This document shows positions 1 to 64,000 of a stretch of 64,000 nucleotides of DNA, one piece after another. Source of the stretch: Streptomyces sporangiiformans (GTDB lineage Bacteria; Actinomycetota; Actinomycetes; Streptomycetales; Streptomycetaceae). The notes beneath the pieces are model-generated. The model saw only the letters and a program-made list of their open reading frames with translations, ran no database searches and was not told the DNA's origin. Location of the stretch: positions 62,001 to 126,000 of the forward strand of contig NZ_VCHX02000153.1 in the NCBI RefSeq assembly GCF_005768555.2. The letters are read 5' to 3'. Numbering within the stretch: position 1 is the first letter of the stretch; every line of letters starts with the position of its first letter. The position numbers and the translations under genes were made by a program.

Positions 1-1248
1 GAAGTCCATGGACTCCAGGATGACCGGGTTCTTGTCGTCGCTCAGCGTCTCACCGGTGGTGGTCTGCTTCAGGCCCATGACGGCGACGATGTCGCCGGCG
101 CCCACCGACTCGATCTCCTCACGCTTGTTCGCGTGCATGCGGTAGATCTTGCCGATGCGCTCCTTCTTGCCCTTGACCGAGTTCAGCACCGCGGTGCCGG
201 ACTGGAGGCGGCCCGAGTAGACCCGGACGAAGGTGAGCTTGCCGAGGTGCGGGTCGCTCATGATCTTGAACGCAAGCGCGGACAGCGGCTCCTCGTCGGA
301 CGGCTTGCGCTTGACGACCAGCTCCGGGTCCTTGACGTCGTGGCCCTCGATGGCCTCGACGTCCAGCGGAGTGGGCAGGTAGCGCACAACCGCGTCGAGC
401 AGGGGCTGGACGCCCTTGTTCTTGAACGCGGTGCCACAGAACACCGGGGTGACCGTGGTGTCGCTGGACTTGCCGGACGCGATGGTGATGCGACGGATCG
501 CGGCGTACAGCTGCTCCTCGGTGGGCTCCTCGCCCTCCAGGTACAGCTCCATGATCTCTTCGTCGTTCTCCGCCACGGCCTCGAGCAGCTTGCCGCGCCA
601 CTCCTCGGCGGCCTCGGCGTGCGTGGCCGGGATGTCGACGGTGTCGTACATCTCGCCCTTCGCCGCCTCGGCGGACCACACGAGCGCCTTCATGCGGACC
701 AGGTCCACAACGCCCTTGAAGTCGGCCTCGGCACCGATCGGCAGCTGCATGACGAGCGGCTGGGCGCCCAGACGGTCCGAGATCATGTCCACGCAGCGGT
801 GGAACTCGGCGCCGGTACGGTCCAGCTTGTTGACGAAGCAGATACGGGGCACGCCGTAACGGTCGGCCTGACGCCACACCGTCTCGGACTGGGGCTCGAC
901 ACCAGCGACACCGTCGAACACCGTCACGGCACCGTCGAGCACGCGCAGCGAGCGCTCCACCTCGACGGTGAAGTCGACGTGACCCGGGGTGTCGATGATG
1001 TTGATGGTGTAGTCGTTGTCCTCGAGCGGCCAGTGGCAGGTGGTCGCAGCAGACGTGATGGTGATACCACGCTCCTGCTCCTGCTCCATCCAGTCCATGG
1101 TGGCAGCGCCGTCGTGGACCTCACCGATCTTGTAAGAAACGCCGGTGTAGAACAGGATCCGCTCGGTGGTGGTCGTCTTGCCCGCGTCGATGTGGGCCAT
1201 GATCCCGATGTTGCGGACCTTGGCCAGGTCAAGTGAAGTGGTAGCCAT
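1..1248 (-). CDS. fusA: Elongation factor G, N-terminal 416 residues (3' part outside window)
   Basis: Translation GTPase that moves tRNA and mRNA through the ribosome and helps recycle it. The N-terminus [20 protein letters not shown] leads into the G1 loop [15 protein letters not shown] (about residues 18-32). The switch region [10 protein letters not shown], the G3 motif DTPGHVDF and the G4 motif NKLDR follow, in the canonical order. The ATG at 1246-1248 is the only start that gives this conserved N-terminus. About 416 of the usual 700 or so residues are present; the rest runs off the left edge. It is the last gene visible in the rpsL-rpsG-fusA operon, 39 bp after rpsG. Identification is certain. 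Confidence 0.98.
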
Positions 1249-1287
1249 AAGGCTTCAGTCTTCTCTCGGTCTCGATGTGGGTAGCGA

Positions 1288-1758
1288 CTACCAGCGGTAG
1301 TGCGCGAAGGCCTTGTTGGACTCGGCCATCTTGTGGGTGTCCTCGCGCTTCTTGACGGCCGCGCCGAGGCCGTTCGAGGCGTCGAGAAGTTCGTTGAGCA
1401 GACGCTCGGTCATGGTCTTCTCGCGACGGGCGCGGGAGTAACCGACCAGCCAGCGCAGCGCCAGGGTGTTGGCGCGGCCGGGCTTGACCTCGACCGGCAC
1501 CTGGTAGGTGGCGCCACCGACACGGCGGGACTTGACCTCGAGGGTCGGCTTGATGTTCTCGAGAGCGCGCTTCAGCGTGATGACCGGGTCGTTGCCGGTC
1601 TTCTCGCGCAGGCCCTCCATGGCGCCGTAGACGATGCGCTCGGCGGTGGAGCGCTTGCCGTTCAGCAGCACCTTGTTGATGAGCGACGTGACAAGAGGAG
1701 AACCGTAGACCGGGTCGATGATGACCGGGCGCTTCGGGGCGGGGCCCTTACGAGGCAT
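1288..1758 (-). CDS. rpsG: 30S ribosomal protein S7
   Basis: Small-subunit protein that binds the 3' domain of 16S rRNA and nucleates assembly of the head; it lines the E site. The 156-residue product begins [12 protein letters not shown] and contains the family signature region around [17 protein letters not shown] and the conserved end [10 protein letters not shown], with the usual bacterial length. It starts two bases after the rpsL stop codon, which implies translational coupling, and fusA follows. In other bacteria S7 feeds back on str-operon translation; no such site was resolved here. Confidence 0.98.
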
Positions 1759-1760
1759 TC

Positions 1761-2132
1761 TTACTTCTCCTTCTTGGCGCCGTAGCGGGAACGGGCCTGC
1801 TTGCGGTTCTTGACACCCTGGGTGTCGAGGGAGCCACGGATGATCTTGTAGCGAACACCCGGCAGGTCCTTCACACGGCCGCCGCGCACGAGCACGATGG
1901 AGTGCTCCTGCAGGTTGTGTCCCTCACCCGGAATGTAAGCGGTGACCTCGATCCCGCTGGTCAGACGCACACGCGCGACCTTACGCAGGGCCGAGTTCGG
2001 CTTCTTCGGGGTGGTCGTGAACACACGCGTGCAGACGCCACGGCGCTGAGGGGAACCCTCAAGTGCGGGCGTCTTGTTCTTCTCGACCTTGTCCTGCCGG
2101 CCCTTCCGGACCAGCTGCTGGATCGTAGGCAC
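1761..2132 (-). CDS. rpsL: 30S ribosomal protein S12
   Basis: Decoding-centre protein of the small subunit. The GTG at 2130-2132 follows the Shine-Dalgarno-like GGAGAAG and gives a 123-residue protein beginning [20 protein letters not shown], the usual actinobacterial length. A longer open frame upstream lacks coding character and is not used. Lys43 (TPKKPNS) and Lys88 (GGRVKDLPG) are both the wild-type residues, so no classical streptomycin-resistance substitution is present. It is the first gene of the operon, preceded by a leader of about 190 nt from the promoter near 2328-2356. Confidence 0.97.
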
Positions 2133-2327
2133 TACTTCTCCGGTTTCTGTGTGCCGAATCGTAAAGCTAACCTGGAACGTCGCCGACCCACGCGGTCGGG
2201 TGTGTCGAATCCTGCAGACTCCCGCCGCAAGGCGAAAAGGGCGCAAAATTACGGTGGCCAGTGACGGCTCCCTCTGCGGTCTGAAGGCACGCACGGGAGC
2301 CAGGGCACACCCCAGGCACAAGGTCTG

Positions 2328-2356
2328 AGCGTACCTACCTCAGGGACTTCGGTCAA
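2328..2356 (-). promoter_or_regulatory. Probable vegetative promoter of the rpsL-rpsG-fusA operon
   Basis: Reading the minus strand there is TTGACC (2356-2351), a 17-bp spacer, then TACGCT (2333-2328). This is close to the HrdB-type consensus TTGACn-17-TAnnnT, and transcription would begin near 2321. It is the only such match seen in the gap. The assignment is by pattern only. Confidence 0.65.
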
Positions 2357-2466
2357 AACAAATGCAGTCCAGCGCGACACGCCGGACTTCTCGGCGGCGA
2401 ATCACGACCCGAGTGCCCTCCCAATGCACCCGAAGTGCGCCCGAAGCGCCCCCTCGTGTTTCCGTT

Positions 2467-2482
2467 TGTGAGCCCCTGCACA
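2467..2482. promoter_or_regulatory. Possible Crp-type operator upstream of the Crp-like regulator
   Basis: The sequence TGTGA-GCCCCT-GCACA differs from the classical Crp palindrome TGTGA-N6-TCACA at one position. It lies about 70 bp before the start of a Crp/Fnr-family gene, where an autoregulatory site would be expected. Short motifs of this kind also occur by chance. Confidence 0.4.
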
Positions 2483-2553
2483 CGCATTGGGTGTTCATGC
2501 CATACGCACATTCAGTACCTTGATCGGTCCGCTGCGTGACGATCGGGGGCCGT

Positions 2554-3267
2554 ATGACGGAGGCGTACTTACCGGGCGGGGGCCTGGACGACCAGGTGCC
2601 CTTTCTGGCCCGGCTGGAGCGCGAGGAGCGCACGGCGCTGCTGGCACTGGGACACGAGCTGGGTTTCTCGCCCCGTGTCGTGATCCTGCATGAGCGCGAA
2701 CCGTCGTCGCATGTCCTCCTCGTCGTCGAGGGCTGGTCCAAGGTGACCGCGGCCGCACCCAACGGTTATGAGGCGCTGCTCGCGCTGCGTGGTCCCGGCG
2801 ACATCATCGGCGAGTCCGCCGCGCTGACCGGGCGACCGCGCTCGGCGACGGTGACCGCGCTGGAACAGGTGCGCGCGGTCGCAGTGGAACGCGAGCGCTT
2901 CACCGACTTCCTCACCCACTCGCCCGCGGTGTCGTTCGCTCTGCTCGGCCTCACGTCCGACCGCACACGCGCGGCCGACCGACGGCGGCTGGAGTTCGCG
3001 TCCATGAGCGTGCGGGAACGATTCGCCGTCCTGCTGCTGGACCTGGCCCGCGCCCATGGCCGTCGTACCGCCGAGGGCATCGAGCTCTCCGTGCCCCTGA
3101 GCAAGCAGGAGCTGGCCGGATCCGTCGGCGCGTCCCGCGAGATGGTCCAGCGCTTGCTGAAAGAGCTGCGCACGCGCCAGGTGGTGACCACCGGCCGACG
3201 CACGCTGCTCATCGCCCGTCCGGACATCCTGCGCCGCATCGCCCGCTCCGAGCATCCGGATTTCTGA
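2554..3267 (+). CDS. Crp/Fnr-family transcriptional regulator with intact cNMP-binding cassette
   Basis: A 237-residue protein with an N-terminal cyclic-nucleotide-binding fold (about 15-130) and a C-terminal winged helix. The phosphate-binding cassette GDIIGESAALTGRPRSATV (residues 82-100) keeps the Glu (E87) and Arg-Ser pair (R96, S97) that contact ribose and phosphate in true cNMP sensors. The DNA-binding part has LSKQELAGSVGASREMVQRL as its helix-turn-helix. Start choice: ATG 2554 follows GGGGG; GTG 2536 is an alternative. Codon 6 is TTA (2569-2571), the rare leucine codon read by bldA tRNA, so translation may be developmentally limited. It heads a plus-strand block containing a nucleotide cyclase and is a likely receptor for that enzyme's product (inference). 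Confidence 0.88.
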   Translation: MTEAYLPGGGLDDQVPFLARLEREERTALLALGHELGFSPRVVILHEREPSSHVLLVVEGWSKVTAAAPNGYEALLALRGPGDIIGESAALTGRPRSATVTALEQVRAVAVERERFTDFLTHSPAVSFALLGLTSDRTRAADRRRLEFASMSVRERFAVLLLDLARAHGRRTAEGIELSVPLSKQELAGSVGASREMVQRLLKELRTRQVVTTGRRTLLIARPDILRRIARSEHPDF

Positions 3268-3283
3268 GCTCTCAGCCCAGGGA

Positions 3284-3331
3284 CTTCAGCCCGGGCGCTT
3301 CAGCCCGGGCGCTTCAGCCCGGGCGCTTCAG
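3284..3331. repeat. Tandem 14-bp repeat, three exact copies plus a partial one
   Basis: The unit CTTCAGCCCGGGCG occurs at 3284-3297, 3298-3311 and 3312-3325, followed by CTTCAG. A diverged copy may precede it. Each unit contains the palindrome GCCCGGGC. It lies between the Crp-like gene and the cyclase gene, just after the former's stop codon. Confidence 0.9.
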
Positions 3332-3432
3332 TGCACACGGTCACAGTTCGAGTGCGTCATCCTCCCTCACGGCTCCGGGCCGTTCGTCGCCAAGCTGCTG
3401 CACGGCACAGCTTCCCCGGCCGAGAGGTGACC

Positions 3433-4260
3433 ATGACCGACCCCGTGAGCAGGACGATCCTTCTGCTCGACATTGAGAAGTACAGCGACCGGGACGATGT
3501 GGAGCAGGCGTATCTGCGCCGCATGCTCTACGGCATCACGGACCGCGTTCTGGAAAGCGCCGGCATCGATGAGACCCGGCGCCTGCGCGCCGACCGCGGC
3601 GACTCGGTCATGGAGCTGATCGACGCCGGTGCCTCGATGACCGCGCTGCTCCGCGCCCTGCTGACCGAGGCGCCTGTGGAACTGCGTGCGGTGAACCGCA
3701 CGGCGTCGAAGTCCGCGCAGATCAGGCTGCGAGCCGTGCTCGCCACCGGGTACGTCGCGATCGACGAGCTCGACGGCTGGGTCGGATCCGACCTCAACCA
3801 CGCCTGCCGGCTGCTCGACGGCGCCGTCCTGCGCACGGCGCTGAGGGAGCGCCCGGACGACTTCGCCCTGTGCGTCTCGGAGAGCGTGCACCACGGAATC
3901 GTCCAGCACGACTATCCGGGCATCCCCAGGGACGACTTCCACGCGGTCACGATGTCCAGCAAGAACGGGCCCCTGCGGGCGTGGCTGCACGGGCCGGTGC
4001 CTGAGGACGCGAAAGCCGCCGAGGTCGCCGACGTTCCCGATGTCGCCGAGGGCGCCGAGGATCAACCCGCCGCGCCGAGCCAACCGGCCGCGTCTTCCAG
4101 CCCCGCCTCCGCCCCCGCCTCCGTCAACTTCTTCGGCGGCTCCCCTTCCTTCGGCGGCAGCTTCGTGAACGGCGACCAGCACGGTGTGTCCGGCGGAACC
4201 GTGCACGGAGATGTGCACCTCGGAGGCAGCGGCTCCGGCGGACGGGGTGAGCGGGAATGA
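3433..4260 (+). CDS. Divergent class III nucleotide cyclase-domain protein
   Basis: A 275-residue protein; ATG 3433 follows GAGAGGTG at 3424-3429. Residues 8-190 match the class III adenylate/guanylate cyclase pattern. LLLDIEKYSD gives the first metal-binding Asp (D13), RADRGDSVM the second (D57), and GSDLNHACRLLDG the transition-state Asn122 and Arg126, spaced four apart as in known cyclases. All four expected catalytic positions are therefore present, so it is probably active; the base used is unknown. A Pro/Ala/Ser-rich linker (190-230) leads to a glycine-rich tail FGGSFVNGDQHGVSGG (240-255 region) also found in the next protein. Its stop overlaps the next start (ATGA), so the two are probably co-translated. 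Divergent cyclases of this kind make the messenger in Pycsar anti-phage systems. Confidence 0.75.
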   Translation: MTDPVSRTILLLDIEKYSDRDDVEQAYLRRMLYGITDRVLESAGIDETRRLRADRGDSVMELIDAGASMTALLRALLTEAPVELRAVNRTASKSAQIRLRAVLATGYVAIDELDGWVGSDLNHACRLLDGAVLRTALRERPDDFALCVSESVHHGIVQHDYPGIPRDDFHAVTMSSKNGPLRAWLHGPVPEDAKAAEVADVPDVAEGAEDQPAAPSQPAASSSPASAPASVNFFGGSPSFGGSFVNGDQHGVSGGTVHGDVHLGGSGSGGRGERE

Positions 4261-6467
4261 CGACCGAAGCCCCGGATTCCGAGAGCACCGAGCACGCCGA
4301 CAACGCCGAGACCACCAAGAACACCGAACACGCCGAGAACAAGGAGGAAGAACAGGATCGACCGCAGGACGCGTGGTCCGCCCGACGGGACCTGGTGGAC
4401 CACAGCCCGAAGTCCATGCACGTCGGCGCCAACTCGCGCTTCGGCGGCAGCCTGGTCGCCGGAGACCAGCACGGCGTGTCCGGCGGCCTGGTCGCCGGAG
4501 ACGTGATCATGGGCGGCAAGACGGAGATCTATCACTTCGGGGTCTCCGCCGCGGGCGGCCATGGCTCCGGCGAGGTGCCACCAGCGACGCTGGACCGTCT
4601 CGCCCCGTACTTCGTCGCCGAAGAGAGCGTCTTCGAGGGCCTTGTGACACGGCTTCGTACGGAACGTGTCGTCGTACTCTCCGGCCCCCACTTCACCGGC
4701 CGGCGTACCGCCGCCCTGATGCTGCTCCACCGCCTCGGTGTGTCCCCGGTCCGCACCCTGGTCCGCGACACCACTCCGGAGCAGCTCGTCCAGCAGCTCA
4801 GCGACGACAAGCACCCGGCGCGCGGATATGTGCTGTGCGATCTGACCACCCGCCGCGACCAGCCGCTGCGGGAACCGCATCTCCTCGCCGCTCGCGATCA
4901 ACTGTCCAAGGACGACGGCTACTTGGTCATCACCGTCGGCCCCACGGCGGCCCTGGAGGACATTTCCCCCGTCCGCTGGAAGCCGCCGAGCCCCGGCGAC
5001 GTGCTGACGGCGCACCTGCGTGTGCTGACCGACGAGGCCACGGCACACCGGCTGCTGACGCTGCCCGCTGTCGCGGAATTCCTCGGACGCGACCACCAGT
5101 TGCGCGAAGTCGCGGAGTTCGCGAAGACCCTCAAGCGGTACGCGGACGGGGAGGTCGACGAGGCAGCCGTCAGGAACTTCTCGCTGTTCAGCCTCGAAAA
5201 CCAGGTCCAGGAGTGGTTCGAGGAGGACGAGGAGCAGGTCCCCTTGCGGGACAAGGCGTTCCTCGTCGCGCTGGCCGCCTTCGACGGAGGCCCGTACGCC
5301 CTCACGGCCGAGCTGAGCGACCTGCTCTACGCCTTCCTCCAGGGCACCGAGAACTCCGCTGTCCGCCCGCGGGTCCCCGTCTTCGGGACACATATCGGCA
5401 AGCGCCTGCAACTCGCGCGCGCCGAGCGCTTCAAGGAGGAGGAGAGTACGGAGTGGGGCCCGGTCATCCAGTCCAAGGCCGCCTTCCGCGACGACCGCGT
5501 CTCGCTCGTCCTGCTGCGCGAGGTGTGGACCGGCCACCCCTCGGCCCGGCCCGCCCTGGTCCACTGGCTCCAGCGGCTCGCCGACGACGGAAGGCCCCTG
5601 GTCCGCACCCGCGCGGCGTCGACCGTCGCCGTCCTCGCGTACACGGACCTGCCCTCCACCATGGCCCTGGTCATCGAACCATGGGCCACGTCCCGCCTGT
5701 TCCGCCGACGCCTCGTCGCCGTCAACGCGTTGACACTCGCGCATCTGCTCGACGCACCCAACATCCCGCGCATCCTCGACGCCTGGTGCGAGAGCGACGA
5801 CGAAGGCATGTGCTGGGTGGCGATCCGCGCGTACGGGCTGATCGGCGCGGAGCGGCCGGAACAGACACTCGCCGCGCTCCGGAACGCCATCCGCAAGCAG
5901 TACGAACGACCGGGGCACGACGGCGACAGCAACAGGGACGGTGACGGGGACGGGGACGGCGTTGACGATCTCATGGTGAAACAGCTCGCGCAGTCGGTGG
6001 AGTTGCTGCTGCTCTCGCCCGCCGGTGACCAGGTCCTCACTGAACTGCTGCGCACGCTCGACGACGACCGGGCCGTCCACGACCTCGCCCTGAGCGGCTT
6101 CCTCAGCGCGTGTCGGCGGCGAAAGGACGACGAGCGGCACGGGCAGCCGCTGGTTCTCGACTGGTACGCCACCTCGGCGGCGGACGGCGGCCGCGCGGCC
6201 GGGGGCATCGCACGGCTCTGGCGCGCGGCGCTCGACGACCGCCGGCACACGCGGGACGCGCTCGAGGAGCTGACCGCGTGGATCCATACCGCCGACCGGG
6301 ACCCCGAGGCGGAAAGGGCGCTCGCCCGCCTGCTGCCGAGCCTGGCCGGCACCGCTGCCGAACACCAGCGCCTGAGTCATCTGCTGCGCACCATGCGCGG
6401 CGAGGACAGTCCGCCCCCGCCGGACGTCGCGGCCCGTCTGCTCACCACTCTTTCGGCCCGCCACTGA
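4257..6467 (+). CDS. Large P-loop NTPase-like protein with helical-repeat C-terminus
   Basis: A 736-residue protein of no named family that I can assign. Residues 1-50 are acidic and low in complexity. Residues 61-87 carry the glycine-rich motif FGGSLVAGDQHGVSGG shared with the cyclase. A P-loop-like segment follows: VVVLSGPHFTGRRTAALM (138-155) with Arg where Walker A has Lys, and a possible Walker B GYVLCDLTT near 189-197. The remaining 450 residues look like paired alpha helices of HEAT/ARM type and contain an Asp-Gly run near 560-575. The layout recalls STAND-type sensor NTPases. It is coupled to the cyclase by a 4-bp overlap. A role as sensor or scaffold for the cyclase is inference. Confidence 0.6.
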   Translation: MTTEAPDSESTEHADNAETTKNTEHAENKEEEQDRPQDAWSARRDLVDHSPKSMHVGANSRFGGSLVAGDQHGVSGGLVAGDVIMGGKTEIYHFGVSAAGGHGSGEVPPATLDRLAPYFVAEESVFEGLVTRLRTERVVVLSGPHFTGRRTAALMLLHRLGVSPVRTLVRDTTPEQLVQQLSDDKHPARGYVLCDLTTRRDQPLREPHLLAARDQLSKDDGYLVITVGPTAALEDISPVRWKPPSPGDVLTAHLRVLTDEATAHRLLTLPAVAEFLGRDHQLREVAEFAKTLKRYADGEVDEAAVRNFSLFSLENQVQEWFEEDEEQVPLRDKAFLVALAAFDGGPYALTAELSDLLYAFLQGTENSAVRPRVPVFGTHIGKRLQLARAERFKEEESTEWGPVIQSKAAFRDDRVSLVLLREVWTGHPSARPALVHWLQRLADDGRPLVRTRAASTVAVLAYTDLPSTMALVIEPWATSRLFRRRLVAVNALTLAHLLDAPNIPRILDAWCESDDEGMCWVAIRAYGLIGAERPEQTLAALRNAIRKQYERPGHDGDSNRDGDGDGDGVDDLMVKQLAQSVELLLLSPAGDQVLTELLRTLDDDRAVHDLALSGFLSACRRRKDDERHGQPLVLDWYATSAADGGRAAGGIARLWRAALDDRRHTRDALEELTAWIHTADRDPEAERALARLLPSLAGTAAEHQRLSHLLRTMRGEDSPPPPDVAARLLTTLSARH

Positions 6468-6537
6468 ACGGCCGTTGAGCCATCGAACCGCACGCCCCAC
6501 CCCGTCGACGTACGAACCCGCCAAGGAGGCAAGCGTC

Positions 6538-7695
6538 ATGGCTGACTTCCGCCAGCCGCCGGACTGGCAGCAACCCGCCGGCCGGCACTCACCCCTGGTC
6601 GATCCCGTCATCACCGTGCGGCAGCTCTCGCGGTTCGGGTTCTCCCGCCGGTCCCTGACCCGAATCGATCACGCCCTGGTCTTCTCCACCTCCAAGGGCG
6701 GATACGAGGCCTATCCGCCGCCCCTGCGGCCGAGCCGCGGAGAGGTGGCCACGAAGCGCTACACCGCGGTGTACGAGGTGGACATGGGCGTCCACCCCCA
6801 CCAGGCCGAACTCTGCCTGCCCAGCGACAACGACGCCTTCGAGTTCACGGCCGCCGTCGATCTGTCCTGGCAGGTGGTCGATCCTGCCGCCTTCGTGCGG
6901 AGCGGCCACCGGGACGTGCCGGTCCTGCTTCTCGGCGAACTGCAGCAGGCCGCTCGCCCCCTCACCCGCCGCTTCGCCATTCATGACAGCGCCAGAGCCG
7001 AGGCGGAGTTGCTCAGCGTCCTTGCCGGGCAGGCCTCGCCCGGTGCGACCGCCGGTCTGACTGTGATCTGGACGCTGCGGCTCCGCCGTGATCAGCAGGA
7101 GATCGACCACCAGCAACGCCTGCAGTCCATCGAGCATGCCTCCGCCGAGCAGATACGCACCGAGCAGAGCGGTATCGAGTACGACATCGCGCTCGACCGG
7201 CGCACCCGCCACCAGGACGAACTCCAGGTCGGGCGGGCCATGGATCACGGCCGGCTGGACCAGGAGCTCACGCTCCAGCGACAGAGGTGGCAGCAGGAGC
7301 AGGACCTGCTGCGGATCCGTCATCAGACAGAGCTCCAGCGGGAGGAGGCCGAGAAGATCGAGCACTACCAGAAGTACCTGGAAGAAGGCGGCGTCCGGGC
7401 CTGGGCCATGCATCTCAACGCGCATCCCGAGGACTCGAAGCTCGTCATCAACAGCATGCGCGACGATCAACTCCGGCTGATCGAATCCAAGATGGAGCTG
7501 GTGAAACAGCTGCTGGGCGGCGACGGCGCCGAGGACTACGAGCTGGAAGCACCCAAGCAGATGGCCCTGGAGGCCTTGTACGAGATCTTCAACCAGCGCC
7601 TTCCGGGGATACCTCAAGGCCAGTCGCCGGCTCCCCCGCCGGGTACCCTCTCACCGTCATCAGAGGTGGCGCCGCGAGAGGACTCCCCCTCATGA
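6538..7695 (+). CDS. SPFH/band-7-like coiled-coil protein
   Basis: A 385-residue protein; ATG 6538 sits 8 bp after a near-perfect AAGGAGG (6523-6529), which decides the start. Residues about 30-190 resemble an SPFH/band-7 domain: a short beta segment YTAVYEVDMGVHPHQ, then FTAAVDLSWQVVDPAAFV and a helix where prohibitin-like proteins have theirs. Residues about 190-300 are a charged Gln/Glu/Arg coiled coil and the tail is Pro/Ser-rich. There is no obvious N-terminal membrane anchor, unlike flotillins. It could form an oligomer that organises the neighbouring membrane protein, with whose gene it overlaps by 4 bp. Assignment rests on pattern, not alignment. Confidence 0.55.
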   Translation: MADFRQPPDWQQPAGRHSPLVDPVITVRQLSRFGFSRRSLTRIDHALVFSTSKGGYEAYPPPLRPSRGEVATKRYTAVYEVDMGVHPHQAELCLPSDNDAFEFTAAVDLSWQVVDPAAFVRSGHRDVPVLLLGELQQAARPLTRRFAIHDSARAEAELLSVLAGQASPGATAGLTVIWTLRLRRDQQEIDHQQRLQSIEHASAEQIRTEQSGIEYDIALDRRTRHQDELQVGRAMDHGRLDQELTLQRQRWQQEQDLLRIRHQTELQREEAEKIEHYQKYLEEGGVRAWAMHLNAHPEDSKLVINSMRDDQLRLIESKMELVKQLLGGDGAEDYELEAPKQMALEALYEIFNQRLPGIPQGQSPAPPPGTLSPSSEVAPREDSPS

Positions 7696-8252
7696 CCGGC
7701 GCGGACTCCCGGATTCGCGTTCCCGCGCCGGTTCCCCCGCCGGTCCCCGTGGCCGTGCCCGCGCCGGGCTTCGGCACAGCGGAACACCTGCTCGCCGACC
7801 TGCGCTCCGAGATCGCCCGCGCGGACGCCAAAGCAGCCGTACTGGTGGCTGCCCTCGGCGTGGCCGCGGGCGTCTTCAGCGGACTGCTGGCCACGCGAGA
7901 GTGGACACCGGCCGACCTCTCCGCGCTCGGCGGTTCGGCGTGGTGGTCAGGCGTGTTCGCGCTGGCCCTGGCACTTCTCGCGCTGCTCATGGCCGTACTG
8001 CCGCGCTACGGCAGCCGCAGGTGGGCACCGGGCACCCCGTTGTCGTACTTCGGTGACATCCAACAGGCCGCGCTCAGCGGCCACTTGGCGCAAGCACTGG
8101 CCGAGACCGAGAGTGTCCCGGCGGCCGGCGCGATCGCGGCCCTGACCGAGAACAGCCGTATCGCCGCGCGCAAACACCAGTGGATACGCACCGGGCTGAT
8201 CGCCTTCGGCGCCGCCGTTGTGCTGCTCCCCGGCTCCCTGCTCATCGGCTGA
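7692..8252 (+). CDS. Pycsar-effector-like (PycTM-type) three-helix membrane protein
   Basis: A 186-residue membrane protein whose ATG overlaps the previous stop (ATGA). After a Pro-rich N-terminus it has a helix ending in RSEIARADAKAAVLVAALG (residues 39-57), the ADxKA motif that I recall from the Pycsar effector domain (PF18967), running straight into TM1 (about 48-66). TM2 is about 83-104, then a soluble segment, and TM3 about 165-186 at the extreme C-terminus. That matches PycTM-type effectors, which damage the inner membrane when the cognate cyclase is triggered. No cNMP pocket is visible in it, so the ligand may be bound elsewhere. The cyclase three genes upstream makes the assignment more likely. 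Confidence 0.65.
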   Translation: MTGADSRIRVPAPVPPPVPVAVPAPGFGTAEHLLADLRSEIARADAKAAVLVAALGVAAGVFSGLLATREWTPADLSALGGSAWWSGVFALALALLALLMAVLPRYGSRRWAPGTPLSYFGDIQQAALSGHLAQALAETESVPAAGAIAALTENSRIAARKHQWIRTGLIAFGAAVVLLPGSLLIG

Positions 8253-8296
8253 CGTCCCCGTACCGCGAAGTGACGTCCCCCTCTCGGAGGCTGACC

Positions 8297-9316
8297 ATGC
8301 CGTACCCGACCGATCCCCCGCACCCGGAACCCCAAGACACCGACGAGGCGCGAGACGACCTCGACTACCGCCACAAGAGCGGCCGGCTCCACTTCGCCGC
8401 CCACCAGCGCGGCGTCGATGCCACGGCCTTCGGCCAGCTCGTCCTCCACCTCCCCGGCACGGTGATGAGCCTGCTGGTGCTCCTCCTGATATCCGGCGGC
8501 CTCGACGCCTGGCTGGGGGTCCCGCTGTGGATACCGCCGCTGATCTGGCTGGCCTCCGGGGCCTTGGTCTTCCACCGCCCCACCGAGGACTTCCTCGCCC
8601 GCTACCTCCTGCGGCTGCAACGCCCCATGCCCGAGGAGTACGCACGCCTCGATCCCGTCTGGCGCGAGGTGACCGCACGCGCCGGCGTCGACGGCCGGAC
8701 GTACGAGCTGTGGGTCGAGGACAGCCAGGACCTCAACGCGTACGCGGCCGCCGGGCACATCGTGGGTGTCACCCGGTTCGCCCTGGACCACCTGTCGAGC
8801 TCCCAGCTCGCCGCGGTCCTCGCGCACGAACTGGGGCACCACACCGGCGGCCACGTGTGGACCTCGCTGCTGGGCTACTGGTACGCGCTGCCGGGTCGCG
8901 CCGCGTGGTACGTCATCCGGCTGGTCGTCGTGTTCGCCGTGGCGCTCACCAGCTACTTCTCCTGGCTGGCGACCGCGGTACTGGTGTTCGTGATCGGCAT
9001 CGTCACGTACTCCACGATCACACAGCTCTACGGTCTCCCCCTCGTGCTGCTGGTGACCCCGTATCTGATCGCGGCCGTGGGACGCCGGGCCGAGCTGCGC
9101 GCGGACCGGCACGCCGCCGCGCTGGGCTTCGGCCCGATGCTCGCGCAGGTGCTGCAGACCATGCATGCGACCGAGACCGAGGCCAAGCGGCAGGCTCTGG
9201 CCGCCGCCGGGGCACGGCCCGCCGAACCCGGGCTGTTCGCCCGGCTGCTCTCGACGCATCCCGACTACCCGACCCGGCTGCATCGTCTGAGGCCGTACCT
9301 GCAGCCGCGCCGGTAG
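8297..9316 (+). CDS. M48-family membrane metallopeptidase
   Basis: A 339-residue predicted zinc protease; ATG 8297 is 6 bp after CGGAGG. Two membrane segments lie near residues 50-68 and 75-92, and hydrophobic segments again at about 205-260. The catalytic motif AHELGHH is at 176-182 (HELGH 177-181), and the third zinc ligand is in RRAELRADRHAAALG (E266, with D270), as in HtpX/Ste24-type peptidases. It is the last gene of the plus-strand block, 44 bp after the membrane effector-like gene, and is followed by a terminator facing rpoC. It may process a membrane or signalling protein of the block; the substrate is unknown. Confidence 0.85.
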   Translation: MPYPTDPPHPEPQDTDEARDDLDYRHKSGRLHFAAHQRGVDATAFGQLVLHLPGTVMSLLVLLLISGGLDAWLGVPLWIPPLIWLASGALVFHRPTEDFLARYLLRLQRPMPEEYARLDPVWREVTARAGVDGRTYELWVEDSQDLNAYAAAGHIVGVTRFALDHLSSSQLAAVLAHELGHHTGGHVWTSLLGYWYALPGRAAWYVIRLVVVFAVALTSYFSWLATAVLVFVIGIVTYSTITQLYGLPLVLLVTPYLIAAVGRRAELRADRHAAALGFGPMLAQVLQTMHATETEAKRQALAAAGARPAEPGLFARLLSTHPDYPTRLHRLRPYLQPRR

Positions 9317-9326
9317 CGGCAACGCC

Positions 9327-9360
9327 GAAGGGCGGCCACCCCGAGGGGTGACCGCCCTTC
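9327..9360. terminator. Bidirectional hairpin terminator between the M48 gene and rpoC
   Basis: GAAGGGCGG (9327-9335) pairs with CCGCCCTTC (9352-9360) with further pairing inside. It lies between two convergent genes, 10 bp past the peptidase stop and 19 bp past the rpoC stop, so it can serve both. Confidence 0.85.
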
Positions 9361-9379
9361 AACTCAAGCAGACGCTCGC

Positions 9380-13279
<3,900 letters not shown>

Positions 13280-13386
13280 TTGTCGTCAATCCCTCTTTCG
13301 GGGTCGTGTCTCAATCATGGTCTGTACGGGTCGGGGGGCCGGCGGAGAGCTTCCGGGACTTCTGTGGAAGCCCTCCGCCAGACCCG

Positions 13387-16300
13387 TCAGACCTCTTCGA
13401 CGCTGCTCGGCTCGCGCCGGGACAGGTCGATACCGAGCTCCTCCGCGGCGCGGAAGACGTCCTCATCCGTGTCGCGCATCTCGATGGACATACCGTCCGA
13501 GGACAGCACCTCCACGTTCAGGCACAGGGACTGCATCTCCTTGATGAGCACCTTGAAGGACTCGGGGATGCCGGGCTCGGGAATGTTCTCGCCCTTGACG
13601 ATGGCCTCGTAGACCTTCACGCGGCCGGTCACGTCGTCGGACTTGATGGTCAGCAGCTCCTGGAGGGCGTACGCGGCGCCATAAGCCTCCAGCGCCCACA
13701 CCTCCATCTCACCGAAGCGCTGACCACCGAACTGGGCCTTACCACCCAGCGGCTGCTGGGTGATCATGGAGTACGGCCCGGTCGAGCGAGCGTGCAGCTT
13801 GTCGTCGACCAGGTGGTGGAGCTTGAGGATGTACATGAACCCGACGGAGATCGGGTCCGGGAACGGCTCGCCGGAGCGGCCGTCGAACAGACGCGCCTTA
13901 CCGGTCGGGAGCACCATGCGCTCTCCGTCGCGGTTCGGGATGGTGTGCTGCAGCAGACCGGCGAGCTCGTCCTCACGCGCACCGTCGAAGACGGGGGTGG
14001 CGACGTTGGTGCCCGGGTCGACCTGGTCGGCGCCGATGACCTGCAGGCGCTGCGCCCACTCGTCCGCGAGGCCGGAGACGTCCCAGCCGCGGCTGGCGAG
14101 CCAGCCGAGGTGGATCTCCAGGACCTGTCCCGGGTTCATTCGGGACGGGACACCCAGCGGGTTGAGGATGATGTCGACCGGGGTGCCGTCCTCCAGGAAC
14201 GGCATGTCCTCGATCGGCAGGATCTTGGAGATGACGCCCTTGTTGCCGTGACGGCCGGCGAGCTTGTCACCGTCGGTGATCTTGCGCTTCTGCGCCACGT
14301 ACACGCGCACCAGCTGGTTCACACCGGGGGGAAGCTCGTCGCCCTCCTCGCGGTCGAAGACGCGCACGCCGATGACCTTGCCGGTCTCGCCGTGCGGCAC
14401 CTTCAGCGAGGTGTCGCGGACCTCACGGGCCTTCTCACCGAAGATCGCGCGCAGCAGGCGCTCCTCCGGCGTCAGCTCGGTCTCACCCTTGGGGGTCACC
14501 TTGCCGACGAGGATGTCGCCGGCGATGACCTCGGCACCGATGCGGATGATGCCGCGCTCGTCGAGGTCGGCGAGGACCTCCTCGGAGACGTTCGGGATGT
14601 CCCGGGTGATCTCCTCGGGGCCGAGCTTGGTGTCACGGGCGTCGACCTCGTGCTCCTCGATGTGGATCGAGGAGAGGACGTCGTCCTGCACGAGGCGCTG
14701 CGACAGGATGATCGCGTCCTCGTAGTTGTGGCCCTCCCACGGCATGAAGGCGACGAGCAGGTTCTTGCCCAGCGCCATCTCGCCTTCCTGGGTGGCCGGA
14801 CCGTCGGCCAGAACCTGGCTCTCGACGACCCGGTCGCCCTCGTTGACGACAACCTTCTGGTTGACCGAGGTGCCCTGGTTGGAGCGGGAGAACTTGGCCA
14901 CGCGGTACGTGGTGTACGTGCCGTCGTCGTTGGCCACGGTGATGTAGTCCGCGGAGACCTCCTGGACCACACCCGCCTTCTCGGCCTTGATGACGTCACC
15001 GGCGTCGACGGCGCAGCGGTACTCCATGCCCGTACCGACGAGGGGGGCCTCGGCGGTGATCAGCGGCACGGCCTGACGCATCATGTTCGCGCCCATGAGG
15101 GCACGGTTGGCGTCGTCGTGCTCGAGGAACGGGATCATGGCGGTCGCGACCGACACCATCTGGCGCGGGGAGACGTCCATGTAGTCCACGTCGTCACCGG
15201 CGACGTAGTCGACCTCGCCGCCACGGCGGCGGACGAGCACGCGCGCCTCTTCGAACCGCATGTCGTCCGACAGCGGCGCGTTGGCCTGGGCGATGACGAA
15301 GCGGTCTTCCTCGTCGGCGGTCAGGTAGTCGACCTCGTCGGTGACGAAACCGTCGGTGACCCGGCGGTAGGGCGTCTCGACGAAGCCGAACGCGTTGACC
15401 CGGCCGTACGAGGCGAGCGAGCCGATCAGGCCGATGTTCGGGCCTTCAGGGGTCTCGATCGGGCACATGCGGCCGTAGTGCGAGGGGTGCACGTCACGGA
15501 CCTCGAAGCCGGCCCGCTCACGGGAGAGACCACCCGGGCCAAGAGCCGACAGACGGCGCTTGTGGGTGAGACCGGACAGCGGGTTGTTCTGGTCCATGAA
15601 CTGGGACAGCTGGCTGGTGCCGAAGAACTCCTTGATGGAGGCGACGACCGGCCGGATGTTGATCAGGGTCTGCGGCGTGATCGCCTCGACGTCCTGAGTC
15701 GTCATGCGCTCACGCACGACGCGCTCCATACGAGCCAGACCCGTACGGACCTGGTTCTGGATGAGCTCGCCGACGTTGCGCAGACGACGGTTGCCGAAGT
15801 GGTCGATGTCGTCGGTCTCGACGACGATCGAGGTGCCGGCGTCGCCCATGACGGTCTCGGTCTCACCGGCATGCAGCTTCACCAGGTACTTGATCGTCGA
15901 GATGATGTCCTCGACGGTCAGGATCCCGGCGTCCAGCGGGGCGTCGCCGCCCAGCTTCTTGTTGACCTTGTAGCGGCCGACCTTCGCGAGGTCGTAGCGC
16001 TTCGGGTTGAAGTAGAGGTTCTCGAGCAGCGTCTGCGCGGCCTCGCGGGTCGGAGGCTCGCCCGGACGCAGCTTGCGGTAGATGTCGAGCAGCGCGTCGT
16101 CCTGGCCCTGGGTGTGGTCCTTCTCCAGGGTGGCGCGCATGGACTCGTACTCGCCGAACTCCTCGAGGATCTGCTCGGTCGTCCAGCCGAGCGCCTTGAG
16201 CAGGACGGTGACGGACTGCTTGCGCTTGCGGTCGATGCGCACACCGACCATGTCGCGCTTGTCGATCTCCATCTCCAGCCAGGCACCCCGGGACGGGATG

Positions 16301-16875
16301 ACCTTCGCGGAGAAGATGTCCTTGTCGGACGTCTTGTCGATGGAGGAGTCGAAGTAGACACCCGGCGAACGGACCAGCTGGGACACCACGACACGCTCGG
16401 TGCCGTTGATGACGAAGGTGCCCTTGTTCGTCATGAGCGGGAAGTCGCCCATGAAGACGGTCTGGGACTTGATCTCGCCGGTCTCGTTGTTCGTGAACTC
16501 GGCCGTGACGAAGAGCGGGGCGGCGTACGTGAAGTCGCGCTCCTTGCACTCGTCGATGGAGTTCTTCGGGGGCTCGAAACGGTGGTCGCGGAAGGTCAGC
16601 GACATCGACCCGGAGAAGTCCTCGATCGGGGAGATCTCCTCGAAGATCTCCTCCAGGCCGGACTTGGTGGGGACGTCCTGTCCACTGTCCAGAGCCGCCT
16701 CGACACGAGCCTTCCACGCGTCATTACCGAGCAGCCAGTCGAAGCTCTCGGTTTGCAGCGCAAGAAGGTTCGGAACCTCGAGGGGCTCCTTGATCTTTGC
16801 AAAGGAGATGCGCAGCGGGGCGGTGCTGGCGCCGTTGTTCGTATTCGCGGTCGAGGCAGTGCGCGAGGCGGCCAA
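13387..16875 (-). CDS. rpoB: DNA-directed RNA polymerase beta subunit
   Basis: Second catalytic subunit of RNA polymerase, 1,162 residues from TTG 16875. That start follows GGAAGGA at the right distance and gives [17 protein letters not shown], the N-terminus expected in this genus; a frame reaching ATG 16905 adds ten residues without a ribosome binding site. The rifampicin pocket region [18 protein letters not shown] followed by [14 protein letters not shown] is of the sensitive type. The fork and switch regions and the C-terminal anchor [19 protein letters not shown] are intact. rpoC follows. Confidence 0.99.
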
Positions 16876-17494
16876 GAGGGGGTCCTTCCGAGGGCTCGGA
16901 CTCACTACGCGCGTACCGGTCCCTAGCCGGGCACAGAGAAAGAAATCCCAAGTCAGGGCTATTTCTTTTCACCATGCTCAAGCGAGGGCATGCCCCTGGT
17001 GACGGGCAGGAGGCAGCTAACAGGCAGCGCAAAGGGTCAGTGTAGCCACTCGGCCCACTGATGTCCAGTGCGGGTTTTTGGAGACCCTCGTTGTTCTCAA
17101 CACCTGCTGCAAGCCACGCCCTCGATGCACATCGATACTGCCCTCTTCGCCGCCGATCCATGCCTCGGATCCGGATCGTTGTGACGACGCGTCCTGAGAA
17201 TTGCGCGCTGCGTGCGGTTCGTCAAGGCCCCCAAGCCCTAACCGGGTGCTGCCATCGTCACTTGCAACCCGTCTTGCTACCCGTCTTGCTGCCCGTCACG
17301 GGGAGAGTCGGGCACAACGAAGATCACCATACTCGTCGCGACCGACAGTGCAAGGGAGCCGCCACCGCGCCCCCTCGAACGCGAAGAGCGACCACCCAGA
17401 TGGGTGATCGCTCTTCAGTGCGTCCGCGTTACAGCCCTACGGGAGAGCCGTGGTCACGGCAGTCGCTGTGGGCCCGTGGGCCGCACAGGGAGAC
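16876..17494. other. rplL-rpoB intergenic region
   Basis: A 619-bp gap inside the rplJL-rpoBC gene cluster, with no credible gene. It contains the hairpin after rplL (17383-17416), then a leader for rpoB that must include its own promoter. TTAGCT near 17020 on the minus strand could be a -10 element, but its -35 partner is poor. Frames here look like random high-GC sequence. Confidence 0.7.
17383..17416 (-). terminator. Hairpin downstream of rplL
   Basis: GAAGAGCGA and TCGCTCTTC arms (17383-17391 and 17408-17416) with an inner ACCACCCA/TGGGTG pairing form a 34-nt stem-loop about 80 bp past the rplL stop. It may end or reduce transcription of rplJL before rpoB. There is no long U-tract. Confidence 0.65.
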
Positions 17495-17878
17495 TTACTT
17501 GACCTCGACGGAGGCGCCGGCGCCCTTGAGGGACTCGGCGGCCTTCTCGGCGGCGTCCTTGGCGACCTTCTCGAGGACCGGCTTCGGAGCGCCGTCCACG
17601 AGGTCCTTGGCCTCCTTCAGACCCAGGGAGGTCAGCTCACGCACGACCTTGATGACCTGGATCTTCTTGTCGCCGGCGCCGGTGAGGATGACGTCGAACT
17701 CGTCCTGCTCGGCCTCGGCCTCGGCCGGGGCGACGGGGCCGCCCTGGACGGCAACGGCGGCCGGAGCGGCAGCGGTGACGTCGAACTTGTCCTCGAACGC
17801 CTTCACGAACTCGGAGAGCTCGATGAGGGTCATCTCCTCGAACTGCGCGAGCAGGTCTTCCTGGCTGAGCTTCGCCAT
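17495..17878 (-). CDS. rplL: 50S ribosomal protein L7/L12
   Basis: Stalk protein that recruits translation GTPases to the large subunit. The 127-residue product starts at ATG 17878 ([20 protein letters not shown]) with GGAAGGA upstream. The N-terminal dimerisation helices are followed by an Ala-rich hinge (about 40-55) and the globular C-terminal domain with [13 protein letters not shown] and the usual ending. It lies 125 bp after rplJ. Confidence 0.98.
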
Positions 17879-18003
17879 GATGGGCGATCCTTCCACTAAT
17901 TCGGCTGGTGCCGGATGTACATGTCGGCGGGCGTACGTTGGGCCCGCTTCGACCGTCCGCCTCAGGCGCGCTGCCTCAGGCCGCGGTCAATGTGCGAGCC
18001 GAA

Positions 18004-18531
18004 TTACTCGGCACCGCCCTGCTCGGCCTTCTTGGCACGAAGCGCTTCCGCGGTGCGGACGAACTTCGAGGGAAGCGCCTGGAAGAGCGCGGCAGCCTGG
18101 GACTGCTTGCCCTTCATGGCGCCCGCCAGCTTGGCGAGCAGAACCTCGCGGGACTCGAGGTCCGCAAGCTTCTTGATCTCGTCGGCGGACAGCGCCTTGC
18201 CGTCAAGGACACCGCCCTTGATGACGAGAGCGGGGTTGTCCTTGGCGAAGTCACGCAGACCCTTCGCCGCCACGACCGGGTCACCGGTCACGAAGGCAAC
18301 AGCGGTCGAGCCCTTGAGGTGCTCGTCCAGCTGGACCCCGGCCTCCTTGGCCGCGATCTGGGTCAGCGTGTTCTTCACCACTCGGTACTGAGCGTTCTCG
18401 CCGAGAGAACGGCGGAGCTCCTTGAGCTGCGCCACGGTCAGTCCGGTGTAAGAAGTGACAACAGCGGCGTTGGAGTCACGCAGCTTCCTGGTGATCTCTT
18501 CGACGGCTGCGACCTTGTCGGACGTCGCCAT
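18004..18531 (-). CDS. rplJ: 50S ribosomal protein L10
   Basis: Base of the ribosomal stalk; binds 23S rRNA and the L7/L12 dimers. ATG 18531 ([20 protein letters not shown]) follows AAGGAGG and gives 175 residues with the conserved [19 protein letters not shown]. The C-terminal helix binds L12. It is the first gene of the rplJ-rplL unit. In other bacteria the L10-L12 complex represses its own mRNA leader; a structured leader with an attenuator-like hairpin is present here. Confidence 0.98.
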
Positions 18532-18807
18532 GAGCCTCGGCCTCCTTCCGGGGTGATGATCCTCGACTGACCTCTCGATCAGCCGCACGTAGCCGGACCG
18601 CCTGAATCAGGCACGCGAGGAAGGGGCTCGACTTCAAAACGAAACGCCCCGGCGCAGGCGCACGGGGCGTGAACTCGACCGGACATCCCTTACGGGAGGC
18701 GGGAGCACTTCCACAGTCACCTACGCGGGTCGTCCGCAGTTCAGCGGATCCTTCGGCCGCTGTGCCCTCGTACGAGCACACAGCAACGACCAGCGGTCTT
18801 TGGCTTC
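18532..18807 (-). promoter_or_regulatory. rplJ leader with attenuator-like hairpin
   Basis: The predicted transcript leader is about 276 nt, long for this genome. Within it ACGCCCC (18670-18664 on the minus strand) pairs with GGGGCGT (18650-18644), and on the minus strand the hairpin is followed at once by TTCGTTTTG, so it resembles an intrinsic terminator. It lies 113 nt before the rplJ start. L10(L12)4-type leader control is known in other bacteria; use of this hairpin for it is inference. Confidence 0.55.
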
Positions 18808-18813
18808 CCGGGA

Positions 18814-18843
18814 AGAATACGCGACCGGTCGAGTACCAAGCAA
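18814..18843 (-). promoter_or_regulatory. Possible promoter of rplJL
   Basis: On the minus strand TTGCTT (18843-18838), an 18-bp spacer and TATTCT (18819-18814) form a moderate vegetative-type promoter. It abuts the terminator of the upstream lipoprotein gene, which is where rplJ transcription should begin. Confidence 0.45.
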
Positions 18844-18874
18844 ATCCGCCCGGACGGGGACCGTCCGGGCGGAT
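18844..18874 (-). terminator. Strong hairpin terminator after the first lipoprotein gene
   Basis: ATCCGCCCGGACGG pairs perfectly with the complementary CGTCCGGGCGGAT arm around a 4-nt loop. It lies 23 bp past the stop of the lipoprotein gene and insulates it from rplJ. Confidence 0.8.
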
Positions 18875-18896
18875 GCTCAGCTCTTTTTCCCGGCCG

Positions 18897-19757
18897 TCAG
18901 CTCTGGGCGTCGGCCATCATCTCGGCCAGGTCGACGGTGTCCTTGGCGGGCGGCGCCTCGACCGTCACCGGCTTGTTGTAGTCGAGGAAGGTGATGGTCA
19001 TGTCGAGCGGCCCCTTGTCGGCGTCGCCCCGCATGCGGAACTGCTTCGTGTGGTCCTCGCCGTCGATCCACATGTCCATCGTGAGCTTGTCGACGCCCAG
19101 GTCCATGAACTGGTCGAAGCGCCGCTCCAAGGTGGCGTCGTCCTCGTCCTGCAGTGACTTCCGGAGCTCCATCATCGTGACCGTCCCCTTGTAATGGGTC
19201 GTCTCCACACCGTCGACGGTCTCGGTGCCGATCTCCTTCACGTCCTTGGAGCCAGTCAGGAACGTGGACTGGTCGGCGGGGTTCTTCTTGGCCTGGCCGC
19301 CCAGCGGGCTGTTGCCGATCCCCTTCTCGGCGCCCAGCGAGGACATGTCGATCTTCATCCAGCTCTTGCCGTCCAGCATTTCGGCGGCCGCGGCGCCGCC
19401 CCCGATGTACATCACCTTGTCGACGAGACGGATCTCGGCCGTCCCGTCCGCCCCCTGGTCGAGCGCCGTCACCTTCATGCTCATGGCCACCGTGGGCTTC
19501 GTCCGCATGCCGGCCTCGGCCTTGATGCGGCCTTCCTCCGGGGTCCGCCCGGTCATCCGGTACCGGAAGGAGGTGATGTCCTCCGTGTTCTTCGCCGCCT
19601 TGGCCACGGCCGCGGCGGGCGTCATACGCGGAGAGTCCCCCTCCGAGCTCCCCTTCCCCGAGGACCCGCATGCGGTCGCGCCGACAGACAGGAACGCGGC
19701 GGCAAGAACGGCACCGGCCGCTCTGTGCCGTACGGAGCCGCGTACGGAAAACATCAT
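18897..19757 (-). CDS. Secreted lipoprotein, LppX/LprG-like, paralogue of the neighbouring one
   Basis: A 286-residue predicted lipoprotein. The start ATG 19757 (or the adjacent ATG 19754) follows GGGGGGA. A hydrophobic signal peptide ends in LSVGATAC, a workable lipobox, so the mature protein would be lipidated on Cys and face outwards. The body has [20 protein letters not shown] and THYKGTVTM followed by [12 protein letters not shown], a beta-rich pattern shared with the next gene and with LppX/LprA-type proteins that bind lipids in mycobacteria. Function in Streptomyces is unknown to me. It sits inside the ribosomal protein region between rplA and rplJ. Confidence 0.75.
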
Positions 19758-19860
19758 GAGTCCCCCCAGGAACATCTGACCGATCAGTGAGCAGAGCGCG
19801 ACTTTATCCCAGTCGCACCATTTCGGCGGCCCGGTTTACGAGTCCCAGCAACTCGCGGCC

Positions 19861-20772
19861 TCACGCTGCGGGCTGATTCCGCATCAGGTCCTTGAAGTCG
19901 GCGGTGTCGCTCGCCGGCGGCTCCTCGGCGGAGACTTCCACCCCGTAGTCGCTGTAGTACGCCGTCGAGGACATCGAGCCGGTCGCCAGCTCGCCCTTCT
20001 CGGTCTTCTTGACCAGCAGGTCGTCGTCGTTGACCCAGATGTCGACCGTCTCGGTCGTCACTCCGGCGTGCTCCAACTGGCGCTTCATGTCGGCCAGTTG
20101 GTCCTTGGTGAGGTTCGAGTTCCGCCCGGCGAGATCCGCGACGTCCACCGTGCCCGAGTAGTGCGTGGTGTTCTGGCCGCGCACCTTCTCCTCGCCGACC
20201 TTCTTCACGTCGCCAGACGCCAGCAGGAGCTTCACCGACTGGTTCGGGGTGGTGTTCTGCATCTGGTCCCTCAGATACGCGCCCGAGCCCCCGGCGAGGT
20301 CCGTCAGGTCGTCGTACGCGTACCTGATCCAGTGCTTGCCGCCCGACTGCTCGGCGAACTTGTCGCCCATCTTCGCGTAGTAGGCGTCGGGCAGATAGCG
20401 GGCCTCCATCGACGTGGAGCCCAGCTGGCGCATCGTGTCCGACATCGTGCCGCCCGTGTAGGTGATCGTCACGGTGCCGGTGATGCCGTCGTCCCAGCCA
20501 AGGGCGCCGTCCGCCTTCATGGACATCATCGTGCCCATGGTCGTCGTGGACTCGACCTTGGCGGAGTCGGCGTTGTCGGTGTTCTTCTCCACGGAGCGCA
20601 GGGCCGCTATCGGGCCGGCCTTGTTCGTACCGTCACCGGCCTTGTCATCGGCCGCCTTGTCGCCTCCCCTGGAGCCCTTGGGGGAGTCCGAGCCGCTGCA
20701 GGCCGCCACCCCCGTCAGCGCGGCGGTCACCGCGATCGACAGGGCCACGCGACGCACGGTCGTGCTCTTCAT
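19861..20772 (-). CDS. Secreted lipoprotein, LppX/LprG-like
   Basis: A 303-residue predicted lipoprotein starting at ATG 20772 (MKSTTVRRVALSIAV) with AGGGG 9 bp upstream; the in-frame GTG at 20781 would overlap that site. The signal peptide ends in TGVAAC, a lipobox. The mature part has the same sequence plan as the preceding gene product: LASGDVKKVGEEKVRGQN, THYSGTVDVADL, VDIWVNDDDLLVKK and an acidic C-terminus ending in a DTADFKDLM-type motif. Tandem duplication is likely. A gap of about 100 bp separates the two genes. Confidence 0.75.
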   Translation of the reverse strand: MKSTTVRRVALSIAVTAALTGVAACSGSDSPKGSRGGDKAADDKAGDGTNKAGPIAALRSVEKNTDNADSAKVESTTTMGTMMSMKADGALGWDDGITGTVTITYTGGTMSDTMRQLGSTSMEARYLPDAYYAKMGDKFAEQSGGKHWIRYAYDDLTDLAGGSGAYLRDQMQNTTPNQSVKLLLASGDVKKVGEEKVRGQNTTHYSGTVDVADLAGRNSNLTKDQLADMKRQLEHAGVTTETVDIWVNDDDLLVKKTEKGELATGSMSSTAYYSDYGVEVSAEEPPASDTADFKDLMRNQPAA

Positions 20773-20862
20773 TTGTCCCACCCCTATGCGATACCTGTGC
20801 CCCGCACGCTAGCGCAGGCCACTGACACGGATCCGAAAAATCCGCATTCACCAAAAAGGGAC

Positions 20863-20893
20863 GGGCCCCGCACCTCGAAAGGTTGCGGGGCCC
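20863..20893 (-). terminator. Intrinsic terminator of the rplK-rplA operon
   Basis: GGGCCCCGCA (20863-20872) pairs with TGCGGGGCCC (20884-20893). On the minus strand it is followed by GTCCCTTTTTGG, giving a good U-tract. It lies about 50 bp beyond the rplA stop. Confidence 0.88.
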
Positions 20894-20942
20894 GCTGAGA
20901 ACACCTACGCGTGCCGGCCTGCGGCTCGCGGCTGCCGTCGGA

Positions 20943-21665
20943 TCAGACGGCGGCCGGGTCCTCCTCGACGAGGAGGTTGCGCGTGCGGTTCGGGTCGATC
21001 GGAATGCCGGGGCCCATCGTGGTGGTGATGGCGGCCTTCTTGATGTAGCGACCCTTGGCGGCCGACGGCTTCAGACGGAGGATCTCCTCCAGCGCGGCGC
21101 CGTAGTTCTCCACCAGCTTGGTGTCGTCGAAGGACACCTTGCCGATGATGAAGTGCAGGTTCGAGTGCTTGTCGACGCGGAACTCGATCTTGCCGCCCTT
21201 GATCTCGGTCACGGCCTTGGCCACGTCCGGGGTCACGGTGCCGGTCTTCGGGTTCGGCATCAGACCACGCGGGCCGAGGACACGGCCGAGGCGGCCGACC
21301 TTGCCCATGAGGTCCGGGGTGGCGACGACGGCGTCGAAGTCGAGACGGCCCTTCGACACCTCGTCGATGAGCTCGTCGGAGCCGACGATGTCGGCGCCCG
21401 CGGCGAGCGCGGCCTCGGCACGGTCACCGGTCGCGAAGACCAGGACCCGGGCGGTCTTACCGGTGCCGTGCGGGAGGTTCACGGTGCCACGGACCATCTG
21501 GTCGGCCTTGCGCGGGTCAACGCCCAGGCGGAAGGCGACCTCGACGGTGCCGTCGAACTTCGTCGTGGAGGTCTCCTTGGCGAGACGCACGGCCTCGAGC
21601 GGGGCGTACTGCTTCTCCCGGTCGATCTTGGCGTCCGCAGCGCGGAGAGACTTGCTGCGCTTCAC
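20943..21665 (-). CDS. rplA: 50S ribosomal protein L1
   Basis: L1-stalk protein that handles deacylated tRNA at the E site and represses the L11 operon in other bacteria. GTG 21665 with AGGAG five bases before it gives 240 residues ([20 protein letters not shown]). The signature region [18 protein letters not shown] and the GKVSFDD segment are present. It lies 77 bp after rplK. Confidence 0.98.
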
Positions 21666-21742
21666 TTCTACTCCTGAGTTCAGGTATGGAGTTCGTGGTG
21701 CGGACCAGCGCTGGCCCTACCACAGAGGTCTACGGGGTGTGA

Positions 21743-22177
21743 TCAGCCCTCGACGGTGATGCCCATGGAGCGGGCGGTACCGGCGATGATCTTCGACGCG
21801 GCGTCCAGGTCGTTCGCGTTGAGGTCGGGCATCTTGGTGGTGGCGATCTCGCGGACCTGCGCCTCGGTGATCTTGGCGACCTTGGTCTTGTGCGGCTCGC
21901 CGGAGCCCTTCTCCACGCCCGCGGCCTTGAGGATCATCTTGGCGGCCGGCGGCGTCTTGGTGATGAAGGTGAAGGAGCGGTCCTCGTAGACCGTGATCTC
22001 CACCGGGATCACCCAGCCACGCTGCGACTCGGTCGCGGCGTTGTACGCCTTGCAGAACTCCATGATGTTGACGCCGTGCTGGCCCAGCGCGGGGCCGACC
22101 GGCGGAGCCGGGTTGGCGGCGCCGGCCTGGATCTGGAGCTTGATGAGCCCCGTGACCTTCTTCTTCTTGGGAGGCAT
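21743..22177 (-). CDS. rplK: 50S ribosomal protein L11
   Basis: GTPase-associated-centre protein, the thiostrepton-binding partner of 23S rRNA. The 144 residues begin [20 protein letters not shown], with the [20 protein letters not shown] segment and the conserved C-terminal RNA-binding motif [13 protein letters not shown]. Pro residues of the thiostrepton-sensitive N-terminal region (PAPPVGP) are intact. It is the first gene of the rplK-rplA pair, 170 bp downstream of nusG. Confidence 0.98.
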
Positions 22178-22242
22178 TGCTCTCTCCGGGTCCTAGTGAG
22201 AGTTTCCAGCCGTCCGAACCGGATCATCCGGATGGAGGCATA

Positions 22243-22273
22243 CCGCACAACGATAACGGGTATCCATGTGCGG
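22243..22273 (-). promoter_or_regulatory. Hairpin in the nusG-rplK gap, possible rplK leader element
   Basis: CCGCACA and TGTGCGG arms with an inner ATAcCCGtTAT pairing form a bulged stem-loop 66-96 nt upstream of rplK, after the nusG terminator. L1 protein binds such rplK leaders in other bacteria; that role here is inference. Confidence 0.35.
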
Positions 22274-22285
22274 CCAAAAACCGAG

Positions 22286-22321
22286 CAGGTCAGGCGGACG
22301 CTCGAGCGATCGCCTGACCTG
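22286..22321 (-). terminator. Intrinsic terminator of secE-nusG
   Basis: CAGGTCAGGCG (22286-22296) pairs with CGCCTGACCTG (22311-22321). On the minus strand the stem is followed by CTCGGTTTTTGG. It begins 27 bp past the nusG stop. Confidence 0.88.
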
Positions 22322-22347
22322 GTCGGAAGCGGCTGTTCCAGCGGTTG

Positions 22348-23211
22348 CTAGTTCTTCTGGATCTGGTCGAAGGACAGCTCGACCGGGGTCTCGCGGCCGA
22401 AGATCTCGACAAGGCCCTTGACCTTCTTCGAGTCGGCGTTGATCTCGTTGATGGTCGCCTGCAGCGTCGCGAACGGGCCGTCGGTGACGGTGACCGAGTC
22501 GCCGACCTCGAAGTCGAGCACCTGGACCTCGACCTTGCGGGCCGGAGCCGGCTTGCCCTCGGCTTCGGCGGCCTCGCGGGCGGCCTTCTCCTCGGCCTCC
22601 GGGGCGAGCATCTTGACGATCTCGTCCAGCGTCAGCGGGTACGGGTCGTAGGCGTTGCCCACGAAGCCGGTGACACCGGGCGTGTTACGGACGACGCCCC
22701 AGGACTCGTTCGTCAGGTCCATGCGCACCAGCACATAGCCGGGGAGCTTGTTCTGGCGGACGGTCTTGCGCTCGCCGTTCTTGATCTGCGCGACCTCTTC
22801 CTGCGGCACCTCGGCCTGGAAGATGAAGTCCTCGACGTTCAGCGAGACGGCTCGCTGCTCGAGGTTGGTCTTCACGCGGTTCTCGTAACCGGCGTAGGTG
22901 TGGATGACGTACCACTCGCCGGGCAGCGTGCGGAGTTCCTCGCGAAGGGCGGCGATCGGGTCGACCGGCTCGGCCTCTTCCTCGGCTTCCTCGGTCTCGT
23001 CGGAGACGGCCAGGTCCGCGGCGTCCACGTCGCCCTCGCGGTCCTCGCCGGACTCGTCCTCGAGGTTCAGGGCAGCCTCTTCGGCGGCCTCGCCGGCTTC
23101 GGCGTCGGCAGCCTCGAACTCGTCCTTGGCGTCCGCGCCCTCGACGATGTCGAGCTCGTCGTCAACGGACTCGACCGACTCGCCGGCGTCGTTCAGGTTC
23201 GGGTCAGACAC
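22348..23211 (-). CDS. nusG: Transcription termination/antitermination factor NusG
   Basis: Couples RNA polymerase to Rho and to the ribosome. GTG 23211 ([20 protein letters not shown]) has AGGAAGAA upstream; ATG 23235 has no ribosome binding site. The first 100 residues are a long Asp/Glu/Ala-rich extension, common in Streptomyces NusG. The NGN domain follows ([20 protein letters not shown]) and then the KOW domain ([20 protein letters not shown]), separated by an unusually long Glu/Ala-rich linker. It is 77 bp downstream of secE. Confidence 0.97.
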
Positions 23212-23288
23212 GGTGGCTGCTTCTTCCTGGATCATGGGGGTGGAACACGCGAAATGGGGCGCCGAGTACGGCGCCCTTCGCGCTTTGC

Positions 23289-23576
23289 TCAGCCGAAGAC
23301 GTACTTGGCTGCCTTGTCGAGTCCAAAGTCAATCACAGTCACCAGACCGATCATGATGACAACGAAGACAATCACCACAGTGGTGTATGTCGTCAGCTGA
23401 CTGCGAGTCGGCCAGACGACCTTGCGGAGTTCCGCGATGATCTGGCGGTAGAAGAGGGCGAGGCGCTTCAACGGACCCTTCTTGGCACGTTTGCCGCCCT
23501 TGCGGCCCTTCTTCTTGGACTCCGGCGCCTCATCCTGGGCATCAGGCATGTCGATGGAGCCCACGGCGTCCGTCAC
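23289..23576 (-). CDS. secE: Preprotein translocase subunit SecE
   Basis: Membrane component of the SecYEG channel. It starts at GTG 23576 after GGTGAGGA. The 95-residue product has a basic N-terminus with [14 protein letters not shown], the conserved cytosolic helix [20 protein letters not shown], and one transmembrane helix [20 protein letters not shown], as in all short SecE proteins. It precedes nusG in the usual order and follows tRNA-Trp. Confidence 0.96.
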
Positions 23577-23684
23577 TCGTCCTCACCTGATTCCGGGTCG
23601 TGGCCGTGCCGCGCCCGGTTGAGCCGCACGGCGGGTGCATTGCAGTACGTACATGCGCACACTTCCTGGCGAAGGAGTGTGTAG

Positions 23685-23757
23685 CAGGGCCGGAGGGACT
23701 TGAACCCCCAACCGCTGGTTTTGGAGACCAGTGCTCTACCAATTGAGCTACGACCCT
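23685..23757 (-). tRNA. tRNA-Trp (CCA anticodon)
   Basis: Cloverleaf of 73 nt on the minus strand. Acceptor AGGGTCG pairs with CGGCCCT, the D-arm begins TAGCTCAATTGG, and the anticodon stem-loop CTGGTCTCCAAAACCAG shows CCA. The T-loop is GGTTCAAGTCC. The 3' CCA is not encoded. It lies upstream of secE, as in mycobacteria. Confidence 0.95.
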
Positions 23758-23962
23758 TTGTTTCCCCATCAACGTACCGCATCGGCCCGAGTGCTCGGTG
23801 TGCACCGGGTGAGTGCGGGCCGGTGAAGGCCAACGAGGTGAGAGTGTACGTGGTCGGCGGCCGGTCGTCGAACAGGAAGCGTCCGTACGGGCTTTGGCAG
23901 GGCCTGTTCAGTCTGTGAAACCCATGTGCCACGGACGTTTCGGGTCTGGAACGATGGGGCCC

Positions 23963-25189
23963 ATGAGCCCAGCAACCCCTCCCACCGAGCGCCGGGTCTC
24001 CGCCCGAGTCGGCGCGATCTCCGAGTCCGCCACCCTCGCCGTGGACGCCAAGGCCAAGGCCCTCAAGGCCGCCGGGCGACCGGTGATCGGCTTCGGCGCC
24101 GGCGAGCCCGACTTCCCGACGCCGGACTACATCGTCGAGGCCGCCGTAGAGGCGTGCAAGAACCCGAAGTACCACCGCTACACGCCGGCCGGCGGCCTGC
24201 CCGAGCTGAAGGCCGCGATCGCCGCGAAGACCCTGCGCGACTCCGGCTACGAGCCCGACGTCTCGCAGATCCTGGTGACCAACGGTGGCAAGCAGGCGAT
24301 CTACGAGGCGTTCGCCGCGATCCTCGACCCCGGTGACGAGGTGATCGTTCCGGCTCCGTACTGGACGACGTACCCCGAGTCGATCCGTCTCGCCGGCGGT
24401 GTCCCGGTCGAGGTCGTCGCCGACGAGACCACCGGCTACCGGGTCTCGGTCGAGCAGCTGGAGGCGGCCCGCACGGAGAAGACCAAGGTCGTCCTCTTCG
24501 TGTCCCCCTCCAATCCGACCGGCGCGGTCTACAGCGAGGCCGACACCAGGGCCATCGGCCAGTGGGCCGTCGAGCACGGCCTGTGGGTGATGACGGACGA
24601 GATCTACGAGCACCTCGTCTACGGGGACGCGGCCTCCGTGTCGCTGCCGGCCCTCCTGCCCGAGCTGCGCGACAAGTGCGTCGTGGTCAACGGCGTGGCC
24701 AAGACCTACGCGATGACGGGCTGGCGCGTGGGCTGGATCATCGGCCCGAAGGACGTGGTGAAGGCAGCGACGAACCTCCAGTCGCACGCCACGTCCAATG
24801 TGTCGAACGTGGCGCAGGTCGCCGCGCTCGCCGCCGTCTCGGGCGAGCTGGACGCCGTCGCCAAGATGCGTGAGGCCTTCGACCGCCGCCGCAAGACCAT
24901 CGTGCGCATGCTCAGCGAGATCGACGGCGTGGTCTGCCCCGAGCCCGAGGGCGCCTTCTACGCGTACCCCTCCGTGAAGGCCCTCATCGGCAAGGAGATC
25001 CGCGGCAAGCGCCCGAAGGACACGGTCGAGCTGGCCGCCCTGATCCTGGAGGAGGCCGAGGTCGCGGTCGTCCCGGGCGAGGCCTTCGGCACGCCGGGCT
25101 ACCTGCGGCTGTCGTACGCCCTGGGTGACGAGGATCTCGTCGAGGGTGTCTCGCGGATCCAGAAGCTGCTGGCAGAGGCGCGGGACTGA
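23963..25189 (+). CDS. aspC: Pyridoxal-phosphate aspartate aminotransferase (class I)
   Basis: Transfers the amino group between aspartate and 2-oxoglutarate. The 408 residues from ATG 23963 ([20 protein letters not shown]) follow the fold-type I pattern. [13 protein letters not shown] is the substrate loop, [12 protein letters not shown] and APYWTTYPE line the cofactor, [10 protein letters not shown] is conserved, the PLP lysine is in [16 protein letters not shown], and the carboxylate-binding Arg lies near the C-terminal LRLSYA. ATG 23954 in frame is possible but has no ribosome binding site. A strong terminator follows. Confidence 0.93.
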
Positions 25190-25214
25190 CGTTTTTCGTG
25201 CTCTGCGCGCGCGT

Positions 25215-25262
25215 GCGGGCCGCCGACCTACTCACGGTGAGTAGGTCGGCGGCCCGCTTTTC
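25215..25262 (+). terminator. Strong intrinsic terminator after aspC
   Basis: A perfect 21-bp inverted repeat (25215-25235 with 25237-25257) is followed by TTTT. It lies 26 bp past the aspC stop and separates it from the deaminase gene. Confidence 0.92.
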
Positions 25263-25330
25263 AGTGCGAGCAAGACCACTATCGGGGAAAGCGGTACCGG
25301 CACGACAAGGACGTGCGGCAGGATCTTGGG

Positions 25331-26347
25331 ATGGAGCACGTACGTGATGTCTCTGAACTACCGAAAGCTCATCTGCACCTGCACTTCACCGGGTCCATGC
25401 GGTCCTCCACCCTGCTGGAGCTGGCCGACAAGTACGGCGTACGGCTGCCCGACGCGCTGACCAGCGGGGAGCCGCCGAAGCTGCGGGCCACGGACGAGCG
25501 TGGCTGGTTCCGTTTCCAGCGGCTGTACGACGCGGCACGGTCGTGCCTCAGAGAGCCCGAGGACATTCAGCGGCTGGTGCGCGAGGCCGCCGAAGAGGAC
25601 GTCAAGGACGGCTCCGGCTGGTTGGAGATCCAGGTCGACCCGACGTCGTACGCGCCTCGTCTGGGCGGGCTGATTCCGGCCCTGGAGGTCATCCTGGACG
25701 CGGTGGACTCGGCCGTGCGCGAGACCGGACTCGGGATGCGGGTCCTCGTGGCCGCGAACCGTATGAAGCACCCGCTGGACGCCCGCACGCTGGCCCGCCT
25801 CGCCGTGCGGTACGCGGACCGGGGCATCGTCGGCTTCGGCCTCTCCAACGACGAACGACGCGGTATGGCACGGGACTTCGACCGGGCCTTCGCCATCGCG
25901 CGCGAGGGCGGGCTGCTGTCGGCCCCGCACGGCGGCGAGCTGACGGGTCCCTCGTCGGTGCGCGACTGCCTGGACGACCTGGACGCCACGCGGATCGGGC
26001 ACGGGGTGCGGGCCGCCGAGGACCCGCGTCTGCTGAAGCGGCTCGCGGACCGTGGGGTGACCTGCGAGGTGTGCCCGGCGTCGAACGTCGCCCTAGGGGT
26101 GTACGAAAAGCCGGAGGACGTCCCCCTGCGCACGCTCTTCGAGGCCGGGGTCCCTTTGGCGCTCGGCGCGGACGACCCGCTGCTCTTCGGGTCGCGGCTG
26201 GCCGCCCAGTACGAGATCGCGCGACGCCATCACGGCTTCACTGACGCCGAACTGGCCGAGCTGGCACGGCAGTCGATCCGGGGGTCGGCGGCGCCGGAGG
26301 ACGTCAAGGAGAAGCTGCTGTCCGGGGTCGACGACTGGCTCGCATGA
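25331..26347 (+). CDS. add: Adenosine deaminase family protein
   Basis: Zinc hydrolase converting adenosine (or a related purine) to inosine. 338 residues from ATG 25331, which has AGGA 7 bp upstream. Motifs in order are KAHLHLHFTGSM (metal His pair), SAPHGGELTG (HxGE), ATRIGHGVRA, CPASNVALG and ADDPLLFGS (metal Asp), all typical of the family. GTG 25313 would put the ribosome binding site too close. It converges on murB with only 7 bp between stop codons and no hairpin between them. Substrate could be another 6-aminopurine. Confidence 0.88.
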   Translation: MEHVRDVSELPKAHLHLHFTGSMRSSTLLELADKYGVRLPDALTSGEPPKLRATDERGWFRFQRLYDAARSCLREPEDIQRLVREAAEEDVKDGSGWLEIQVDPTSYAPRLGGLIPALEVILDAVDSAVRETGLGMRVLVAANRMKHPLDARTLARLAVRYADRGIVGFGLSNDERRGMARDFDRAFAIAREGGLLSAPHGGELTGPSSVRDCLDDLDATRIGHGVRAAEDPRLLKRLADRGVTCEVCPASNVALGVYEKPEDVPLRTLFEAGVPLALGADDPLLFGSRLAAQYEIARRHHGFTDAELAELARQSIRGSAAPEDVKEKLLSGVDDWLA

Positions 26348-26354
26348 GCCGCGG

Positions 26355-27410
26355 TCACAGGCTGACGCCCACCGTCACGGGTTCGTTGACCAGCGTGATC
26401 CCGAAGGCGTCGTGGACTCCGGCGACGACCTCGCGGGCCAGTGCGAGCAGGTCCTCCGTGGTGGCCCCGCCCCGGTTGGTGAGGGCAAGGGTGTGCTTGG
26501 TGGAGATGCGCGCCGGGCCGGTGCCGTAGCCCTTGGTGAAGCCCGACTTGTCGATCAGCCAGGCCGCGGAGGTCTTGGTGTGCCCGTCCCCCGCCGAGTA
26601 CGCGGGCGGGGTGACGCCGGCACCCAAACGCGCCTCCACGCGCGCGTGGAACGCGGCGAACTCCTCGTCCGTGAGGATCGGGTTGGTGAAGAACGACCCC
26701 GCCGACCACGTGTCGTGGTCCTCGGGATCGAGGACCATGCCCTTGCCGGAGCGCAGCTTCAGAACGGTCTCGCGAGCGGCCGCGAGGGGCACGCGGTCGC
26801 CGGGCTCGACACCGAGGGCGCGGGCCGTCTCGGCGTACTTGATCGGCGCGGAGAGCCCGGCCGCGTCCTCCAGCGCGAAGCGGACCCGCAGGACGACGAA
26901 GCGCTCGGGGTCGGCCTTGAACCGGCTGTGGCGGTACGAGAAGGCGCACTCGGCGTTCGCAACGGTGACCGTCTCGCGGGTCTTCCGGTCGTAGGCGATC
27001 ACCTCGGTGATCGTCGACGACACTTCCTGGCCGTACGCGCCTACGTTCTGGATCGGCGTCGCACCCGCCGAGCCGGGGATGCCGGCGAGACACTCGACGC
27101 CCGCGAGGCCGGCCTCGACGGTGCGGGCGACCGCGTCGGTCCACACCTCGCCGGCGGCCAGCTCCAGCGCCGTACCGTCGAGTTCGAAGCCGCGCGTGGC
27201 GATGCGCAGGGCGGTTCCCGCGAAGCCCTTGTCACCGATGACCAGGTTGGATCCGCCACCGATGAGCAGCAGCGGAGTACCCGTGTCATCGGCCTCGCGG
27301 ACGGCGGCGATCACCTCGGCGTCGGTCGTCGCGGTGATCAGGCGCTTGGCGGGGCCGCCGAGCCGGAATGTGGTCAGTGGGGCCAGTGGGGCGTCGTGGA
27401 GTTCCTGCAC
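26355..27410 (-). CDS. murB: UDP-N-acetylenolpyruvoylglucosamine reductase
   Basis: FAD enzyme that makes UDP-N-acetylmuramate for peptidoglycan. The 351-residue protein has the FAD-binding region PLLLIGGGSNLVIGDKGFAG, then CLAGIPGSAGATPIQNVGAY, the SYRHSRFK segment, and WSAGSFFTNP carrying the catalytic Ser. It belongs to the longer MurB type. GTG 27410 (VQELHDAPLAPLTTFRLGG) or GTG 27416 are the possible starts; neither has a ribosome binding site, and a hairpin at 27425-27460 crowds the region, so the mRNA may be leaderless. Confidence 0.95.
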   Translation of the reverse strand: MQELHDAPLAPLTTFRLGGPAKRLITATTDAEVIAAVREADDTGTPLLLIGGGSNLVIGDKGFAGTALRIATRGFELDGTALELAAGEVWTDAVARTVEAGLAGVECLAGIPGSAGATPIQNVGAYGQEVSSTITEVIAYDRKTRETVTVANAECAFSYRHSRFKADPERFVVLRVRFALEDAAGLSAPIKYAETARALGVEPGDRVPLAAARETVLKLRSGKGMVLDPEDHDTWSAGSFFTNPILTDEEFAAFHARVEARLGAGVTPPAYSAGDGHTKTSAAWLIDKSGFTKGYGTGPARISTKHTLALTNRGGATTEDLLALAREVVAGVHDAFGITLVNEPVTVGVSL

Positions 27411-27424
27411 GTGCACAAGGGTAC

Positions 27425-27460
27425 GAGAACGGCCCCGCCGGGCAGGGCGGGGCCGTTCTC
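27425..27460. terminator. Perfect inverted repeat between murB and the upstream gene
   Basis: A 15-bp arm at 27425-27439 pairs exactly with 27446-27460 around 6 nt. It lies 13 bp past the stop of the upstream minus-strand gene, so it probably terminates it, and ends only 9-15 bp before the possible murB starts. Confidence 0.8.
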
Positions 27461-27472
27461 CGCGGGGCTCGG

Positions 27473-27850
27473 TCACAGGCGTCGGAGCGCGTCCGCCCAG
27501 TCCAGCGGGAGGTCGTCCGTCGTCACCGTCCAGGTGGCGAACTTCGCGTCCCGCATCTGAGGAGCGAGGCCCCGGGCGGTCGGCGCGTGAACGCCGCCGT
27601 GCGCGAAGGCCTTGAGCGCCGCGGGCGACTCCCAGGCGGACAGGGTCCAGAAGGTGCGCCGCAGCGGCGCGGCCTTCAGCGTGGCACCGTACGCGCCGGG
27701 CGCCCTGCTCACCTGCCGCCAGACACCCGGGGTCCTGGCGAGGAACCTGAGCGCTCCCCAGAGAGTGCGGGTTTCGAAGCGGGAGGCGAAGACATGGACC
27801 TCGGCGTGGTCCGGCGGGATGTTCGGCATGGTCCAGGGGAGGGTGGGCAT
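27473..27850 (-). CDS. Small monooxygenase-like (DUF3291/spheroidene monooxygenase-like) protein
   Basis: A 125-residue protein starting at ATG 27850 (MPTLPWTMPNIPPDHAEVHV) after AAGGAG. The body FASRFETRTLWGALRFLART and the helix LSAWESPAALKAFAHGG followed by H resemble the dimeric ferredoxin-like fold of DUF3291 and CrtA-related proteins, which includes haem or small-molecule monooxygenases. No catalytic residues can be named. It lies 65 bp downstream of a drug-efflux-like MFS gene on the same strand and may be co-transcribed. Function unknown. Confidence 0.65.
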   Translation of the reverse strand: MPTLPWTMPNIPPDHAEVHVFASRFETRTLWGALRFLARTPGVWRQVSRAPGAYGATLKAAPLRRTFWTLSAWESPAALKAFAHGGVHAPTARGLAPQMRDAKFATWTVTTDDLPLDWADALRRL

Positions 27851-27915
27851 GGCCGTGCTCCTTCCAGGTTTGGTTTCTGGATCCACTGTGAAAACAGAAG
27901 GTTCGTTTTCCGGAC

Positions 27916-29382
27916 TCAGCGCGAGGCGGTCTCCAGCACCGGCGCGGGCGCCGTCTCGGCCCCGGTGTCTGCCTCGGCGGCGTCCCGCGTCCTGGCCTCG
28001 GCAGTGCGGCGCCGGGCCGGGATGAACAGGGCCGCGACGCCCGCCAGGGCCACCGCGGAGGCGCCGACCCACAGCGCCGGCCGGATGCCGTCCACGAAGG
28101 TCTGGCCGCTCTCGTAGCCGCCCTGGGCGGAGAAGATCGAGGCCATCACCGCGATACCGAGCGCGCCACCGACCTCGCGCAGCGCGTTGTTGGCGCCGGA
28201 CGCGATTCCCTGCTCATGCCCCTTGACGCTGGACATGACCAGGCTGGAGGCCGGGGCGAAGAAGAGGGACATTCCGATGCCGCTGATGATCAGGGCGGGC
28301 AGTTGCGCGGCGAACGAGGTGTCGGTCGCGACGATGGAGGCGAACCAGCCCAGTCCGACGGCCTGCAGGAACAGGCCCACGGCGACGACCGGGCGGCCGC
28401 CGATCCGGTCGGACAGATAGCCGGCGATGGGCGCGACGATCATCGGCATGCCGGTCCAGGGCAGCATCCGCAGTCCCGCCTCGGTGGGCGAGTAGCCGAG
28501 AACGCCCTGCATGTACTGGCTGAGCAGGAAGATCGAGCCGAACATGCCGAGGAACATCAGCAGGCTGGCCGCGTTGATCCCGGCGAAGGCGCGGCTGCGG
28601 AACAGCCGCATCGGCAGCATCGCGTGCCGGGCACGGCTGCCGTGCAGCACGAAGCCGACAAGCAGAGCCGTGCCCGCGAACAGGCCCAGGATCACCAGTT
28701 CGTCGGTCCAGCCGACGATGGGCGCGCGGACCAGGCCGTACACGATGCCGAACAGCCCGCCGCTGGCCAGCAGGGTGCCGCGGATGTCGAGCGGAGCGCC
28801 CGAGCCGTACGACTCCGAGAGGCGGAGCCGGGCGAGCGGCAGCAGGGCCAGGCCGAGCGGCACGTTCAGCCAGAAGATCCAGCCCCAGGAGACGTGTTCG
28901 GTGAGGCTGCCGCCGATGAGTGGCCCGGAAGCGACCGCGAGACCGTTGACGGCACCCCAGATCCCGTAGGCCATACCGCGCTTGGCGGCGGGAACGGCTG
29001 CCGTCAGCAGGGTCAGCGTCAGCGGCATCATGATCGCCGCACCGACGCCCTGCACCGCGCGGGCGGCGATCAGCGAGTCGATGCCGGGCGCCATGGCAGC
29101 GGCGGCCGAGGCCCCGGTGAAGATCGCGATTCCGGCGAGGAAGAGCCGACGGCGGCCGTACCGGTCGCCCAGGGCCGCGCCGAACATCAGCAGGACGGCG
29201 AAGGTGAGCGTGTACGCGCTCACGGTCCATTCCAGGTCGTCGAGCCCTCCCCCGAGGTCCTCTCGGATCGAGGGCAGTGCGGTGGTGACGACGAGGTTGT
29301 CGAGCGCCGCCATGAACCCGGCGACGCTGGTGATGACGAGTGCCCAGGCTGTGCCCCCGCGACGTGCTGTCTCCTGTGACAT
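27916..29382 (-). CDS. MFS drug transporter, DHA2 (EmrB/QacA) family
   Basis: A 488-residue membrane protein with about 14 hydrophobic helices, the DHA2 count. The start ATG 29382 follows GGGGGAG. Typical motifs are present: VTTALPSIREDL after TM1, the loop GAALGDRYGRRRLFLAGIA (motif A), and GPLIGGSLTEHVSWGWIFWL (motif C and following helix). Such pumps export drugs or own metabolites by proton antiport. It is preceded by a TetR-family gene on the same strand, and an 18-bp palindrome lies 20 bp before its start, so it is probably repressed by that regulator. Confidence 0.9.
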   Translation of the reverse strand: MSQETARRGGTAWALVITSVAGFMAALDNLVVTTALPSIREDLGGGLDDLEWTVSAYTLTFAVLLMFGAALGDRYGRRRLFLAGIAIFTGASAAAAMAPGIDSLIAARAVQGVGAAIMMPLTLTLLTAAVPAAKRGMAYGIWGAVNGLAVASGPLIGGSLTEHVSWGWIFWLNVPLGLALLPLARLRLSESYGSGAPLDIRGTLLASGGLFGIVYGLVRAPIVGWTDELVILGLFAGTALLVGFVLHGSRARHAMLPMRLFRSRAFAGINAASLLMFLGMFGSIFLLSQYMQGVLGYSPTEAGLRMLPWTGMPMIVAPIAGYLSDRIGGRPVVAVGLFLQAVGLGWFASIVATDTSFAAQLPALIISGIGMSLFFAPASSLVMSSVKGHEQGIASGANNALREVGGALGIAVMASIFSAQGGYESGQTFVDGIRPALWVGASAVALAGVAALFIPARRRTAEARTRDAAEADTGAETAPAPVLETASR

Positions 29383-29401
29383 CGCTCCCCCAGAAGGTTG
29401 A

Positions 29402-29419
29402 TTAGTTATTGATGACTAA
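29402..29419. promoter_or_regulatory. Probable TetR operator upstream of the MFS gene
   Basis: The sequence TTAGT-N8-ACTAA is a perfect 5-bp palindrome with an 8-bp spacer, 20 bp before the MFS start. The same arrangement with one mismatch occurs upstream of the TetR gene (30045-30062). TTAGT repeats of this kind are typical for TetR repressors of MFS pumps. Confidence 0.7.
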
Positions 29420-29462
29420 CTTTCATGATCGTGAAAATGCACCGATCCGCACCGTCCCCGCT

Positions 29463-30035
29463 TCAGCCTTTCTCGAGCCGGCCCTTGGCCCCAGCCGAGG
29501 GATAGAGCCCTTCCCACACCCGGTGTTCGGGCGGAAAGCCCATGGACACCAGGGAGTTGATGAGCATCCCGTGAGCCATGAAGGTCGTGGTCTCGCCGAG
29601 GTCGGCGCCGAGCGACAGATGGACGGTGTCCCACAGGCGCATCCAGCCCGCCCGCGCCGCCTCGCCGAGCTCATGGTCACCGGCCTCCTCGGCGGCGCCC
29701 ACCGCGACGTACACCTGCATCTGCATCAGCAGCCGCTCCGGCTGCTCCGCGATGACTTTGGTGTACGCGTCCGCCATGGCATGCAGGGCCTCTTCGCCCT
29801 CCAGGCCCTTGGCCGCCTCCTCGAAGGTTCGGCGAATATCCTCCGTGCAGCGCTCCGCCGCCGCGAGGAAGATCGCCTTCTTGCCCGGGAAGAGGCGGAA
29901 GAGATACGGCTGCGAGACGCCCACACGCTTGGCGATCGCCTCGGTGGACGTGCCGTAGTAGCCACCCCGGGCGAACTCGCTCATCGCCGCGCGAATGACG
30001 CTCTCACGCCTCTCTTCCGCGCTCATCCTGACCAT
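29463..30035 (-). CDS. TetR-family transcriptional regulator
   Basis: A 190-residue repressor. The N-terminal helix-turn-helix region is VIRAAMSEFARGGYYGTSTE followed by AIAKRVGVSQPYLFRLFPGK, a canonical TetR domain; the C-terminal 130 residues are helical and would bind the inducer. The start is uncertain: ATG 30035 has no ribosome binding site and ATG 30026 (MSAEERRE) follows GGTCAGG closely. It lies 80 bp upstream of the MFS gene on the same strand and has its own copy of the same palindrome upstream, suggesting autorepression. Confidence 0.92.
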   Translation of the reverse strand: MVRMSAEERRESVIRAAMSEFARGGYYGTSTEAIAKRVGVSQPYLFRLFPGKKAIFLAAAERCTEDIRRTFEEAAKGLEGEEALHAMADAYTKVIAEQPERLLMQMQVYVAVGAAEEAGDHELGEAARAGWMRLWDTVHLSLGADLGETTTFMAHGMLINSLVSMGFPPEHRVWEGLYPSAGAKGRLEKG

Positions 30036-30044
30036 GGGACTAAG

Positions 30045-30062
30045 TTAGTGGCCAATCACTAC
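30045..30062. promoter_or_regulatory. Probable TetR operator upstream of the TetR gene
   Basis: TTAGT-N8-ACTAC, one mismatch from the perfect palindrome found upstream of the MFS gene, with identical spacing. It is 10 bp before the TetR start. Confidence 0.65.
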
Positions 30063-30196
30063 CTAAGTCAAGTGGTGGCGCGGCCCCTACAGAGCCGATG
30101 GATGGCGTGGGCCCGTACAGAGCTCATGGACGGGGAGAAATCATCGGTCATGAGTGGCGAGAGCTCATCGGTGGGAGGTCTCCCGGCTGAGGAGGT

Positions 30197-30246
30197 CTCT
30201 TGAAGTAAGGGGCACGCCTCCATAGAGGGTGCCCCTTACTCAAGAG
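30197..30246 (-). terminator. Long hairpin terminator after hadB
   Basis: CTCTTGA plus AGTAAGGGGCAC (30197-30215) pair with GTGCCCCTTACT plus CAAGAG (30229-30246). It lies 32 bp beyond the hadB stop and separates it from the TetR gene. Confidence 0.85.
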
Positions 30247-30277
30247 CTTGCGGGCTCCGACGGCCCAAGCGCTACCC

Positions 30278-30706
30278 TCAGGCCAGTCGTACGACCGCCC
30301 GCGACATCCCCAGGACCTTCTGGCCCGCGCTCATCGCCGTGAGGTCGACGCGCACGGTGTTGTCGTCCAGCTTGGCCCCGACCTTGGCGCTGACGTCGAT
30401 CGTGGCTCCCGTGTCGTCGTTCGGGACGACGACGGGCTTGGTGAAGCGCACGCCGTACTCGACGACGGCACCCGGATCGCCCACCCAGTCGGTGACCACC
30501 CGGATCGCCTCGGCCATCGTGAACATGCCGTGCGCGATGACATCGGGGAGGCCGACCTCCACCGCGAACTTCTCGTTCCAGTGGATCGGATTGAAGTCCC
30601 CGGAGGCACCCGCGTACTGCACGAGCGTGGCTCGGGTCACCGGAAAGGCCTGGGCCGGCAGTTCGGTGCCGACCTCCACATCCTCGTACGCGATCTTCGC
30701 CGTCAT
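30278..30706 (-). CDS. hadB: MaoC-like (R)-hydroxyacyl dehydratase subunit, HadB-type
   Basis: A 142-residue hot-dog-fold protein starting MTAKIAYEDVEVGTELPAQA. The hydratase motif is complete: YAGASGDFNPIHWNEKFA, with the catalytic Asp and His, and GLPDVIAHGMFTMAEA. It is the catalytic-type subunit of a dehydratase heterodimer; in mycobacteria HadB pairs with HadA in fatty-acid elongation. It begins 5 bp after the hadA stop. In Streptomyces the substrate chain is not established. Confidence 0.88.
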   Translation of the reverse strand: MTAKIAYEDVEVGTELPAQAFPVTRATLVQYAGASGDFNPIHWNEKFAVEVGLPDVIAHGMFTMAEAIRVVTDWVGDPGAVVEYGVRFTKPVVVPNDDTGATIDVSAKVGAKLDDNTVRVDLTAMSAGQKVLGMSRAVVRLA

Positions 30707-30711
30707 ACGTG

Positions 30712-31164
30712 TCAGCCCTCCTCTGCCGCGCGGGCCACGAGCTTGGTCCAGGCGGTCACCACATGCTCGCCCGCCTCGTCGTGGACCTCGCCGCGGATGT
30801 CCAGGATGTCGTTGCCCGCGAGGGACTTGATCGCCTCAATGGTCGAGGTGACCGTGAGCCGGTCGCCCGCGCGCACCGGGCGCGTATAGGCGAACTTCTG
30901 GTCGCCGTGCACCACGCGGCTGTAGTCGAGGCCCAGTTGAGGGTCCTGGATGACCTGCCCCGCGGCCTTGAAGGTGATCGTGAACACAAACGTGGGCGGG
31001 GCGATCACGTCGGAGTGGCCGAACGCCTTGGCGGCTTCGGCGTCCGTGTACGCGGGGTTGGGGTCTCCCACCGCTTCCGCGAACTCGCGGATCTTCTCCC
31101 GGCCGACCTCATAGGGGTCGGTGGGCGGGTAGGACCGCCCCACGAAGGACTGGTCGAGCGCCAT
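30712..31164 (-). CDS. hadA: MaoC-like dehydratase subunit, HadA-type
   Basis: A 150-residue hot-dog-fold protein starting at ATG 31164 (MALDQSFVGRSYPPTDPYEV) 11 bp after AGGAGG; the upstream frame is not coding. It has VGDPNPAYTDAEAAKAFGHS and VIAPPTFVFTITF, typical of HadA/HadC subunits that bind substrate but lack the full catalytic pair, and RVVHGDQKFAYTRPVRAGDR. It lies 128 bp downstream of rpmG, the same order as rpmG-hadA-hadB in mycobacteria. Confidence 0.88.
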   Translation of the reverse strand: MALDQSFVGRSYPPTDPYEVGREKIREFAEAVGDPNPAYTDAEAAKAFGHSDVIAPPTFVFTITFKAAGQVIQDPQLGLDYSRVVHGDQKFAYTRPVRAGDRLTVTSTIEAIKSLAGNDILDIRGEVHDEAGEHVVTAWTKLVARAAEEG

Positions 31165-31242
31165 GGGCTCGGTACCTCCTGTGTTCGCTGTGATTGCCCG
31201 AACTGAGCGTTCGTTCTGGCCGGCCCGGTCGGCCGACAACGA

Positions 31243-31280
31243 CGCGAGGCCGCCCCCATTCTGCTGGGGACGGCCTCGCG
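31243..31280 (-). terminator. Hairpin between rpmG and hadA
   Basis: CGCGAGGCCG (31243-31252) pairs with CGGCCTCGCG (31271-31280), with further inner pairing of CCCCCA and TGGGGA. It starts 13 bp past the rpmG stop. There is no T-run. Confidence 0.7.
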
Positions 31281-31292
31281 TACGAGCCTGAT

Positions 31293-31457
31293 TTATCGCG
31301 TTTCGCGGTGCGCGGTGTGCGCGTTGCAACGCGGGCAGTGCTTCTTCATCTCAAGACGGTCCGGGTTGTTACGCCGGTTCTTCTTGGTGATGTAGTTCCG
31401 CTCCTTGCACTCCACGCAGGCCAGCGTGATCTTCGGGCGGACGTCGGTGGCAGCCAC
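31293..31457 (-). CDS. rpmG: 50S ribosomal protein L33 (zinc-binding type)
   Basis: A 54-residue ribosomal protein starting at GTG 31457 ([20 protein letters not shown]) after AAGGAG. Two CxxC pairs, CVECK and CPRCN, form the zinc ribbon of the C+ form; zinc-free paralogues lack them and are usually Zur-controlled elsewhere in Streptomyces. The next minus-strand genes are hadA and hadB. Confidence 0.96.
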
Positions 31458-31504
31458 GTGAGTGCTCCTTGACGAACGGATGGGACAGGGTTTAACGCAC
31501 AGAC

Positions 31505-31549
31505 ATAAAAGAGTAGCCGATCGAAGGACCGACCCCACAATCGGCTACT
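31505..31549 (-). terminator. Intrinsic terminator after the tRNA-Met gene
   Basis: AGTAGCCGAT (31512-31521) pairs with ATCGGCTACT (31540-31549). The minus-strand transcript then has CTTTTATG. It begins 6 bp past the tRNA-Met 3' end. Confidence 0.8.
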
Positions 31550-31554
31550 GTCAG

Positions 31555-31627
31555 TAGCGGTGACCGGACTTGAACCGGTGACACAGCGATTATGAGCCGC
31601 TTGCTCTACCGACTGAGCTACACCGCT
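31555..31627 (-). tRNA. tRNA-Met (CAT anticodon)
   Basis: 73-nt cloverleaf on the minus strand. Acceptor AGCGGTG pairs with CACCGCT, discriminator A. The D-arm begins TAGCTCAGTCGG, the anticodon loop in CGGCTCATAATCG shows CAT, and the T-arm is CCGGTTCAAGTCCGG. The 3' CCA is not encoded. The A1-T72 pair points to the elongator rather than the initiator type. Confidence 0.93.
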
Positions 31628-31673
31628 GCGATGCGATCGGGCCCCGCCTCGCGGCGGGAACCTCTCGCACCAG

Positions 31674-31746
31674 AGCCCCAATACGGAATCGAACCGTAGA
31701 CCTTCTCCTTACCATGGAGACGCTCTGCCGACTGAGCTATTGGGGC
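31674..31746 (-). tRNA. tRNA-Thr (GGT anticodon)
   Basis: 73-nt cloverleaf on the minus strand. Acceptor GCCCCAA pairs with TTGGGGC; the anticodon stem TCTCC/GGAGA encloses ATGGTAA, giving GGT. The T-arm contains ACGGTTCGATTCCGT. It lies 46 bp upstream of tRNA-Met and is probably in the same transcript. Confidence 0.95.
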
Positions 31747-31990
31747 GAGCGATGAAGACATTACACGCTCGGCCACCGATCGCCCAAATCCGTTTCGCGG
31801 CACCTGCCCCACCCCGTTCCAGGACGTTCCCCTGCGCTTCCCAGGAGTTCCATCCGCTCCTCACACCCAGCGGACCACACCGGTACTACTATTCCGCTCC
31901 TCCTCGAAGCGCGCCGATCGCCATCCTAGGCTCGACTCACGCTGCGTGATCAGGTGTCCCTCTCCGCAGCCGCCGAGCCCCAGGAGCGCG

Positions 31991-33250
31991 ATGCCCGACA
32001 GTCAGCCGCCGCAGCCCCCTCCCTCGTCCCCCTCGCCGGGCCCAGGCGAGGGCTCCGCACTGCTGCTGTGCGGTGCGCGGCTGACCGACGGCCGGACCGT
32101 GGACGTGCGGCTGGGCGGCGGGCGCATCGAGGCGGTCGGTACCGCCGGCAGCCTCCACGCGCACGCCGCGCGCGTGGACCTCGCCGGCTATCTGCTCCTT
32201 CCGGCCCCCGCGGAGGCGCACGCCCACAGCGACACGGCCCTGTCGGCCGACGGCGACGGTCCGGTCTCGTACGACGGTCAGGACGTCCAGCGCCGTACGA
32301 CCGAGGCCGCGCTGCTGCAACTCGGACACGGGGCCACGGCGTTGCGCTCACATGTGCACGTGGGCGATGTGCAGGGGCTCGGCGCGCTGACGGCGGTGCT
32401 CCGGGCGCGGCGGGCGCTGCGGGGCCTCGTCGAGCTGACGGCGGTGGCGATGCCGCGGGTACTGACCGGGCTCGCCGGGGCCGAAGGGCTGGCGATACTG
32501 CGGGACGCGATGAAAATGGGCGCCTCCGTGGTGGGCGGCTGTCCGGATCTCGACCCCGACCCGACGGGGTACGTGGAGGCGGTCCTGGAGGTCGCGTCGG
32601 AGCACGGCTGCCCGGTCGATCTGCATACGGACGGTGACGATCCGGCGCGGCTCACGCGGTTCGCGGCCATGGCGGGCGGGCTGCGACCGGGGGTGACGCT
32701 CGGTCCGTGCGGCGCTCTCGGCCGGCTGCCCTTCGAGACGGTGACGCGGGCGGCGGATCAGCTCGCCGCGGCCGGAGTGACCGTGGTCTGCCTGCCGCAG
32801 GGCGGCTGCTCGGGAGTCGACCGGCGCGGGACGGCTCCCGTACGACTGCTGCAGGCGGCCGGGGTGCGTGTCGCGGCGGGCAGCGGGGCGATGAGGGACC
32901 TGTCGAATCCTGTGGGGCGCGGAGATCCGCTGGAAGCGGCGTACCTGCTGGCCTCGCGCTACGGGCTGCGCCCCGAGCACGCCTACACCGCGGTCAGCTC
33001 GTCGGCACGGGCGTTGCTGGGGCTGCCCGAGGTGCGTGTGGAGGCGGGTTTCCCGGCCGAGCTGCTCGCCGTACGCGGCGACCGGCTCTCGGGGGCGCTG
33101 GCACTGGCGTACAGCCGGATCGTGGTGCACCGGGGTCGGGTGGTGGCGCGGACGAGCGCGGTGCGCGAGTACTGCGGGTCGGCTGCGGCTGTGGCGTTGG
33201 ACCTGCCTCGGCAGGGGCGGGCCGGGGACCATCTTGAGGGGCCGTCCTGA
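31991..33250 (+). CDS. Cytosine-deaminase-like amidohydrolase with degenerate active site
   Basis: A 419-residue protein from ATG 31991 (AGGAG 5 bp upstream), with a Pro-rich N-terminus. It follows the cytosine-deaminase/amidohydrolase plan: LLLCGARLTDGRTVDVRLGG start, metal motif EAHAHSDTAL, VDLHTDGDDP, and a late GSGAMRDLSNPVGRGDP segment. Compared with E. coli CodA (HxH; HCDE; H246; D313), only the first HxH and the next His remain: the Glu is Gly (HTDG), the third His region reads LGPCGALG, and the last Asp is Gly (GSGAMRD). It may therefore be catalytically dead or altered. It is transcribed away from the tRNA genes. Family call is good; function is open. Confidence 0.75.
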   Translation: MPDSQPPQPPPSSPSPGPGEGSALLLCGARLTDGRTVDVRLGGGRIEAVGTAGSLHAHAARVDLAGYLLLPAPAEAHAHSDTALSADGDGPVSYDGQDVQRRTTEAALLQLGHGATALRSHVHVGDVQGLGALTAVLRARRALRGLVELTAVAMPRVLTGLAGAEGLAILRDAMKMGASVVGGCPDLDPDPTGYVEAVLEVASEHGCPVDLHTDGDDPARLTRFAAMAGGLRPGVTLGPCGALGRLPFETVTRAADQLAAAGVTVVCLPQGGCSGVDRRGTAPVRLLQAAGVRVAAGSGAMRDLSNPVGRGDPLEAAYLLASRYGLRPEHAYTAVSSSARALLGLPEVRVEAGFPAELLAVRGDRLSGALALAYSRIVVHRGRVVARTSAVREYCGSAAAVALDLPRQGRAGDHLEGPS

Positions 33251-33274
33251 AGGCCATCTTGAAGGGCCGTCCTG
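33229..33274. repeat. 25-bp-period direct repeat over a stop codon
   Basis: A 21-bp segment at 33229-33249 recurs at 33254-33274 with one difference. It covers the end and stop of the amidohydrolase gene, so the gene's last codons were probably shaped by a small duplication. Confidence 0.85.
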
Positions 33275-33290
33275 GGGGCTTTGGGCCGGG

Positions 33291-33371
33291 GCACGCGCGC
33301 GTGTGGGGGTTTTCAGGGCCCACGCGCGCGTGGAGGCCTTCGGGGGTTTTAGGCATCCACGCGCGCGCGCC
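33291..33371. repeat. Three CACGCGCGCG palindromic repeats
   Basis: CACGCGCGCGTG occurs at 33292-33303 and 33321-33332, and CACGCGCGCGCGC at 33358-33370. They are separated by G-rich stretches ending in GGGGGTTTT. The region lies between the amidohydrolase stop and the convergent lipoprotein stop, so one copy could act as a terminator. A similar run occurs near 40089. Confidence 0.75.
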
Positions 33372-33420
33372 GGGGCTTTCAGCTGTCACCGACGGTGACT
33401 GTTTCCTGTGTTTCCTGCCG

Positions 33421-34452
33421 TCAGAAACCGCCGGGCAGCATCCCGCCCGTGAACGGGTTGCCGGGGCCCGCGAACTCCCCCGCGGGCACCTCGGTGGCGT
33501 CGGAGGGGGCGCTGACGTCGGCGGCCTCGCCGAACGTGAGCACCAGCGGGAGCCTTGCGCCCTTCGCGTCCTCCGCGAGGGCGGCGAGGTCGACGGAGAC
33601 GCGGGTCAGGTCGCCGTTCTTCAAGGAGAAGTCGACGGCTATCTTCTTGTCCGGGGCGTCCTTGAGGTCCTTGCCGGTGGGCAGTTCGGTGCCCGCCGGG
33701 AGGTCGTCGGCCAGCGGCCGGAGCTTGTCGAAGACACCCGTGAGCAGGTGGCGGAACGAGGCCTTGGCGATGATCCGTTCGGTGCCGTCGCTGCCTTCCT
33801 TGCTGCTGAAGGTGACCTCACGCGCGAAGACACCGCGTACGGCCTTCAGGATCTTCTGCTGGGTCTTGGTGTCGATCTCGCCGGATCCCGAGGCGCCCTT
33901 CCCCGACGTCTCGAGCTCGTTGTTGTCGACCTTGACCCACTTGCCCTCGAGAATCCTCTTGAACTCCTTCTCGCCCTCGGGGAGTTCATCGGCCGTGGGG
34001 AACGGGAAGCCCATCACGTCGCTGAGCGCCTTCATGTCGGCGCGGTAGTACGTGAAGTCGCCGACAGCCCGGTACTCGACCAGGACGCCGTCGGCCCCGG
34101 AGATCCGCATGCCCGTACCCACGAGGTCCTTCTCGCCCGAGTCGGCGAGCGGCTTCTTCGACTCGACGGACACCGTGACCCGCATCCCCGTGAGGAACTT
34201 CGCGAGCTCGGGCGGCAGTTCCTCACCCGGATCAGCCTCCCCGGCCAGCTTCGTGAGCGCGGATGGTTCGGCGTCGAGCGCCAACTCGAAGGAGAGCGAC
34301 TTCTTTTCGCCGAGTGCCTCGACGGCGTGGTCGACCTTCTGCCCGGCGGTGAGGTTCTCGACCGTGCCGCAGGCGGCCGCTCCGGCGAACAGGACAGCGG
34401 TGCAGCCGACCGCGGTGAGTGGCTTGCGTAGGGCGGTCATGGCAGGGGTCAT
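33421..34452 (-). CDS. Secreted lipoprotein, LppX/LprG-like (third copy)
   Basis: A 343-residue predicted lipoprotein starting MTPAMTALRKPLTAVGCTAV; ATG 34440 is an alternative. The signal peptide ends in FAGAAAC, a lipobox. The mature part is beta-rich with repeated charged strands (VEYRAVGDFTYYRADMKAL; WVKVDNNEL; IAVDFSLKNGDLTRVSVDLA) and recalls the two lipoproteins at 18897-20772, though similarity by eye is weak. GAAGGAG lies 15 bp before ATG 34452, a poor fit. Partners are not visible. Confidence 0.7.
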   Translation of the reverse strand: MTPAMTALRKPLTAVGCTAVLFAGAAACGTVENLTAGQKVDHAVEALGEKKSLSFELALDAEPSALTKLAGEADPGEELPPELAKFLTGMRVTVSVESKKPLADSGEKDLVGTGMRISGADGVLVEYRAVGDFTYYRADMKALSDVMGFPFPTADELPEGEKEFKRILEGKWVKVDNNELETSGKGASGSGEIDTKTQQKILKAVRGVFAREVTFSSKEGSDGTERIIAKASFRHLLTGVFDKLRPLADDLPAGTELPTGKDLKDAPDKKIAVDFSLKNGDLTRVSVDLAALAEDAKGARLPLVLTFGEAADVSAPSDATEVPAGEFAGPGNPFTGGMLPGGF

Positions 34453-34602
34453 GGCGGTGATGACGGTCTCCTTCGGACGCAGCGCGGCGTCGCCCTCGTG
34501 ACTGAGTGATCGTTCTGGTACCTCATCGATCGATCAGGAGACTCATGAGTTATCCACAGGGTTGTGCGGCACGTGTGGGCGTCCGGGCGTACGGTCGGAA
34601 AC

Positions 34603-35259
34603 ATGCGCATTGTTATCGCTGGAGGTCATGGTCAGATCGCGCTGCGGCTGGAGCGACTGCTCGCCGCGCGCGGTGACGAGGTAGCGGGAATCATCCGCCG
34701 GCCCGAGCAGGGCGACGATCTGCGGGCGGCCGGAGCCGAGCCGATCCTGTGCGATCTGGAGTCGGCCTCGGTCGAGGAGGTCGCCGCGCATCTGCAGGGC
34801 GCGGACGCCGCGGTCTTCGCGGCGGGCGCGGGCCCGGGCAGCGGCGCGGCCCGCAAGGACACCGTGGACCGGGGTGCCGCGGTCCTCTTCGCGGATGCCG
34901 CGGTGCGGACCGGGGTGCGCCGGTATGTGGTGGTGTCGTCGATGGGCGCGGACCCCTCGCACCCCGGGGACGACGTCTTCGACGTGTACTTGCGCGCCAA
35001 GGGCCAGGCCGATGCGTACATCCGCGGGTTCAAGAGCCTGGACTGGACGATCCTGCGCCCCGGAATGCTGACGAACGACGCCGGCACCGGTCTCGTACGC
35101 CTGGAGGCCTCCACGGGGCGCGGCCCCATCCCGCGCGACGACGTCGCGGCCGTCCTCGCCGAGCTGGTGGACACATCCGCGACGGCCGGGCTGACACTGG
35201 AGCTGATCAGCGGGTCGGTGCCGGTTTCCGTGGCGGTGAAATCGGTGGCGGGAAACTGA
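34603..35259 (+). CDS. NAD(P)-binding Rossmann-fold (atypical SDR/NmrA-like) protein
   Basis: A 218-residue protein from ATG 34603. It begins with a dinucleotide-binding strand-loop MRIVIAGGHGQIALRLERLL, a form of GxxGxxG, and has DAAVFAAGAG, VVVSSMGAD, then YLRAKGQADAYIRGFKSLDW and TILRPGMLTND, the YxxxK-like pattern and following helix of atypical short-chain dehydrogenases (SDR a5, NAD(P)H-binding). Function could be reductase or sensor. A small NTF2-like gene follows 37 bp later on the same strand. Confidence 0.85.
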   Translation: MRIVIAGGHGQIALRLERLLAARGDEVAGIIRRPEQGDDLRAAGAEPILCDLESASVEEVAAHLQGADAAVFAAGAGPGSGAARKDTVDRGAAVLFADAAVRTGVRRYVVVSSMGADPSHPGDDVFDVYLRAKGQADAYIRGFKSLDWTILRPGMLTNDAGTGLVRLEASTGRGPIPRDDVAAVLAELVDTSATAGLTLELISGSVPVSVAVKSVAGN

Positions 35260-35296
35260 GGAGACGGCCGCCGGCCCGAGCCGAGGAGTTGTTGTC

Positions 35297-35674
35297 GTGT
35301 CCGTCGAGGTTCCCGCCGCGCAGGAGTCCCTGCTGCTGAAGATGTACGAGATCTTCAGCACCGATGAACGCGACGCGTTCGTCCCGTACTGCCTGGCCCC
35401 GGACGTGGACTGGCCGAACGTCGCCGACGGGGTGCGGTTGCACGGCCACGCCGAGGTACGCGCCTACTGGGCGGCGCAGTTCGAGACCATGCACCCTCTC
35501 GTACGGCTGGAGGGGCTGCGCCTGGACGAGGACGGGCACCGCGTGATCGCCACGGTACGTCCGGGGCTGCGGGACGAGGCGGGCGATCACTGGGCGGAGG
35601 AGCCGGTCGAGCATGTGTACCGGTTCGGCGCGGACGGTTTGGTGAGCCGGATGGACGTACGCCCGCCCTCGTGA
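35297..35674 (+). CDS. SnoaL/NTF2-like small protein
   Basis: A 125-residue protein starting at GTG 35297 (VSVEVPAAQESLLLKMYEIF) with GAGGAG 9 bp upstream. The pattern is that of the SnoaL/NTF2 fold: an N-terminal helix, APDVDWPNVADGVRLHGHAE, YWAAQFETMHPLVRL and a final strand VEHVYRFGADGLVSRMDVRP. Members include polyketide cyclases, isomerases and binding proteins; no catalytic residues are clear here. Probably co-transcribed with the SDR-like gene. Confidence 0.8.
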   Translation: MSVEVPAAQESLLLKMYEIFSTDERDAFVPYCLAPDVDWPNVADGVRLHGHAEVRAYWAAQFETMHPLVRLEGLRLDEDGHRVIATVRPGLRDEAGDHWAEEPVEHVYRFGADGLVSRMDVRPPS

Positions 35675-35716
35675 CCACGTGACCACGTGACCACGTGACC
35701 TCGTGTCCTCGTGATC
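35669..35716. repeat. Six-copy 8-bp tandem repeat (ACGTGACC/TCGTGACC)
   Basis: Units at 35669, 35677, 35685, 35693, 35701 and 35709: one TCGTGACC, three exact ACGTGACC, then TCGTGTCC and TCGTGATC. It spans the stop of the NTF2-like gene and touches the stop of the opposite-strand small gene. Confidence 0.9.
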
Positions 35717-35927
35717 AGAAGAGGGGGAGCTGGCCGGGGAACTCCGGTACGGCGTACCCGTCCAGCGCGGGCTGGGCCGCCCCGAGCGGCGCCTGCCTGC
35801 GCGATCCCGGACATGACACGAGCTCCCCGCTCTCACGCGTGCCAGGCGGATCGTGCCGCGCGAACCGCCCGGCGACGACGGCGATCTCGCGACGGCACTC
35901 GGGGCAGTTCCTGCGACGTGACGACAT
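35715..35927 (-). CDS. Small Cys-containing hypothetical protein
   Basis: A 70-residue protein with GC-rich third positions in its frame. It begins [20 protein letters not shown] with a CxxC pair and later has an [20 protein letters not shown] segment with His and Cys, a possible partial zinc ribbon. The end is [11 protein letters not shown] do not recognise a named family. ATG 35927 has GAGG three bases upstream. A second minus-strand frame (35833-36075) with similar codon bias overlaps it, so the true gene model here is uncertain. Confidence 0.45.
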
Positions 35928-36097
35928 ACACCTCAGCGTACGAAGCCAGGACGGCAGCGAGCGCACGACTCGGCTCCCTCGCCTTCGCCTTCGCGGTCCG
36001 CTCGGTCCGCAGCACGTCCACGCTCCCGCGCACCGCGTCCCGTACCGCCGGCCGTCCCGATCGCCGTCCCCACACGAACGGAATCCACGCGCATACG

Positions 36098-36139
36098 AAG
36101 AAACCCCCTCCGGTCTGCGTTCTCGCAGATCAGAGAGGG
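36098..36139 (-). terminator. Terminator after tRNA-Tyr
   Basis: On the minus strand CCCTCTC...CTGCG-AGAA-CGCAG...GAGGG forms a bulged stem followed by GTTTCTT. It begins 12 bp past the tRNA-Tyr 3' end. Confidence 0.65.
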
Positions 36140-36151
36140 TCTCTCTCAGCG

Positions 36152-36233
36152 TGGCGGCGCCAGGATTCGAACCTGGGAAGGCTGAGCCGGCAGATTTACA
36201 GTCTGCTCCCTTTGGCCGCTCGGGCACACCGCC
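36152..36233 (-). tRNA. tRNA-Tyr (GTA anticodon)
   Basis: 82-nt class II tRNA on the minus strand with a long variable arm. Acceptor GGCGGTG pairs with CGCCGCC, discriminator A. The anticodon stem-loop CAGACTGTAAATCTG gives GTA, and the T-arm is CCAGGTTCGAATCCTGG. From memory, the integrative plasmid SLP1 of S. coelicolor integrates into a tRNA-Tyr gene; here the gene is followed by a terminator and no element. Confidence 0.95.
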
Positions 36234-36457
36234 GGGGTCGCTGCCCGTCGAACCGCCTTGCGGCGGTGCTCCGTGGCAACGACGTAAACGATACCCGATG
36301 CCCCGGGGTGCTTCGCCACCCGGTTGATCGGCGCTCGGGGGGTGCTGGGTGGCTAGGCTTATGCGGATGCGGCCCGGGCATTGCGCCGGGCTCGGCGGCC
36401 ACCCCACGCACGCCGACACGCACCCGATACGCACCCCGATACAAGGAGCCACAGGAC

Positions 36458-36946
36458 ATGGCCGACTCCAGTTTCGACATCGTCTCGAAGGTCGAGCGGC
36501 AGGAGGTCGACAACGCCCTCAACCAGGCCGCCAAGGAGATCTCGCAGCGCTACGACTTCAAGAACGTGGGCGCCTCCATCTCCTGGTCCGGCGAGAAGAT
36601 CCTGATGGAGGCGAACTCGGAGGATCGGGTCAAGGCCATCCTCGACGTCTTCCAGTCCAAGCTGATCAAGCGCGGCATCTCCCTCAAGGCGCTGGACGCG
36701 GGCGAGCCGCAGCTCTCCGGCAAGGAGTACAAGATCTTCGCCTCGATCGAGGAGGGAATCTCCCAGGAGAACGCGAAGAAGGTCGCGAAGATCATTCGCG
36801 ACGAGGGCCCGAAGGGCGTGAAGGCCCAGGTGCAGGGCGAGGAGCTGCGGGTCAGCTCGAAGAGCCGCGACGACCTGCAGACCGTGATCTCCCTGCTGAA
36901 GGGCAAGGACTTCGACTTCGCCCTGCAGTTCGTCAACTACCGGTGA
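36458..36946 (+). CDS. YajQ-family nucleotide-binding protein
   Basis: A 162-residue protein from ATG 36458, with AAGGAG 9 bp upstream. It matches the YajQ family throughout: [74 protein letters not shown] and FALQFVNYR at the end. Family members have two RNA-binding-like folds; the Xanthomonas homologue binds cyclic di-GMP. Role in Streptomyces is not established. It ends in a strong terminator. Confidence 0.95.
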
Positions 36947-36970
36947 TCTCGCGCTTGTTTGCGCGTACCA

Positions 36971-37004
36971 GGAAGGGTGGGCACCCGACGGTGCCCACCC
37001 TTCC
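36971..37004 (+). terminator. Hairpin terminator after yajQ
   Basis: GGAAGGGTGGGCAC (36971-36984) pairs perfectly with GTGCCCACCCTTCC (36991-37004) around a short loop, 24 bp past the yajQ stop. It is also 30 bp from the stop of the convergent membrane protein gene, so it may serve both. Confidence 0.88.
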
Positions 37005-37034
37005 TGCCTGCTGGCTGCGGTCCCAGGGGTGCGC

Positions 37035-37301
37035 TCAGTTGCGCGAGTTGCCGAACAGGAGGCGGTAGACGATCAGGAGGGCGAGCGAGCCGCCGATCGC
37101 GGCGGCCCAGGTCGCGCCGTCGTAGAACTCCTTGGTGATCGGGTGGTCCAGCCAGCGGGCGGATATCCAGCCGCCGATGAACGCGCCCGCGATGCCGATG
37201 AGGGTCGTGCCGATGAAGCCGCCGGGGTCACGGCCCGGCAGCAGGAACTTGGCGATGGCTCCGGCCAGCAGCCCCAGAATGATCCAGCTGATGATGCCCA
37301 T
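37035..37301 (-). CDS. GlsB/YeaQ/YmgE-family small membrane protein
   Basis: An 88-residue membrane protein from ATG 37301 (MGIISWIILGLLAGAIAKFL). Three hydrophobic helices and the Gly-rich GRDPGGFIGTTLIGIAGAFI segment are characteristic of the GlsB/transglycosylase-associated family (PF04226), linked to stress response but without known activity. An upstream frame reaching 37469 lacks support. Confidence 0.88.
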   Translation of the reverse strand: MGIISWIILGLLAGAIAKFLLPGRDPGGFIGTTLIGIAGAFIGGWISARWLDHPITKEFYDGATWAAAIGGSLALLIVYRLLFGNSRN

Positions 37302-37499
37302 GCCGTAAACCTGCCCCTCTGTGCTGTGCCCGTGCTGTGATCTTGCTCTCGTCAGGCTTTGTTCTTGCCGCTCTGGTGCCGCTGCGTGGCTGTGTCTGTG
37401 CCGCGGTTCTTGCCTGTTCGTACTTGCTGTCGTTGGGAAGGACGCCGTGGCGGCGTCGGCCGGTTGCACTGATCAGTGGCGTGGACACCGCGCCGGCGC

Positions 37500-38636
37500 T
37501 CAGGCGAGCCGGACGTCGATGCCGCCGCCCGCAAGGAATGCGAGCAACTCCTCGAAGGTCGCCGGACGGTCGTCGGTGCGCGGAATGAGGCCGAGGCAGA
37601 GGCGGGCGACCTGCGCCTCGTGCCAGAGCAGGCTGAAGGGCCGCCTGGCACCCCAGCGGCCGCGGAGGCAGTCGTCGAGGGCGCTGAGGCCCCAGCCGAA
37701 GTACCCACCGGGGCCGTTGACGGCTTCGCCGAGCGCACAGAAGAAGCCGGCCTGGTCGGTGATGTGCCGCCCGTCGAGGTGGTACGTGGTGCCGGGCGGC
37801 GCATCGGGTGCGGAGGCGTCCCGGTTCTCCCGAGCGGTGTCGAGCCAGAAGGCGCGGCCCGCCTCGCCGCACCGCGCCCACAGGTTGGGCTCGGACGGGC
37901 GCCCCTCGTCCCACAGCTCCCAGACTTCCTGGGCCGCGGCCGGTGGCCGCTCGGACCAGGGTTCCAGCGTGAGGTCCACCAGGCCGCGGCCACGGCCGGA
38001 CGGGATCCATGCGATGAGCTCGCCCTCGACGGCGGACTGAACGGTGCGGCCGGTCGCGTCGAGGCGTACCAGCTTGGCGTGGCCGAGGTCCTCCTCCCCC
38101 GCTTCCAGCGCCGTGCGCAGGGCTCCGCGCGGGGAACAGCCGAGCAGCCGTACGGACGGTTCGACGAGGTCCGGCTGGTCCTGGACGAACGCCAAGTCCC
38201 GGCAGCTGCCGCTCGGCTCGTTCCGCGCGCCCAGCAGCCGGTAGCCCGGGGAGAGCGGCGGGCACTGCGGATAGTCGAACGCGTTGTGCGGGGACTCGCG
38301 GGCTTCGATCGTGATGTCGCGCAGCGACAGATCACGCGCGCACGGGCGGTCCCCGAGGACGCGTACGTCCTCCAGGTACCACTCTTCGACGCGCTCGCCC
38401 TTCTTGTCGAGGATCTCCAGGGCGAGGAAGCCGAGGGGCGCCGAACCCGCGGCACGCGCGCGTGTGACGGCGGTACTCAACCCGCCTTCGGGCGCGCAGC
38501 CGAGCAGCTCGTACGTCCCGCGCGTTGGGGGCCGCGGATCGCCGAAGAGGTTCTCGGCGTCCGCGCAGAGGGCCCAGACGTCGTCCTCCTCGGCGTCGAT
38601 GTCATACGCCGCCAACGCGTACTTCGGCTGCCGCAC
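37500..38636 (-). CDS. Barstar-domain protein with internal repeats
   Basis: A 378-residue protein. The C-terminal 90 residues are barstar-like (ribonuclease inhibitor): TTYHLDGRHITDQAGFFCAL, NGPGGYFGWGLSALDDCL, PFSLLWHEAQ and ATFEELLAFLA, which is the fold order of the barnase inhibitor. The N-terminal part has at least two related units with YELLGCAPEGGL and VRLLGCSPRGAL, and a third degenerate one. No barnase-like nuclease gene is visible nearby. GTG 38636 has no strong ribosome binding site. It may be an orphan immunity protein. The domain call is confident, the role is not. Confidence 0.75.
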   Translation of the reverse strand: MRQPKYALAAYDIDAEEDDVWALCADAENLFGDPRPPTRGTYELLGCAPEGGLSTAVTRARAAGSAPLGFLALEILDKKGERVEEWYLEDVRVLGDRPCARDLSLRDITIEARESPHNAFDYPQCPPLSPGYRLLGARNEPSGSCRDLAFVQDQPDLVEPSVRLLGCSPRGALRTALEAGEEDLGHAKLVRLDATGRTVQSAVEGELIAWIPSGRGRGLVDLTLEPWSERPPAAAQEVWELWDEGRPSEPNLWARCGEAGRAFWLDTARENRDASAPDAPPGTTYHLDGRHITDQAGFFCALGEAVNGPGGYFGWGLSALDDCLRGRWGARRPFSLLWHEAQVARLCLGLIPRTDDRPATFEELLAFLAGGGIDVRLA

Positions 38637-38649
38637 CCCCGGCGCCGCT

Positions 38650-39045
38650 CTACCAGCGTGACGCGAACGGCTGGTCCGTACGCACGATTTCGCGCCCCAA
38701 GGGGAACAGCGAGACCGGGATCAGTTTGAAGTTGGCGATCCCCAGGGGGATGCCGATGATCGTGATGCACTGGAGGAAGCCGGTGACGATGTGGGCGAGA
38801 GCGAGCCACCAGCCCGCGAGGACCACCCACAGGATGTTTCCGATGAAGGAGGGCGCGCCCGCATCGGAGCGCTCGACCGTCATATAGCCGAACGGCCACA
38901 GGGCGTAGACGCCGATACGGAACGCCGCGATGCCGAACGGAATTCCGATGATGGTGATGCAGAGCAGCACGCCCGCGAACAAGTAGCCGAGGAACAGCCA
39001 GAATCCGCTCAGGAAGAGCCATATGACATTCAGGATTGTCTTCAC
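38650..39045 (-). CDS. YccF-domain membrane protein (two tandem domains)
   Basis: A 131-residue membrane protein beginning [20 protein letters not shown]. Two copies of the YccF motif are visible: [14 protein letters not shown] (about 29-42) and [14 protein letters not shown] (about 92-105), each with hydrophobic helices. Function is unknown in any organism I know of. Its ATG overlaps the htpX stop by 4 bp, so the two are translationally coupled, which may point to a shared membrane quality-control role. Confidence 0.88.
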
Positions 39046-39905
39046 TGGTGTCGACCTGCCATCTGTTCGAGCCGGGCAATACGCTCCGCCATCGGTGGAT
39101 GCGTGGAGAACATCCTGGACATCCCCTGGCCCGGACGGAAGGGGTTGGCGATCATCATGTGGCTTGCGGTCTCGAGGCGCGGCTCGGGGGGCAGCGGAAG
39201 CTGCTTCGTGCCCGCCTCGAGCTTGCGCAGGGCGCTCGCGAGCGCCAGCGGGTCGCCGGTCAGCTGGGCGCCGGACGCATCGGCCTCGTACTCCCTGGAG
39301 CGGCTGATGGCCAGCTGGATCAGGGATGCGGCGAGCGGACCCAGGATCATGATCATCAGCATGCCGAGGATGCCGGGGCCGTCGTCGTCGTCGGAGCGGC
39401 CGATCGGGATGAGCCAGGCGAAGTTGACCAGGAACATGATCACGGAAGCGAGGGCTCCGGCGACCGACGAGATCAGGATGTCGCGGTTGTAGACATGGCT
39501 CAGCTCGTGGCTGATGACGCCGCGCAGCTCACGCTCGTCCAGGATGCGCAGGATGCCCTCGGTGCAGCACACGGCCGCGTTGCGCGGGTTGCGGCCCGTC
39601 GCGAACGCGTTGGGGGCCTCGGTCGGGGAGATGTACAGGCGCGGCATGGGCTGGCGGGCCTGGGTGGAGAGTTCGCGGACCATCCTGTACAGAGCCGGGG
39701 CCTCGAACTCGCTCACCGGGCGGGCGCGCATCGCGCGTAGCGCCAGCTTGTCGCTGTTCCAGTACGCGTAAGCGTTGGTGCCGATCGCGATGACCAGCGC
39801 GACGACGAGGCCGGTACGCCCGAAGAAGCTGCCGATGGCGATGATGAGTGCGGACAGTCCCCCGAGGAGTACGGCGGTCCTGAGCCCGTTGTGCCGGCGG
39901 TGCAC
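39042..39905 (-). CDS. htpX: HtpX-like M48 membrane protease
   Basis: A 287-residue zinc protease from GTG 39905 ([20 protein letters not shown]), with GGAGG 7 bp upstream; a longer frame has no support. Membrane helices are near residues 10-45 and 150-200. The active site is [14 protein letters not shown] (HELSH 133-137) and the third ligand lies in [15 protein letters not shown]. HtpX degrades misfolded membrane proteins. It resembles, but is distinct from, the M48 protein at 8297-9316, which has a longer C-terminal region. Confidence 0.93.
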
Positions 39906-40080
39906 GGTACGCCCTCCAAGTCGTGCGGCAGGGGAACCCTTCGCTTGCTGATGTCTGCCACTGACCCGTGATTCCACGTGTCCAGTGGACCCTCCCTCAC
40001 TGGTCAACGCCAGGCGGGGAGCTCCAGTTCCCTTGTGCGCACGGCGGCGAGCGTGGGCCGTCCGGGTGAGGCCGGACATC

Positions 40081-40150
40081 GTCCGGTACACGCGCGTGCG
40101 GGTCGCGTGCGGTTCGCGTGCGGGTCGGGTGCCCACGCGCGCGTGCGGGA
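40081..40150. repeat. GC-alternating repeat before the nuo cluster end
   Basis: CACGCGCGTGCGGG and related GTGCG/CGCGTGCGG segments recur, ending in CACGCGCGCGTGCGGG. It lies about 15-80 bp past the nuoN stop. The motif matches the palindromes at 33291-33371. It may act as a terminator or Z-DNA-prone spacer. Confidence 0.6.
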
Positions 40151-40163
40151 TGCGGTCAGCGGC

Positions 40164-41675
40164 TCAGAACAGGCCGGTGTCCGAGAAGCGCAGGACCAGC
40201 TGGGGCGCGCCGGAGAGGGCGACTCCAAGGACCGCGGTCAGCGCGATCGCGGCGGTCAGCGGGGCCGGGACGCGGTGCGTCTCGGGCTCGCCTTCGGGAG
40301 CGCGGAACAGGAGCGTCGTCCATTGGAGGTAGTAGAAGAGCGCGATCACGACGTTGACGGCCATGACCACGGCGAGCCAGCCGAGGCCCGCGTCCACGGC
40401 CGCCGAGAATACGGTGACCTTCGCGAAGAGGCCGATGATGCCCGGCGGCAGTCCCGCGAGGCAGAGCAGGAAGAAGCCCAGGGCGAGCGCGGAGAGAGGA
40501 CGCGAGGCGTACAGGCCGCGGTAGTCGCTGATGCGGTTCAGCGGTTTGGTGCGGGCCACCAGGGCGGCCACGGCGAAGGCACCGAGGTTCACGGCGGCGT
40601 ACATCAGGGCGTACGCGACGGTGGAGCCGATGGCTTTCTCGGCGTCCTGGGAGTACGCGGCGGCGGCGATCGGCACCAGGAGGTAGCCGGCCTGGCCGAC
40701 GGAGGACCAGGCGAGCAGGCGGACCGCGCTGTACGCGCGCGTGGCCTGCTGTCGCAGGGCGGCGGCGTTGCCGATCGTCATGGTGAGCGCGGCGAGGACG
40801 GCGAGTGCCGGGCCCCAGACGTCCGCGTACGACGGGAGGGCGATCACGGTGACGAGGATCAGCCCGGTGAAGCCGACCGCCTTGCCGACGACCGACAAGT
40901 AGGCGGCGACCGGCAGGGGCGCCCCTACGTAGGTGTCGGGCACCCAGAAGTGGAAGGGCACGGCGGCCGTTTTGAAGGCGAAGCCGACCAGGGTGAGGAC
41001 GACGCCCGCCTGGGCGAGCGTGTGCAGTTGTCCGTCGACGTCCTGGATCTTGGTGGCGATCTCGGTGAGGTACAGGGTGCCGGTGGACGCGTAGACGAAG
41101 CTGACGCCCATGAGGCTCACAGCGGTCGCGGTGACCGAGGACAGGAAGAACTTCAGGGCCGCTTCGGAGGACTTCCTGTCGCCGTGTTTTATGCCGACGA
41201 GGGCGAAGGCGGGCAGTGAGGCGACTTCCAGGGCGACGATGAGGGTCGCCAGGTCGCGTGAGGCGGGCAGCAGGGCGGCGCCGGCTGCCGAAGAGAGCAG
41301 CAGGAACCAGAACTCCCCTTCGGGGAGGTCCCTTTTGGCGTCCTTGAGTGCGGTGACGGAGAGGAGGGCCGCCAGGAGGGCTCCGCCGAGGACCAGGAAC
41401 TGGATGACGAGCGTGAACCGGTCGGCCGTGTAGCTGCAGACGTCCCCGCCGCCCTGCAGGCAGAAGGTGGAGCGGTCGCCGTCCAGGATCGGCAGCAGCA
41501 TCAGAGTGGACGCGGCGAGTCCCGCGACGGAGACCCAGCCGAGCAGGGCCTTCTTGGCATCGCCCACGAAGAGGTCGGCGACGAGCACCACGAGGCCGAC
41601 GACCGCCGCGATGGTGGGTGGAGCGATCGCGAGCCAGTCGACGGACTGGACCAGGGACTGGGCCAGGGGGCTCAT
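40164..41675 (-). CDS. nuoN: NADH-quinone oxidoreductase subunit N (second cluster)
   Basis: A 503-residue antiporter-like membrane subunit with about 14 helices, from ATG 41675 (MSPLAQSLVQSVDWLAIAPP) after AGGAGG. It has LKFFLSSVTATAVSLMGVSF, the proton-channel region with FKTAAVPFHFWVPDTYVGAP, and AGLPPGIIGLFAKVTVFSA, all typical of NuoN. The start overlaps the nuoM stop by 4 bp. It is the last gene of a ten-gene nuo set missing nuoD-G. A longer frame running back over nuoM is not real. Confidence 0.92.
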   Translation of the reverse strand: MSPLAQSLVQSVDWLAIAPPTIAAVVGLVVLVADLFVGDAKKALLGWVSVAGLAASTLMLLPILDGDRSTFCLQGGGDVCSYTADRFTLVIQFLVLGGALLAALLSVTALKDAKRDLPEGEFWFLLLSSAAGAALLPASRDLATLIVALEVASLPAFALVGIKHGDRKSSEAALKFFLSSVTATAVSLMGVSFVYASTGTLYLTEIATKIQDVDGQLHTLAQAGVVLTLVGFAFKTAAVPFHFWVPDTYVGAPLPVAAYLSVVGKAVGFTGLILVTVIALPSYADVWGPALAVLAALTMTIGNAAALRQQATRAYSAVRLLAWSSVGQAGYLLVPIAAAAYSQDAEKAIGSTVAYALMYAAVNLGAFAVAALVARTKPLNRISDYRGLYASRPLSALALGFFLLCLAGLPPGIIGLFAKVTVFSAAVDAGLGWLAVVMAVNVVIALFYYLQWTTLLFRAPEGEPETHRVPAPLTAAIALTAVLGVALSGAPQLVLRFSDTGLF

Positions 41676-43246
41676 CGGGTGCCTCCTGCGAGGAGCTGCT
41701 GCACGGCCGGGTCGGTCAGCCCGAGGAGGGCCTTGGGCCAGAGTCCGGCGACGACGGTGAGGACGACGAGCGGGGTCCAGGCGGCGAACTCGTACATCTG
41801 GACGTCCGCGAGCTTCGGACCCTCCTGCGGGGCCGCGCCCATGCAGACGCGGCGTACCACGATGAGCATGTACGCGGCGGTGAGCAGGGTGCCGAACGCG
41901 GCGATCGCCATGAAGGTCAGGAACGTGGGGCGGCTGAGGTCGTCGGCGGGATCGAACGCGCCGAACAGGGCCAGCATTTCGCCCCAGAATCCGGCGAGGC
42001 CCGGCAGGCCGAGCGAGGCGACGGCGCCGAAGGCGAGCAGGCCGCCGAGGCGCGGTGCCTTGCCGTAGAGGGCGGCGCCGGTCTTCTCCGCGAGCGTGTC
42101 GAGGTCCGTTGTGCCCGTACGGTCCTTGAGCGCGCCGACCAGGAAGAACAGCAGGCCGGTGATGAGGCCGTGGGCGATGTTCGCGAAGAGTGCGCCGTTC
42201 ACGCCGGTCGGGGTCATCGTGGCGATGCCGAGGAGTACGAAGCCCATGTGGCCGACGGAGGAGTAGGCGATGAGGCGCTTGAGATCGCCCTTCGCGCCCT
42301 GCTTGGCGAGGGTCAGACAGGCGAGGGATCCGTAGATGATCCCGACGACGGCGAAGGCGGCGAGGTAGGGCGCGAAGGTCCGCATGCCGTCCGGCGCGAC
42401 AGGCAGCAGGATGCGCACGAACCCGTACGTGCCCATCTTCAGCAGAACACCGGCCAGCAGGACGGAACCGACGGTCGGAGCGGCGGTGTGCGCGTCCGGC
42501 AGCCAGCTGTGCAACGGCCACATCGGCGTCTTGACCGCGAGCCCGATTCCGATCGCCAAAACAGCGATGACCTGCACGGATGTGGTCAGCGACCGGCCGT
42601 TGTCAGTGGCGAGTGCCACCATGTCGAATGTGCCGGACTTGAGCCCGACGAGGAGCAGGCCCAGCAGCATGACGACGGAGCCGAGCAGTGTGTAGAGGAT
42701 GAACTTCCAAGCGGCTTGGGTCCGTTCCTCACCGCCCCAGCGGGCGATGAGGAAGTACATCGGGATGAGCACCATCTCGAACGCGAGGAAGAAGAGCAGA
42801 AGGTCGAGGACGGCGAAGGTCGCGAGGGTGCCGGACTCGAGGACAAGCAGCAGTGCGACGAAGGCCTTCGGGGTCGGGCCCGCAGGCGTTTTGAAGTAGG
42901 AGTACAGCGCGCAGAGGAAGGTCAGCAGCGCGGTCAGGACCAGAAGGGGGAGGGAAATGCCGTCGGTGCCGAGGTGGATCCGCACGTCCAGCGCGGGGAT
43001 CCAGCTGATGTCCGTCGTGGCCTGCATCCTCGACGGCTGGTCGTGGTCGAAGCCGAGCGCCAGGACGATCGCGGCGATGAGCACGGCGCCGGTGACGGTC
43101 ACGCCGTGCCGCAGCACTGCTTGTTCGGGCGACTTCCCCTTCAGTCCCGGCGGGGCGGGCAGGAGAGCGGCGGCCGCGCCGAGGAGCGGGCCGACGACGA
43201 CGAACGCCAGAAGGAACTGCATCACGGACTCGCTGATATCGATCAC
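41672..43246 (-). CDS. nuoM: NADH-quinone oxidoreductase subunit M (second cluster)
   Basis: A 524-residue antiporter-like subunit from GTG 43246 (MIDISESVMQFLLAFVVVGP). It has VLIPMYFLIARWGGEERTQA, the channel segment AVKTPMWPLHSWLPDAHTAA and PTVGSVLLAGVLLKMGTYGF, followed by YSSVGHMGFVLLGIA. The conserved Glu of TM5 is seen in FEMVLIPM and the Lys of TM7 in VKTPMWP. The stop overlaps nuoN; 6 bp separate it from nuoL. Confidence 0.93.
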   Translation of the reverse strand: MIDISESVMQFLLAFVVVGPLLGAAAALLPAPPGLKGKSPEQAVLRHGVTVTGAVLIAAIVLALGFDHDQPSRMQATTDISWIPALDVRIHLGTDGISLPLLVLTALLTFLCALYSYFKTPAGPTPKAFVALLLVLESGTLATFAVLDLLLFFLAFEMVLIPMYFLIARWGGEERTQAAWKFILYTLLGSVVMLLGLLLVGLKSGTFDMVALATDNGRSLTTSVQVIAVLAIGIGLAVKTPMWPLHSWLPDAHTAAPTVGSVLLAGVLLKMGTYGFVRILLPVAPDGMRTFAPYLAAFAVVGIIYGSLACLTLAKQGAKGDLKRLIAYSSVGHMGFVLLGIATMTPTGVNGALFANIAHGLITGLLFFLVGALKDRTGTTDLDTLAEKTGAALYGKAPRLGGLLAFGAVASLGLPGLAGFWGEMLALFGAFDPADDLSRPTFLTFMAIAAFGTLLTAAYMLIVVRRVCMGAAPQEGPKLADVQMYEFAAWTPLVVLTVVAGLWPKALLGLTDPAVQQLLAGGTR

Positions 43247-43252
43247 GCCCGC

Positions 43253-45244
43253 TCACGCTCCCGTGGCGACTAGGAGGGCGGCGACCGCCAGGACGACGGT
43301 GCCTGCGAGCAGTGCGCTCACATAGGTCTGCACATTGCCGGTCTGGGCGCGCCTGACCGCCGCGCCGAGCAGGCGGGGCAGCTCACCCGCGCCGCGTACG
43401 TAGGTGTCGACGACCTCGCGGTCGAGGAACCGGACGAGTGTGGCTCCGGCCTGGACCGGGCGGACGAAGAGCGCCGCGTAGACGGCGTCGAGGTGGAAGC
43501 CGACAGCGGCGTGGCGGTGCAGCGGGCCCAGCAGCAGGCGCCCGGGGTCCGAAGGGTCGGGCGCGGACGCCACGTCTCCGTACGCGGGTGCGTGGCTGGC
43601 GATGGCCTCGGCTTCGACGAGTGCCGCGTCGCCCTCGGGGTGGGCCGCGACCGCACCCAGCGGTACGCGGGCGGCCATCGCGGTGGTGTGCCGCCAGGCG
43701 CCGTAGGTGACGATGCCGCCGACCAGGGCGATGCCCGTGCCGAGCATGGAAGTGGTGAGCGTCGGGGTCAGGTCGTGTCCGTCGAACCAGTCGGGCAACA
43801 GGCCGGTGGTGAGCCCGAAGGCGAGCGACGGGACGGCGAGCACCCACAGCACGGCGTTCATGGCGAGGGGCTGCCTGCCGTGGTCGGGTGCCTCGGCTCC
43901 GTGGCCGCGGAAGGCGAGCAGCCACAGGCGCATCGCGTACGCGGCGGTGAGCAGGGCGGTGACCAGGCCGGCGACGAGGACGATCCAGCCTGCCGAGCTG
44001 GGCACGTTCTCGGCGTGACCGGTGGCGGCGTGTTCGGCGACTCCCAGCACGGCTTCCTTGGAGAAGAAGCCGCTGAAGGGCGGGATCGCGGCGAGGGCGA
44101 GGAGCGCCACGGTCATCGTCCAGTAGGCGTCGGGGACGCGGGCGCGCAGGTCCTTCATGCGGGACATGGCGGCCAGTGAGTTGGTGCCGGCGGCGTGGAT
44201 GATCACGCCCGCCGCGAGGAACAGCAGCGCCTTGAAGGCGCCGTGCGCAAGGAGGTGGAAGACGGCGGCGCCGCGGTCGCCGACGGCGAGGGCGCCGGTC
44301 ATGTAGCCGAGCTGCCCGATCGTCGAGTACGCGAGGACGCGCTTGATGTCGTCCTGGGCGAGCGCGGCGAGCCCCGAGCCGGCCATCGTGACCGCGGCCA
44401 TGACGGCGAGGACGACCAGCGCTGCCGCGGAGGCGGCGAAGACCGGGAGGAGCCGGGCGATGAAGTAGACACCGGCGGCGACCATCGTCGCGGCGTGGAT
44501 CAGCGCGGAGACGGGTGTGGGGCCGGCCATCGCGTCGGGCAGCCAGGTGTGGAGCGGGAACTGCGCCGACTTGCCCGCCACACCGGCCAGGAGCAGCAGG
44601 GCGATCAGCGTCGGGTGGTCGAGTGAGCCGCTCGCGACCGCGCCCAGGACCTTCGTGATGCGGAAGGAGCCGGCGTCGGTGGCGAGGGCGAACAGGCCGA
44701 TGAGGAAGGGGATGTCGCCGAGCTTGGTGACCAGGAAGGCCTTGATGGAGGCGGCACGGGCCTCGGGGGTCTCCCAGTAGTGGCCGACGAGGAAGTACGA
44801 GCAGATGCCCATGATCTCCCAGCCGACCAGCAGCAGCATCAGGTCGCCGGAGTAGACGACGAGCAGCATCGCGGAGGTGAAGAGGGAGACGAGAGCGGCG
44901 TACGAGGGGTAGCGCGGGTCGTCGCGCAGATAGCCCGTCGAGTAGATCTGCACGCAGGACGCGACCACGCCGACCAGGACGGCGACGAGAGCGGCGAAGC
45001 CGTCGATGTGCAGGGCGAGTTCGATGGGGACCGAGCCGGTGGGAGTGAGCTCGGTGGCGGCGTCGACGGCCTGGTCGCCGCCCTGGCGTACGGCGACGAG
45101 GACGGCGAGCGCCAGGGCGGTCACCGAGGGCAGGACCGCGAGGGGACGTACGAACCCGGGGGCCGTGCGGCCCAGGAGCAGGCCGGCGGCGGCGCCGAGG
45201 AACGGAAGGAGAGGAACGAGGACGGCGAGGGTCGTGGTGGTCAC
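43253..45244 (-). CDS. nuoL: NADH-quinone oxidoreductase subunit L (second cluster)
   Basis: A 663-residue antiporter-like subunit with the long C-terminal amphipathic (piston) helix region typical of NuoL. The start GTG 45244 overlaps the nuoK stop. Motifs in order: [55 protein letters not shown], and [20 protein letters not shown]. The last 60 residues are a long helical segment ending in a transmembrane stretch. Confidence 0.93.
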
Positions 45245-45618
45245 GCGGTGGCCTCAGCCTTCTCGGCCTGCGCGGGCGCGGCGGATTCGGGGCCGTCGTC
45301 GGTCTCGGCGGTGTCGCGGAGCTTGTCGATGTCCGAGGTGCCGCGGTTGCGGTAGACGGCGAGGACGATCGCCAGGCCGATGCCGATCTCGGCTGCGGCG
45401 ATGGCGATGGTGAACAGGGTCAGCGCCTGGCCGGAGTGCAGGGTGTCCTGGGCGGTCTTGCTGAGCCAGACGTCGAAGGCGACCAGGTTGAGGTTGACGG
45501 CGTTGAGCATCAGCTCGACGGACATCAGGACCAGGATCGCGTTGCGGCGCGCGAGGACCCCGTACAGGCCCGTGCAGAAGAGAAGGGCGGAGAGCACGGC
45601 GGGATAGGCGAGATGCAT
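45241..45618 (-). CDS. nuoK: NADH-quinone oxidoreductase subunit K (second cluster)
   Basis: A 125-residue three-helix subunit from ATG 45618 ([20 protein letters not shown]). The first helix, [20 protein letters not shown] with the conserved Glu of helix 2, and [20 protein letters not shown] with the second conserved Glu fit NuoK. It carries a short hydrophilic tail ([15 protein letters not shown]) beyond the usual end. The start shares one base with the nuoJ stop (TGATG). Confidence 0.93.
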
Positions 45619-46271
45619 CAGCGGGCGCCTTCCTTGCGTTCCTTGCGCGGGGGCTGCGTGGGCTGCTCGTCGGCGGCCGCCTTGCGGGAGAGGACGATCG
45701 CGCCGACCAGGGCGGCGAGCAGCAGGACCGAGAGTGCTTCGAAGGGGAGCACCCAGCTCTGGAAGAGGCTCGCGCCGGTGACCGCGGTGGAGCCGGCGGC
45801 GGCGCCGTCCAGGTCGATCCACGTCGTCCGGAAGGCGTCGACGACCACCCATACGAGGGCGGCGGCCGCTGCGACCGCGACGGTCAGGGCGGCCCAGCGG
45901 TTGCCGGAGTCGGCGTCCGGGGAGCGGCCGATGGGGGCCTTGGTGAGCATCAGACCGAAGAGGAGGAGTACGACGACGGAACCGACGTAGATGAGGACCT
46001 GCACCCAGGCGATGAACTCGGCGGTGAGCAGGAGGTATTCGACGGCGAGGCCGCCGAGCGCCACGACCAGCCACAGGGCGGCGTGCACCAGTTGCCTGGT
46101 CGTGACGGTGACGACGGCCGCGCCGAGGGTGACGAGGCCGACGAGGAGGAAGGCGATCTCGACGCCGGTCGGGGAGAGGAAGCCCCGGGTGTCAGCGGCG
46201 GTGGTCGTCGCCTGGGCCGCTGTGGCTGCGGCTCTGCCGGTGAGGGTGGCCGTGGCTACCGCGAGGCTCAC
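45618..46271 (-). CDS. nuoJ: NADH-quinone oxidoreductase subunit J (second cluster)
   Basis: A 217-residue membrane subunit from GTG 46271 ([20 protein letters not shown]), with GGGAGG 7 bp upstream and overlapping the nuoI stop. The core has [60 protein letters not shown] and [10 protein letters not shown], all as in NuoJ, including the conserved TM3 kink region. The N-terminal 25 residues are an Ala/Thr-rich extension. Confidence 0.93.
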
Positions 46272-46966
46272 GTTGCGCCTCCCTCGGGCTGCGTCGGGCC
46301 GGAGCCTTCGGGCTCGGACCCGCCGGAAGCGGAAGCCTCGGTGTCGGCCTCGGCGGAGGACTCGGCCTCGGCGGAGGACTCGGCCTCGGCGGAGGCCTGG
46401 GCCTGGGCCTGGGCTGCCTGCTCGGCGGCGAGTTTGTCGGCGGCCTTGCGGGCGGCGGCGACCTCCTTGGGCTCCTCGGCGCCGGGGTCGAGGGCGGGTG
46501 GGGCCGGGACGGTCCACATCCACTCGCGGAGCCTGTCGCGTTCGTGGGTGAGTTCGTGGATGTCGGTCTCCGCGTACTCGAACTCCGGGGACCAGAACAG
46601 CGCGTCGAAAGGACACACCTCGATGCAGATACCGCAGTACATGCACAGGGCGAAGTCGATTGCGAAGCGGTCGAGGACGTTGCGGCTGCGCTCGCGGCCG
46701 CCGGGCGCGGCGGGCGGGACCGTCTCCTTGTGGGAGTCGATGTAGATGCACCAGTCCGGGCACTCGCGGGCGCACAGCATGCAGACCGTGCAGTTCTCCT
46801 CGAAGAGGCCGATGACGCCGCGGCTGCGGGGCGGGAGTTCGGGCTGGGCGTCCGGGTACTGCGCGGTGTGCGCGCGCTTCGTCATCGTGCGCAGGGTGAC
46901 GGCCAGGCCCTTGGCGAGGCCGCTGCCGGGGATACGGGACCGAGTGGGCGGGAGGGACTCAGCCAT
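46268..46966 (-). CDS. nuoI: NADH-quinone oxidoreductase subunit I, two 4Fe-4S clusters (second cluster)
   Basis: A 232-residue ferredoxin-like subunit from ATG 46966. Two 4Fe-4S motifs are intact: [15 protein letters not shown] and [15 protein letters not shown]. They carry electrons to the N2 cluster in NuoB. The last 60 residues are a low-complexity Ala/Glu/Ser tail ([16 protein letters not shown] and onward) not found in normal NuoI, encoded by a repeated GGCCTCGGCGGAGGACTC unit. Three bases separate it from nuoH. Confidence 0.95.
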
Positions 46967-46968
46967 GG

Positions 46969-47937
46969 CTACTGGATCACCACCTTGACGACGCCGGTGA
47001 GGGCGATCTGGGCGAGGGACAGGGGCACGAGGAGGGTCCAGGAGAACTTCTGGAGCTGGTCCTCGCGGAGCCGGGGATAGGTGACGCGGAGCCAGATGAC
47101 GACGAAGGCGAGGATCGCGGTCTTCAGCAGGGTCCAGACCCAGCCCAGGCCGTCGGCACCCCACGGGCCGTGCCAGCCGCCCAGGAAGAGGACGGTGGTC
47201 AGGCCGCACAGGACGATGATTCCGGCGTACTCGGCGAGGAGGAAGAGGGCGAAGCGCAGGCCGGTGTACTCGGTGTACGCGCCGAAGATGATCTCCGAGT
47301 CGGCGACGGGCATGTCGAAGGGAGGGCGCTGGAGTTCGGCGAGACCTGCCACGAAGAAGACGATCGCGCCGACGATCTGCCAGGGCAGCCACCACCACTC
47401 GAAGGCGTCGACGATGCCGGGGAGCGAGACCGTGCCCGCCGCCATCGCCACCGAAGCGGCGGTGAGCAGCATGGGCAGCTCGTACGCGAGGAGCTGGGCG
47501 GCGGTGCGGAGGCCGCCGAGGAGGGAGAACTTGTTGGCCGAGGCCCAGCCCGCCATGAGCGAGCCGAGGACGCCCACGCCCATCACGGCGAGGACGAAGA
47601 AGACGCCCGCGTCTATGACCTCGCCGACGGCGCCCTCGCCCGGGCCGATGGGGATGGCGAGGAGGACGAGGAGGTACGGGAGGAGGGCGACGGCGGGGGC
47701 CAGCTGGAAGATACGGCGGTCCGCGCCCGCCGGGACGATGTCTTCCTTCTGGGCGAACTTCACGCCGTCCGCGACGAGTTGGGCCCAGCCGTGGAAGCCG
47801 CCGGCGTACATGGGGCCGAGGCGGCCCTGCATGTGGGCCATCACCTTGTGCTCGGTCTGACCGATGATCAGCGGGAACGTGAGGAACACGACGAAGACGA
47901 TCAGAAGTCGCAGGGTGACGTCGAGCACGTCGTTCAC
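46969..47937 (-). CDS. nuoH: NADH-quinone oxidoreductase subunit H (second cluster)
   Basis: A 322-residue membrane subunit at the quinone site, from GTG 47937, overlapping the nuoC stop. It has [40 protein letters not shown] and [20 protein letters not shown]. The last is a variant of the usual AETNRxPFDxxEaESEL, and the first loop reads [12 protein letters not shown] rather than the common GPNRVG. These quinone-cavity changes are typical of a divergent second NuoH. Confidence 0.92.
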
Positions 47938-49124
47938 TGCGGGCCTCCTGGGGGGTTCTCGTCCGTGGCCGGGGTGGTGTCGTCGGTGGTGCGAGCTTCG
48001 GGCGTCTCGGAAGGTTCGGGCGTCTCGGAAGGTTCGGAGGTCTCGGAAGCTTCCGAGGGGGGTTCCGGCGCCGGAGGATCCTTGGGTTCGTCCTTCTGCT
48101 CGGCATCGTTGAAGGCGGGGCGCGCGTGATGCCAGGGAGCGTCCGTGCTGCGGTCGCTGCGCGCCGGGCGGGTGGGCCGGTCGCCACCGGACTGCTGGCC
48201 GCCGGGCTGCTGCCCGCCGGACTTCTCGCTGCCAGACTGCTCGCCACCGGACTTCTCGCTGCCGGCCGGTGTAGTGGAGGACGGGTCGCGCTGCGACGCC
48301 GAGCCTTCACTCGGGGCCGGCGTGTTTGCGGTGCCCGCGGCACCCGTACCAGCGGCAGCGCCACCCCCGGCACCCGTACCGGCTGCGGGTGCACCCGCAG
48401 TGGGCGCGCCCTCCGCCGCCGAGGCCTGGCTCGCCGAGGCCTGGCTCGCCGAGCCCTCGGCCGCCGTGCGGGCGCGGCGTGCGGGACGTTCACCGGCCGC
48501 TCGGCCCGCGCCTCGGGCTGCGCCTCCTCGTGCCGGGCGGGCCGGGGCAGGCGGGAGCTGGCCCTTCAGGGGGCCCCACTCGTTCGGGTCGGGGACGCCC
48601 GGTGGCAGCATCTGGCGGCGCTTCGGGCCGCCGTGCTCGGACTCCCCGGGCTCCTTCGCGCCGGGCCAGGCTTTGGCGACGCGGGCGGCCAGGACGAAGT
48701 CCTTGCGCAGCGGGTGGCCCTCGAAGCCGTCGGGAAGGAGCAGCGGCGCCAGTCCCGGGTGGCCTTCGAAGGCGACGCCGAACATCTCGTGGGTTTCCCG
48801 CTCGTGCCAGGCGGCGCCCGCGTAGACACCGACGGCGGAGGGCAGTACGGGGGCGTCGTGCGGGACCGTCGTACGGACGAGGAGACGGCGTACCGGAGCG
48901 AGCGCGACCACATGCGCCGAGACGCGGAAACCCGTGCCGGGCTCGTCGACGGCACTCAGCCAGTCGAAATACGTGCAGCCCAGCTCGCCGCGTGCGGTCT
49001 CCAGCGCGGAGATCCAGGCGGCGGGCGGCACGTCGACCGTCAGGAGCTCGTACGACTCCTCGGCCGTGGCCTCCGTACCGAAGAGCTCCTCCACAGGGGC
49101 GGGCAGCCAGCCGGTCATGGTCAC
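47934..49124 (-). CDS. nuoC: NADH-quinone oxidoreductase subunit C with long disordered tail (second cluster)
   Basis: A 396-residue protein from GTG 49124 (ATG 49118 is an alternative), overlapping the nuoB stop. Residues 20-180 are Nuo[41 protein letters not shown] with the family signature, and [13 protein letters not shown]. The remaining 200 residues are Gly/Ser/Pro/Glu-rich, with 18-bp DNA repeats giving [15 protein letters not shown]. No fused NuoD is present. Subunit C normally sits on NuoD, which is absent from this cluster. Confidence 0.9.
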
Positions 49125-49747
49125 CGCTCACCCTCCCCCGCGGCCGGAACGGGCGGCTTCACCAAGCCGCTCCGCAGCGCGGACGCGGACGGCCGGGTGG
49201 TGCCCGCGGATCCGTACCGCTCCCCCAGCGACTCCCGGGCGATCTTCTCCTGGAGCTTGAGGATGCCCTGGAGCAGCGCTTCGGGGCGCGGCGGGCACCC
49301 GGGTACGTAGACATCCACCGGGATGATCTGGTCGACGCCCTTGGTCACGGAGTACGAGTCCCAGTAGGGCCCGCCGCAGTTGGAGCAGGCGCCGAAGGAG
49401 ATGACGTACTTCGGCTCGGGCATCTGCTCGTAGAGCCGCTTCACCGCGGGGGCCATCTTGTCCGTGACCGTGCCCGACACGACCATGAGGTCGGCCTGGC
49501 GCGGTCCCGGTGCGAAGGGGATGACTCCGAGGCGGATGAAGTCGTGCCGGGCCATGGAGGCGGCGATGAACTCGATCGCGCAACAGGCGAGACCGAAGTT
49601 GAAGACCCACAGGCTGTAGCGGCGGCCCCAGTTCAGGACCACCTTCATCGGCTCGGGGGCGAGACGGGCGAGCGCGCCCAGCCTCTTCGGCTCGGGAAGC
49701 AGCACGGGCACCGGCTCGGACACGGTCTCGGGCTGGTTCACGTCCAT
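49121..49747 (-). CDS. nuoB: NADH-quinone oxidoreductase subunit B, N2 cluster (second cluster)
   Basis: A 208-residue protein from ATG 49747. It holds the terminal N2 4Fe-4S cluster: the tandem Cys pair is in [11 protein letters not shown] (C55, C56), and the other ligands are in [19 protein letters not shown] and [20 protein letters not shown]. The last 40 residues are an extension rich in Arg/Ser/Ala. The start lies inside the end of nuoA (10-bp overlap). Confidence 0.96.
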
Positions 49748-50151
49748 GTGAGGACGCCCTTCTTGTATGCGTAGAGCAGGCCCACGGCCAGGAAGCCCAG
49801 GAAGATGAACATCTCCACGAGCGTTGTCGCGCCGTATCCCGGCGCGGCGAAGACCGTCGCCCAGGGGAAGAGGAAGATCGAGTCGACGGCGAAGATCACG
49901 TAGAGGAAGGCGTAGACGTAGTACCGGACCTGGGTGTGCGCCCAGCCCTCGCCTACGGGGTCGACTCCGCACTCGTATGTCAGCAGTTTCTCGGGGGTCG
50001 GGACGACAGGCCGCAGCAGACGTCCCGCTCCGAAGGCTACGGCGACGAACAGCACGCCGACCACTGCGAGCAGTCCGACGACCGAGTAGGACTGGAAGTA
50101 GTCCGCCGCGACGACGGTCCCGGTCCCCGCGACCATGGTCGGTTCCGGCAC
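49738..50151 (-). CDS. nuoA: NADH-quinone oxidoreductase subunit A (second cluster)
   Basis: A 137-residue three-helix subunit and first gene of the cluster, from GTG 50151 with GAGGGG upstream. It has [20 protein letters not shown] (the conserved Cys-containing loop), [20 protein letters not shown] and PWATVF, as in NuoA. A promoter must lie in the 257-bp gap towards the first histidine kinase. Confidence 0.95.
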
Positions 50152-50408
50152 GTCCGCCCCTCGCTCCCTGACCTCGTATGACCTCGTGTGCGCCCTGACA
50201 TGCGCCGCTTGATGCGCCGTGCTCGACGATCTGTACGCACCGGAGTCTAGGCCCTGCTAAAGAAACGGTAAGCAGCCCGTCACACGTCAGCATGCACGGA
50301 GGCCCTCGGGAGGCGATCCGGGAGCGCCCCGAGGGTGGGGCTTTCCCCAGTGAACGGCGGCGGGATACCTCATGGCGCGACGGCCCGCGGCCCGGCACGC
50401 TAACGGTT

Positions 50409-51611
50409 ATGACCGAACCCACCCTGGCCACCGATGCCCGGAACGGCACCGAACGGCTGCCGCGTGCGCGCTTCGCCTATGACCGTCACACCTGGAAGGA
50501 GATCGCGCATCTCCTCGCCAACCTGCCGGTCGCGTTGCTCGGCTTCACCTATGTGGCCACGGTGCTGTTCACCGGCGCCTTGCTGACGGCGACGGTGATC
50601 GGTTTTCCGCTGCTCGCGGCCGGGCTGATGGGTGCCCGGCAGCTGGGCAAGCTGGAGCGGGGCCGGTCCAGGGCGCTGCTCGGGGTGCGGGTGGACGAGC
50701 CGAGTCCGCTGTCGTTGCTGGGGCGGAGACGGGACGGGTTCTTCCCCCAGTTGTGGATGGCACTGAAGGACCCGGTCGGCTGGCGGACCATGCTGTACGA
50801 CTTCATAAGGCTGCCCTGGGGCATCCTGACCTTCACCATCACGCTGACCTCACTCTTCGTACTGTGGCCCGTGCTGCCGTTCATCGCGCGCGGGCTCGCC
50901 AACGCGGACCGGGCGATGGTCCGGGCGCTTCTCTCGCCCTCCGACGAGCTGGAGCGGCGTATCGCCGAGCTGGAGTCGGACCGGGGCGTGGTCGTCGACA
51001 CGGCGGCGGCCGACCTGCGGCGCATCGAGCGGGATCTGCACGACGGGGCGCAGGCCCGGCTGGTCAACCTCGCGATGGGGCTCGGTCTGGCCAAGGAGAA
51101 ACTGCTGGAGGACCCCGACGCGGCGGCGTCGATGGTCGCGGAGGCGCACGGCGAGGTGAAGCTGGCCCTCCAGGAGCTGCGCGACCTGGCCCGGGGCATC
51201 CACCCCGCCGTCCTCACCGACCGCGGGCTCGACGCCGCCCTGTCCGCGGTGGCCTCCCGCTGCACGGTCCCCGTCAAGGTGACGGCCGACCTGATGACGC
51301 GCCCCGCGGCGGCCATCGAGGGCATCGCGTACTTCACGGTCTCCGAGCTCCTCCAGAACGTGAGCAAGCACAGCGGGGCACGGTCCGCCTCCGTGGACGT
51401 GTGGCGCTCCGACAACCGCCTGCTCATACAGGTCTGGGACGACGGCCGCGGCGGTGCGTCCCTGGACGGCGGCACGGGTATGGCGGGTCTCGCCGACCGG
51501 CTCGGCGCGGTCGACGGCCTGTTCGTCATCGAATCCCCCATCGGCGGCCCGACGACCATCACCGCGGAGCTCCCCTGGCGGGACCGGACGGACGAGCCGG
51601 CACAGGGGTAG
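50409..51611 (+). CDS. Sensor histidine kinase, NarL/DesK type (first of a tandem pair)
   Basis: A 400-residue membrane kinase from ATG 50409 (weak ribosome binding site). Residues 30-165 form a four-helix membrane sensor domain of the putative-sensor type (PF13796). The HisKA_3 dimerisation domain has the phosphoacceptor His in [20 protein letters not shown] (H211), and the HATPase has [13 protein letters not shown] (N box), VWDDGRGG and [11 protein letters not shown]. The kinase core is almost identical at DNA level to the next gene. Probably signals to the response regulator at 53531. Confidence 0.9.
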
Positions 51612-51798
51612 GCGGTCCGCGCCCTCGCCGTATCGCGCCTTACGAAGTGCCGCACGCGCCGTGCCGCCCGGCGCCGGGCCGAGGTAGGGAAAACCCCCGC
51701 CCGAAGACGCCGACGTGCTCCATGGTTCGCGGACCTCGCACCGAGCACCGTGGAGCTACAACAGCGGACGAGTGGACGAGTAGAAACGGACGACGGTC

Positions 51799-53154
51799 AT
51801 GGCGACGGAGTACGGACAGGGATACGGGCTGAAGGGTGGGTCCGGCTTCCGCGGGGAGGGCGTCGAGGAGCGGCGGCACCGGCTCCCCGCCGCGCTGCGG
51901 GCGCCGATCGAGGCCCGCAGCTGGCGCGAGCTCGGCTATCTGATGCTGAGCCTGCCGGTCAGCATCATGACCTTCACGTTCGCCGTCACGATGGTGGCGC
52001 TGGGGGCGGGCCTGCTGATCACGTTCCTCGGTATACCGGTGCTCGCCGCGGCGCTCGCGGGCTGCCGTGGGCTGGGCGCGCTGGAGCGGGCGCGGGCGCG
52101 CGGGCTGCTGGGCCTGGACGTCGCGGCGCCGGAGCCTTTGCGGGTCCGGCGGCAGGGCGCCATGGCATGGATGGGCGCGATGCTGAAGAGCGGGGCGTCC
52201 TGGCGGCATCTGCTGTACGCGGTGCTGCACTTCCCGTGGGCCGTGTTCGCGTTCGCGGTGGCGGTGAACTTCTGGGCGTACGGCTGGGCGCTGCTGACGT
52301 ATCCGCTGTGGTTCTGGCTCTTCCCGATGTACGGCGGACAGGGCGGGCTTCAGCTGTACGGGGACGAGACGCACCGGATCTACCTGGACAATCCCTTCGA
52401 GATCACCGTGACCGCGTCGGTGGGGCTGTTGCTCACGCTGGCCACGCCGTGGATCGTGCGGGCGCTGACAACGGTGGACCGGCTGATGGTGCACGGGCTG
52501 CTCGGGCCGTCGCGGCTCGCGACGCGGGTGGTGGAGCTGGAGTCGGACCGCGGAGTCGTGATCGACACGGCGGCGGCCGACCTGCGGCGTATCGAGCGGG
52601 ATCTGCACGACGGGGCGCAGGCCCGGCTGGTCGCGCTGGCGATGGATCTGGGGCTGGCGAAGGAGAAGCTGGCGGAGGATCCGGAGGCGGCGGCGCGGAT
52701 GGTCGGCGAGGCGCATGGCGAGGTGAAGACGGCGTTGCAGGAGCTGCGGGATCTGGCGCGGGGGATTCATCCTGCGGTGCTCACCGACCGGGGGCTGGAT
52801 GCGGCGTTGTCCGCGGTGGCCTCGCGGTGCACGGTGCCCGTTCAGGTCGAGGTGGATCTGCCGGGGCGGCCGGCGCCCGCGATCGAGGGCATCGCGTACT
52901 TCACGGTGTCCGAGCTGCTGCAGAACGTCAGCAAGCACTCTCGGGCGACGCGTGCGTACGTCGATGTCTGGCGGGTCGAGAACCGGCTCATGCTGCAGGT
53001 GGTCGACAACGGGGTGGGCGGCGCGGACGGCTCCGCCGGGTCCGGTCTCGCGGGGCTCGCCGAGCGGCTTGACGCGGTCGACGGCATCCTCGTGATCGAC
53101 TCTCCCGTCGCCGGGCCCACTCGCGTCACGGCGGAGCTGCCGTGGCGGGAGTGA
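51799..53154 (+). CDS. Sensor histidine kinase, NarL/DesK type (second of a tandem pair)
   Basis: A 451-residue membrane kinase from ATG 51799, 187 bp after the first kinase. Its N-terminal sensor domain (about 45-235) has the same helix plan with an extra loop (FPMYGGQGGLQLYGDETHRI). The phosphoacceptor His is in [20 protein letters not shown] (H270), and the ATP site has [21 protein letters not shown] and GSGLAGLAERL. About 100 residues around the His are nearly identical to the first kinase, so one arose by tandem duplication and the sensors then diverged. Confidence 0.9.
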   Translation: MATEYGQGYGLKGGSGFRGEGVEERRHRLPAALRAPIEARSWRELGYLMLSLPVSIMTFTFAVTMVALGAGLLITFLGIPVLAAALAGCRGLGALERARARGLLGLDVAAPEPLRVRRQGAMAWMGAMLKSGASWRHLLYAVLHFPWAVFAFAVAVNFWAYGWALLTYPLWFWLFPMYGGQGGLQLYGDETHRIYLDNPFEITVTASVGLLLTLATPWIVRALTTVDRLMVHGLLGPSRLATRVVELESDRGVVIDTAAADLRRIERDLHDGAQARLVALAMDLGLAKEKLAEDPEAAARMVGEAHGEVKTALQELRDLARGIHPAVLTDRGLDAALSAVASRCTVPVQVEVDLPGRPAPAIEGIAYFTVSELLQNVSKHSRATRAYVDVWRVENRLMLQVVDNGVGGADGSAGSGLAGLAERLDAVDGILVIDSPVAGPTRVTAELPWRE

Positions 53155-53159
53155 GCGCC

Positions 53160-53400
53160 TCCCCCTGACGGGGTGGGGGGTGGGTTTTCTTTCCCCGAAC
53201 CCACCCCTTCCCGAAACCGGTGGGCTGCGCCCCCAGCCCCCAGCCCCCAGCCCCCACGATGGCTCGCATCTCGGCTGCGGGCCGTCTGGGGCTGGTCGCG
53301 CAGTTCCCCGCGCCCCTCAAAGCCCGCGCCCCGTAAAGGGGGACGCCGTATGCCCCCGGCGGCGACGGGCGGACGCACCGGCACACGACCCCGCCCCATT
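53160..53400. repeat. Intergenic Streptomyces-type dispersed repeat sequence
   Basis: The gap between the second kinase and the response regulator has no gene. It contains C-rich hairpin modules (GGGTGGGTTTT... ACCCACCCC), tandem AGCCCCC units at about 53230-53255, and GGTCGCGCAGTTCCCCGCGC at about 53294-53313, a motif I remember as widely dispersed between Streptomyces genes. Its function is unknown. Confidence 0.65.
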
Positions 53401-53530
53401 CACCAGCAGTAAGCGTTTGCCCCAGCCCGACGGGAGCGATTCCACTCTGTGGGCCCACCGGTAGCCGAATGCTGGAATGCTGGGGCTGTCGTACGAGTGG
53501 GCTGGGGGGCCGAGGATCGTGGAGGACAGG

Positions 53531-54190
53531 GTGCAGGTGGTCATCGCCGAGGATTCGGTGCTGCTCAGAGAGGGGCTGACTCGGCTGTTGACCGACCGCG
53601 GGCACGAAGTCGTCGCGGGCGTCGGCGACGGCGAGGCGTTGATCAAGACCATCACGGAGCTGGCGGCCCAGGGGGCGCTGCCGGACGTCGTGGTCGCCGA
53701 CGTCCGGATGCCACCGACCCACACCGACGAGGGCGTCAAGGCCGCGGTACAGCTACGCAAGCACCACCCGGGACTCGGCGTACTGGTGTTGTCACAGTAC
53801 GTGGAGGAGCAGTACGCGACGGAGCTCCTTGCCGGCTCCAGCCACGGCGTGGGCTACCTGCTCAAGGACCGGGTGGCCGAGGTACGCGAGTTCGTGGACG
53901 CGGTGGTGCGGGTGGCCCAGGGCGGCACGGCGCTCGACCCGGAGGTGGTGGCTCAGCTGCTCGGCCGCAGCCGGAAGCAGGACGTACTCGCGGGACTGAC
54001 GCCGCGCGAGAGAGAGGTCCTAGGACTCATGGCCGAGGGGCGGACGAACTCCGCCATCGCGCGGCAGCTGGTCGTCAGCGACGGAGCCGTCGAGAAGCAC
54101 GTCAGCAACATCTTCCTGAAGCTGGGCCTGTCCCAGAGTGACGGGGATCACCGACGGGTCCTCGCGGTCCTCACCTATCTGAACTCATGA
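53531..54190 (+). CDS. NarL/LuxR-type response regulator
   Basis: A 219-residue regulator. GTG 53531 has GGAGG 5 bp upstream and gives VQVVIAEDSVLLREGLTRLL, the normal receiver start; GTG 53519 is an alternative. The phosphoacceptor is D57 in DVVVADVRMPP, with E7/D8 and Lys in YLLKDRVAEV. The C-terminal helix-turn-helix is LTPREREVLGLMAEGRTNSA then IARQLVVSDGAVEKHVSNIF, of the LuxR type. It is the only regulator next to two kinases and is probably their shared partner. Confidence 0.93.
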   Translation: MQVVIAEDSVLLREGLTRLLTDRGHEVVAGVGDGEALIKTITELAAQGALPDVVVADVRMPPTHTDEGVKAAVQLRKHHPGLGVLVLSQYVEEQYATELLAGSSHGVGYLLKDRVAEVREFVDAVVRVAQGGTALDPEVVAQLLGRSRKQDVLAGLTPREREVLGLMAEGRTNSAIARQLVVSDGAVEKHVSNIFLKLGLSQSDGDHRRVLAVLTYLNS

Positions 54191-54644
54191 CCACCGCGGC
54201 CGAGCCCATGATCGCCATGCCCGCCATGCCGGACCCGGCCATGGTGACGGCCGTGGCCGCCGTGCCCGTCCCGTTCGCCGGGACACGTCGGCCGCCTCGT
54301 CCACCTTCACCGCCCGACCATCTGACACCATGTCAGCTCAAAGGGTCCGCCACCCACCAAGAGGTGACAGCGAGGAAGGCAGCGGCCGAACCAGAGGCCA
54401 GGGCGACGGCGAGAGCAACATCGGTAGTGAGATCCCTAGAACCAAAGGATGAGCGGGCAACGTCTTCAGAAGCAGGGCCGGGGGGCGAATAAATCATGTC
54501 AAATCAGGGCGTCGGACCGTCTCAAAGTGGTGTCCATCATGCGAACGGCCGAGGGAAGGCGACCCTTACAGACGTAGGGTTGAGCTTGGGAAGGCCTGTG
54601 GTAAGGCCGCTCCCAGACAGCCGCCTCGAGGGAGGTCCAGTTCA
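54191..54644. other. Intergenic region before korA
   Basis: A 454-bp gap with no secure gene. A 101-codon plus-strand frame overlaps the response-regulator stop (ATGA), but its codon bias fades after about 35 codons and it resembles nothing known to me. The rest is less GC-rich and should contain the promoter of the oxidoreductase operon. Confidence 0.55.
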
Positions 54645-57666
<3,022 letters not shown>

Positions 57667-57683
57667 CGGGCAGTTGACACCTG

Positions 57684-57727
57684 AGCGCCCGGGTGCCGTA
57701 CGCACATCGCGTACGGCACCTGGGCGC
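57684..57727 (+). terminator. Intrinsic terminator after korB
   Basis: The 19-nt arm at 57684-57702 pairs with 57709-57727 with one G-T-type mismatch around a 6-nt loop, then TTT. It starts 18 bp after the korB stop. Confidence 0.88.
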
Positions 57728-57774
57728 TTTGCGTGCCAAGCCCCGCGGCCCAGGCGTGATCCAAACGACAGGCC

Positions 57775-58032
57775 CTAGGCGTCGGGGATGTCCTTCTTGG
57801 CGCGGATCAGCGTGTCCCGGCTGATCACAACGATGCGCTCGTAGTCGGCTCGGGCGGCGTCGGAGGGGAGGTGGGGATCGAGAGCGGTGGTGGCTTCGGT
57901 GCCGATGACGGCGAAGTTGCCGTCGGACAGTTCGAAGAGGTCAGGGCAGGTTTGACTGGTGACCGATCCCCGTTTGCTCGGGGGGTCTCCGAGACGGCGG
58001 GTGATACGCGCGGACGAGAGGTCAATGCGCAA
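57775..58032 (-). CDS. Small conserved hypothetical protein
   Basis: An 85-residue protein from TTG 58032, with AGGGGA upstream: MRIDLSSARITRRLGDPPSK, CPDLFELSDGNFAVIGTEAT and YERIVVISRDTLIRAKKDI. I recall similar small proteins in many Streptomyces genomes, but no function or named domain. There is no Cys cluster or signal peptide. It lies downstream of, and on the same strand as, the next gene. Confidence 0.65.
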   Translation of the reverse strand: MRIDLSSARITRRLGDPPSKRGSVTSQTCPDLFELSDGNFAVIGTEATTALDPHLPSDAARADYERIVVISRDTLIRAKKDIPDA

Positions 58033-58159
58033 CGGAATGGTCCCCTCTGGGGCGGGTGGCCCCGCGTGTCAGACGTGAGCATTAACAACGAGTGCGACAC
58101 CTAAGGGTCACGGCGACCCCTGCTATTTCTGGCCACTCGCAGCGCTCGCCACACATCAA

Positions 58160-58723
58160 TCATCCGTTTGGAGAATCGAAGTCCACCTGGCCCACGACCC
58201 ACCACTCGTCCGGGTCGTCCGCGAGCTCTTCCAGGATGGTGTCGACCACTCCACCGACCCGTCCCTCCAGGGAGTCGACGGGAAGACTCCGCCGGTGCTC
58301 GACCGTGCGCTCCCAGTACTCCGCGAAGACGGGATTGCGGCACAGCACCCGCAGATGACCGATCAGTTCCTCCCAGGTGAGCCGGCCGATCTGATGGCCC
58401 ACCAGCACGGTGCCGTAAGCACGATTGGCGAAAATCATCTGCCGATGCCTCTGCTCGGAGAGACCGGTCAACGTGCTCGACGCGTCGGCGAGCGCCGCAT
58501 CGTCGATCTCTCGGTCGAGCTGTTCCACGACGAGGCGGTGATGCTGGATCAGATTCGCGCGCTGGAGCTCCTCGGCCACGCGAGCGAGCTGCCGAAGGAG
58601 TTCCAGCATCAGCTCTTCCTGGCGCCTGACACGGGAGTCGCGCGCGAAGGGGGAGCGCATCAGGCTCAGCCCGGCCACCAGCGCAGAAGCGATTTTCCTG
58701 GCGGTCGGAGTCAGTGTGACCAT
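58160..58723 (-). CDS. DUF6082-like hypothetical protein
   Basis: A 187-residue protein beginning MVTLTPTARKIASALVAGLS. The middle has LIQHHRLVVEQLDREIDDAA, RQMIFANRAYGTVLVGHQIG and ELIGHLRVLCRNPVFAEYWE, then RRSLPVDSLEGRVGGVVDTI. I remember these segments from the DUF6082 family of Streptomyces, whose function is unknown. The first 25 residues may form a membrane-facing helix. Assigned from memory; no active-site residues are known. Confidence 0.55.
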   Translation of the reverse strand: MVTLTPTARKIASALVAGLSLMRSPFARDSRVRRQEELMLELLRQLARVAEELQRANLIQHHRLVVEQLDREIDDAALADASSTLTGLSEQRHRQMIFANRAYGTVLVGHQIGRLTWEELIGHLRVLCRNPVFAEYWERTVEHRRSLPVDSLEGRVGGVVDTILEELADDPDEWWVVGQVDFDSPNG

Positions 58724-58970
58724 GTCAAATTATCCCCCCGGGTCCGGTGACCGCGCACCGGCCGGTGGCACCACTGGACCGACGCACGGTGGGTGAAACC
58801 ACCCCGCCCCCAGCGTGCCCGGAAGCTCAAGTCGGCGTGGGAGGCGGAGAGGGGGCGCATAGAAGGACGTGCCGCTTATGTCGACCGACGCCCTGATATA
58901 TATGTGCCCCGCAGACGCCGTCCGCATTCGTTCAGTTGGCTCCGACAGAATGCATCAGGCCTGCTCATAG

Positions 58971-59369
58971 CTACTCTTTGGCCGCGTCGTACACCTCTCG
59001 CGCCTTCTGTACCTCGTCCATGCGGCGATGGGTCCAGGCGGCGAGCGCGTGCACCTGCTCGGCCGCCTCGCGGCCGAGGTCCGTCAATGAGTAGTCCACC
59101 CTCGGCGGAATCACCGGCTTCGCATCGCGGTGCACCAGACCGTCCCGCTCCAGCGTCTGCAGGGTCTGCGTCAGCATCTTCTCGCTCACCCTGCCGATCG
59201 CCCGCCGCAGCTCACTGAAGCGGTACGGGCGGTCCAGGAGCTCGATCAGGACGAGGACGCCCCAGCGGCTGGTGACGTGCTCCAGAACGAGGCGGTACGG
59301 GCACATCTCCTCGCCCTGGAGATTCCACTTGCCGGCGGATGACGCGCTGACGCTTGCACTTACGGCCAT
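58971..59369 (-). CDS. HxlR-family transcriptional regulator
   Basis: A 132-residue winged-helix protein from ATG 59369. It has MCPYRLVLEHVTSRWGVLVL with the conserved Cys near the N-terminus, ELRRAIGRVSEKMLTQTLQT and LERDGLVHRDAKPVIPPRVD, the HxlR pattern. The Cys can sense electrophiles in relatives such as HypR and YodB. It is divergent from an NAD(P)-dependent quinone oxidoreductase-like gene with 93 bp between them and a shared palindrome, a common arrangement for HxlR redox control. Confidence 0.9.
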   Translation of the reverse strand: MAVSASVSASSAGKWNLQGEEMCPYRLVLEHVTSRWGVLVLIELLDRPYRFSELRRAIGRVSEKMLTQTLQTLERDGLVHRDAKPVIPPRVDYSLTDLGREAAEQVHALAAWTHRRMDEVQKAREVYDAAKE

Positions 59370-59372
59370 GCC

Positions 59373-59397
59373 AGTACCTTACCTCAAAGTGGGTACT
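59373..59397. promoter_or_regulatory. Probable HxlR operator between the divergent genes
   Basis: AGTACC-N13-GGTACT is a perfect 6-bp palindrome lying 3 bp before the HxlR start and about 65 bp before the oxidoreductase start. Its position suggests autoregulation plus control of the divergent gene. Confidence 0.5.
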
Positions 59398-59462
59398 TTC
59401 GAAGAGTTAGCGCCTCCCCTAGGGTGAGTGCTCGGACCCACCCCACAAGGAGCTGCGAGAAC

Positions 59463-60320
59463 ATGAGCATTGTCGTCACCGGCGCCACCGGACACCTCGG
59501 CCGTTTCGTCATCGAGGGACTGCTGGAGAAGGTCCCGGCCTCCGAGGTCGTCGCCCTCGTCCGCGACAAGGAGAAGGCCGCGCCGCTCGCCGCGCGCGGC
59601 GTCGAGCTGCGGATAGCCGACTACAGCGCACCCGAGAGCCTGAAGGGCGCCTTCGCGGCCGGTGACAAGGTGCTGCTGATCTCCGGCAGCGAGGTCGGGC
59701 AGCGGGTCGCGCAGCACACGGCCGTCATCGAGGCCGCCAAGGCGGCCGGAGTCGCGCTGCTCGCGTACACGAGCGTGCTGGGCGGCCCCGAGGCCGACTT
59801 CGACCTGGCCGCCGAGCACAAGGTCACCGAGAAGCTGATCATCGACTCCGGACTGCCGTACGCCCTCCTGCGCAACGGCTGGTACCACGAGAACTACACC
59901 GAGCAGCTCGCTCCGGTGCTGGAGCACAACGCCGTCGTCGCCGCCGCGGGCGAGGGCCGGGTCGCCTCCGCCTCGCGCGCCGACTACGCCGCCGCCGCCG
60001 TCGCCGTACTGACCGGCGAGGGTCACGAGAACAAGGCGTACGAGCTGAGCGGCGACGTCGCCTGGAGCTTCGCCGAGTACGCGGCCGAGCTGAGCAAGCA
60101 GACCGGCAAGGAGATCGCGTACAACAACGTGCCCGGCGAGGTGCTCCAGGGCATCCTCACCGGCGCCGGCCTGCCCGAGCCCCTCGCCGCGATCCTGGTG
60201 GACGTCGACAAGGCCGTCGAGCGCGGGCTGCTCGAGGGCCGGAACGGGGACCTGGCCCGGCTGATCGGCCGCCCGACCACTCCGATCGCGGACGCGATCG
60301 CGGCGGCGCTCAAGAGCTGA
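59463..60320 (+). CDS. NAD(P)H:quinone oxidoreductase type 2-like protein
   Basis: A 285-residue protein from ATG 59463, with AAGGAG 11 bp upstream. It begins MSIVVTGATGHLGRFVIEGL (GxxGxxG) and has VVALVRDKEKA, KVLLISGSEVGQR, LLAYTSVLGG, LPYALLRNGWYHENY and ADYAAAAVAVLTG, the pattern of QOR2/YtfG-type (NmrA-related) oxidoreductases that reduce quinones with NADPH. It is transcribed away from the HxlR gene and probably controlled by it. Confidence 0.9.
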   Translation: MSIVVTGATGHLGRFVIEGLLEKVPASEVVALVRDKEKAAPLAARGVELRIADYSAPESLKGAFAAGDKVLLISGSEVGQRVAQHTAVIEAAKAAGVALLAYTSVLGGPEADFDLAAEHKVTEKLIIDSGLPYALLRNGWYHENYTEQLAPVLEHNAVVAAAGEGRVASASRADYAAAAVAVLTGEGHENKAYELSGDVAWSFAEYAAELSKQTGKEIAYNNVPGEVLQGILTGAGLPEPLAAILVDVDKAVERGLLEGRNGDLARLIGRPTTPIADAIAAALKS

Positions 60321-60479
60321 GCCCTTCGGCCTCCCACCCCCGCCTGTCATGACCGTATGGCGATACGGGCATGACGGGCGGGGGTGTCCGGCGTTACCGT
60401 CTTCAGGGCTGCGCTCGCAGCCGTGCGAGGGGGCCGTGCGCGAAGACTGTGCACGATGCCGTGCGAAGAGGGAGTTGCC

Positions 60480-61487
60480 GTGCCGGTGGAATCCAAGGGC
60501 GAGCAGCGCATAGGTCTGCTGAACGGATTCGCGGCATACGGCATGTGGGGCCTCGTCCCCCTTTTCTGGCCCCTCCTCGAACCGGCCGGCGCGGTCGAGA
60601 TCCTCGCTCACCGCATGGTGTGGTCGCTCGGGTTCGTGGTGATCGCGCTCCTGGTGATGCGGCGCTGGGCCTGGGCCGGCGAGCTGGCGCGGCAGCCGCG
60701 CAGGCTGGCGCTGATCACCGTCGCCGCGGCCTTCATCACCGTCAACTGGGGTGTCTACATCTGGGCCGTGAACACCGGCCATGTGGTGGAGGCGTCCCTC
60801 GGTTACTTCATCAACCCTCTCGTCACCATCGCGATGGGCGTCCTGCTCCTGAAGGAACGGTTGCGGCCCACGCAGTGGGCGGCGGTCGGCGTCGGCTTCG
60901 CCGCCGTCCTCGTGCTGACGATCGGCTACGGCCGGCCGCCGTGGATCTCCCTCTGCCTGGCCTTCTCCTTCGCGACGTACGGGCTGGTGAAGAAGAAGGT
61001 CAACATCGGCGGTCTGGAGTCGCTGGCGGCGGAGACCGCGATCCAGTTCCTGCCCGCGCTCGGCTTTCTGCTGTGGCTTTCCGGGCAGGGGGACGCGACG
61101 TTCGGCTCCGAAGGCGCCGGGCACGCGGCGCTGCTCGCCGCCACCGGTGTGGTGACCGCGGCACCACTCGTCTGCTTCGGGGCGGCGGCGATCCGCGTAC
61201 CGCTGTCGACGCTCGGCCTGCTCCAGTATCTGGCGCCCGTGCTGCAGTTCCTGCTCGGCATCCTGTACTTCCACGAGGCCATGCCCGCCGAGCGGTGGGC
61301 CGGATTCGTGCTGGTGTGGGGCGCGCTGTCGCTGCTGACGTGGGATGCGCTGCGGACGTCACGGCGGACGAGGGCGGCTCTGCGGACGAGCACGACTCCG
61401 CGGGCGGCGGAAGCCGGCGCGGGCGCGCCTGAGCCGGAGCTTTCGGAGCCGGAGCTTTCGGAGCCAACCGCCGGCCCGAGGCCGTAG
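60480..61487 (+). CDS. rarD: RarD-like EamA-family transporter
   Basis: A 335-residue membrane protein from GTG 60480, with GGGAG 5 bp upstream. About ten helices in two EamA repeats are seen: LLNGFAAYGMWGLVPLFWPL, ILAHRMVWSLGF, VNWGVYIWAVNTGHVVEASL then GYFINPLVT, and TLGLLQYLAPVLQFLLGILY. These are RarD signatures (named for chloramphenicol resistance; the substrate is unknown). The C-terminus has a short Ala/Pro/Glu-rich tail with a repeated EPELSEPELSEP. A 20-bp duplication overlaps the stop. Confidence 0.9.
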   Translation: MPVESKGEQRIGLLNGFAAYGMWGLVPLFWPLLEPAGAVEILAHRMVWSLGFVVIALLVMRRWAWAGELARQPRRLALITVAAAFITVNWGVYIWAVNTGHVVEASLGYFINPLVTIAMGVLLLKERLRPTQWAAVGVGFAAVLVLTIGYGRPPWISLCLAFSFATYGLVKKKVNIGGLESLAAETAIQFLPALGFLLWLSGQGDATFGSEGAGHAALLAATGVVTAAPLVCFGAAAIRVPLSTLGLLQYLAPVLQFLLGILYFHEAMPAERWAGFVLVWGALSLLTWDALRTSRRTRAALRTSTTPRAAEAGAGAPEPELSEPELSEPTAGPRP

Positions 61488-61514
61488 TCAGTGGCCCGAG
61501 GCCGTAGTCAGTGG
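61475..61514. repeat. Exact 20-bp tandem duplication at the rarD stop
   Basis: The segments 61475-61494 and 61495-61514 are identical. The first copy contains the TAG stop of rarD (61485-61487). Confidence 0.95.
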
Positions 61515-61562
61515 CGGGTGGCCGGTGGCCGGTTCGCCCTCCTGTTGATCAGTGGGCAGTAG

Positions 61563-62780
61563 TCAGTAGTCCGTGTCCTTGCCGAGGAACAACTCGGCGA
61601 AGTCGGCCGCGGCGGCGGGCGAGGCGAGGGTCCGTCGCAGGCGGGCCGCTGTGGTGCCCGCGAGGAACGGGTCGCCGGACGAGGCGCCGTGGTAGATCTC
61701 CGACAACCACAGCGAGAACTCCTGGTACTGCCACACCCGCGGCAGACAGGCCGCCGAGTAGCCGCTGAGCCCACGCTCGTCGCCCTTGCCGCAGTACGCG
61801 ACGAGGGCGTCACCGAGCAGCAGGGCGTCATGGATCGCGAGGTTCATGCCCTTCGCGCCGATCGGCGCCAGCAAGTGGGCCGCGTCACCGGCCAGATACA
61901 GCCGCCCGTACGCCATCGGCTCCACGACGTAGCTGCGCATGTCCAGGACCCGCTTCTCGATCAGCTGCCCCTCCGTGAGCGGCCGGGCCCCGGCTGCCGC
62001 GAGCCGCTCGTGGAGTTCGGCCCACACGCGCTCGTGCGGCCAGTTCTCCGGGTCGTCGCCGGGCGGGCACTCGAGGTAGTAGCGGGTGACCTGCGGGCTG
62101 CGGGCCATATGCCCGGCGAAACCCCGCGGGTGGATGCCGAAGACGACGCAGTCGGAGGACGGCGGCGCCTCTGCGAGCAGCGCCAGCCAGCCGATGCCGT
62201 AGTCGTACCGGGATATGGCGGTGTGCTCCGGCGGCAGACAGGTCCGGGTCACACCGCGCGCACCGTCGCAGCCGGCGACGGCCGAGCAGTCGACGCGTAG
62301 GCGTTCGCCGGTCTCGGGGTCGGTGTACGACACCGAGGGCCGGTCCGAGTCGATCCCTCGCAACTCCACGTCGCGTACGCCGAAGCGGATGTCACCGCCC
62401 CGCTCGTCCGCGTACACGCGCACGAGGTCCGTCACCAACAGCGGCTGCGGATAGACGAAGTGGCGCTGTCCGGTCACCTCGCCGTACCGGAACGTGTGCC
62501 GCTCCCCCTCCAGCCGGAACTCGCACTCGGTGTGCACCTGGGTGTTCGCCAGCAGCCGTTCGGCGAGGCCACGCCGCTCCAGCGCCCGCACCGCCCACTC
62601 CTCCAAGAATCCCGCGCGCGGCCGCTGTTCGATGAACTCCCTGCTCTCGGTCTCCAGCACCACGCAGTCCACGGAGGCGGCGCGGAGGATGTTGGCGGCG
62701 GTGAGGCCGGCCGGGCCGGCTCCCACGACGACGACAGAGGTGCGCTGTTGCGGTGAGGAGGGAGCAGCGGCGTCCGTCAT
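61563..62780 (-). CDS. pobA: 4-hydroxybenzoate 3-monooxygenase
   Basis: An FAD enzyme that hydroxylates 4-hydroxybenzoate to protocatechuate. The FAD-binding site is VVVVGAGPAGLTAANILRAA, the DG motif is AGCDGARGVTR, and the second FAD motif is LAGDAAHLLAPIGAKGMNLA. VTRYYLECPPGDDPENWPHE and the RVWAEL segment fit PobA over other flavin monooxygenases. Start: ATG 62780 gives 405 residues without a clear ribosome binding site; TTG 62810 would overlap the previous stop and couple the genes. The MFS gene upstream may import the aromatic acid. Confidence 0.9.
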   Translation of the reverse strand: MTDAAAPSSPQQRTSVVVVGAGPAGLTAANILRAASVDCVVLETESREFIEQRPRAGFLEEWAVRALERRGLAERLLANTQVHTECEFRLEGERHTFRYGEVTGQRHFVYPQPLLVTDLVRVYADERGGDIRFGVRDVELRGIDSDRPSVSYTDPETGERLRVDCSAVAGCDGARGVTRTCLPPEHTAISRYDYGIGWLALLAEAPPSSDCVVFGIHPRGFAGHMARSPQVTRYYLECPPGDDPENWPHERVWAELHERLAAAGARPLTEGQLIEKRVLDMRSYVVEPMAYGRLYLAGDAAHLLAPIGAKGMNLAIHDALLLGDALVAYCGKGDERGLSGYSAACLPRVWQYQEFSLWLSEIYHGASSGDPFLAGTTAARLRRTLASPAAAADFAELFLGKDTDY

Positions 62781-62806
62781 GGCGACAGTATGGCGGTGCA
62801 CTCCAC

Positions 62807-64000
62807 TCAACTCACCGTCTCCGGCGCGGGGTTGGCGGCCTCGGTGGCCACTGCGGCAGACGTACCGGATGTCCGCTTCCTCCGCCCGCGCAGGCCGAAG
62901 GAGGAGAGCAGGGCGCCCAGCGTCACCATCACCACCGGCACGATCAGAGCCGCGCGGAAGGCGGACAGCGTGGCTTCCGGGGCCGAGGCGGAGCCCGGGG
63001 CACCCGGGACCGCGCCTGCGCCCGCAGCCGAGGAGGCCAGTCCGTACACCGCCGTCACCGCCGAGATGCCGATGGCCGAGCCGAACTGGGTCGCGGTGTG
63101 CAACAGGCCGCCCGCCAGACCCTGTTCGGACTCCGTGACGCCGTCCGTCGCCGCGATCGTGAGCGGACCGTAGGCCAGGGCGAAGGCGACGCCCGCGATG
63201 AGCACGGTGGGGAAGATGGCGGCGTACGTCCAGTCCATCCCGACGGGAAGGAAGAGCCCGTACGCGGCGATCGCCAGGACGAAGCCTCCGAGGATCACCC
63301 GCGCGTTGCCGAAGCGGGAGACCAGGCGGGGGGTGAGCACGGGGGCGAGGATCGCGTCGCAGCCCATCACGACCAGGGCGAGCGCCGTCTCGAGGGAGGA
63401 CCAGCCACGCAGTTCCTGTAGGTAGAGCGTGACGACGAACTGGAAGCCGAAGAAGGCGCCGACGAAGAGGAGCGCGCCGAGGTCGGCCCGTACGACGGAT
63501 GCCTCGCGGAAGATGCCGAGCCGGACGAGGGGGGCCGGGGTGCGGCGTTCGACGGCTATGAAGGCGGCGAAGAGGATTCCGGCGGCGGCTGCCGCTCCGG
63601 CCGTCAACTGCCAGCCGTCCAAGCCGTGTTCGAGGCGGACGACGGCGTAGGCGGCGAGCAGCATGGCGCTGGCCGCCGTGATCGCACCAAGGATGTCGAA
63701 GCCCTTGGCGAGTTCCGTCTTACGTGACCGGGGGCGCCCCTGCGTTCCCGGTCCCGCCTCGCTCGACTGCTTCGGAACCAGGCGTACCGCTGCCGCGAGG
63801 ATCGCCGCCGCCAGCAGTACCGGTGCGAAGAAGACCCAACGCCAGCCGAGTTGGGTGAGCAGACCGCCGATGACCAGGCCGAGGGAGAAGCCGCCGGCTC
63901 CCGTACCCGCGAAGACGAGCAGGGCCTTGTTGCGCTGCGGGCCCTCTTCGTAGGACGTCGTGATGAGGGACAGCGCCGCCGGTGTCATGAAGGCCGCCGA
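62807..64000 (-). CDS. MFS transporter (DHA2-like), 3' part (5' end outside window)
   Basis: 397 C-terminal residues of a membrane transporter; the start is beyond the right edge. The first visible residues SAAFMTPAALSLITTSYEEG, then FSLGLVIGGLLTQLGWRWVF (motif C), lie in the N-terminal half of a 12- or 14-helix MFS protein, followed by about ten more helices. The substrate is unknown. Its stop touches the alternative TTG start of pobA, so the two are probably in one operon; import or efflux of 4-hydroxybenzoate-like compounds is plausible. Confidence 0.85.
   Translation of the reverse strand, partial: SAAFMTPAALSLITTSYEEGPQRNKALLVFAGTGAGGFSLGLVIGGLLTQLGWRWVFFAPVLLAAAILAAAVRLVPKQSSEAGPGTQGRPRSRKTELAKGFDILGAITAASAMLLAAYAVVRLEHGLDGWQLTAGAAAAAGILFAAFIAVERRTPAPLVRLGIFREASVVRADLGALLFVGAFFGFQFVVTLYLQELRGWSSLETALALVVMGCDAILAPVLTPRLVSRFGNARVILGGFVLAIAAYGLFLPVGMDWTYAAIFPTVLIAGVAFALAYGPLTIAATDGVTESEQGLAGGLLHTATQFGSAIGISAVTAVYGLASSAAGAGAVPGAPGSASAPEATLSAFRAALIVPVVMVTLGALLSSFGLRGRRKRTSGTSAAVATEAANPAPETVS

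What the first reader, a model, noticed from the sequence alone, without database searches (positions are those of the whole stretch)
4147..4517. Glycine-rich motif shared by the cyclase and the NTPase-like protein
Cyclase residues 239-265 and NTPase residues 61-87 have the same pattern FGGSxVxGDQHGVSGGxVxGDVxxGG, and the underlying DNA is also similar. Two unrelated proteins in one operon with a matching 27-residue motif suggests a docking or co-assembly module, perhaps a short beta-solenoid, joining sensor and enzyme.
Basis: partly seen in the sequence, partly recalled or inferred. Interest (0 to 1): 0.6.

Follow-up and report, generated by a model that had tools for sequence, protein, structure and literature searches.

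The report
Matched assembly motif couples sensor, cyclase
Two neighbouring Streptomyces proteins, a likely threat sensor and an enzyme likely to make a cyclic-nucleotide signal, carry the same 26-residue tag that changes in step in both across many species, which suggests that the tag glues (perhaps amyloid-style) the sensor to the signal-maker.

Summary
A 26-residue motif ends a class III nucleotidyl cyclase (residues 240-265) and lies near the start of the next gene's STAND-like P-loop/HEAT protein (62-87): 20/26 residues, 58/78 bases, 0 of 1000 shuffles as good. Of 173 non-duplicate relatives, 149 have a large downstream partner; in 129 tail and partner match beyond all 200 shuffles (one, L170, is TIR paralogy). 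The two copies change in step: cognate beats swapped pairing in 495/577 comparisons at 75-85% and 177/238 at 85% or more cyclase identity; codons are homogenised; likeness stops at the motif's edges. No clear one-sided case was seen; one locus lacks the motif in both genes. The usual cassette, Crp-cyclase-STAND-SPFH-PycTM-M48, looks like a Pycsar-type second-messenger system with an added sensor. The layout is that of bacterial amyloid signalling motifs (BASS), which my searches did not find described on a cyclase. Homotypic coupling is well supported by comparison; amyloid is inference. New variant of a known kind.

The parts
2554..3264 (+). Crp/Fnr-family regulator: cyclic-nucleotide-binding domain plus Crp helix-turn-helix; possible reader of the cyclase product or regulator of the cassette
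   Evidence: Pfam cNMP_binding 1.5e-18, HTH_Crp_2 3.7e-13; a Crp homologue is directly upstream of the cyclase on the same strand in 120 of 130 cyclase-STAND loci
3433..4257 (+). class III nucleotidyl cyclase, 275 aa
   Evidence: no Pfam match; profile vs PDB: Ma1120-type cyclase 5d0g E 3.9e-8; Foldseek Cya2 guanylyl cyclase 1.1e-9; metal Asp 173/174 and 174/174, Asn 159/174, Arg 174/174
4003..4149 (+). Ala/Pro/Gly-rich linker of the cyclase, predicted disordered
   Evidence: mean pLDDT per ten residues 47-71 after residue 190; linker composition A 0.21, P 0.18, G 0.17 over 98 loci
4150..4227 (+). cyclase-side motif, residues 240-265
   Evidence: low pLDDT
4257..6464 (+). STAND-like sensor: acidic leader, conserved helix, motif, P-loop NTPase with Arg in place of the Walker A Lys, HEAT-type repeats
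   Evidence: across 46 homologues nSTAND3 in 11 and HEAT_2 in 13; VIA-align: about 100-320 resemble AAA+-type ATPases, about 320-736 HEAT proteins
4440..4517 (+). STAND-side motif, residues 62-87
   Evidence: residues 61-102 have pLDDT under 50
6538..7692 (+). SPFH/Band 7-like protein with coiled coil (P4)
   Evidence: Band_7 in 5 of 13 homologues, best 1.6e-5, the window member itself without a match; a homologue within the next genes in 125 of 130 cyclase-STAND loci
7692..8249 (+). PycTM-type membrane protein, presumed effector
   Evidence: Pfam PycTM PF18967 3.4e-20, PADLOC PycTM 2.8e-13; 105 of 130 loci
8297..9313 (+). M48-family metallopeptidase at the end of the cassette; functional membership uncertain
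   Evidence: Pfam Peptidase_M48 1.2e-21; 111 of 130 loci

Best explanation
The motif is a homotypic assembly tag that wires a STAND-like sensor to a nucleotidyl cyclase. Most likely steps: (1) at rest both copies are disordered, one at the tip of the cyclase's Pro/Ala linker and one between the leader and the NTPase of the sensor (predicted here). (2) On sensing a threat the STAND/HEAT protein oligomerises and brings its copies together (inferred from STAND proteins in general). (3) The clustered copies adopt a beta-arch/amyloid-like stack and recruit the identical copies on cyclases by templating (inferred). (4) Forced proximity dimerises and activates the cyclase, since class III cyclases usually need two chains for an active site (general knowledge of the family; not tested here). 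(5) The cyclic nucleotide activates PycTM and is read by the Crp-type regulator (inferred from Pycsar). The two copies are kept matched by gene conversion and/or selection.
For: Homotypy: the two copies are alike rather than complementary, and all 45 motif matches in 24 of 199 genomes lie at cyclase/STAND loci (coordinates compared by eye; 41 first-look candidates at most scored per genome, E 1e-5 or better). Pairing: 129 of 149 partners match beyond 200 shuffles (128 without L170). In-step change: swap test, e.g. 495 of 577 (72 the other way, 10 ties) and 177 of 238 (35 the other way, 26 ties); permutation within cyclase clusters 0 of 2000 at each of three thresholds. Motif class agrees in 114 of 121 classed pairs, with 21 class changes at least on the cyclase tree. 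Sharp edges with likeness at background outside. DNA homogenisation: same codon at shared residues 1814/2340 cognate against 41874/62726 non-cognate; 92 of 114 loci higher, Wilcoxon 1.5e-13 taking loci as independent, which they are not. Position and disorder as in BASS (passages of PMC7889193 and PMC8086366). Catalytic residues kept. PycTM and cNMP-binding Crp in the cassette. In L151, L153, L155, L169 and L176 a different, 138-152-aa partner also ends in a motif like the cyclase's (2, 0, 0, 0 and 0 of 500 shuffles).
Against: No experiment shows interaction, fibrils or cyclase activation. The motif matches no Pfam family (0 of 25 members), and the fungal sigma profile NACHT_sigma does not ring at these genes. 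BASS profiles were not available. In 20 of 149 pairs the match fails my threshold; in distant cyclases L022, L024, L026, L027 and L029 none was found, and in L028 only low-complexity letters matched. Specificity is far from absolute: the cognate partner is best or tied-best of 95 for only 20 cyclases, and against the partner of the nearest relative it wins 55, ties 11 and loses 29. For small partners L158 (5 of 500), L171 (166) and L040 (27) are weak or fail. Phylogenetically independent co-switches are few (4 same way, 0 opposite for the main class, p 0.125). The codon result can partly reflect shared codon usage. The P-loop Lys is Arg in 45 of 46, so NTP-driven assembly is uncertain.
Confidence: 0.6

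Rival explanations
1. The motif is a homotypic or pseudo-homotypic docking element that forms an ordinary small beta structure (strand exchange or a short beta-solenoid heterodimer), coupling the two proteins one-to-one without amyloid templating.
Against: The same sequence on both partners and long disordered linkers fit parallel stacking at least as well; AlphaFold2 shows no fold in either monomer. A complex prediction was not possible with the tools.
Confidence: 0.22
2. Both motifs are ligands for a common third component (for example the SPFH protein or a membrane microdomain), so they co-vary because they follow the same receptor.
For: An SPFH-like protein follows in 125 of 130 loci; co-variation with a shared receptor would look alike.
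Against: Matched motif pairs occur in loci where no P4 homologue was called, e.g. L149 (17 of 19 residues shared) and L039. The small-partner loci L151-L176 show no P4 either. A receptor elsewhere in the genome is not excluded.
Confidence: 0.1
3. The similarity is primarily a DNA-level direct repeat (recombination or fusion element) and the protein likeness is a by-product.
For: 58/78 bases match; codons are homogenised within loci, so the copies seem to exchange DNA.
Against: The match follows protein edges, and divergent motif classes keep protein likeness. No cyclase-STAND fusion among the 196 cyclases called (longest 456 aa).
Confidence: 0.05
4. Chance or low-complexity resemblance of Gly-rich stretches.
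For: Gly-rich composition.
Against: 0 of 1000 shuffles of the STAND protein reach the score; paired presence and in-step change across loci.
Confidence: 0.01

Closest known systems
Bacterial amyloid signalling sequences (BASS1-10; Dyrka et al. 2020, known here only through passages of PMC7889193, PMC8086366 and PMC12261475)
   Same: 20-40-residue motif at the C-terminus of an effector and the N-terminus of an NLR encoded by the adjacent gene; mainly in filamentous actinobacteria and cyanobacteria; many sequence types.
   Different: The effector side here is a nucleotidyl cyclase, not Bell, TIR or CHAT; the sensor is a nSTAND3-like/HEAT protein with an Arg in the P-loop; membership in BASS1-10 not testable here; amyloid not shown.
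Fungal sigma motif (NACHT_sigma, PF17106)
   Same: By eye the published peptide (PMC8086366 Table 2, passage) shares GDQ, GG and SGGNF-type runs with several of these motifs; it aggregated by FTIR and bound Congo red in that paper.
   Different: Pfam profile does not match; fungal; longer; likeness not quantified.
Effector-associated domains (EAD principle; passages of PMC7159879 and PMC8195603)
   Same: Two copies of a small module, one on the core component and one on an effector or signalling enzyme, often in the same operon, adjacent copies closest to each other, proposed homotypic coupling; cNMP cyclases are among the signalling enzymes of those systems.
   Different: EADs are folded, mostly alpha-helical domains; this is a 26-residue motif without predicted structure.
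Pycsar (PycC cyclase plus PycTM/PycTIR effector)
   Same: A class III-type cyclase in one cassette with a PycTM homologue; cNMP-binding protein in the cassette.
   Different: Cyclase not hit by the PADLOC PycC model; extra STAND, SPFH, Crp and M48 genes; product nucleotide unknown.

Membership tests
Bacterial amyloid signalling motif (BASS-type) | short motif shared by C-terminus of an effector and N-terminus of a STAND/NLR in the adjacent gene | tested here: met
   129 of 149 pairs beyond 200 shuffles (128 without L170); motif core ends a median 17 residues from the cyclase C-terminus and at residue 85 of the sensor
Bacterial amyloid signalling motif (BASS-type) | matches one of the BASS1-10 profiles or grammars | not testable with these tools
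   profiles not held; Pfam gives nothing
Bacterial amyloid signalling motif (BASS-type) | forms amyloid / prion-like foci | not testable with these tools
   needs the bench; monomer models are disordered
Bacterial amyloid signalling motif (BASS-type) | effector is a Bell (or TIR/CHAT) domain | tested here: not met
   effector-side protein is a class III cyclase
Fungal sigma motif (PF17106) | match to the curated profile | tested here: not met
   0 of 25 motif members; no match at these genes in the own genome
Pycsar | PycTM or PycTIR effector beside the cyclase | tested here: met
   PycTM 3.4e-20, three genes downstream; 105 of 130 loci
Pycsar | cyclase matches PycC models | tested here: not met
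   0 PADLOC families for the cyclase
Pycsar | makes cCMP or cUMP | not testable with these tools
   base-site positions are Ala53, Gly115 and Cys125 here and vary across the family
Class III nucleotidyl cyclase | fold and the two metal Asp, transition-state Asn and Arg | tested here: met
   (residue roles recalled, positions from the alignments)
STAND/nSTAND3 NTPase | P-loop NTPase related to nSTAND3 with repeat sensor | tested here: inconclusive
   nSTAND3 in 11 of 46 homologues (best 1.7e-4), window member below cut-off; Walker A Lys is Arg in 45 of 46
Effector-associated domain (EAD) | small folded, mostly helical domain | tested here: not met
   motif region without predicted structure

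The most novel reading that the evidence does not exclude
An amyloid-gated second-messenger switch: a STAND sensor templates a prion-like fold onto a nucleotidyl cyclase, converting a threshold assembly event into a burst of cyclic nucleotide that fires a membrane effector. The tag is privatised per lineage by gene conversion so that co-resident systems do not cross-seed.
Probability: 0.42. Interest if true: 0.9.

Novelty: new variant of a known kind. Interest (0 to 1): 0.72.

Why it matters
If right, amyloid-type signalling is not limited to switching on death effectors directly but also drives cyclic-nucleotide immune signalling. That links three bodies of work: NLR amyloid motifs, the EAD principle and Pycsar. 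It would say what activates a Pycsar-like cyclase in these genomes (a STAND sensor through a shared tag), and it makes the question testable with two short peptides and one enzyme assay. The in-step change of the two tags also gives many natural pairs for cross-seeding tests.

Tried and rejected
Chance and composition: rejected by shuffles.

Third proteins with the motif: looked for in the own genome (150 of 245 candidates scored) and in 199 Streptomyces genomes (at most 41 candidates scored each, E 1e-5 or better, and the profile misses divergent motif classes such as that of G019); none seen within those limits.

Orphan sensors: in 384 genomes all 75 with a close STAND (E 2e-74 or better) also have the cyclase, on the same contig in all but G028, where contigs break (counted and compared by eye). 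Only the two best first-look candidates per genome were scored there, so orphan copies could be missed.

Known short-motif families: Pfam on 25 motif members gives 0 families; NACHT_sigma in the own genome gives one sub-threshold hit elsewhere (that search also rings below cut-off in 3 of 14 control genomes).

Fold of the sensor: Foldseek hits are weak, mostly HEAT/ARM proteins, plus SAMD9 at rank 1 (a STAND-type NTPase by recall) and an AVAST5 filament at rank 39. VIA-align splits the model into an AAA+-like part and HEAT repeats, at Z of about 9-12, which the tool calls middling for repeats.

Partner test in distant relatives (nine loci): L025 and L030 match (0 of 200 shuffles) and L018 nearly so (1 of 200, with a small partner); L022, L024, L026, L027 and L029 do not; L028 matches only in low-complexity letters. 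One search printed the partner N-termini of five. Kept as evidence against universality.

Independent-contrast test on the cyclase tree is underpowered. Motif classes were defined by me after seeing the data; four of seven discordant pairs (L127, L129, L130, L132) seem to arise because my QHN pattern hit linker letters, which also adds to the 21 cyclase-side changes; STAND-side labels need 17.

Rows dropped: 120 fetched loci gave 116 cyclases, L044 two, and L036, L043, L045, L047 and L175 none. L170, L173, L104 and both L044 cyclases left out of the swap test. Loci with match score under 70 or under 10 shared degenerate residues left out of the codon test (114 of 144 used). 46 of 144 did not fit the core pattern for the edge profile (98 used). 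23 of 196 cyclases removed as duplicates and 24 of the remaining 173 had no large partner, some at contig ends. The 120 and the 80 loci overlap in source assemblies, hence the de-duplication.

Literature: Pycsar + amyloid gives 1 paper, off topic from its listing; amyloid signaling + adenylate cyclase + bacteria + NLR gives 0; amyloid signaling/cyclase/Streptomyces/NLR, three of four, gives 75, of which the 20 listed show no such cyclase; other listings. The library lacks most subscription papers. I read neither Dyrka et al. 2020 nor the original Pycsar paper.
Full report
What is there. The window is from a Streptomyces genome (all 80 loci are Streptomyces by title, and the window's closest relatives are of its own genus). 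Between rpsL and rpoC lies a six-gene run on the plus strand: a Crp/Fnr-type regulator (2554-3264), a cyclase (3433-4257), a large STAND-like protein (4257-6464), an SPFH/Band 7-like protein (6538-7692), a PycTM membrane protein (7692-8249) and an M48 peptidase (8297-9313). The motif is cyclase residues 240-265 (4150-4227) and STAND residues 62-87 (4440-4517), 20 of 26 residues and 58 of 78 bases identical; no shuffle of 1000 reaches the score.

The two proteins. The cyclase has no Pfam match, but a profile of 20 relatives finds Ma1120-type cyclases in the PDB (5d0g, E 3.9e-8), and its AlphaFold2 model matches the guanylyl cyclase Cya2 (1.1e-9). The metal-binding Asp residues (173/174, 174/174), the Arg (174/174) and the Asn (159/174) of class III cyclases are kept (residue roles recalled). 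Its catalytic domain ends near residue 190; the remaining 85 residues are an Ala/Pro/Gly linker and the motif, at low confidence. The STAND-like protein has an acidic leader, a conserved helix, the motif (residues 61-102, pLDDT under 50), a P-loop NTPase domain (nSTAND3 in 11 of 46 relatives) and HEAT repeats (HEAT_2 in 13 of 46). Its Walker A Lys is Arg in 45 of 46 aligned relatives; the one with Lys is L226, the locus that has lost both motifs.

Pairing. I searched 392 Streptomyces genomes: 113 have a cyclase relative at E 1e-15 or better. From 120 fetched stretches and 80 named loci I took 173 cyclases that differ in their catalytic domain; 149 have a protein of 450 aa or more within the next two genes. 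In 129 of these the cyclase tail matches the partner's N-terminal 160 residues better than in all 200 shuffles; L170 among them is a duplicated TIR-like domain, not the motif. Of the other 20, six (L046, L049, L157, L160, L161, L174) share a short VxGDxxxGDKxV-type motif by eye, six are weaker likenesses by eye (L038, L118, L127, L129, L152, L154), six have no clear match (two in L044, L050, L165, L172, L173), one is frameshifted in the cyclase with its motif still present in another frame (L247), and one (L104, the same locus as L226, S. cylindrosporus) has lost the motif in both proteins. I saw no case in which one partner clearly has it and an intact other clearly lacks it; the six unclear ones leave room for such cases.

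In-step change. The motif is not one fixed sequence. In relatives it reads for example GGISGG-, QNN-, NHG-, HHG- or TNxGV-like, and the partner mostly reads the same: 114 of 121 classed pairs agree, with at least 21 class changes on the cyclase tree (classes are mine, made after seeing the data, and four of the seven disagreements seem to be flaws of one pattern). Without classes, the sum of the two cognate scores beats the sum of the two swapped scores in 495 of 577 locus pairs at 75-85% cyclase-domain identity (72 the other way, 10 ties) and in 177 of 238 at 85% or more (35 the other way, 26 ties); shuffling partners within clusters does not reach the observed total in 2000 trials at any of three thresholds (n = 95 after dropping five). 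The preference is statistical, not absolute: the cognate partner is best or tied-best of all 95 for only 20 cyclases, and against the partner of the nearest relative it wins 55, ties 11 and loses 29. Independent descent of two old copies should not make cognate copies more alike than non-cognate ones, genome composition aside, so the copies seem to be kept alike within each locus. At shared residues the codon is also the same more often within a locus (1814 of 2340) than between loci (41874 of 62726), in 92 of 114 loci (window 0.67 against 0.52). In an earlier version with 81 pairs it was 1149 of 1533 (0.75), against 0.55 expected from locus codon usage and 0.65 between loci. This points to gene conversion between the two copies, about 290 bases apart here, with selection able to add to it. 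Likeness falls to background immediately outside residues -17 to +9 of the core (98 loci). A sign test on independent tree pairs goes the same way but is too small to be significant (4 to 0, p 0.125).

Privacy. A profile of the motif finds the two copies in the own genome and nothing else below E 0.3. In 199 genomes it finds 45 places in 24 genomes at E 1e-5 or better, and all 45 lie at cyclase-STAND loci (checked by eye; two in 21 genomes, one in three). Close STAND relatives occur in 75 of 384 genomes, each with the cyclase (compared by eye; two candidates scored per genome).

Setting. Of 173 cyclases, 130 are followed directly by the STAND family. Of these 130, 125 have the SPFH-like gene, 105 also PycTM, 120 a Crp gene directly upstream, 111 the M48 gene, and 82 show both rpsL and rpoC in the stretch (truncated stretches lower these numbers). 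PycTM and a cNMP-binding regulator beside an apparently intact cyclase argue for a cyclic-nucleotide output. The base-recognition positions (Ala53, Gly115, Cys125; mapped through) differ from plain adenylyl cyclases, and position 53 varies in the family (Ala 117, Glu 33, Gln 8 of 174), so the product is open. Related cyclases also occur outside the genus, in other families of the order.

Another partner type. In L151, L153, L155, L158, L169, L171 and L176 the cyclase is followed instead by a 135-152-aa protein with an N-terminal hydrophobic stretch whose C-terminus carries a motif like the cyclase's (shuffles reaching the score: 2, 0, 0, 5, 0, 166 and 0 of 500; the longer L040 partner 27 of 500). 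So the tag principle may go beyond STAND partners. Whether this is the Bell domain of the amyloid literature I could not test (no Pfam match for L155 and L176).

How it most likely works. Shown by comparison: two copies of one short tag, one at the end of a probably disordered arm of a cyclase and one beside the NTPase of a sensor, kept alike within each locus. Inferred: the tags associate with each other; sensor oligomerisation clusters them; recruited cyclases dimerise and fire; the product acts on PycTM and the Crp protein. That the association is amyloid-like rests on layout, length, composition and precedent (passages of PMC7889193, PMC8086366 and PMC9815663), not on a measurement.

Comparison with what is known. 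It works like a BASS amyloid motif pair and like an EAD pair. It is not filed as either: the effector is not a Bell, TIR or CHAT domain, BASS profiles could not be run, and EADs are folded domains. It is not filed as Pycsar because the PycC model does not match. I saw passages, not whole texts, of PMC7889193, PMC8086366, PMC12261475, PMC9815663, PMC7159879, PMC8195603 and PMC11224242; Dyrka et al. 2020 and the first Pycsar paper are cited through these or recalled, unread. A 2021 review notes BASS motifs with Bell, CHAT and TIR domains and asks whether signalling amyloids exist in pathways not dependent on NLRs; a cyclase is not in that list, and my searches found no paper describing one.

Verdict.

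Noticed in passing
window 2554-9313 between rpsL (1764-2132) and rpoC (9383-13279): The cassette sits between the rpsL and rpoC genes; 82 of 130 cyclase-STAND loci show both, so this looks like a recurrent site of the cassette in Streptomyces.
   Followed up: partly
window 3272-3327: Tandem 14-base units (TCAGCCCGGGCGCT and variants) between the Crp gene and the cyclase.
   Followed up: no
L151, L153, L155, L158, L169, L171, L176, L018: Cyclases followed by a 135-152-aa protein with a hydrophobic N-terminus and a C-terminal NTAxxSGxVxAVQxGxxH-like motif resembling the cyclase tail; possible Bell-like effector.
   Followed up: partly
L104 / L226 (Streptomyces cylindrosporus): Open cyclase and STAND genes in which both motifs are gone; the same STAND is the only one of 46 aligned with Lys in the Walker A position.
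   Followed up: partly
L245 (Streptomyces scopuliridis): The cyclase stretch runs into the end of the M48 gene: an internal deletion of the cassette, or an assembly join.
   Followed up: no
L170: Cyclase with a C-terminal TIR-like domain (by eye) next to a gene with a homologous domain, a different way of sharing a module.
   Followed up: no
window 4683-4709: Walker A of the STAND-like protein reads GPHFTGRRT, Arg in place of the Lys; Arg in 45 of 46 aligned homologues.
   Followed up: partly
window 2554-3264: In the phmmer alignment to the best PDB match, a Crp/Fnr-family regulator (M. tuberculosis CRP by recall), the two C-helix positions that contact the base (recalled) read Ala-Asp instead of Thr-Asn, hinting at another cyclic nucleotide.
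   Followed up: no
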